This document shows positions 1 to 36,115 of a stretch of 36,115 nt of DNA, piece by piece. Under the pieces are notes generated by a model. The model searched no databases. It was not told where the DNA came from and worked only from the letters and a program-made list of their open reading frames with translations. Each line of letters begins with the position of its first letter. The stretch's first letter is position 1. The translations under genes and the position numbers were made by a program. The stretch is taken from positions 1 through 36,115 of the forward strand of contig JAAYMW010000154.1 of assembly GCA_012521175.1 (NCBI GenBank), in the 5' to 3' direction. The DNA comes from Candidatus Epulonipiscium sp. (GTDB lineage Bacteria > Bacillota > Clostridia > Lachnospirales > Defluviitaleaceae).

Positions 1-71
1 AGGGGGAAGGTGTATCTATATACATGGCCTACGGCCTTTTTCTCTTCCAAAATTTCAATAAAATAGAAAAA

Positions 72-114
72 ATCTAATTTCCTATAAAGAAAAAAGCTTT
101 ACTGGAAATTAGAT
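72..114. repeat. Perfect 11-bp inverted repeat (ATCTAATTTCC ... GGAAATTAGAT) forming a hairpin upstream of the DAHP synthase promoter
   Basis: ATCTAATTTCC at 72-82 and its exact reverse complement at 104-114; a further TAAAG/CTTTA pairing is possible inside the loop. Confidence 0.8.
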
Positions 115-143
115 GCGAAATCTCTGCTATACCTATTTGTTTA

Positions 144-172
144 TTGACATGGATATTAAAAGGGTATACAAT
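144..172 (+). promoter_or_regulatory. Predicted sigma-A promoter of the DAHP synthase gene
   Basis: TTGACA (144-149), 17-nt spacer, TACAAT (167-172), followed by AGAAAGGAG and ATG at 217. Confidence 0.7.
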
Positions 173-216
173 GTTCTGAAATTTATTATTTTATTATTGT
201 AGAAAGGAGCTTAAAA

Positions 217-1245
217 ATGAGTTTTAAATACCTTCGAAAAATTCCCTCGACAGAAGAGATTATCAATGAAATTCCTTTCTCCAATGATTTAGCTTTGATT
301 AAACAAAAAAGAGATGCTCAAATAAAAGCTGTAATAGAGAAAAAATCAGATCAATTTCTTCTGATTATCGGCCCTTGTTCTGCTCATGATGAAGATGCTG
401 TTTGCGATTATGTCAATCGACTTGCCAAAGTACAGGAAAAAGTTAAAGAGAAAATCATTATTATCCCCAGAATATACACAAATAAGCCCAGAACAACTGG
501 AGAGGGCTATAAAGGAATGCTTCATCAACCAGACCCTACAGAAAAGCCAAACATTCTGGAAGGCTTAAAAGCAATTAGAAGAATGCACATTCGTGCCATC
601 AGCGAATCCCATCTTACACCTGCGGATGAAATGCTATACCCTGAAAATTATACGTATCTTGAAGACGTATTAAGCTATGTTGCCATAGGTGCCCGTTCCG
701 TAGAAGACCAACAGCATCGTTTAACCGTCAGTGGCATGGATGTTCCTGTGGGCATGAAAAACCCAACCAGCGGAGATATCTCTGTAATGCTCAATTCTAT
801 CCACGCCGCTCAACATGGCCATACCTTTCTTTATCAGGGATGGGAAGTAAAAACGACTGGGAATCCTCTTGCCCATGCAATTTTAAGAGGAGCTGTCAAT
901 CATTATGGTACGAATATTCCTAACTATCACTATGAGGATATGATGTACTTAGCAAGTGAATATGAAGAACGGGGTTTGCTAAATCCCACTATTATCGTAG
1001 ATACCAATCATGCAAATTCTATGAAAAAATATAAAGAACAGCCTCGTATCGTAAAAGAAATATTGTACAGCCGAAAACATTCTACAATTTTAAAAGATAT
1101 GGTTCGAGGCCTTATGATCGAAAGCTATATCGTTGAGGGAAATCAAAAACCAGATGAAAAGGTTTACGGTAAATCTATAACAGATCCTTGTCTTGGCTGG
1201 GATGATTCAGAACAGCTAATTTACTATATTGCAGAAAATGTATAG
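217..1245 (+). CDS. aroF: 3-deoxy-7-phosphoheptulonate synthase (class I DAHP synthase)
   Basis: Family motifs IIGPCSAHDEDA, RIYTNKPRTTGEGYKGMLHQPD, GARSVEDQQHR, VDTNHANSMKKY, MIESYIVEGNQ. Confidence 0.95.
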   Translation: MSFKYLRKIPSTEEIINEIPFSNDLALIKQKRDAQIKAVIEKKSDQFLLIIGPCSAHDEDAVCDYVNRLAKVQEKVKEKIIIIPRIYTNKPRTTGEGYKGMLHQPDPTEKPNILEGLKAIRRMHIRAISESHLTPADEMLYPENYTYLEDVLSYVAIGARSVEDQQHRLTVSGMDVPVGMKNPTSGDISVMLNSIHAAQHGHTFLYQGWEVKTTGNPLAHAILRGAVNHYGTNIPNYHYEDMMYLASEYEERGLLNPTIIVDTNHANSMKKYKEQPRIVKEILYSRKHSTILKDMVRGLMIESYIVEGNQKPDEKVYGKSITDPCLGWDDSEQLIYYIAENV

Positions 1246-1251
1246 GAATAT

Positions 1252-1292
1252 AAAAAAGCCAATACCATCTAAAAAAGTATTGGCTTTTTTTT
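1252..1292. terminator. Rho-independent (bidirectional) terminator
   Basis: AAAAAAGCCAATAC-N12-GTATTGGCTTTTTTTT between convergent genes. Confidence 0.85.
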
Positions 1293-1295
1293 AAA

Positions 1296-1517
1296 TTAAT
1301 TATGATTGCCGTTATCGTAATAATAATCCTCATAAGGTTCATCGGGGATGATTAAAGCACAAATAACATATGCCAAAACACCACTAAATCCGAGAAAAAT
1401 AAATAAAATCCATAAGATTCGCACCAGGGTTGAGTCCATATTAAAATATTGAGCCAATCCTCCGCATACACCACTAATTTTTCTATCAGTTCTTGATTTA
1501 TAGAGTTTCTTCTGCAT
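1296..1517 (-). CDS. PspC domain protein
   Basis: KLYKSRTDRKISGVCGGLAQYFNMDSTLVRILWI is a PspC signature. Start at MQKK preferred over the 1532 start because GGAGGG lies just upstream. Confidence 0.9.
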   Translation of the reverse strand: MQKKLYKSRTDRKISGVCGGLAQYFNMDSTLVRILWILFIFLGFSGVLAYVICALIIPDEPYEDYYYDNGNHN

Positions 1518-1685
1518 ATTAAGCCCTCCCATTTCATACTTTATTATTTGACTGATTTATACAAATATACGTTAAAAACAAAAATAAGTTTATTGTTACA
1601 GTATATTTTTTAACCTTCTACTTTTTATTTTTTATTTTTTCATATATAATATGTTATCAAACACTAAATAGAAAGAGTAAAGAAC

Positions 1686-3047
1686 ATGAAACCAATAACA
1701 ATTGATAAAAAATTCTATAAAACTTTATTTTCACTGGCATTGCCAATTGCCATGCAAAACTTCATATCGTCTTCTTTAAATATGGTGGATACCCTTATGA
1801 TTGGAAAATTGGGAGAAGCACCTATTGCAGCAGTTGCCCAGGCGAATAAAATATTTTTCTTATTTACCTTGATGCTTTTTGGTATCAACAGCGGAGGTTC
1901 CAGCTTTACGGCACAATTTTGGAGTAAAAAGGATGTAAAGGGGATCAGAAAGATATTGGGAATATGTCTGCTATCAGGTGGAATTGCTGCTATTGTATTT
2001 TCCATAGGAGCCATATTCTTCCCAAACCAATTAATGTATATTTTTGCAAAGGATGCAGAAGTTATTAGGCTTGGAAGTGACTATTTAAGAATAGTTGCAC
2101 TAAGCTACTTAGTCACTGCTGTTACTTTTTCATATTCTATCTTACTAAGAAGTACAGGGGAAGCCGTTATTCCAATGCTTATCAGTATGATTTCTCTTGG
2201 TTCAAATACCCTGTTAAACTGGATTTTTATCTTTGGACATTTTGGTTTTAGTCCTATGGGGGTTAAAGGGGCGGCTATTGCTACAGTAATCGCCAGATTC
2301 ATTGAAGTTGGATTATTTATATGGATTATATATAAAAAACAATCTTCCCTTGCAGCATCCCTAAACGAAATGTTAGATATTTCTTTTGAATTCGTTAAAA
2401 GATTCTATAAAACAACCATCTTTGTGATTTTAAATGAATTTATTTGGGCACTGGGCACTACCATGTATTCCATCGCTTACGGCAGAATGGGCAAAGAAGC
2501 TGTGGTATCCATTAGTATCTCCAGCAATGTAGAACAAATCGCTATGGTAATTTTCTTTGGATTAAGCAGCGCCTGTGCTGTGATGCTTGGAAATGAAATC
2601 GGTGCTGAAAATGAAGAAAGAGCCTTCGCTTATGCAAAGCGATTTGCAGTGCTGGGACCTGTCTTAGGAATTTTCATAGGAATATCCGTTATCTTAGTGG
2701 CACCGCTTATTTTATCCATTTTCAATGTATCAAATGAAGTATATATGGACGCTACCAGAATTATAACGATATTTGCCTGTTTCATTCCTGTCAAAGTATT
2801 TAATTTATTTACAATCGTCGGAATACTACGAAGCGGCGGGGATACAACCTTTGGATTTATACTGGATGCCGGTGGGGTATGGCTTATAGGGGTTCCTTTT
2901 GCCTTTATTGGCGGATTGTTCTGGAAGCTGCCTATTTATTGGGTATTTGCATTGGTATGCACTGAAGAATTTGTTAAAGCTATCTTTGGGATTTATCGAT
3001 TATTCTCAAAAAAATGGATTCACAATTTAGTGAATCAGATGGAATAA
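1686..3047 (+). CDS. MATE family efflux transporter
   Basis: About 453 aa, 12-TM pattern; LALPIAMQNFISSSLNMVDTLMIGKLG is the typical MATE N-terminus. Confidence 0.92.
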   Translation: MKPITIDKKFYKTLFSLALPIAMQNFISSSLNMVDTLMIGKLGEAPIAAVAQANKIFFLFTLMLFGINSGGSSFTAQFWSKKDVKGIRKILGICLLSGGIAAIVFSIGAIFFPNQLMYIFAKDAEVIRLGSDYLRIVALSYLVTAVTFSYSILLRSTGEAVIPMLISMISLGSNTLLNWIFIFGHFGFSPMGVKGAAIATVIARFIEVGLFIWIIYKKQSSLAASLNEMLDISFEFVKRFYKTTIFVILNEFIWALGTTMYSIAYGRMGKEAVVSISISSNVEQIAMVIFFGLSSACAVMLGNEIGAENEERAFAYAKRFAVLGPVLGIFIGISVILVAPLILSIFNVSNEVYMDATRIITIFACFIPVKVFNLFTIVGILRSGGDTTFGFILDAGGVWLIGVPFAFIGGLFWKLPIYWVFALVCTEEFVKAIFGIYRLFSKKWIHNLVNQME

Positions 3048-3050
3048 AGA

Positions 3051-3863
3051 TTATTCTCTCCATTTTAAAAATCGCTTTTCTAAAAGCATAACACATTTAT
3101 ACAGTAAAGCCGCCAGTAGTCCCAGAATAACAATACTTAGCATTACCCAATCCAGTTTAAAAATTTGGCTTCCATAAATAATAAGATAGCCTAATCCTGC
3201 CTGAGCTACTAAAAACTCTCCTACCATAACACCAACCAGAGATAAGCCTACATTCACTTTTAATGCATTGATAATTGTAGGAACATTGGCAGGAAGCATT
3301 ACTTTGGTTAATATATCTTTTTTACTTCCTCCAAAAGTTTCTATGAGTTTTATTTTATCCTGATCTACTTCCAAAAAGCCATTTAAAACGGTCAAAGTGG
3401 TTACTACAATAGACATTAATATAGCTGTAAAAAGAATGGATTTCATATTATTTCCCATCCAGACAATCAAAATAGGAGCCAATGCAGTTTTTGGAAGGCT
3501 GTTAATAACGACAAGATAAGGATCCGCTACCTTTAATATAAAATGATTCCACCATAATAAAATCGCTATGGCGGTACCAAGAAGGGTGCTTAAAAGAAAA
3601 CCTATCACCGTTTCAGCTAAACTAATTCCTGTATGAATAAATAGACTTCCATCCAATATCATTTCCCATGCGGTCGAAAAGATTTTCGTTGGCTGACTAA
3701 AAATAAAGGGATCAATCCATCTAAGCCGCGCCGCTACCTCCCAAAAAAGAATCAAGCTAAGTAATATAATAATTTGCATGATTTTAACAGCAATCTCTGT
3801 CTTTTTTACCTGGCAGAGATATTTTTGATGCTCCTCAGAAATATAATGATTGCTATGCTTCAT
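3051..3863 (-). CDS. ABC transporter permease, SsuC/TauC/ThiX-like
   Basis: BPD_transp_1 type: NSLPKTALAPILIVWMG and VGVMVGEFLVAQAGLGYLI motifs. Confidence 0.88.
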   Translation of the reverse strand: MKHSNHYISEEHQKYLCQVKKTEIAVKIMQIIILLSLILFWEVAARLRWIDPFIFSQPTKIFSTAWEMILDGSLFIHTGISLAETVIGFLLSTLLGTAIAILLWWNHFILKVADPYLVVINSLPKTALAPILIVWMGNNMKSILFTAILMSIVVTTLTVLNGFLEVDQDKIKLIETFGGSKKDILTKVMLPANVPTIINALKVNVGLSLVGVMVGEFLVAQAGLGYLIIYGSQIFKLDWVMLSIVILGLLAALLYKCVMLLEKRFLKWRE

Positions 3864-4623
3864 CGGATTTCAACTCCTTCCACAAGAGGTTAAAGTATTC
3901 TCTGAATTCAGGAGCTTCTCTGGATTTAAGAGGAGTCCTATCCTCAACGGATAACTTAATGTCATGGATGGCTTTAATTTTAGCTGGTCTTTGTGTTAAT
4001 ACGACTACTTTATCCGCCATACTGATGGCTTCCGATATATCATGGCTGACAAGAATCGCCGTTTTATTTTCTTTCTTGATAATACCTCCTATTTCATCCG
4101 CCACAGATAACCTTGTCTGATAGTCCAATGCTGAAAAAGGCTCGTCAAGAAGAAGAATATCCGGTTTTACTGCCAGAGTTCTGATTAAAGCAGCCCTTTG
4201 CCTCATCCCTCCGGATAATTCTGAAGGAAAATGGTTTTTAAACTCTCCTAATCCGTAGGTATCCAGAAGATGATTAACATACGCTTTATTTTCCTCAGTT
4301 AATTTATTTTGAATTTCAAGACCTAAGTATACATTTCTAAGAATGGTGCGCCATTCAAAGAGATGGTCCTTTTGAAGCATATAACCGACTTTTGAAGTGA
4401 CTTCTTTCGCATTTTTCCCAAAAACAAGAATTTCTCCTGAGGAGGGCTCAATAAGTCCTGCAATAAGAGAAAGAATCGTAGATTTACCGCATCCACTGGG
4501 ACCTATAATACTTATAAATTCACCTTCATTGATAGAAAGACTTAGATTGTCCAGCGCTTTCGTTTCTCCCAAAGGACTATGATAATTTTTAACAACAGAT
4601 TTAAGCTCAACAATTTGTGTCAT
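3853..4623 (-). CDS. ABC transporter ATP-binding protein, SsuB/TauB-like
   Basis: Walker A GPSGCGKST, signature LSGGMRQRAALIRTL, Walker B ILLLDEPFSALD; overlaps the permease by 11 nt. Confidence 0.92.
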   Translation of the reverse strand: MTQIVELKSVVKNYHSPLGETKALDNLSLSINEGEFISIIGPSGCGKSTILSLIAGLIEPSSGEILVFGKNAKEVTSKVGYMLQKDHLFEWRTILRNVYLGLEIQNKLTEENKAYVNHLLDTYGLGEFKNHFPSELSGGMRQRAALIRTLAVKPDILLLDEPFSALDYQTRLSVADEIGGIIKKENKTAILVSHDISEAISMADKVVVLTQRPAKIKAIHDIKLSVEDRTPLKSREAPEFREYFNLLWKELKSDEA

Positions 4624-4729
4624 CCCGTCGACCTCCTTAATTTAAGCCGTTTCAATAATTAATATATTAAAATAACTGAGAAAATGTGACAAAATTTGGT
4701 ATTAGGAAGAAGGAGGATTTACGACAAAA

Positions 4730-4759
4730 GAATAACCCTCCCGCTTGGGAGGGTTATTC
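4730..4759. terminator. Terminator downstream of the mazF operon
   Basis: GAATAACCCTCCC-gctt-GGGAGGGTTATTC, with a T-run on the minus strand. Confidence 0.85.
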
Positions 4760-4772
4760 CTTCTTCTATGTA

Positions 4773-5123
4773 TTACAATCCAAAACTTATGGCTAAACCT
4801 TTATCCACTTTTTTCATAAGCTCTTTATCTAGATGACATATCTTTTCTTTTAATCTCTTTTTATCAATCGTTCTTATTTGTTCTAATAAAACTACAGAAT
4901 CTTTAACCAACTCATATGAGGCCGCGTCCACCTCAATATGAGTTGGTAATTTAGCCTTATTGATCTGAGATGTAATGGCAGCACATATAACAGTAGGACT
5001 ATATTTATTGCCTATATCATTTTGTACAATGAGTACTGGGCGAACACCTCCTTGTTCAGATCCGATAACAGGGCTTAAATCAGCATAAAATACATCTCCT
5101 CGTTTAACAACCACATCACTCAC
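4773..5123 (-). CDS. Type II toxin, PemK/MazF-family endoribonuclease (EndoA/NdoA)
   Basis: [41 protein letters not shown] and LPTHIEV are classic NdoA/MazF motifs. Confidence 0.95.
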
Positions 5124-5331
5124 ACTCCGCTATTTGTTCAAAAAACTGCTCAACCTCTCTTTCAGCTTCGAAACAGAATTCTGACAACTTTAAATTAATC
5201 TCAGCCATTTCCTGATATCCTCTAATCATAGTGTCCCGTATCTGTTTCTTGGGATTGCGAGATGTTTTTTCTACCCATTCATCCAAATTAGAGGCATTTT
5301 TAATATTTAGAACTTTACTTTTCTTAGCCAT
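5116..5331 (-). CDS. Cognate RHH-type antitoxin (EndoAI/MazE-like)
   Basis: 71 aa, [22 protein letters not shown]-like C-terminus, overlaps the toxin ORF by 8 nt. Confidence 0.82.
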
Positions 5332-5449
5332 TGCAAATCACTCCCTAATCCAGAGTTTCTATTTTCACTCAATCGGAAGATCTTTATTTGCATAAAAAAT
5401 AATATATTATTGTCACATCCATCTCATATTTTTACCAATGAATTAGTTT

Positions 5450-6673
5450 TTATGCAAATTTTTCATCTCTATAAAGCATATTTTGTATATTGATATTTTC
5501 ATCCAATTCGTTCACATAATTCATCTTCTTTATAATCTCTTCATGTTCTTTATAAACTCTTGGAATTCTCTTGCCTACCATACAGATGACTTCATAATTG
5601 ATTGTTCCAATATGCCTTGCAATTTCTTCCGCTCCAATCGTTTCTTCGCCCTGACTACCCATTAAAACCACTTCATCTCCTACCCCTACATCAGGGATAT
5701 CCGTTACATCCACCATAAATTGATCCATACAAATATTCCCTATGATCGGGGCATATTGTCCTCTGATTAATACTCTTCCTTTGTTTGACAGCTGTCTTGA
5801 ATAACCATCTGCATAGCCTACTGGGATGGTTGCAACCTTAGTTTTTCTCCTGGTTATAAATTTTCGACTGTAACTTATAGGAACATTTTCTTCTACTTCT
5901 TTTATAAAGACTACCTGAGACTTTAAAGTCATTGCAGGTTTTAAATGGACAATTTCTTTTTTGACTTCTTCTGAAGGATACAATCCATATAAAATAATCC
6001 CTGGGCGAATTAAATCCATATGCATATTTTTATAACCTATGAATCCAGCGCTGTTGGAGCAATGTTTAACAGGTATATAAATATCTTCTTTTTCCAACTG
6101 GCTTATAAAAGAAGTAAAACGACTAAACTGTAATTCAGTAAAAGAAGGATCTTTTTCATCTGCAGAAGAAAAATGAGTAAAAATTCCTTCAATTTGAAGA
6201 TTAGGCAATCTACTTATCTCTTTAATCAAATAAACCGAATCCTGATTAGGTTGTAACCCTATTCTGCCCATTCCTGTATCGATTTTTATATGAACAGCAG
6301 CAGTTTTATTTTGTCTTACTGCTGCATCCGAAATAGCTTTTGCCATGTCATAGGAAAATACCGTCTGAATAAAATCATAAAATACGATTTCATCCGCTTG
6401 TTCCAGTGAGGTATATCCTAAAATCAGTATTGGCACCTGAATATTATTTTTTCTTAACTGCTTTCCCTCATCTAAAATAGCAACAGCCAATCTCTGTACG
6501 CCATTTTCTATAAGAATTCTACTCACTTCAATAGCTCCATGGCCGTAGGCATCCGCTTTAACAACGGCCATAATTTCTGTATCCTTTGAAATTTGACTTT
6601 TAATCTGATGTATGTTATATGCAATTGCATCTAAGTTAATCTCTGCAATCACACGGTAGTACTCTTGCGTCAT
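5450..6673 (-). CDS. alr: Alanine racemase
   Basis: AVVKADAYGHGA PLP-lysine motif, KIDTGMGRIGL, IPVGYADGYSR, GNICMDQFMVDVTD. Confidence 0.96.
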   Translation of the reverse strand: MTQEYYRVIAEINLDAIAYNIHQIKSQISKDTEIMAVVKADAYGHGAIEVSRILIENGVQRLAVAILDEGKQLRKNNIQVPILILGYTSLEQADEIVFYDFIQTVFSYDMAKAISDAAVRQNKTAAVHIKIDTGMGRIGLQPNQDSVYLIKEISRLPNLQIEGIFTHFSSADEKDPSFTELQFSRFTSFISQLEKEDIYIPVKHCSNSAGFIGYKNMHMDLIRPGIILYGLYPSEEVKKEIVHLKPAMTLKSQVVFIKEVEENVPISYSRKFITRRKTKVATIPVGYADGYSRQLSNKGRVLIRGQYAPIIGNICMDQFMVDVTDIPDVGVGDEVVLMGSQGEETIGAEEIARHIGTINYEVICMVGKRIPRVYKEHEEIIKKMNYVNELDENINIQNMLYRDEKFA

Positions 6674-6695
6674 TTGTGCGCCTCCCTAAAACTCT

Positions 6696-7349
6696 TCACT
6701 CTTTCTGCTTTGATGGTTTCAATTGAAAGATCGAATCATCTAAAGTAACATTATACTTAAATTCTCCATATTTAACAATAATTCTTTCTTTTCCTTCGGT
6801 GTCATATATTACCAATTTAGCCGGGTTCAAAGTCTTATTTGAAACCCATAATTTCTCTGTGGCAAGGTATTTCCCGCCTTCCGGTATAACTGCTTCCAGT
6901 ACAGTATATTCTTCATTATTGTTATTAAAAACTTCTAAGGTGACATCTTCGGATTGAAGATAGTTCTTTAAAAACGTTCCTAAAAATATTTCATAGGTAT
7001 TTTTCGATTGGGGTATTTCATTCACCGCTTCTCCAAGAATTCGTGGATTATACTGCATAACTTTTTTTCCATCAAATACAGTAACTAGCCCTTTTACCTG
7101 TTCAGGCGCAGTGATTTCCACTCTATATTCACCGCTCATTTTATAATATTGCTTTGTCTTGTATGTATTTTTACCTTTATTTGAAATATAGGTTAAATCC
7201 GCAATACATGCATAACTCTCCATTGTCGTTAGTTTTTCATGAATTTTTTCTATGGGTGATTTTGGTTTTTTTTTCGTTGAACAAGCAGAAAAAAACATGC
7301 AAGTCGCAATATAGATCAATACCAAAAAGACAACACCCGATTTCTTCAC
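6696..7349 (-). CDS. LolA-like lipoprotein of the YdcC/GerS type
   Basis: Lipobox FFSAC; a beta-rich LolA-like body (GEYRVEITAPEQVKGLVTVFDGKKVMQYNP); located directly upstream of alr in transcription order. Confidence 0.75.
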   Translation of the reverse strand: MKKSGVVFLVLIYIATCMFFSACSTKKKPKSPIEKIHEKLTTMESYACIADLTYISNKGKNTYKTKQYYKMSGEYRVEITAPEQVKGLVTVFDGKKVMQYNPRILGEAVNEIPQSKNTYEIFLGTFLKNYLQSEDVTLEVFNNNNEEYTVLEAVIPEGGKYLATEKLWVSNKTLNPAKLVIYDTEGKERIIVKYGEFKYNVTLDDSIFQLKPSKQKE

Positions 7350-7368
7350 TAAATCCCCCCTAGATTGA

Positions 7369-7815
7369 CTACAAGATGGTTTTTAACATATCAGCCCTGC
7401 TTACGATTCCAACCAAAATTCCTTCTTCATCAACTACCGGTACACGATTGACCCCCTTTTCCACCATAATGGAAGCAATCTCTTCAACGGGGGTGTCCTC
7501 TTTAATCGTATAAACCTTTTTGGTCATTATTTCTTCTGCAGTCATTGCCGCTAATTTTCTCAATTCCTCATCATAACGTTTTACCCCTTCTAGAAATATT
7601 ATACTCCCTAAAATTCCAATATATGACGGAAAACTAGGCTCTTTATCTTTAATGATTAAATCGTTTTCCGTAACAACTCCAATTACTTTTCCATCGTCAT
7701 CCAAAACAGGAACACCGCTAATCTTATTCTCTAATAATAACTTTGCAATATCTCTTACCAACATATCTTTTTTGATATGCAAAACATTGGTCTGCATGAT
7801 ATCTTTTGCCGTCAT
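7369..7815 (-). CDS. Tandem CBS-domain protein
   Basis: Two CBS units (AKLLLENKISGVPVLDDDGKVIGVVTENDL; ASIMVEKGVNRVPVVDEEGILVGIVSRADML). Start MTAKDIM chosen for the AAGGAGG upstream. Confidence 0.92.
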   Translation of the reverse strand: MTAKDIMQTNVLHIKKDMLVRDIAKLLLENKISGVPVLDDDGKVIGVVTENDLIIKDKEPSFPSYIGILGSIIFLEGVKRYDEELRKLAAMTAEEIMTKKVYTIKEDTPVEEIASIMVEKGVNRVPVVDEEGILVGIVSRADMLKTIL

Positions 7816-7826
7816 TTTTTTCCTCC

Positions 7827-9383
7827 TTAATGTGATTGGTAATAGAGCTTCATTGCTTTTGGTACATAATTGCAAATGTCTCCTGCCAACATACCATGCT
7901 GTCCTAATTCAGAAGCTGCCAAATCACCTGCCTTTCCATGAATAAATGCACCAAGTACTGCTGCTTTATAAGGATTTAACCCCTGTCCAATAAGTCCTGC
8001 AATGATACCTGTTAATACATCTCCTGAACCCGCTGTTGCCATACCGGGATTTCCAGTCGTATTAATATAGATTTGTCCATCCGGATCTCCTATTATAGTC
8101 TTTGCGTCCTTTAATACCAGTATGACATTCCATTTATGGCAAAATTCTCTTACTATACCAATAGGATTGGCTAGAACTTCTTCTGTACTTTTATGAATCA
8201 ATCTTCCCATCTCTCCGGGATGGGGCGTTAATACGACAGGTACCTTTAAATTTCTTAACATCTCTATATTCTTAGCAATCGCATTGATGCCATCCGCATC
8301 TACTACTAAAGGAATTCTTATATTTTTAATAAGGAGCTCCATAAATTCTATGATTTGAGGTCCTTGGCCTATTCCTGGTCCTACTGCTATTACTGTGGCT
8401 TTCTCAAGATACGGTTTAATATCTTCGAAACTTTCCCTGCATAATTTCCCATCTTTTTCGCGAATAGGTATGGTAATGACTTCGGTCAATTTTGTTTGTA
8501 AAATATCATTGATACTTCTGGGAATGCCTAAACTTACCAAACCTGCCCCTATTTTAAATGCCCCTGTGCATGTTAACGCTGCTGCACCTGTCATACCCTT
8601 AGAACCGGCGAGGACTTGAACTCTTCCATAAGTTCCTTTATTGCTTCTTGGAAACCTGGATGGAATGAAACTGCCTACTTCTTCATCCATTAAGATATTC
8701 ATCTTTAACTGAGCACAATCTATGATTTCTTTGGGAATGCCTATGTCTGCAATGATCAATTCTCCAACATACTCTGTTCCAGGATATAAATAAAGTCCGC
8801 TCTTAGGCAGTGCTAAAGTAACCGTTTTATGAGCTTTTATTGCATTTCCCAAGATTGCTCCTGTTTCAGAATCAAGTCCGGAGGGAATATCAATAGAAAG
8901 AATATATTCTCCATATAAATTAATTAAATTGATTAAATCATTAAAGATTCCACTTATTGGCTTAGATAATCCTGTTCCAAAAATCGCATCCACAATCAAA
9001 TCACTTTTCTTAATTAAATTGACAATGTTATCATCAATAATCGAATCTTTATTTAAAATAATCTTGGGAATTTGCAATGTGTCTACAATATTAAAATTGG
9101 TTTTTGCATCTTCTTTTAATAAAAGAGGATCCCCTATAAATATTACGGTTACATCCATGCCACAATTGTAAAGATGTCTTGCCACACCTAGTCCGTCTCC
9201 TCCGTTATTGCCCTGACCACAAAAAATAGCAACACTGGGCTTACGGATATTTTGTAAATCTTTTTTGATTTCATGAACAACAGCAAGTGTTGCATTTTCC
9301 ATTAATACAATTCCTGGAATCCCTAATTTATGAATAGCAGCTTCATCGATTTGCCTCATTTCTTTCCCATTGCATACTTTCAT
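7827..9383 (-). CDS. nnr: Bifunctional NAD(P)H-hydrate epimerase / ADP-dependent NAD(P)H-hydrate dehydratase
   Basis: N-terminal YjeF_N (FCGQGNNGGDGLGVARHL) plus C-terminal carbohydrate-kinase-like domain (VLTPHPGEMGRL, GNPGMATAGSGDVLTGIIAGL). Confidence 0.94.
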   Translation of the reverse strand: MKVCNGKEMRQIDEAAIHKLGIPGIVLMENATLAVVHEIKKDLQNIRKPSVAIFCGQGNNGGDGLGVARHLYNCGMDVTVIFIGDPLLLKEDAKTNFNIVDTLQIPKIILNKDSIIDDNIVNLIKKSDLIVDAIFGTGLSKPISGIFNDLINLINLYGEYILSIDIPSGLDSETGAILGNAIKAHKTVTLALPKSGLYLYPGTEYVGELIIADIGIPKEIIDCAQLKMNILMDEEVGSFIPSRFPRSNKGTYGRVQVLAGSKGMTGAAALTCTGAFKIGAGLVSLGIPRSINDILQTKLTEVITIPIREKDGKLCRESFEDIKPYLEKATVIAVGPGIGQGPQIIEFMELLIKNIRIPLVVDADGINAIAKNIEMLRNLKVPVVLTPHPGEMGRLIHKSTEEVLANPIGIVREFCHKWNVILVLKDAKTIIGDPDGQIYINTTGNPGMATAGSGDVLTGIIAGLIGQGLNPYKAAVLGAFIHGKAGDLAASELGQHGMLAGDICNYVPKAMKLYYQSH

Positions 9384-9763
9384 AAATTTTCCTCCTTCTG
9401 TGCAATGGCATAAGCCACAGCATATTCCTTACAATGAGATATCGTAATAAGAATATGAGAAATATTAAGCTCATCCGCTAATTTTTTCGCATTGCCGTAT
9501 GTAAGCACATAGGGCTTTCCTTTGCCGTCCCGGAGTATTTCTATGTCACATAATCCGAAAGTTCTAAAGCCTGTTCCCAATGCTTTCGCAACGGCTTCTT
9601 TTGCAGCAAAAGTAGCTGCTATCGTGTTAAAATTATTCTTTCTCTTTTCAAAAAATCTTTGTTCTTGCTGTGTAAAATACTTTTTTAAAAATCTCTCATT
9701 TTTCTTAACGGCTTCTTCTATTCTTTTTATTTCTATGATATCAGTACCTATTCCTATAACCAC
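9380..9763 (-). CDS. acpS: Holo-[acyl-carrier-protein] synthase
   Basis: MVIGIGTDIIEIKRIE, FAAKEAVAKALGTG, LITISHCKEYAVAYAI. Confidence 0.95.
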   Translation of the reverse strand: MVIGIGTDIIEIKRIEEAVKKNERFLKKYFTQQEQRFFEKRKNNFNTIAATFAAKEAVAKALGTGFRTFGLCDIEILRDGKGKPYVLTYGNAKKLADELNISHILITISHCKEYAVAYAIAQKEENL

Positions 9764-9767
9764 ATTC

Positions 9768-10385
9768 TCACCGCCAATAATGCTTATCCAAATAATTAAT
9801 AAAATCCGGTCCTACTAAATCATGTAAGTAAGAATAAATTTGAGCTGCTTTTTCTTCCCGTATTGTTTTTTCCTCCAATTTGGTTTTTAAAAGTTCTCTT
9901 GTTGTTTCGATCCAGTCATTTAATTCCTCTAAAGCTTTTTGGTGTTCTTTCATCTCTCCATAGCATATTTTAACACTTTCTTCGAGAAGTCTTCCGTTAA
10001 CTTCTTGGATTTCATCAGGAATAGTTTTCAGTCTGTTTTGTATTTCTTCCAGTTTTTCATTAATCTCTAAGATATACTTTTGATTTTTTTCCATCTCTTT
10101 TTTAGCCGATTCATTTTCATTTGTAAAGACTTCTGTGGTAAGTTCAAGTATTCCATCCATTAACTTTTTCTTTAACTTTAAGTAATCTTTTAAATCATTG
10201 TTAAGCTGCCCCCGCTGCTTAAGCAAACTATTTAATTCTTCTTCCAGTTGAAGAATGATTTTTGTTTTCTTTTCGGGAGGGAAAATATTATGCCAAACCT
10301 TATCTAAGATTAGAATTGGAACACGACTTTGCCGAAGCATTTCTAAACTCAAGTCAGACTTCTTTTTATTCCACGGAAAATTCAT
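9768..10385 (-). CDS. Coiled-coil protein of unknown function
   Basis: Long ORF with extended heptad-like, charged sequence; adjacent to acpS and overlapping the GNAT gene. Confidence 0.65.
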   Translation of the reverse strand: MNFPWNKKKSDLSLEMLRQSRVPILILDKVWHNIFPPEKKTKIILQLEEELNSLLKQRGQLNNDLKDYLKLKKKLMDGILELTTEVFTNENESAKKEMEKNQKYILEINEKLEEIQNRLKTIPDEIQEVNGRLLEESVKICYGEMKEHQKALEELNDWIETTRELLKTKLEEKTIREEKAAQIYSYLHDLVGPDFINYLDKHYWR

Positions 10386-10866
10386 CTCTTTTTCCCCCTC
10401 CTATTTTATACCTTCTATGCACTGAAATGATATTAAACCCCAGACTCTCCCAAAACTTCTGCCCTATTTCATTATCATAATCCACATGTATATCGATGTA
10501 ATCCACTTCCTTACTCTTAAAGTCTTCTATAATATGATTCACAAGCTGGGTTGCCAATCCTCTTCCTCTATATTCCGGCATAATATATATTTCCTCTATT
10601 TTCCCTTCATTTCTTATATCGTATAATGGGGGGACTTTCCGTATACTTCCCTTAATATACCCCACAATTTTTGTATCCACTTCTACGATATAAACAACGA
10701 CCTGTTTGCTTTCAAGAATCCATTCCAATTCTTTTGCTTTAAGTTTTCTCCAGTCCTTAGATACAGGGAATACATTGTTTTTGCCCTTATGAAACAAAAT
10801 TAATTCATTCCATAAAATACTTAAAATGTCTATATCATTTTTATGCGCTTTTCTTATATTAATCAT
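10366..10866 (-). CDS. GNAT family N-acetyltransferase
   Basis: IYIMPEYRGRGLATQLVNHIIEDF acetyl-CoA-binding motif. Confidence 0.9.
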   Translation of the reverse strand: MINIRKAHKNDIDILSILWNELILFHKGKNNVFPVSKDWRKLKAKELEWILESKQVVVYIVEVDTKIVGYIKGSIRKVPPLYDIRNEGKIEEIYIMPEYRGRGLATQLVNHIIEDFKSKEVDYIDIHVDYDNEIGQKFWESLGFNIISVHRRYKIGGGKRDEFSVE

Positions 10867-10929
10867 CTTGTTCCTCTATTTCATGTCATTTTATTCTATT
10901 TTATTTTATCACTGAACGAATACATTTAA

Positions 10930-10964
10930 AATAAAAACTCCGATACATTTCGGAGTTTTTATAA
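10930..10964. terminator. Rho-independent terminator
   Basis: AAAAACTCCGA-N-TCGGAGTTTTT. Confidence 0.8.
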
Positions 10965-10980
10965 GCATATTTAATTTGAT

Positions 10981-12684
10981 TTATCTTCTCTTTAAATTCA
11001 ATAATTTAGAGAGTACTGTCGCTGCTTCCGCTCTTGTAACCTGCCTGGAAGGTTTAAAAGTATTATCCGGATAACCACTTAGGATAGAATAACGAAGAGC
11101 GATACTTAATTCTTTTTTATGCTTAATTTCTTTCGTATCTGAAAAGTTTATCTGGTTTACAGGAATCGTATATCCTAAATACTTAAGAAGATTGCCCACC
11201 ATTGCCGACATTTCATCCCTTGTAACGGGATCATCATATCTTAATTTCGTATAATTCATACCGTAATCGGCTTCGGAAATTAACTTCAATTTCCTTGCTG
11301 CTTCCAAATACCCCTGTTTTACAAACCAATGGTTTTCATTGTTTTGCTTTGTTAATTTATAATCTGTGCTTCTAATCAACATCGCCATAAATTCCGCTTT
11401 TGTCACCTTGTTCTCAGGCTTAAAAGAACCATCTTCATAGCCTTTAGCAATATTATGATCTACTACTGTTGTGATCGCATCCTTTGCCCAATGATTATTA
11501 GGGACATCTGTCATCAAATAAAGAGGTTTCGTTGGCTTGTCTTCGAATTTGAATTTTACGGGCTCTGTCGAAAACATAAAGCCTTTAGGATTCTTTATGA
11601 AGAGTCTGAAATAATATTCTCCCTGGTATTGATCGTCTAAGATTAACGTATTCATATTTTTACTACGACTCATGGCGCTTCCAATATAAGCTTTCATTGC
11701 TTCCCCTGTTACGACGGTTTTAACAGGCCTGGGGAAATGATTGTCTTCTACAGGATAAGAAACCAAAGTATATTCATAGTTCTGCCCATCAGATATAGGA
11801 TTCCAGGAAATCTCATATTGAGGATATCCCGGCATAATCTCGCCTATTTTTTTTATCGTTAATACAGGCTTTACAGGCAGTGTAGGTTCTACGGTGGTGT
11901 AACCAGCCAGTCCTAACCAATATAAGTATAGGCCTGGAACATCCGCCGCCAATGGAAGGGATAAATTTTCCTGAGGCAAGAGGTTAAAACTGTCCGTAGA
12001 ATAATAATAATCTTTTATATTTTGTTCGACTCTCTCCTGAACATCTTTATAATCCGTAGATTTTTTAGCTGTCGGAGAGCCAAACAACTGCACATAATCT
12101 TCTGCAGCAATTTCTGCCACATCCCATTTATGAATATAGCCTGTATCATTGACGGAATAATATTCCACTTCTTTATAATTGGTTAGTCCTCTGATTTTAG
12201 CATATCTTGTTTGTTCCCATTGATTAAAATGTTTATTTTCTTTTGTCAGCAAGTAATACAGTGTAAAATGGTGTCCATATTCATGGGATAATACCCAAGC
12301 AAATTGCGATACATCTCTGTACTGGTCCCCATTAAAAATTTCTATGTAACGACCTTTCTTATATACATATTTACCTTCGTTATTGATCTCATAGTCTTCA
12401 TAATAGTTTCCTGCTACACCATCGGGAGAATCCGGATAAATATATATATTGGATAAATATGTTATTTCTTCTCCATGGAAGTTTTTTAAAAGCTCGTCAT
12501 AAACGCTTTTTAATTTTTCCTGAGATGTCCAATTCTTTGAAAAGCTAATAATCTTAATTCCTTTATCTCCTTCATATGTACCAAGAGGGGCGCCATATTC
12601 TGTCCTTGCCTTAGCTTCTGCACTGCTACTCAATAAAACAAATATAAATATAAAAAAACTAATCGTAAAAATACCTTTCTTCAT
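10981..12684 (-). CDS. Secreted S-layer-homology protein with a putative zinc metalloprotease (gluzincin-like) domain
   Basis: Signal peptide; HEYGHH with downstream AEIAAEDYVQLFG; C-terminal SLH repeats (AKGYEDGSFKPENKVTKAEFMAML, LSGYPDNTFKPSRQVTRAEAATVL). Confidence 0.82.
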   Translation of the reverse strand: MKKGIFTISFFIFIFVLLSSSAEAKARTEYGAPLGTYEGDKGIKIISFSKNWTSQEKLKSVYDELLKNFHGEEITYLSNIYIYPDSPDGVAGNYYEDYEINNEGKYVYKKGRYIEIFNGDQYRDVSQFAWVLSHEYGHHFTLYYLLTKENKHFNQWEQTRYAKIRGLTNYKEVEYYSVNDTGYIHKWDVAEIAAEDYVQLFGSPTAKKSTDYKDVQERVEQNIKDYYYSTDSFNLLPQENLSLPLAADVPGLYLYWLGLAGYTTVEPTLPVKPVLTIKKIGEIMPGYPQYEISWNPISDGQNYEYTLVSYPVEDNHFPRPVKTVVTGEAMKAYIGSAMSRSKNMNTLILDDQYQGEYYFRLFIKNPKGFMFSTEPVKFKFEDKPTKPLYLMTDVPNNHWAKDAITTVVDHNIAKGYEDGSFKPENKVTKAEFMAMLIRSTDYKLTKQNNENHWFVKQGYLEAARKLKLISEADYGMNYTKLRYDDPVTRDEMSAMVGNLLKYLGYTIPVNQINFSDTKEIKHKKELSIALRYSILSGYPDNTFKPSRQVTRAEAATVLSKLLNLKRR

Positions 12685-12861
12685 TTTGTCCCTCCTTGTA
12701 CTGCTTCTATATCAATGCTTATATTCATTATATAGAAGAATTATTGAATTACTATTACAGGGACATTAAATATCTGTAAAATTTGATTTCCATCATATAA
12801 ATTTCCAAATTATTCAATCCGATAATTTAAATAGAAAGAATAATCAGGAGGGAAATATTTT

Positions 12862-13356
12862 ATGGCAGCCAAAAATTTTTTAACCAATAATAATGCCAGA
12901 TGGTCATTCTATATCATCTTATTTTCTGTCACATTGGTTTTATCCGCGATATTTATTACGATTAATATCATGTCTTCTTCATCACCGTTCACTAAAAAAG
13001 AACCGGGCTTTTCAATAAAAAAAGTTTATACAGCCATTCCTTCTTCCGACGGAGAATCCCACACTATTGCAGCTGACTTTTATATTACCTCTACTAAAAA
13101 AAACATAACCCAGGCTGAACTTAAAGAACTTCAATCTGCCATATTAGAAATTATTCCAACACTTGATTATAACAAAATAACGGATAAAGGAGGCACGAAT
13201 TATCTTACAAACAGCATAAAAAAGGACCTTAATTCTCGTTCATCCGAAGAATGGATAGAGGAAGTTTATGTCTCCAATCTTCTTTTGGATGTAGGAATCA
13301 GTCCTGCAAAAGGTGAGCATGGCAATGTAATTGAAGAAATGTTTAAAGATTATTAA
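12862..13356 (+). CDS. Single-TM membrane protein, weakly FliL-like
   Basis: N-terminal TM helix, extracytoplasmic body whose layout (LKELQSAILEII ... LTNSIKKDLNSR ... IEEVYVSNLLLDVG) resembles FliL; AGGAGGG RBS. Confidence 0.55.
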   Translation: MAAKNFLTNNNARWSFYIILFSVTLVLSAIFITINIMSSSSPFTKKEPGFSIKKVYTAIPSSDGESHTIAADFYITSTKKNITQAELKELQSAILEIIPTLDYNKITDKGGTNYLTNSIKKDLNSRSSEEWIEEVYVSNLLLDVGISPAKGEHGNVIEEMFKDY

Positions 13357-14866
13357 ATAGAACTGGGAAAAATCCTATGATGAAACCTAATAGACCTCCT
13401 AACCAGGTGATTGCTTTTAATTCTCTGTCTACAACGGATAAAATAATTTGCTCAGTGTAATCCGTTTCAAAATCCATTATTTGCTTTTCGACAATATGAG
13501 GAATATTGAGCAAGGTAATAATATCAGATGACTTGTTCGTAATCATTTGTTTGTAATAGTGTATTATAATTTCTTGTAACTTTTTCTCTGTTGCTTTTCC
13601 AATTTCTTTCATAAAATGAGAAAGGGGTATCTCTAAGAATCTTTTTATTTCCTTTGAAATAAAAAGATTTATTTTTTTTGCACTTTCTTCTTTTTGAATC
13701 AGAGTTCTCAGATATTCTTTTATCCATTGATGCACATCCTGGATAAGATTTGGGGTAATTGTATTGATTAAACTCAGTATAGTAATGTTATCTTTCTTTC
13801 TCATATATTCTTTGATCATTATTTTAAGCTTTGCTATATGTTCTTCTCGTGTAAAATAAAAAAGTACTTTATTTAATATATCTTCTATTTTATTGATATG
13901 TTCAGCCAACTGGATCTTATCTGCCCATTCTTTGAGGGGCTTTTCCAATGCATAATCTATGAAGCTCTCTATTTGCTTTAGAAGTACTTCTCTTTTTTCT
14001 TCTTTTTCCATGCTCTCTTCTATATAATGGATGGTTTTTGCATATATTTTATCGGCATCAACAAACATAAGGGCCAATTTGCCCAAATTTGCCTGAATAA
14101 GTTCAAGCAGGATCTGCTTTAATGTCTGCTGTGTAGAGGGCTTGTTCATGTAATCTATAAAAAAAGAAACCAAACTGGGGAAATATTGTCTTATAAATTC
14201 TTTTGCAGAAACCACCCATGTATCCGGAATGATCTGAGATAAGCTACGCTCTTCATTTTGAATCCTGTCTTTAAACTCTATAATTTCTCTTACAATCCAT
14301 TCTCTAAAAACATCGCTTTGTAAAAAATCATCCTGAATGATATTTTCTATTGGAATGTCTTCTAATTTTCTATTTAAAATATTTTCAATATGATTCATAA
14401 TCAATAAAGTAATTCCGTCTAATACCTCTTTATCATTGATCTTTTGTAATATAAAGCCAGTAAATTTCTCTTCTATAAATTCAATGCTTGTATTTTTATG
14501 ATCTCCTAATATTTTTGTAAGGATTGTATCTATGCTTTCTTCATTATTTCTCAAATATAAAAAGGCATTGGCAGTAATATGATTTAAACTTTCAAGAACT
14601 TTTTCATCCACCAATGCATTCACTAAAGCTTCTTCGGAAAGCAAATGCTCCCCTACGGTTTCACCAACCTTTTTTGCTATTCTATGCTTTTCCTTCGGTA
14701 TTAACCCAGGAGTAAACGGAATCTTTATTCCAAAAAGCCGTTTTTCTTCGTAGGGACGAAAAAGCATTTTAATAGCAAGCCAATTTGTAAAATACCCTAT
14801 TACACTTCCTGCAATAGGGCTAATAATAAATTCAGATATATTCATCTTTTCTTCACACACTTCCAA
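13343..14866 (-). CDS. DUF445 family membrane-associated protein
   Basis: SVIGYFTNWLAIKMLFRP N-terminus and LGGLLGFIIGFFPVL C-terminus are DUF445/YheB-like. Start may be the ATG at 14845. Confidence 0.85.
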   Translation of the reverse strand: MEVCEEKMNISEFIISPIAGSVIGYFTNWLAIKMLFRPYEEKRLFGIKIPFTPGLIPKEKHRIAKKVGETVGEHLLSEEALVNALVDEKVLESLNHITANAFLYLRNNEESIDTILTKILGDHKNTSIEFIEEKFTGFILQKINDKEVLDGITLLIMNHIENILNRKLEDIPIENIIQDDFLQSDVFREWIVREIIEFKDRIQNEERSLSQIIPDTWVVSAKEFIRQYFPSLVSFFIDYMNKPSTQQTLKQILLELIQANLGKLALMFVDADKIYAKTIHYIEESMEKEEKREVLLKQIESFIDYALEKPLKEWADKIQLAEHINKIEDILNKVLFYFTREEHIAKLKIMIKEYMRKKDNITILSLINTITPNLIQDVHQWIKEYLRTLIQKEESAKKINLFISKEIKRFLEIPLSHFMKEIGKATEKKLQEIIIHYYKQMITNKSSDIITLLNIPHIVEKQIMDFETDYTEQIILSVVDRELKAITWLGGLLGFIIGFFPVLFNNL

Positions 14867-15541
14867 TCATTTGTTTTGTTTTTTCTTTTCTAATTCTTTT
14901 TCTTTCTTTATCATTTTTCGGTTTATTTTATAAGATAAGGTCATTAAACTATCGGATAAATGAACATCCTCAACCACCACATCTGGAGAGATATCCAAAT
15001 CCACTGCGGAGAAATTCCATAACCCTTTGATTCCCCACCTTGCCAAATCCTCTGCAATCTTTCTGACTTTGGATTTTGGCAGTGTAAGAAAAGCAACATC
15101 TATTTTGTTTTCTTTTACAAAGGCTTCCATTTCATCAATATCTCTGACTTCTATCCCTCTGATTGTCATACCTATTAGTCTTGGGTTAACATCAAATAAT
15201 CCTTTAAGAACAAATCCCCTTTGTTCGAATTTAGTATAGTTTGCTAATGCCTGACCCAGATTTCCCACACCAACAATAATAAACTTATATGTATTATTAA
15301 GTCCTAATATTTTTCCAATTTCATTATATAAATATTCTACATTATACCCATATCCCTGCTGTCCAAATCCTCCAAAATTGTTTAAATCTTGACGAATTTG
15401 GGAAGCTGTTACCCCCATGCGTTCACTGAGTTCTTTTGAAGAAATACGAGTTATATCATTTTCAAGAAGCTCTCCTAAGTACCGATAATATCTCGGTAAC
15501 CGTCTTATTACGGCTATTGAAATTCTTCTACTTGTATCCAA
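14867..15541 (-). CDS. rex: Redox-sensing transcriptional repressor Rex
   Basis: SRRISIAVIRRLPRYYRYLGELL winged helix, VGVGNLGQALANY Rossmann motif. TTG start at 15541 is preceded by AAAGGAG, so the ORF-track start at 15604 is probably too early. Confidence 0.95.
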   Translation of the reverse strand: MDTSRRISIAVIRRLPRYYRYLGELLENDITRISSKELSERMGVTASQIRQDLNNFGGFGQQGYGYNVEYLYNEIGKILGLNNTYKFIIVGVGNLGQALANYTKFEQRGFVLKGLFDVNPRLIGMTIRGIEVRDIDEMEAFVKENKIDVAFLTLPKSKVRKIAEDLARWGIKGLWNFSAVDLDISPDVVVEDVHLSDSLMTLSYKINRKMIKKEKELEKKKQNK

Positions 15542-15558
15542 TGTATTAGCTCCTTTCC

Positions 15559-15605
15559 CTATAACTATGTTTAAAGTATAACATTGACATAAAAATAATG
15601 TCAAT
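15559..15605 (-). promoter_or_regulatory. Predicted rex promoter containing the inverted repeat ATTGACAT-N7-ATGTCAAT
   Basis: Minus strand TTGACA-18 nt-TATACT; the palindrome at 15583-15605 spans the -35 and spacer. Confidence 0.6.
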
Positions 15606-15681
15606 CACGCCTTTCCTTTTAGTCGACTTTTTGATATCATAATCTTTAGTATGCTTATGATTGATTGTAAGAGGTGACGAT

Positions 15682-17598
15682 ATGATTCTGGCATGTAAAG
15701 ATATCACCAAGACTTTTGGAACGGATATCATACTTAAAAATATTACCTTTCAAATAGAAGAAAAAGAAAAAGTGGCTCTTGTCGGAGTGAATGGTGCAGG
15801 TAAATCCACCTTATTTAAAATTCTGGCTGGAGAACTCTCTTATGACGGCGGTGAAATTTTTAAAGCTAAAGACACCACTATAGGCTATCTTTCTCAAAAC
15901 ATGGAAATCAATACGGATAACTCCATTCTGGATGAAATGTTGACTGTTTTCTCCGAACTAATTGAATTAGAAGCTTCTATTCGTCTTCTTGAGAAAGAAA
16001 TGAGTGCCCATCAAAGAGAAAATCTCTCTCAGCTTATGAATCAGTATTCTCTCCTCCAACAGGAATTCGAGCAAAAAAACGGCTATGGATTCAGAAGTCA
16101 AATTAAAGGCGTATTAAAAGGCTTGGGTTTTAATGAGAATGAATTTAACAAACCTGTTAATGTACTCTCTGGAGGACAGAAAACCCGCCTTGCCCTGGCG
16201 AAACTTCTATTATCCAATCCTTCTGTTTTATTACTGGATGAACCTACCAATCATTTAGATATCAGTGCCATTGAATGGCTGGAGGATTTCTTAAAAAGCT
16301 ATTCCGGTACGGTAATGATCATCTCCCATGACAGATATTTTCTGGACCGCATTGTTTCTAAAGTCATTGAAATAGAAAACACTAAATCCTCTGTATACAA
16401 TGGAAACTATTCATTTTATGCAAAACAGAAGCAAATCAACCGCGAAATACAAATGAATCACTATCTGGCACAACAGAAAGAAATAAAGCGCCAGGAAGAA
16501 GTAATCCAGACCCTTCGCTCTTTTAATCGTGAAAAGTCTATAAAAAGAGCTAAAAGTCGTGAAAAAGCCTTAGAAAAAATAGAAAGAATTGAACGTCCGG
16601 AAGCGCTTCCTTCTTCCATGAAACTTACTTTAAAACCAAAAATACAAAGTGGCAATGATGTTTTGCATGTAGAAAACCTATCCAAATCTTTTGGCAACCA
16701 CAAACTCTTTGAAAATGTTTCCTTTGATTTAAAAAGAGGCGAAAAAATCGCTCTTATCGGCCCAAATGGCGTAGGTAAAACCACACTTTTTCGTATATTA
16801 TTAGATCAAATTGCTCCGGATAAAGGATTCTTTCGTCTGGGTACCAATGTAAAAATAGGTTATTATGATCAGGAGCATCAAACTATATCTTCCAACAAAA
16901 CTATTATTGACGAAATATCGGACACTTATCCAAATTTAACTCTTGGGGAAATAAGAAATATTCTTGCTGCTTTCTTGTTCACCGGGGATGATGTTTTTAA
17001 AGAAATCTCCAGCTTAAGTGGCGGTGAAAAGGGAAGAGTGGCTTTAGCCAAAATCATGCTCTCAGAAGGAAATTTCCTACTTCTGGACGAACCAACAAAC
17101 CATCTGGACCTTTTATCAAAAGAAGTCCTGGAAGATGCTTTAAATAACTATCAGGGAACCGTACTGTATATTTCCCATGACCGTTATTTTATCAATCGAA
17201 CAGCAACGAAGGTCTTGGAACTTACCCCTTATGGCATAAAAGAGTATCTCGGCAATTACGATTATTATATTGAAAAAAGAAATCAAATACAATTCAATTC
17301 AATGGAAAAAGAGCTTCCCTCTGCAGAAAAACTCTCTTCTTCAAAAGAAGAATGGCTTAAAAGGAAAGAAGAACAGGCACAACAAAGAAAACTTCAGGGA
17401 AGCATTGAAAAAATTGAAAATCAAATCCATGAAACAGAAAATCAAATAGAAGAAATCAATCAACAATTATGCCTGGAAGAAGTCTATACAAATCCTGAAA
17501 AGTCTCAAGAAATACTTAATATGAAAACTCAGCTGGAAGAAGAGTTAGAACGCCTTTATGAACAATGGGAAGAACTTCAATCTTTGGTGGGGATATAG
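15682..17598 (+). CDS. ABC-F family ATPase (YdiF/Uup-like)
   Basis: Two ABC domains (GVNGAGKST/LSGGQKTRLALAKLL; GPNGVGKTT/LSGGEKGRVALAKIM), no TM helices, C-terminal coiled coil. ATG at 15682 preceded by AGAGGTG. Confidence 0.93.
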   Translation: MILACKDITKTFGTDIILKNITFQIEEKEKVALVGVNGAGKSTLFKILAGELSYDGGEIFKAKDTTIGYLSQNMEINTDNSILDEMLTVFSELIELEASIRLLEKEMSAHQRENLSQLMNQYSLLQQEFEQKNGYGFRSQIKGVLKGLGFNENEFNKPVNVLSGGQKTRLALAKLLLSNPSVLLLDEPTNHLDISAIEWLEDFLKSYSGTVMIISHDRYFLDRIVSKVIEIENTKSSVYNGNYSFYAKQKQINREIQMNHYLAQQKEIKRQEEVIQTLRSFNREKSIKRAKSREKALEKIERIERPEALPSSMKLTLKPKIQSGNDVLHVENLSKSFGNHKLFENVSFDLKRGEKIALIGPNGVGKTTLFRILLDQIAPDKGFFRLGTNVKIGYYDQEHQTISSNKTIIDEISDTYPNLTLGEIRNILAAFLFTGDDVFKEISSLSGGEKGRVALAKIMLSEGNFLLLDEPTNHLDLLSKEVLEDALNNYQGTVLYISHDRYFINRTATKVLELTPYGIKEYLGNYDYYIEKRNQIQFNSMEKELPSAEKLSSSKEEWLKRKEEQAQQRKLQGSIEKIENQIHETENQIEEINQQLCLEEVYTNPEKSQEILNMKTQLEEELERLYEQWEELQSLVGI

Positions 17599-17622
17599 AT
17601 TATTGTTTCATATATAAACGAC

Positions 17623-17667
17623 AAAAACGAGTCAAAATTGAGTTGCACTTCAATTTTGACTCGTTCT
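17623..17667. terminator. Bidirectional terminator between convergent genes
   Basis: AACGAGTCAAAATTGA-gttgcac-TTCAATTTTGACTCGTT with flanking A/T tracts. Confidence 0.85.
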
Positions 17668-17683
17668 ATTTTTGTATGTTCCC

Positions 17684-18424
17684 TTATTTATTTTTATATT
17701 GTTTTATAAAATCAGAGTACGTTTGATTCGTATATTTTTTAAAACATTTCCCAAAATAATTAGGATCGGGAATGCCAACCATTTTGGCTGTCATATACAT
17801 TAGCATCCCCTGTTTTGCATAAGCCATCGCTTGTTCCATTCTACATTCCGTAAGATAATCGATTAAGTTTTTTCCGGTTTCTGTTTTAAACAATCGACTT
17901 AAATAACTGGAGTTAAACCCGAAGGTTTGTGCAATGGATGTTAAGTTTAAATCCGGCTGGGTATAATTTTTATGAATGTATTCTTTAATCTTACAAATGG
18001 TATCATTCCCTTGTACAACGACTTCATTTTCTTCTTTCTTCGGCTGTTTTGCATCCAGTTTTTTAATGATCTTTTCCAAAGTTTCTTTAATATCCGCACG
18101 TACTATAGGTTTTAATAAATATTCACATACACCGATTCCAATACATTCTCTTGCATATTCAAAATCACTAAATGCAGTTAAAATAACAATTTTTAAATCA
18201 GGGTAGCGCTGAATGGCTAGTTTTGAAAATTCTATTCCATCCATAAAAGGCATTTTAATATCTACAAATGCAATATCCGGCTTGATGTCATCAATAATAT
18301 TAATGGCTTCAATACCACTTGCCGCCTCTCCGGCTATTTCTAATCCCAATTCTCCCCATTGGATAGCATGTTTCAATAGATTTCTAAGGGATTTTTCATC
18401 ATCTATAATCATTACCTTATACAT
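17684..18424 (-). CDS. Response regulator, AraC-type output (YesN family)
   Basis: MIIDDEKSLRNLLKHAIQW, FVDIKMPFMDGIEF, AraC HTH (AQTFGFNSSYLSRLFKTETGKNLIDYLTECRM). Confidence 0.93.
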   Translation of the reverse strand: MYKVMIIDDEKSLRNLLKHAIQWGELGLEIAGEAASGIEAINIIDDIKPDIAFVDIKMPFMDGIEFSKLAIQRYPDLKIVILTAFSDFEYARECIGIGVCEYLLKPIVRADIKETLEKIIKKLDAKQPKKEENEVVVQGNDTICKIKEYIHKNYTQPDLNLTSIAQTFGFNSSYLSRLFKTETGKNLIDYLTECRMEQAMAYAKQGMLMYMTAKMVGIPDPNYFGKCFKKYTNQTYSDFIKQYKNK

Positions 18425-18435
18425 CTACAGCCCCC

Positions 18436-20169
18436 CTATAATGGGATTTTAATATCTACTTCACAATATTCCCCTTCTTCGCTCCTGATCTCAAAAACAT
18501 CATCCGTGTCGTAGTAATACCGGATACGTTCGATTGTACCCTTTAATCCGAAACTCTTATTATTATTCTCATTCATCAGAAATTCTATTTGTTCTGGATT
18601 CATACCAACTCCAGTATCATAAACAACGATATGCACCCACTGATCTTTTTCGTAAACGGATACTTTTATAATACCTTTCTCCCCTTTTAATCGTACGCCA
18701 TGGTATAAACTATTTTCTACCAAAGGTTGTAAAATTAATTTCGGTATTTTAATATCCAGTAAATCCTCTTGTAAATCGTACTCATCCTCAAAGACGTCCT
18801 CATACCTTAATTTCTGAAGCTTTAAATAGTCTTTTACAATTGCTACTTCTTCTCTAATGGTGATTTCCTTACTGCCTTTGCTTAAAAATCTTCTGTAGAA
18901 GTTTCCCAGGGTTTCGATGGCATCATAAACTTCATCCGCAGAATTTTGGAGTGCGAGGTCCGCTATAGTGCCTAAAGTATTATATAGAAAGTGGGGATTG
19001 ATTTGCTCACGGAGAACTTCTAGTTCTGCTTTTTGCATTGCCTTTTCTTTCTCCAATAATTCATCAATTAAACGATTAATTTCAATCAATTTGTTGTTCT
19101 TAATATTTTTTAAATATCCTATCCCAAGATTGGACAAACGTAGATTTCCCCTTTTATTCCAACCCAATTTTAAGATATCCATATATTGAACTAATTTTTC
19201 AATTGGATTGGTAATATATACTGAAATAAAGATTCCAATGATAATTAAACATATTACAGTTAAGGAAATAATAATGGTGATCACCATAATTGCCTGAGAA
19301 GAAAGATATTTATTAAAAGACAAAAACTCGATTTTTGCTATGGTAAAAGGCGTATTGGGAACCTGAAAATAGGATAATATTTTAGTGCTAAAAAATCCTT
19401 CTATGGCAACTTGTTCAAATCTATTTTGATTGATTTCTATTTCTTGAAACTCTTTTACGTTTTCTTCCCCCAACAGAACATTTCCTTTATCATCATAATA
19501 ACAAAAACGCCTGTCATTACTTGTCATATCTTTAAAAGAATTTCTTAGAATATCTGTCGTTAAATTGATAGCGATTAAGCCAATTGGCTTCTGCGTATCC
19601 ATGTCATTGATAAGACGAATAAAGGATATAATAGGTTCTCCAGATTTAGTTTTAAAAGCACCGTCTCCATTGACTCTTATAACATATAACCCGGATTTTT
19701 CTATGATTTCTTCTTGAAATTTTGGATGATGGATAATGTTCGTATTGATATAAGTAACTTCTTTACCGATATTAATATAATTTTTGTCTAATCTAAATAC
19801 ATAAATTGAAGATACATAATTAAACGTATTGCTAATGTCATACATTGCCATCATTGCACTTTGAGTGAGTCTCGGATAATTCCCCACATCATCTTTTAAG
19901 TAATTGACTACCGCATGATTAGTCATAATCAGTTGGCTCATAGTGCTCACAGCACCAAACTCAATATTGAGATTATTTCCAATAGAAACCATGGAATGAT
20001 AGTTGTTGTCTTTCATATAATCCACCATATTTCTTTTTATGAAAAAAGAATAGATAAGAAAAAATATAGTGATATATGAAATACTTAACATGATAAATAA
20101 AAATCTTACTTTTTCCTTTAGTGTTTTGGAATAGAACCATATTTTTATTTTTTCTATTAAATCTTTCAT
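18436..20169 (-). CDS. Sensor histidine kinase (YesM family)
   Basis: Two TM segments, EQINPHFLYNTLGTI His_kinase motif, HATPase_c VYDTGVGMNPEQ. Confidence 0.93.
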   Translation of the reverse strand: MKDLIEKIKIWFYSKTLKEKVRFLFIMLSISYITIFFLIYSFFIKRNMVDYMKDNNYHSMVSIGNNLNIEFGAVSTMSQLIMTNHAVVNYLKDDVGNYPRLTQSAMMAMYDISNTFNYVSSIYVFRLDKNYINIGKEVTYINTNIIHHPKFQEEIIEKSGLYVIRVNGDGAFKTKSGEPIISFIRLINDMDTQKPIGLIAINLTTDILRNSFKDMTSNDRRFCYYDDKGNVLLGEENVKEFQEIEINQNRFEQVAIEGFFSTKILSYFQVPNTPFTIAKIEFLSFNKYLSSQAIMVITIIISLTVICLIIIGIFISVYITNPIEKLVQYMDILKLGWNKRGNLRLSNLGIGYLKNIKNNKLIEINRLIDELLEKEKAMQKAELEVLREQINPHFLYNTLGTIADLALQNSADEVYDAIETLGNFYRRFLSKGSKEITIREEVAIVKDYLKLQKLRYEDVFEDEYDLQEDLLDIKIPKLILQPLVENSLYHGVRLKGEKGIIKVSVYEKDQWVHIVVYDTGVGMNPEQIEFLMNENNNKSFGLKGTIERIRYYYDTDDVFEIRSEEGEYCEVDIKIPL

Positions 20170-20248
20170 AGTTTCTATTGGAGACCTTTCTAAAAATATT
20201 TTTACATCTTATCAGGCCAATTTGAAGATCTATTACCGATATTTAATT

Positions 20249-20288
20249 ATTATAAAGCAAATCAATGTACTATTCAAGAAAGCGCTTT
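20249..20288 (-). promoter_or_regulatory. Predicted yesMN-type promoter with adjacent cre-like site
   Basis: Minus strand TTGAAT-17 nt-TATAAT (20277 to 20249), AAAGCGCTTT palindrome at 20279-20288 immediately upstream of the -35. Confidence 0.55.
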
Positions 20289-20298
20289 ACTCAACACT

Positions 20299-22407
20299 TT
20301 AGAGTCTTATAGGAACAATAACAGGTTCTTTTTTAGTTAACTCGATGCTTCTCTCATCCGCTCCTGAAACACCGATATATAAGATAAACTTTTTGCTATC
20401 TAAAATTCTTTCTCCTTCATCATTAACAACCTTTAATGCCTCAAAAGGAATCGTCATATGGATTTCTTTTGCTTCTCCAGGATTTAGGAAAATTCTCTTA
20501 AAGCCACACAAACTGGTATTTCTCACTGCATATTGAGATTCTTCATCTTTAATATAAACTTGTATAACGTCTTCTGTCCCAACTTTTCCTCTGTTCTTTG
20601 CCGACACCTTTATTTTTATATCTTCATTGAGTTTTACCTCTTCTTCTAAAACTGCATCCGTACAAATAACGTCACCATAAGTTAGGCCGTATCCAAATGG
20701 ATATAATGGTTTTTCTTCAATATAACGATAAGTTCTGTTTCTCATGGAGTAATCCGTAAAATCCGGTAAATTATCAAGGGATGCATAAAAGGTTATAGGC
20801 AATTTCCCTGATGGAGAAGTCTTGCCAAAGAGTATATCTGCTATTGCCTTTCCTCCTCTTGCTCCCGGATACCAGCCCATTAAAATGCCATTACAATGTT
20901 CCTCGGCATAACTTAAATTAAGTGCACTTCCAGCGAGAATACACAGAATAACAGGCTTTCCTACTGCCACGATTTTCTCTAAAAGTTTTCTTTGCACTTC
21001 CGGCAATTCTAAATCTTTCTTATCTCCTGATCCTACATTATTGCCCTCGTCCAACTCTTCTCCTTCTATGGTTTCATCCAATCCAAGGCATAAGATCACG
21101 ATATCACTGTGTTCAGCAACGGTTACTGCTTCCATCAGTCTGTCATGGGCGTATGCCAAAGGTTCCGTTCTGTCTTTTACCAGTTCGCAACCCTTGGAGT
21201 ATAGAACTCTTACCTCATCTCCTACTTCGTCCTGAATCCCTTCTAAGACGGTAATGTATCTGGAGGATGTACCATAGTAATTTCCTTTTAATGCGAGTCT
21301 GCTGTTGGCATTAGGTCCAATGACACCGATGGTTTTAACTTTGCTTTTATCGATTGGCAAAATACCATCATTCTTTAAGAGCACTACGCTCTTTCTTGTC
21401 GCTTCAACGGCTAATTCTATATGTTCTTTGCATTCTACCACTTCATAAGGAATATTATCGAATTCACTGCCTTCAAATAAACCTAATTTAAATCTTGTTG
21501 TAAATAATCTTTCTGCCGCCCGTGTAATATGTTCTTCTGTGATAAGGCCTTCTTGTAAAGCCTGAAGTAAAACAAGATACATGTTTCCACAGTTTAAATC
21601 ACATCCTGCATCAATCGCTAAAGCTGCAGACTCCTGGGGTGTACTGGTTACCATATGATGCATATGAAAATCTTTAATCGCCCAACAGTCCGATACAACA
21701 TGACCGTCAAAACCCCATTTGTTTCTTAAAATATCCCGTAGAAGAAAATAACTTCCACAGCAAGGTTCTCCATTGGTTCTATTATACGCCCCCATAACGG
21801 CCTCTACTTTTCCTTCTTTAACACAGGCTTCAAAAGCCGGGAGATAAGTTTCCCATAAATCTTTTGGGCTAACCTCTGCATTAAATTCATGGCGTAAATC
21901 TTCGGGACCACTGTGTACTGCAAAATGTTTCGCACAGGCAGCAGATTTTAATACTTCTCCTTCTCCCTGAAGTCCTTTTATAAAGGCAACGCCTAATCTG
22001 GCAGACAGAAAGGGATCTTCACCATAGGTTTCATGGCCTCTGCCCCAGCGGGGATCGCGAAAAATATTGACATTCGGAGACCAGAAGGTTAAGCCTTTAT
22101 AGATGTCTCTGTCTTCATGCTTTGAACTTTCATTATACTTTGCTCTGCCTTCTTCTGCGATGGTATCTGCAACTTTTGTTAAAAACTCTTCATCAAATAT
22201 CGCTGCAAGACCAATCGCCTGAGGGAAACTGGTAGCTGTTCCTGCCCGAGCAACTCCATGAAGGGCTTCATTCCACCAGTTATAAGCTGGGATGCCTAGT
22301 CGTTTTATTGCTGGAGAATTATATGTTAATTGACTTGCCTTCTCTTCTAAAGTCATTTGAGCTACAAGTTCTTTTGCTTTCTTTTTGCATAATTCATGAA
22401 AATTCAT
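20299..22407 (-). CDS. Glycoside hydrolase family 3, beta-xylosidase/beta-glucosidase-like
   Basis: PAYNWWNEALHGVARAGTATSFPQAIGLAA, SPNVNIFRDPRWGRGHETYGEDP, VVSDCWAIKDFH nucleophile region, C-terminal fibronectin-III-like domain. Confidence 0.93.
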   Translation of the reverse strand: MNFHELCKKKAKELVAQMTLEEKASQLTYNSPAIKRLGIPAYNWWNEALHGVARAGTATSFPQAIGLAAIFDEEFLTKVADTIAEEGRAKYNESSKHEDRDIYKGLTFWSPNVNIFRDPRWGRGHETYGEDPFLSARLGVAFIKGLQGEGEVLKSAACAKHFAVHSGPEDLRHEFNAEVSPKDLWETYLPAFEACVKEGKVEAVMGAYNRTNGEPCCGSYFLLRDILRNKWGFDGHVVSDCWAIKDFHMHHMVTSTPQESAALAIDAGCDLNCGNMYLVLLQALQEGLITEEHITRAAERLFTTRFKLGLFEGSEFDNIPYEVVECKEHIELAVEATRKSVVLLKNDGILPIDKSKVKTIGVIGPNANSRLALKGNYYGTSSRYITVLEGIQDEVGDEVRVLYSKGCELVKDRTEPLAYAHDRLMEAVTVAEHSDIVILCLGLDETIEGEELDEGNNVGSGDKKDLELPEVQRKLLEKIVAVGKPVILCILAGSALNLSYAEEHCNGILMGWYPGARGGKAIADILFGKTSPSGKLPITFYASLDNLPDFTDYSMRNRTYRYIEEKPLYPFGYGLTYGDVICTDAVLEEEVKLNEDIKIKVSAKNRGKVGTEDVIQVYIKDEESQYAVRNTSLCGFKRIFLNPGEAKEIHMTIPFEALKVVNDEGERILDSKKFILYIGVSGADERSIELTKKEPVIVPIRL

Positions 22408-22419
22408 TGTTCTCCTCCT

Positions 22420-23259
22420 CTAACCTTTAATTGCTCCTGCCATTAGACTTTGTTGTATCTTTTTGCTCATAAAGCTGTAGGCTATCATTGTTGGGAAAGT
22501 CGCAATAACTAAAGCCGCTCCAATAGGACCCCAATCGGTTGTATAAGAACCGGATAAGGTTTGAATACCGACAGATAATGTTCTAAACTTTGAGTCACTA
22601 ATAAAAATAACTGCAAACATAAGCTCGTTCCATGCCTGTAAGAAAGTGAAAATAGCAATAGTGGATAGGGCAGGTTTCATAAGGGGCAAAATAATTCTAA
22701 AAAAGATGCCAAATACACCGGCTCCATCAATACATGCCGATTCTTCCAGTTCTTTTGGTATATTTTGAATAAATCCACTGCAAATTAAAATTGCCATAGC
22801 CAGGGCAAATGCTGTATAAGGTACAATTAAGGCCTGATAGGAATTGGTCATTTTCAAATTACGTAAAATGATAAATATCGGTAATATAGCTGCATGAATA
22901 GGCACAGTAAGCCCTAACATAAAGATACTGTTAACTAAATCTCTTCCTTTCCATATCAGTCTGTTTAAGGCATAACTGGCCATTAGAGCAAACACGGTTG
23001 TAAAAACAATCGTAAGGCCTGTCACAATAATACTATTTATAAAGTATAAGCCCATATTCCCTGTAGTTAAAGCAGCTGTATAGTTAGACCATAACCAATT
23101 ACGTGGAAGTCCGATAACATTTTCACCGAAAATTTCTCTATTATCTTTAAGGGAAAAGGTAAACATCCAATACAAAGGGAAAAGGTTGATAAGCGCCCAT
23201 ATTATTAATATGGTATACGTTATAGTACTTTTTAATTTTGCTGTTAAAGAATTTTCCAT
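22420..23259 (-). CDS. Carbohydrate ABC transporter permease (MalG/AraQ-like)
   Basis: EESACIDGAGVFGIFFRIILPLMKPALSTI EAA motif, 6-TM profile. Confidence 0.92.
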   Translation of the reverse strand: MENSLTAKLKSTITYTILIIWALINLFPLYWMFTFSLKDNREIFGENVIGLPRNWLWSNYTAALTTGNMGLYFINSIIVTGLTIVFTTVFALMASYALNRLIWKGRDLVNSIFMLGLTVPIHAAILPIFIILRNLKMTNSYQALIVPYTAFALAMAILICSGFIQNIPKELEESACIDGAGVFGIFFRIILPLMKPALSTIAIFTFLQAWNELMFAVIFISDSKFRTLSVGIQTLSGSYTTDWGPIGAALVIATFPTMIAYSFMSKKIQQSLMAGAIKG

Positions 23260-24141
23260 CTAGTCCACCTCTGCTTTAAAGAATTTCTGAATCGTTATGG
23301 CAAAGAAGAAGCACAAGAAAATAATAAATATTGCAATAGCACTGCCAAGTCCATATAAATTACGGTCAAAAATCATAGATACCATCAGTGTACTTGGTAC
23401 TTCACTGGCATGGGCAGGTCCACCGTTGGTTAAAACATAGATTAAGTCAAACGCTTTTAAAGAACCAGTAACCGCAAAGATTACAGAAATTTTTATAACC
23501 GGCTTAAGAATCGGAATAATAATATGCCGTGCAATCTGCCATTCTGTTGCACCATCAATCTTTGCTGCTTCCCTAAATTCAGGAGAAATCGATTTGATTC
23601 CTGCATACATAAGAAGCATATGGTATCCCACATACTGCCATAAAATCGGAATAAACACGGAAAGCAATGCCGTTTTTTGATTTCCTAACCAGGGCTTCGC
23701 CAAATGATCCAGTCCCATGGCTCTTAAGGCCACGTTCACAATTCCATAGTCAGGATTATATATTTTCATCCATAATTGTCCTATTACGACCGTTGAAATT
23801 AATACAGGAATAAAAAAGACAGAAACAAAAAATCTTTCACCTTTAACTCCTTTAGACAGGAGCAAAGCCAGGCCCAGGGATATAGGGAGCTGTATAAATA
23901 CGGATAATACTGCAAGTATCAGAGCATTGCCTATGGTTTTCGGGAATCCTACTGACTTGCTTGTAAATAAATCCATGTAATTTTTAAGCCCTATAAACAC
24001 TCCTTTGTTAATCCCATCCCATTTTAATAAGCTGTAATAGGACGACATAAAGATGGGTAATATGATGATGGCTGTAAATAATAGGGCTGCGGGGAAAATA
24101 AATAAAAAAATGGCTAATTTATTTTTTCTTACAGAATCCAT
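23260..24141 (-). CDS. Carbohydrate ABC transporter permease (MalF/LacF-like)
   Basis: EFREAAKIDGATEWQIARHIIIPILKPVI EAA motif, LTNGGPAHASEV. Confidence 0.92.
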   Translation of the reverse strand: MDSVRKNKLAIFLFIFPAALLFTAIIILPIFMSSYYSLLKWDGINKGVFIGLKNYMDLFTSKSVGFPKTIGNALILAVLSVFIQLPISLGLALLLSKGVKGERFFVSVFFIPVLISTVVIGQLWMKIYNPDYGIVNVALRAMGLDHLAKPWLGNQKTALLSVFIPILWQYVGYHMLLMYAGIKSISPEFREAAKIDGATEWQIARHIIIPILKPVIKISVIFAVTGSLKAFDLIYVLTNGGPAHASEVPSTLMVSMIFDRNLYGLGSAIAIFIIFLCFFFAITIQKFFKAEVD

Positions 24142-24187
24142 TTTCTGCCTCCTTCTAAGATGCCTTATTTAAAAAGAATAAAAGAAC

Positions 24188-24241
24188 GAAAACCTTTCTA
24201 AACAAATACTGAAGAACTATGCATTTGCTAGAAAGGTTTTC
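24188..24241 (-). repeat. 13-bp perfect inverted repeat between binding-protein and permease genes
   Basis: GAAAACCTTTCTA (24188-24200) and TAGAAAGGTTTTC (24229-24241). Confidence 0.8.
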
Positions 24242-24252
24242 TATTTTACCTA

Positions 24253-25578
24253 TTATTGCTCAAGTTGGTTTGCCATTGCTTCAGCAAATTCTTCCGGAGA
24301 TATATTGCCCATATAAAGTTCTTGTAATAATGCCAAATATTCTCCTGCGTCTTCTGCTTCCATTAAAGTATCGTACCAGATTGTAAAGGAAGTTGCTTCA
24401 GATGCAAAATTAGCTATCTTCTTAGTAATCGGATTTACTGAACTATCATCATAATCAATTTTCCATGCAGCAATTCCTGCACCATCAAGATAAGCATATT
24501 TTGAAATACTTTTTGCAAGTTCGAATGCTGCTTTAGCTGCTATATCCTTATGAGGTGTAGATGCATTTACCATAAAGGAATCAGTTGCTCCGCCCATAAA
24601 GTCAGTTGCTTTTCCATTTCCGCCTACTGCTGGGAATTGGAATACATCAAAGTCTTCCGGATTTTCTGGATCTGTTTGAAGAGAACCTGCCATCCAGCTT
24701 CCTGTAATGAACATTGCAACGTCGCCATTATAGAACATCGCACTAGCTTCGTCGTTGGATAATCCTGCAGCGCCTTCTGGATATACACCTAAATCAATTA
24801 ATTCTCTCAGTTTTGCAGAAGCTGCGATAAAATCAGGATCATTATAAGTTTGCCCGGATTTTGTAAGTGCTGCTGCTACTTTTTCAGGACCTGCAGATTT
24901 TAATACTAAATTGTCATGAGTCATAGCAATTACCCATGTATCTTTTGCACTGATACCAATTGGAGTGATGCCTTTTTCTTTTAAAGTTTTGCAAACTGCA
25001 ATAAATTCATCCCAATTGGTTGGAACTTGAAGACCATTTTCTTCAAATATCTTTTTATTGTAGAAAACTGCAGATAATGGTGTTGTATAAGTAGCACCAT
25101 ATAATTTTCCATCAAATCTTACATTGGTAAGCGCTGCTTCTGGTAATTCATCTTGATAAGCTCCAAAATAATCATCAAGAGGCAATACCTTTCCTGATTC
25201 TACAAAAGGCTTAGAGAATCCTCCACCCCAAGTATAGAAAATATCAGGAAGTTCGTTTGCAGCAACTGCTGATTTGATTTTTGTTTTGTAGGATTGATTT
25301 TCAAAAGTTTCATGTACAATTTTTACACCTGGATTTGCTGCTTCAAAATCCGCTATTGCTTTGGTATAAGCTGGATGGAATGCATCACTTTCAGTAGCAA
25401 TACTCCAAAGTGTTAATGTAATTTCCTCCGTTGAACCATTGGATGTCGAGCTATTGGATGTTTCAGTGTTTGTTTCATTGGTTTGAGTGTTTTCTTGCTT
25501 TGCGCCACATCCAACAGCAAGGGATGCAGCCATCATAATGCACAATAATAAACTCAAAATTTTCTTTTTCATAATCAC
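24253..25578 (-). CDS. Extracellular sugar-binding lipoprotein (ABC importer)
   Basis: Lipoprotein signal SLAVGCGAK, SBP_bac_1 features (ITLTLWSIATESDAFHPAYTKAIADFEAANPGVKI, FYNGDVAMFITGSW). Confidence 0.93.
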   Translation of the reverse strand: MIMKKKILSLLLCIMMAASLAVGCGAKQENTQTNETNTETSNSSTSNGSTEEITLTLWSIATESDAFHPAYTKAIADFEAANPGVKIVHETFENQSYKTKIKSAVAANELPDIFYTWGGGFSKPFVESGKVLPLDDYFGAYQDELPEAALTNVRFDGKLYGATYTTPLSAVFYNKKIFEENGLQVPTNWDEFIAVCKTLKEKGITPIGISAKDTWVIAMTHDNLVLKSAGPEKVAAALTKSGQTYNDPDFIAASAKLRELIDLGVYPEGAAGLSNDEASAMFYNGDVAMFITGSWMAGSLQTDPENPEDFDVFQFPAVGGNGKATDFMGGATDSFMVNASTPHKDIAAKAAFELAKSISKYAYLDGAGIAAWKIDYDDSSVNPITKKIANFASEATSFTIWYDTLMEAEDAGEYLALLQELYMGNISPEEFAEAMANQLEQ

Positions 25579-25755
25579 TTTCCCCCCTGAATTTAATTTA
25601 CGATTTGATTATACTCGTTAATAATGCACATTCGAACGGATAATTTTTACTTGTATATGTAATATTTTTATCTATAACCTATAATTTTTTATTAGAAATT
25701 CAGTATAATTTTTATTTCTTTTGTTTTTCTTTAGTGTATTTCTTACTAAAAAAAC

Positions 25756-25787
25756 TCCTTTTAGATAAAGTCTTTTATCTAAAAGGA
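25756..25787. terminator. Hairpin terminator
   Basis: TCCTTTTAGATAA-N6-TTATCTAAAAGGA followed by a T-run on the minus strand. Confidence 0.8.
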
Positions 25788-25804
25788 TATTTGAAAACGA
25801 GGGT

Positions 25805-26233
25805 TTATCTTTTCACTTTGTTCTTATGACTTTCTAAGATCTTTTCTTTTATCTTATCTGCTTGTTCCTGGGTAATGATTTTTTCTTTTACTAATTCATC
25901 AAAGTAATTTCTTTTTTCTAATTTCTTTTGCTCAAAATAAGCTCTACGTTCTTCTTTTGTCATTTTTCTGATTTTATCCTTCTCTTGCTTTATCTTTTCT
26001 TCATATTTCTTATTGAACATTTTCCACTTATCCGCTTGTTCCTGTGTAATAATTCCCTGCTCTACCCATTTTTCAACGTTACATCTGTAAAATTTTCTAT
26101 GAGGCTTCTTTACAGATTCTCTTGTAATCGATTGAGCCTCTGGACTAATTTTATTTGTTTCTAATGCAAATACACTAAAACTTGAAGAAAGAAGTAAACT
26201 TGCTGCAACAGCTGTGGCGAGTAGTCTATTCAA
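25805..26233 (-). CDS. Small secreted charged protein with repeated IITQEQADK motif (YckD/DUF2680-like)
   Basis: Signal peptide; VEQGIITQEQADKWK and VKEKIITQEQADKIK repeats; RBS AAAGGAGG. Confidence 0.75.
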   Translation of the reverse strand: MNRLLATAVAASLLLSSSFSVFALETNKISPEAQSITRESVKKPHRKFYRCNVEKWVEQGIITQEQADKWKMFNKKYEEKIKQEKDKIRKMTKEERRAYFEQKKLEKRNYFDELVKEKIITQEQADKIKEKILESHKNKVKR

Positions 26234-26355
26234 TAGACATCCTCCTTTCTTCTCTTAATGTATTGCAGTTATAGTATACCCAATAATTATTACAGATTTA
26301 TTACAATCGGTTTAATGCATTATTTGCATTGGAAAAATTTTTAAAATAATCAAGC

Positions 26356-26386
26356 AAAAAAGGCTGATAAATATCAGCCTTTTTTT
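26356..26386. terminator. Rho-independent terminator of the GntR/TCA operon
   Basis: AAAAAAGGCTGAT-aa-ATATCAGCCTTTTTTT. Confidence 0.85.
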
Positions 26387-27045
26387 AAATACTTCATCAT
26401 ATTTTCCTTAACATTTTTAACATGAAGATTGGTAAGTCTTTCTGCTTCTTCAGGATTTTTGTTTTTGATTGCTTCTAAGATAGCCTTATGTTCTTCGGTT
26501 GACTTTTGTGCACGGCCAGGCGTCGCAATAGACTGCATCCTTACTTTTTGTGCATAGTGATGAAAGTCGGATAATATATGTTTTAATGGCTTACTGTTAG
26601 AGGCTTCATAGATAACTTCATGGAAGCTTGAATCTAATTCATGTAAATGTTCCATATTATTTTTTTCTGTATAAAACTCTGTCAGTTCTATGATTTCTTC
26701 TAACTGCTTTAACTGTTCATCCGTTATTTTTAAAGCCGCCCATCTGGCTGCTAACCCCTCAATCAAGGAACGTATTTCATAAATATCTATAATATCCTGT
26801 TTGCTAATCCCTGAAACCACTGTTCCTTTATTTGGAATAGAAGTAACAAGACCTTCTAACTCTAATTGCTTAAGTGCTTCTCTTACAGGCGTACGACTTA
26901 CGCCTAATGTTTGTGAAATTGCCACTTCCGTTAAAGGTTCTCCAACTTCATATTTTCCTTCTAATATATCTTCCCTTATTTTGTGAAAGACTAAACCTCT
27001 CAGCGAGGATTTATCACTCGCTTCTTTTTGAAGATCAAAATTCAC
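26374..27045 (-). CDS. GntR family transcriptional regulator (FadR/FCD subfamily)
   Basis: GntR wHTH (GEPLTEVAISQTLGVSRTPVREALKQLELEGLV), FCD domain. Confidence 0.94.
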   Translation of the reverse strand: MNFDLQKEASDKSSLRGLVFHKIREDILEGKYEVGEPLTEVAISQTLGVSRTPVREALKQLELEGLVTSIPNKGTVVSGISKQDIIDIYEIRSLIEGLAARWAALKITDEQLKQLEEIIELTEFYTEKNNMEHLHELDSSFHEVIYEASNSKPLKHILSDFHHYAQKVRMQSIATPGRAQKSTEEHKAILEAIKNKNPEEAERLTNLHVKNVKENMMKYLKKG

Positions 27046-27132
27046 CGTAATCCTCCTTTATCCACTTACAACATTTTGCTCTAAGAATCACGTTATCTTT
27101 GAAATGGACAATATTTTCAAAGGAGGCATTCA

Positions 27133-28293
27133 TTATAAAGATTGAATGGTTTCCATAACATAGTCAGCAAATTCCTGATTGGTAGCACCTGTATCTCTTC
27201 CTGTGATGACTAATTTTTTCTCCGTACGGGTGCAGATATCCATTGCTTTGTCCAGTTTCTTTGATTCTTCCACGTATCCGATATGGGAAAGAAGCATGGA
27301 AGCCGCACGAATAATGCTGCTTGGGTCTGCATACTTAGCTCTTCCTTCTTCCACCATTCTGGGTGCTGAGCCGTGAATGGCTTCAAACATAGCATATCTC
27401 TTTCCAATATTCGCACTTCCTGCTGTACCGACTCCTCCCTGGAATTCCGCAGCTTCATCGGTTAAAATATCTCCATAAAGGTTTGGAAGCACAATAACCT
27501 GGAACTGTGTTCTTCGCTTCTCATCCACTAATTTTGCCGTCATAATATCGATATACCAGTCATCCACTTCGATTTCCGGGTAATCTTTAGCAATTTCCTT
27601 ACAAATGTTAAGGAATTTCCCATCCGTTGTTTTTACAACATTCGCCTTTGTTACAATGGTTACTTTCTTCTTTCCATTGGCTCTTGCATAATCAAAGGCT
27701 GCTCTTGCAATTCTTTCAATCCCTTGAGTTGTCATTACTTTAAAGTCAAAGGCAATATCTTCATTGATATGGAACCCTTTAGAACCAAGAACATAAGCAC
27801 CTTCTGTATTTTCTCTGAAGAAAGTCCAGTCAATACCCTGTTCAGGTACTCTTACAGGACGCACATTGGCAAAAAGATCTAATTCTTTTCGCATTGCCAC
27901 ATTGGCACTTTCAATATTTGGCCATGGATCTCCGGCTCTTGGCGTTGTTGTAGGACCTTTTAAAATGACATGGCATTCTTTAAGTTCTTCTAAAACATCA
28001 TCAGGAATTGCTTTATTCACCTTTGCTCTATTTTCAATGGTTAAACCGTCTATTACTTTAAAACGAACTTTTCCTCTCTCTACTTCATCCTTTAGAAGAA
28101 ACTCCAGGATTCTTTGAGCCTGAGCTGTAATAGCAGGACCAATTCCATCTCCTCCAACGATACCTATAACAATTTCATCCAGTTCGCTGTAATTGATAAA
28201 GTCTCCCTGACTTTTCATCATCTCAACTCTTTTTAGCTGTTCTTCTACGAGTTTCCCAAATTTCTCTTTAGCTTCTTGAATAATGTTATCCAT
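27133..28293 (-). CDS. Isocitrate dehydrogenase (isocitrate/isopropylmalate DH family)
   Basis: VGGDGIGPAITAQ, FRENTEGAYVLGSKG, LPNLYGDILTDEAAEFQGGVGTAGSANIG, EAIHGSAPRM. Confidence 0.92.
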   Translation of the reverse strand: MDNIIQEAKEKFGKLVEEQLKRVEMMKSQGDFINYSELDEIVIGIVGGDGIGPAITAQAQRILEFLLKDEVERGKVRFKVIDGLTIENRAKVNKAIPDDVLEELKECHVILKGPTTTPRAGDPWPNIESANVAMRKELDLFANVRPVRVPEQGIDWTFFRENTEGAYVLGSKGFHINEDIAFDFKVMTTQGIERIARAAFDYARANGKKKVTIVTKANVVKTTDGKFLNICKEIAKDYPEIEVDDWYIDIMTAKLVDEKRRTQFQVIVLPNLYGDILTDEAAEFQGGVGTAGSANIGKRYAMFEAIHGSAPRMVEEGRAKYADPSSIIRAASMLLSHIGYVEESKKLDKAMDICTRTEKKLVITGRDTGATNQEFADYVMETIQSL

Positions 28294-28308
28294 CTATGAC
28301 ACTCCCCT

Positions 28309-30249
28309 TTATTTACCTTCTGCAGCATTTTGGTGTTTAATGAGGTTAATTTTTCCTCCTAAAAGAAGCATTTGTCTTTCTCTTTCAGAAACATCCAAAG
28401 ACATTTCATACTCTGTATTTTGAGTTTTGTTCTTTACAATAACCGTATTGCCGCTTTTAACCTGGTCTATTGCATTTTCTATTTCAAGCTCATCAAACTC
28501 TTGTATTTTATCATAATCTTCAGGATTCTTAAAGGTTAAAGTTAAAATCCCTGAGTTGATCAGGTTTGCCTTATGAATACGCGCAAAGCTCTTTACAAGC
28601 ACTGCTTTAACTCCCAGATATAATGGAGCTAAGGCTGCATGTTCTCTTGAAGAACCTTGACCATAGTTTTCTCCCCCTACAATAAATCCTCCATTGTTTT
28701 CTTTTGCTCTTTTGGGGAAGTCTGAATTACATGGTGTTAAGCAGTATTCAGCCAGATAAGGAATATTGGATCTAAAAGGCAGAAGCTTCGCATTAGAAGG
28801 CATAATATGGTCAGTTGTAATATTGTCTTCAACTTTTATTAAGACTTTTCCGGATACTTCTTCTTTTAATTCAGTGTTGATTGGGAATGGTTTAATATTA
28901 GGACCTTGAATCACTTCTACAGTGGATGGATCTTCTGCCGGAGGTATAATCATATTGTCATCAATCATAAATTCTTCAGGCATCTCTACGTTAATGTTTT
29001 CTTCAAAAGTTCTTGGATCTGTAAGCTTTCCTGTAATCGCACTCACTGCTGCTGTTTCAGGACTTACCAGATATACTCCTGCAGATACGGTACCACAGCG
29101 TCCTTTAAAGTTTCTGTTAAAGGTACGAAGGGACACTGCATTGGTTGCTGGAGCCTGGCCCATACCAATACAAGGACCACAGCCAGATTCTAAGATTCTT
29201 GCCCCGGCAGCAATTAAATCTGCCAATGCCCCATTGGCAGCAAGCATCGTTAATACTTGTTTTGACCCCGGTGCAATCACTAAGCTTACATCCGGATGAA
29301 CCGTTCTTCCTTTTAATATCTTAGCCACCTTCATTAAGTCCATATAAGAGCTGTTGGTACAGCTTCCAATCGCTACCTGATCTACTTTAATACCTTCAAG
29401 CTCTTTAACATCTTTAACATTATCAGGACTGTGGGGTGCAGCAGTTAAAGGCTCAATCTCTGATAAATTAATTTCAATCACTTCATCATATTCTGCATCT
29501 TCATCGGGCTTTAATTCTACCCATACATCTTCTCTTTTTTGTGCTTTTAAGAAAGCTCTTGTTATTTCATCGCTGGGGAATATGGAAGTTGTTGCACCAA
29601 GTTCCGCTCCCATGTTTGTAATGGTTGCTCTTTCAGGAACTGAAAGATTTTTAATACCATCTCCAGTGTATTCAAGAACTTTTCCTACGCCGCCCTTTAC
29701 AGTAAGTCTTCTTAATACTTCCAGAATAATATCCTTGGCAGTTACAAAAGGTTTAAGAGAGCCTGTAAGTTTTACGTTAACGACTTTAGGCATTGTAATA
29801 TAATAAGTTCCTCCACCCATAGCAACAGCAACATCAAGACCTCCTGCTCCAATAGCAATCATACCGATTCCGCCGCCGGTTGGAGTGTGGCTGTCTGAAC
29901 CAAGAAGAGTTTCTCCTGGCACACCAAATCGCTCTAAATGCACCTGGTGGCAGATACCATTTCCAGGTCTTGAAAAATAAATACCATGTTTATGGGCTAC
30001 AGTTTGGATATATTTATGGTCATCAGCATTCTCAAAACCTTGTTGAAGCATATTATGGTCTATATAGGCTACAGAACGTTTGGTTTTCACTCTGTCAATA
30101 TCCATCGCTTGAAATTGAAGATATGCCATGGTTCCTGTAGAATCCTGTGTAAGGGTTTGGTCAATACGAATACCGATTTCTTCACCGGGAATCATTTGAC
30201 CTTCAACTAAATGTGCTTTAAGTATTTTTTGAGTTAAATTTAATCCCAT
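28309..30249 (-). CDS. Aconitate hydratase
   Basis: LLGSDSHTPTGGGIGMIAIGAGGLDVA, IGSCTNSSYMDL, ESGCGPCIGMGQAP, YGQGSSREHAALAP. Confidence 0.95.
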   Translation of the reverse strand: MGLNLTQKILKAHLVEGQMIPGEEIGIRIDQTLTQDSTGTMAYLQFQAMDIDRVKTKRSVAYIDHNMLQQGFENADDHKYIQTVAHKHGIYFSRPGNGICHQVHLERFGVPGETLLGSDSHTPTGGGIGMIAIGAGGLDVAVAMGGGTYYITMPKVVNVKLTGSLKPFVTAKDIILEVLRRLTVKGGVGKVLEYTGDGIKNLSVPERATITNMGAELGATTSIFPSDEITRAFLKAQKREDVWVELKPDEDAEYDEVIEINLSEIEPLTAAPHSPDNVKDVKELEGIKVDQVAIGSCTNSSYMDLMKVAKILKGRTVHPDVSLVIAPGSKQVLTMLAANGALADLIAAGARILESGCGPCIGMGQAPATNAVSLRTFNRNFKGRCGTVSAGVYLVSPETAAVSAITGKLTDPRTFEENINVEMPEEFMIDDNMIIPPAEDPSTVEVIQGPNIKPFPINTELKEEVSGKVLIKVEDNITTDHIMPSNAKLLPFRSNIPYLAEYCLTPCNSDFPKRAKENNGGFIVGGENYGQGSSREHAALAPLYLGVKAVLVKSFARIHKANLINSGILTLTFKNPEDYDKIQEFDELEIENAIDQVKSGNTVIVKNKTQNTEYEMSLDVSERERQMLLLGGKINLIKHQNAAEGK

Positions 30250-30264
30250 CTTCCTTTTCTCCTT

Positions 30265-31644
30265 TTATTCTAATGTTCTATTTAATGCTTTCACTGTCTT
30301 TAAGGTTATTTCCTCTAATTCTTCATCAGTAATCACTGTTACTCTTCCCTCATCGTATTGGGCATCTACCCATTCTTTAACCTTTATTACAATTTCATCT
30401 CTTTTGTTTAATGCTTTATCTCCTCTTAATCCAAAGTAAGCATTAATCCAATGGGCTATTCCAGCAAGGCCGGAAGTATTGGATATCGCTACTCTGCAGG
30501 GACGATTTAAAAGTTTCTCTGTATCAAAGATATTATAAATTTCTTCATTTTTCAAGAGTCCGTCTGCATGAATTCCTGCTCTGGTAACGTTGAAATTCTT
30601 TCCAACAAAAGGTGTCATCGGAGGTATTTTATAGCCTATTTCTTTTTCATAGTATTCCGCTATCTCCGTAATCACTGTTGTATCCATGCCATCAGTAGTA
30701 CCTCGAAGCTGTGCATATTCAATCACCATTGCTTCAAGTGGACAATTTCCTGTCCTTTCACCAATTCCAAGGAGTGAACAGTTAACTCCTGATGCACCAT
30801 AGAGCCACGCCGTAGAAGCATTATTTACCGCACGATAAAAATCATTATGCCCATGCCATTCAATCAACTCAGAAGGAACCCGGGCATAATGTAATAATCC
30901 ATAAATAATCCCTGGAACACTTCTTGGAAGGGTTGCACCCGGAAAGCTGATCCCGTATCCCATGGTATCACAGGCGCGTATTTTCACTGGAATACCCGTT
31001 TCTTTACTAAGTTTCATCAATTCATACACAAAGGGAACAACAAATCCATAAAAATCTGCTCTTGTAATATCTTCTAAATGGCATCTTGGTCTTACACCGG
31101 TCTCCATACACTCTTTAACAATTCCTAAATAATGGTCAATGGCCTGTTTTCTTGTCATGTGCATTTTGTAGAAAATATGATAATCGGAACAGCTGACTAA
31201 AATACCCGTTTCTTTTAAGCCTATTTCTTTTACCATTTCAAAATCTTTTTTGGAAGCACGAATCCAACTGGTCACTTCGGGAAACTCATATCCTCTTTCC
31301 AAACATTTATAGACTGCATCACGATCTTTTTTGCTGTATAAGAAAAATTCACTCTGTCTTATAATGCCTTTAGGTCCTGACAGTTTGTGCAATAAATCAT
31401 AAAGATGAACGATTTGTTCTGTTGTATAAGGCTGCCTTGATTGTTGTCCGTCACGGAATGTCGTATCCGTAATCCAAATTTCTTTAGGCATATTAATTGG
31501 CACATGACGATGATTAAATGCTATCTTAGGAATTTCTTCATAACTAAATAGGTTCCTATATAAATTGGGTTCAGAAACATCCTGAAGCGGAAAAACAAAC
31601 TCAGTTCTTTCTAATAAATGTGTCTTTTCATTAAACTCTAACAT
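30265..31644 (-). CDS. HMGL-family Claisen-type synthase, probable (Re)-citrate synthase
   Basis: WITDTTFRDGQQSRQPYT, RACDTMGYG, EWHGHNDFYRAVNNA, LGIGERTGNCPLEAMVIE; same operon as aconitase and IDH. Confidence 0.8.
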   Translation of the reverse strand: MLEFNEKTHLLERTEFVFPLQDVSEPNLYRNLFSYEEIPKIAFNHRHVPINMPKEIWITDTTFRDGQQSRQPYTTEQIVHLYDLLHKLSGPKGIIRQSEFFLYSKKDRDAVYKCLERGYEFPEVTSWIRASKKDFEMVKEIGLKETGILVSCSDYHIFYKMHMTRKQAIDHYLGIVKECMETGVRPRCHLEDITRADFYGFVVPFVYELMKLSKETGIPVKIRACDTMGYGISFPGATLPRSVPGIIYGLLHYARVPSELIEWHGHNDFYRAVNNASTAWLYGASGVNCSLLGIGERTGNCPLEAMVIEYAQLRGTTDGMDTTVITEIAEYYEKEIGYKIPPMTPFVGKNFNVTRAGIHADGLLKNEEIYNIFDTEKLLNRPCRVAISNTSGLAGIAHWINAYFGLRGDKALNKRDEIVIKVKEWVDAQYDEGRVTVITDEELEEITLKTVKALNRTLE

Positions 31645-31699
31645 ATATTTCCCCCTTAAAAATTCTTATACTTCTCAGCTTAAAACAATCTTATGTATG

Positions 31700-31728
31700 A
31701 TTGTATACAATTATACTTTATTTGTCAA
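31700..31728 (-). promoter_or_regulatory. Predicted promoter of the citrate synthase operon with an overlapping 12-bp palindrome
   Basis: Minus strand TTGACA (31728-31723), 17-nt spacer, TACAAT (31705-31700); ATTGTATACAAT palindrome at 31700-31711. Confidence 0.7.
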
Positions 31729-31948
31729 TAATATTCTTAAAATTGTATCGTGTATCTTTTTTGTTGCATCAAGCTTCACTTTAAAGAAATAGGCATACTA
31801 TAATAAATTATAAGTTGTCTCTTTTATTTGCTGAAAAGCAGTATTTAAGAGGAATTTAACAAAATCCTCTCCCTTTGATTTATAAATTAAACTTTATAGC
31901 CTCTCGCCAAAATGCATAAGTTAAATTCGTTTCCTTCAAATCATCTTT

Positions 31949-32081
31949 CTATAATATTTCTTTTTCAACAACAATTCTCTTATCTTTGCCACATTTAGGA
32001 CAGTAAAATAGTCTCTCCACAGATCACACATGGAACTTCCATATTTTTAAGTCCATTACATAAGGGACAAATCCATTCCAT
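31949..32081 (-). pseudogene. Frameshifted mini zinc-ribbon protein (MEWICPLCNGLKNMEVPCVICGET / FYCPKCGKDKRIVVEKEIL)
   Basis: ATG at 32081 after AAAGGAG; CPLC and CVIC in frame 0; stop at 31995-31997; a CPKCG ribbon continues in a +1-shifted frame to a stop at 31949. Confidence 0.55.
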
Positions 32082-32100
32082 CTGAATACTCCTTTCTTTA

Positions 32101-32907
32101 TTATTCTATTCTAATTGACTCTATCAGCTCTTTGGTTTTTCTTTCCATTCTTTTTATTCTTTCTTCATCCTTAGGTTGTTTTGAATCCACTGCCACAATC
32201 TCTTTCTCCGGATAACGAAGGGCTGCTAACTTTCCGCCAAATACGCACCCTAAATCAATATCTAGGGTATTGTTAATCCATATTGGTTCACAGACAGGGG
32301 TATGACCATAAACAATCATAGCTCCCCCTCTATATTCCTTTGCCCAATCTCTTCTTACAGGATGCCCTTCTGCATCCTTTTCTCCTGTGATATCTCCATA
32401 GAGGCAAAATTTTTCGACCCTTCTGTCTTCCCTTCCAATAAGAGCTTCTTTAATCCCTGCATGGGCGACTACCAGCCTTCCTTCATCCAGAATCCAGTAA
32501 TAGGACTGTTGTTCATAAAACTTAACATATCTGTTCTTAAAAGCTTCTTGCTCTGATTTTGAAAGTTTTTCATATTCTTCTACTGTATTTTCAAGGCCAT
32601 GAGAGATTTGAACTTTTCTTCCCAATAAGTATCTATAAAATTTATTGCAATGATTGCCATAAACATATAATCCAAGACCTTTTTCAACCATATTCATAAT
32701 TAAATGGATGGTTTTTAAATTATCCGGTCCTCTGTCATTCAAATCTCCTATAGATACAATTTTTCTGCCTTTTGGATGAATGTATACGCCCCTTTCTTCA
32801 CGATAACCTAATTGGGTAATGAGTTGAACGAGTTCCTCATAACATCCATGAATGTCTCCAATAATATCAAACGGCCCTTTGTCCTTTATATGAAATTTTG
32901 CTCTCAT
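32101..32907 (-). CDS. Calcineurin-like metallophosphatase, PrpE/Pnkp-phosphatase-like
   Basis: FDIIGDIHGCYEEL, SIGDLNDRGPDN, VYGNHCNK, VVAHAGI, IVYGHTPV. Confidence 0.88.
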   Translation of the reverse strand: MRAKFHIKDKGPFDIIGDIHGCYEELVQLITQLGYREERGVYIHPKGRKIVSIGDLNDRGPDNLKTIHLIMNMVEKGLGLYVYGNHCNKFYRYLLGRKVQISHGLENTVEEYEKLSKSEQEAFKNRYVKFYEQQSYYWILDEGRLVVAHAGIKEALIGREDRRVEKFCLYGDITGEKDAEGHPVRRDWAKEYRGGAMIVYGHTPVCEPIWINNTLDIDLGCVFGGKLAALRYPEKEIVAVDSKQPKDEERIKRMERKTKELIESIRIE

Positions 32908-33081
32908 AGTCTCCCTCCTTTTTTATGCTGTATATTATAGATTTTACATTATCCCTTCAAAAAATCCATTTTTCCATATAAAAGCGAATACTATACATAG
33001 ACATTTATTACAAGAAATCTATTCAAAAGTATATAATTATTAAAATTTTACATCACTGTTTAACATAAATTTTTCATAAAT

Positions 33082-33214
33082 TGTGGATAGTTTTTCGTTT
33101 TATCCACACTATCCACAAAGTTATACACAGCTCTAAGTATTATTTTTCTGGACTTTTACCATTTTTCCACATAGTCCACAATCCCTATGTGTATATCAAT
33201 TTAATTGTGGATAG
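33082..33214. promoter_or_regulatory. Putative DnaA-box cluster
   Basis: Perfect TTATCCACA (33100-33108) and TTATACACA (33121-33129); CTATCCACA at 33109-33117(+), 33082-33090(-), 33206-33214(-); TTTTCCACA 33163-33171; ATATACACA 33188-33196(-); TAGTCCACA 33172-33180. Confidence 0.65.
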
Positions 33215-33319
33215 ATAGTCTTCTTAGTATACATAATTTTATCTTTTATAATGTTATAAAGCATAAAAGTATCTCATAAATTTATAAAGAAGGTATTAAA
33301 AACCGTAAGGAGGATCAAT

Positions 33320-33520
33320 ATGAATCATTTAAATCAAAATTCCTATGGACTCCAAGATATTCCTGAACCTTTCAGAGGACAAAACAAAAATTTAGGGAAT
33401 ACGGCTATAAATAATCAACCTGAATCTCAATCGACATCTGTAAGTGGTGCCAGTCGATTTCCTTTAGAAGATTTCCTTTTAATCCTACTTCTATTTTTAC
33501 TATTAACCGATTATAAATAA
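33320..33520 (+). CDS. Small protein with hydrophobic Leu-rich C-terminus
   Basis: 66 aa, RBS AAGGAGG, C-terminus FPLEDFLLILLLFLLLTDYK, followed by a terminator. Confidence 0.65.
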   Translation: MNHLNQNSYGLQDIPEPFRGQNKNLGNTAINNQPESQSTSVSGASRFPLEDFLLILLLFLLLTDYK

Positions 33521-33526
33521 TCTCTT

Positions 33527-33555
33527 TTGAAAAAGCCCTAAAAAAGGGTTTTTTT
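33527..33555 (+). terminator. Short rho-independent terminator
   Basis: AAAAAGCCCT-aaaa-AAGGGTTTTTTT. Confidence 0.6.
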
Positions 33556-33562
33556 CTTGTGT

Positions 33563-33591
33563 CACACTTAATGTGACAAGGTCATATTATA
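33563..33591 (+). promoter_or_regulatory. Putative sigma-K-type promoter
   Basis: CACA (33563-33566), 16-nt spacer, CATATTATA (33583-33591), matching mACm-N16-CATANNNTA. Confidence 0.5.
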
Positions 33592-33653
33592 TAACATACG
33601 AATGAAAATCCCTCTTACTTATTACTCAACATATCGTGAAAGGAGGTGCAATA

Positions 33654-33812
33654 ATGTCAACAGCTAAAGGATTCGGAAATTACAACATCATCTTTTTATT
33701 CTTCTTCTTATTATTATTCAACGAAGGCTTTGGATCTAAATTTGACAACTCTTTATTCTTCTTCTTATTAATATTCTTAATTTTATTTGGTGGATATGGA
33801 TTTGCTTACTAG
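33654..33812 (+). CDS. Phe/Leu-rich double-hydrophobic-segment microprotein (52 aa), putative sporulation protein
   Basis: MSTAKGFGNYNIIFLFFFLLLFNEGFGSKFDNSLFFFLLIFLILFGGYGFAY; RBS GAAAGGAGGT; terminator downstream; paralogous to 35335-35538. Not in the supplied ORF track (below the length cutoff). Confidence 0.8.
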   Translation: MSTAKGFGNYNIIFLFFFLLLFNEGFGSKFDNSLFFFLLIFLILFGGYGFAY

Positions 33813-33820
33813 CAAAAAAA

Positions 33821-33851
33821 CAAAAACCAGGGAACAGTTCTCTGGTTTTTG
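33821..33851. terminator. Bidirectional terminator
   Basis: CAAAAACCAG ... CTGGTTTTTG with A/T tracts. Confidence 0.85.
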
Positions 33852-33868
33852 TTTTTTATAGATAGAAA

Positions 33869-35107
33869 TTATATTTCTCCAAATAGTTTTTGAACATCAA
33901 TGAGCCCCCATCCTTGTTGTTCCTGAGGGAACCTAAGGTCATTCGTACATCCCTTAAGGCGAAGTTTAATTTCATTAGGTGTTATATAGGGATATCTCTC
34001 CAGAAAAAGCGCTAATGCTCCTGATACCATGGGCGTTGCCATAGATGTACCACTTTTCTTTACATAATACGTCGTTAATGGGGTAGTAGGGTTTTTCCCA
34101 TCTTTGGGGATATATTTTGTGTCAGAAGCGCAGGACATAATATCAGAGCCTGGTGCCACCACATCCGGTTTTTTAATACAAGCTTTAGTAGGACCTCTAC
34201 CAGAATAGTTCGATATGATATCACCATGAATGTCTACACTTTTTTGATCATCCGATGCGCCGACTGTAATGACTTTCCTGCTGACTCCGGGGGATGTAAT
34301 ACTTTGCATTCTTGGCCCGTCATTCCCTGCCGCTACAAGCGTAACAATTCCCGCATCCCATGCTGCATTCACTGCCTTCACCAAAGGATCATTTTCACCT
34401 TCTCTGTCAGGACTTCCTATGGATAAATTCGCTACTTTTATATTATATCTATCTTTATTGTCAATCATCCATTGAATACCCGCCAGGACGTTGGATGTAC
34501 TGCCACTGCCTTTCTCATCTAATATTTTAATGCCTATTAAATTACATCCTGGTGCAATTCCTCTATACTGGCCATTGGATTTTGTACCGTCTCCTCCAAT
34601 AATTCCTGCCACATGGGTACCATGCCCATTATCATCATAGGGTTTTTCATATCCGTTTACAAAATCCTTAAAAGCAATAATTCTGTTTCTTGGATATAAA
34701 AAATCCTCATGAGGATAAATTCCTGAATCTAATACTGCAACCCCTATTCCTCTGCCCGAATACCCTCTCTGTTGGGCCCAATCTGCATGAATAACCTGTC
34801 TTGCAATGTCCATTTGTGCTGTTATGTGGGAATCCTGCTGTACCTTGCGCACCCCTTTTATCTGTCTTAATTTACCGAGATTTTCCTTTGGTATTTCTAC
34901 AACATATGAATTAATCATAGGAAGTCTGTATTTTACCTTTCCTAAACTACAAATTTGATGTTCTTCTTCATCATCCATGCTACATTCTACGATCACCTGA
35001 ACGGTTTCTTTAGACGAATCAACAGACTGAATGGGTTTGCCTTGTGGGGACTGTCTTCCTCTTTGGCTCATAATGCCTAACAAAAGTAATAACATAGACT
35101 TATCCAT
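33869..35107 (-). CDS. S8 family subtilisin-like serine protease (AprX-like)
   Basis: Catalytic triad motifs VAVLDSGIYPHEDF, NGHGTHVAGIIGG, KSGTSMATPMVSGALAL; inhibitor I9-like N-terminus. Confidence 0.95.
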   Translation of the reverse strand: MDKSMLLLLLGIMSQRGRQSPQGKPIQSVDSSKETVQVIVECSMDDEEEHQICSLGKVKYRLPMINSYVVEIPKENLGKLRQIKGVRKVQQDSHITAQMDIARQVIHADWAQQRGYSGRGIGVAVLDSGIYPHEDFLYPRNRIIAFKDFVNGYEKPYDDNGHGTHVAGIIGGDGTKSNGQYRGIAPGCNLIGIKILDEKGSGSTSNVLAGIQWMIDNKDRYNIKVANLSIGSPDREGENDPLVKAVNAAWDAGIVTLVAAGNDGPRMQSITSPGVSRKVITVGASDDQKSVDIHGDIISNYSGRGPTKACIKKPDVVAPGSDIMSCASDTKYIPKDGKNPTTPLTTYYVKKSGTSMATPMVSGALALFLERYPYITPNEIKLRLKGCTNDLRFPQEQQGWGLIDVQKLFGEI

Positions 35108-35260
35108 ATGATTGCTCCTTTCTTGATACCCCTTAATAAATGTATGGTTATATAAATAATGTATTAAATCATTTATCTTTAGTTTACATTTTTCTCATTT
35201 TATTCAAGTAAACCATTTTATTGTATGAGTTTGTCCTAAGTTTCATCATTTTTACCATTA

Positions 35261-35294
35261 TTGTGTCATTAATATATTTCTGTTGCATAGAATA
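35261..35294 (+). promoter_or_regulatory. Putative sigma-K-type promoter
   Basis: TTGTGTCA (35261-35268), 17-nt spacer, CATAGAATA (35286-35294); same layout as upstream of 33654. The -35 match is imperfect. Confidence 0.4.
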
Positions 35295-35334
35295 TAAACG
35301 TGAGAAATAAATTTTAAATAAGGGAGGCTTTTTT

Positions 35335-35538
35335 ATGGCAGAATCTAAATCTTACTTCGGTGGAAACTATGGTATTTTATTCTTGTTCTTCTTCTTGCTT
35401 CTTTTCAATAATGGCGGAATTTTCGGCTATGATAACAAAGGGCAAGGATGCTTTGGCGGTTTAGGAGAAAATTCTTTATTCTTCTTCTTAATCATCTTCT
35501 TAATTCTATTTGGCGGATTTGGCGGCGGAATTTGCTAA
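35335..35538 (+). CDS. Phe/Leu/Gly-rich double-hydrophobic-segment microprotein, putative sporulation protein
   Basis: MAESKSYFGGNYGILFLFFFLLLFNNGGIFGYDNKGQGCFGGLGENSLFFFLIIFLILFGGFGGGIC; RBS AGGGAGG; paralogous to 33654-33812. Confidence 0.82.
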   Translation: MAESKSYFGGNYGILFLFFFLLLFNNGGIFGYDNKGQGCFGGLGENSLFFFLIIFLILFGGFGGGIC

Positions 35539-35572
35539 AAAGAAAAATAACGGTAAGCTCCGTTCCCTACTT

Positions 35573-35603
35573 AAAAAGCAGAGGAGTGTTCCTCTGCTTT
35601 TTT
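35573..35603. terminator. Bidirectional terminator
   Basis: AAAAAGCAGAGGA-gtgt-TCCTCTGCTTTTTT. Confidence 0.85.
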
Positions 35604-35607
35604 CGTA

Positions 35608-36102
35608 TTAACTACTAAATTTTGAACTGCTTAGAAGCAAAATAAGAAAAATAAAAATCAATAAGTCGCCATTTTCCATGCCTATCCCTACATTTTTTCT
35701 ATTCATACAATTTTCATCAATTTCATATACCCCATCTTCCTGAATCAACTGCTTTTCTTCCTTATGTTCATTGTTTTTACTGCTTTGAAGCTGTATGGAT
35801 TTCATTTGCTGATTGATACTTTGAAAGGTTCTAAAAGTATTCATAACATCAATAAACTTATCAATTTGTAAATGTATATCGGGATGAATAAAAGGTTTTA
35901 TCGCCTGTAACAAAGCAATTTCTTTAGTAGGGTTTTCTTGAGCCTGTATTCTATTTCCTTCAATAAGTGATTCAATTTTATTTATATATTTTTCTTTAAA
36001 CTTATTTCTAATCATTTCCGCAATCTCGTCTAAATCTTGCTGAAAATCTATATTGGTACCCAGCATTCCACCAAGATTCTGAAGCAATTGGTTGTTTGAC
36101 AT
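35608..36102 (-). CDS. Protein with hydrophobic Leu-rich C-terminal tail, unknown function
   Basis: 164 aa; RBS AGGAGGGG just upstream (near the window edge); C-terminus NGDLLIFIFLILLLSSSKFSS. Confidence 0.7.
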   Translation of the reverse strand: MSNNQLLQNLGGMLGTNIDFQQDLDEIAEMIRNKFKEKYINKIESLIEGNRIQAQENPTKEIALLQAIKPFIHPDIHLQIDKFIDVMNTFRTFQSINQQMKSIQLQSSKNNEHKEEKQLIQEDGVYEIDENCMNRKNVGIGMENGDLLIFIFLILLLSSSKFSS

Positions 36103-36115
36103 TTTTCCCCTCCTA

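Follow-up and report, generated by a model that had tools for sequence, protein, structure and literature searches.

A conserved cluster of DnaA boxes away from oriC lies upstream of a small-protein gene in a Clostridia lineage

Results

The window, a stretch of 36,115 nucleotides from Candidatus Epulonipiscium sp., contains an intergenic gap of 412 bp (32908-33319; 25% GC) in which sites resembling the box recognised by DnaA, the replication-starter protein, are densely packed. The gap separates two divergent genes. To its left, on the minus strand, lies a gene for a PrpE-like bis(5'-nucleosyl)-tetraphosphatase/metallophosphatase (32101-32907), which scored above the curated cut-off of NF010148. 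To its right, on the plus strand, an ORF (33320-33520) encodes a protein of 66 amino acids that includes YGLQDIPEPFRG, has a hydrophobic C-terminus (FLLILLLFLLL) and matched no family in Pfam or NCBIfam. Further to the right the window encodes two other small hydrophobic proteins (33654-33812 and 35335-35538; FLFFFLLLFN...SLFFFLLIFLILFGG), which had no NCBIfam match either, with a subtilase gene (33869-35107) near them. These two proteins seem to resemble the YjcZ-type sporulation proteins. A search of the window against Rfam matched no RNA element.

All seven of the family relatives that were examined have a matching gap; together with the genome of the window (G000) they give eight family genomes. 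The gap recurs in G014, a genome from another family of the order. Between 33082 and 33214 we counted seven sites with at most one mismatch from TTATNCACA, lying on both strands, and an eighth with two mismatches. Box 1 (CTATCCACA, 33082-33090, minus strand) is oriented opposite to boxes 2-6; it reads TGTGGATNN or carries one or two mismatches across the eight family genomes, and is perfect in G014. Box 2 (33100-33108, plus strand) is the perfect TTATCCACA, invariant in the family and in G014. Box 3 (CTATCCACA, 33109-33117, plus strand) abuts it in a 9-bp register, forming part of a 9-12 module, and appears as NNATCCACA or TTGTCCACA throughout the family. Twelve bp after box 3 comes box 4, the perfect TTATACACA (33121-33129, plus strand), which is TTATGCACA or TTATCCACA in the relatives and matches TTATNCACA in all eight family genomes and G014. 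Box 5 (TTTTCCACA, 33163-33171, plus strand) departs from the consensus yet is identical in 8/8 family genomes, and the weak box 6 (TAGTCCACA, two mismatches, 33172-33180, plus strand) abuts it, again in the 9-bp register. The weak box 7 (ATATACACA, 33188-33196, minus strand) is kept only within the genus, being TGTGTATAT or TGTGTATAA in G000-G003 and degraded in G004-G007. Box 8 (CTATCCACA on the minus strand, TGTGGATAG on the plus strand, 33206-33214) closes the cluster, and its TGTGGATA is invariant in the eight family genomes and in G014.

The first-pass annotation had listed all eight 9-mers, including the two perfect ones, with correct coordinates and strands, and had proposed density against background and conservation in relatives as checks on the cluster; both came out in its favour. 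Seven sites fall within 133 bp, against 0.19 expected from the genomic background, which we took as 1.39 sites per kb (at most one mismatch) from 160 kb sampled from G001, a complete genome of the same genus. The corresponding Poisson P is about 1e-9, for a place chosen beforehand and with this sampled background. No spot in the 160 kb held more than three sites, and 2000 Markov (dinucleotide) resamples of the 412-bp gap averaged 0.96 sites each and never exceeded six. The only perfect boxes in the 36-kb window are the two in the cluster.

All eight family genomes keep the cluster, as does G014. When the eight family genomes were aligned, 78% of the box columns were invariant, versus 23% of the columns in the spacers of the cluster and 4% of those in the flank at 32908-33019. 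Fisher's test for box against spacer columns gave P = 1.8e-10, an optimistic value since the test ignores the relatedness of the genomes (at the locus, G001 and G003 hardly differ). The contrast lies between neighbouring columns, which relatedness does not explain; the boxes are under selection. The arrangement of the boxes is conserved too: the spacing 0(-)/18/27/39(+) recurs in G014, where boxes lie at 1502-, 1520+, 1529+ and 1541+, followed by the last inverted box. A search of 392 genomes of the order with this four-box, fixed-spacing pattern found it in nine (reversed control, none), and eight of the nine matches, including that in G014, are the locus of the window cluster. In G004 the locus is present with a spacer one base shorter. 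A three-mismatch match in G053 was set aside as another locus; there, at L074:1501-1530, a 9/12 triple of DnaA boxes stands before an isocitrate dehydrogenase-like gene, in a genome with no Spo0A match. Left of box 1 there is also an AT-rich conserved flank (33020-33081), with 52% of its columns invariant versus 4% further left. Within it, at 33054-33074, TTTAACATAA is invariant in the family and is replaced by TTTTACATAA in G014; a similar ACATAA stands to the right of the cluster.

The window holds no dnaA, as had been noted from its sequence, and belongs to contig C199 of a draft that is 78.7% complete, the dnaA of which is on contig C68. The position of the locus could be read from G001 (3,014,560 bp), in which dnaA is at 1,912,981 and the gap matching that of the window is at 1,426,233-1,426,647, 487 kb away. 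Between 0.45 and 1.80 Mb the sampled GC skew of G001 is negative, and from 1.95 Mb around the circle to 0.30 Mb it is positive, indicating an origin at dnaA and a terminus near 0.3-0.45 Mb; the skew shows no change at the locus of the cluster. Consistent with this, the preferred orientation of TTATCCACA flips at dnaA (22:7 vs 8:34, P = 2e-6). Taken together, the position of dnaA, the skew and the strand flip place the cluster 487 kb, or 32%, down the left arm. The earlier proposal to look for dnaA and the skew change was thus answered by an origin at about 1.91 Mb, away from the locus, and the suggestion of a leftward-moving fork held, the leftward genes beside the cluster being co-directional with the fork of the left arm. 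The oriC region has about a dozen boxes upstream of dnaA, and in the dnaA-dnaN gap of G001 a DnaA-trio follows the boxes (CCACAGGTACTATTACTATAGCTACTC); the same search of 32908-33319 in the window found no trio. The box motif is common to the window cluster and to oriC, both in its own genome and in G001, but oriC has many perfect boxes, with the trio in G001, whereas the cluster has two perfect boxes and no trio.

The 66-aa gene is the likely regulated neighbour. Every family genome has a homolog of it downstream of the boxes, and so does G014, where the protein has diverged to 40% identity. prpE, on the other hand, is missing from the locus in G005, G007 and G014, all of which keep the cluster and the small gene, so the cluster is independent of prpE. 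It seems, then, that the cluster travels with the 66-aa gene, although synteny may carry part of this linkage, since the neighbourhood is syntenic as a whole and a zinc-ribbon gene on the left is likewise kept. The linkage is limited to the lineage: G617, from another family of the class, has a weak homolog of the small protein with no boxes upstream. Another weak match, in G161, was rejected as it contains three stops and adjoins groES/groEL-like genes. Downstream of box 8, at a distance of 17-18 bp, there is a candidate -10 element on the plus strand (CATAAT, 33232-33237). All eight family genomes keep its CATAA, and G014 has it equally far from the last TGTGGATA. A consensus scan read the promoter-like TGGATA-18-CATAAT at 33208-33237. 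The scan, for promoters and intrinsic terminators, found nothing above shuffled sequences, so that the promoter call comes from conservation. With CATAA as the -10, the candidate -35 of the small gene would lie partly under box 8, and DnaA could gate this promoter directly.

Searches with box-pair patterns, for which reversed controls returned 0-1 hits per genome (direct pairs) or 0-3 per strand (inverted pairs), revealed about five conserved clusters outside oriC in each genome, at 10-37% of the replichore. In G001 the sister clusters lie beside pepF (2,064.7 kb), between murC and a dnaD-dnaI operon encoding a DnaD domain and a DnaC/DnaI-type ATPase (2,164.8 kb), beside a GntR gene (2,418.9 kb) and beside a gene for a UPF0016-like membrane protein (2,478.1 kb), which had no NCBIfam match; we take the names pepF, murC and UPF0016 from recognition of the sequences. 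The pepF cluster (L038:2733-2815 and L045:2747-2800) consists of four to five head-to-tail boxes in steps of 11-12 bp, is conserved in the family and has an unknown 230-aa gene as its other neighbour. The cluster between murC and dnaD-dnaI is double, its two TTATCCACATTATCCACA tandems lying some 165 bp from each other (L039:3773-4080 in G001, L002:3518-3790 in G000), is found also in G014 and G035, and raises the possibility of DnaA feedback on the helicase-loader genes. The GntR cluster (L041:2868-2990, L046:2763-2885, L053:2384-2507) keeps its spacing of 40-12-9-53 in G005, and essentially in G006, even though the neighbour on its other side differs between genera. In G001 it is 506 kb to the right of oriC and thus almost mirrors the position of the window cluster on the left. 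A common module links several of these sites: TTATCCACA-NTATCCACA-NNN-box, with its 9-bp and 12-bp registers, occurs in the window cluster and in both dnaD subclusters (its third box being degenerate in the one on the murC side), and the GntR cluster has the same triple in reverse order.

Discussion

The cluster described here is densely packed, lies away from oriC and dnaA (on a separate contig in G000) and shows selective conservation of its boxes, all features of non-oriC DnaA-box clusters of the B. subtilis type. It is real, conserved and functional-looking. By analogy with B. subtilis, it is probably a non-origin DnaA-box cluster that regulates the 66-aa gene and secondarily titrates DnaA; of the two roles we favour regulation of the small gene, which titration would accompany. 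In favour of this reading are the density of the boxes, the selection that preserves them at fixed spacing, the location off oriC, the sister clusters and the retention of the cluster with the small gene where prpE is missing. DnaA would bind cooperatively to the head-to-tail core of boxes 2-4, in its 9-bp and 12-bp registers, and from there spread over the weaker flanking boxes, a scheme we propose because of the analogy with the B. subtilis clusters. The bound protein could then modulate the promoter of the 66-aa gene through the last box, which overlaps the candidate -35, while the site would sequester DnaA as a secondary effect; its copy number would double once the left fork had covered about a third of the arm. 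Three parts of this scheme are inferred: that DnaA binds, which way it regulates, and that the site titrates it.

The same observations could be read in other ways. That the site is a pure sink for DnaA, having no role in the transcription of either neighbour and sitting in a promoter gap by accident, is in our judgement rather unlikely, yet it is the most probable of the alternatives: about five conserved clusters per genome at 10-37% of the replichore would suit a sink, as would the GntR cluster, which holds its box spacing while the gene on one side changes. In B. subtilis, moreover, deletion of the DnaA-box clusters leads to early initiation, strongly only with all six gone (PMC5295017). 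Against a sink stand boxes that end 17-18 bp from a conserved CATAA, and clusters that precede genes, dnaD-dnaI included, with one downstream gene kept in two families. An element resembling DARS or datA, altering the nucleotide state of DnaA through the fixed core of boxes 2-4, is an improbable reading. It would fit the rigid 9/12-bp triple, seen at the window cluster, twice upstream of dnaD and reversed beside GntR, and the three-box core common to DARS1 and DARS2 and the same-direction boxes of datA (PMC5742627), but B. subtilis has no datA, DARS or IHF (PMC13220808), and an IHF-like site cannot be assumed here.

A main role in regulating the divergent prpE is more improbable still; the cluster does lie upstream of this gene in G000-G004 and G006, but it persists where the gene is gone from the locus, both within the family (G005, G007) and outside it (G014). 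The first-pass annotation had left the choice between a titrating or regulatory cluster and a relocated origin element, and the two halves of that proposal fared differently. The former is supported: the boxes are conserved, each genome has several such clusters, and the site is promoter-proximal. The latter, a replication origin or a relocated or secondary origin element, would draw on the dense boxes, the AT-rich flanks and the leftward genes to the left, but a full oriC sits elsewhere, with dnaA on C68 and at 1.913 Mb in G001. With dnaA, skew, strand bias and trio all pointing to 1.91 Mb, and the gap lacking a trio, we reject an origin here as extremely improbable. Least credible is a chance build-up of 9-mers in AT-rich intergenic DNA, of which the probability is negligible: the resamples never reached the count, and conservation of boxes over spacers already refutes it.

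The Sda family (Pfam PF08970) was absent from the nine genomes searched, and the 66-aa protein, with no match in Pfam or NCBIfam, was rejected as a member of it; Spo0A_C, by contrast with Sda, was found in all nine genomes carrying the cluster and the small gene. The presence of Spo0A, the absence of Sda and the YjcZ-like neighbours make a developmental role conceivable, and an Sda-like role in a replication checkpoint is possible. As a long shot, the cluster might turn the small membrane-type protein of this Clostridia lineage, which has Spo0A and lacks Sda, into a DnaA-controlled reporter of replication status, an Sda analogue of unrelated origin; the rigid 9/12 module, which the dnaD-dnaI cluster has too, would then serve as a lineage-specific platform for an ATP-DnaA oligomer.

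Clusters of DnaA boxes outside oriC are understood from work on B. subtilis, E. coli and Streptomyces. The present one is of a known kind; new are its hosts, its target gene and the box module that recurs. A literature search among open-licence papers found no report of a non-oriC DnaA-box cluster in Clostridia. The roughly five conserved clusters, some with a common module and one tied to an uncharacterised small gene, offer a concrete and testable candidate DnaA regulon for a Clostridia group. They may also connect replication with development in spore-formers without Sda.

Of the known systems, the E. coli elements datA, DARS1 and DARS2 resemble the cluster in being groups of boxes off oriC, the core boxes sharing one direction in datA and forming a fixed set of three in DARS; the likeness is one of box layout, and the IHF-dependent mechanism of the E. 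coli elements cannot be assumed. The B. subtilis clusters, six of which were reportedly described by Okumura in 2012, are closer. B. subtilis has six clusters outside oriC, without which initiation comes early (PMC5295017, PMC13220808). Eight main regions are bound by DnaA in that species, among them the one with the promoter of sda, a small gene, and the clusters lie at ywcI/vpr, gcp/ydiF, trmE, ywlC, yqeG/sda and yydA (PMC4447404). As there, dense boxes occupy gene gaps away from dnaA, several times per genome, in a spore-former lineage of the Bacillota, and it is plausible that they likewise act through sequestration of DnaA, through transcription or both. The loci differ, being here the 66-aa gene, dnaD-dnaI, GntR, pepF and the UPF0016-like gene. 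The yqeG-sda cluster offers a further parallel, since there too the boxes occupy a gap ahead of a small-protein gene in a spore-forming lineage, although the 66-aa protein is not Sda, having a hydrophobic C-terminus and standing beside YjcZ-like small proteins.
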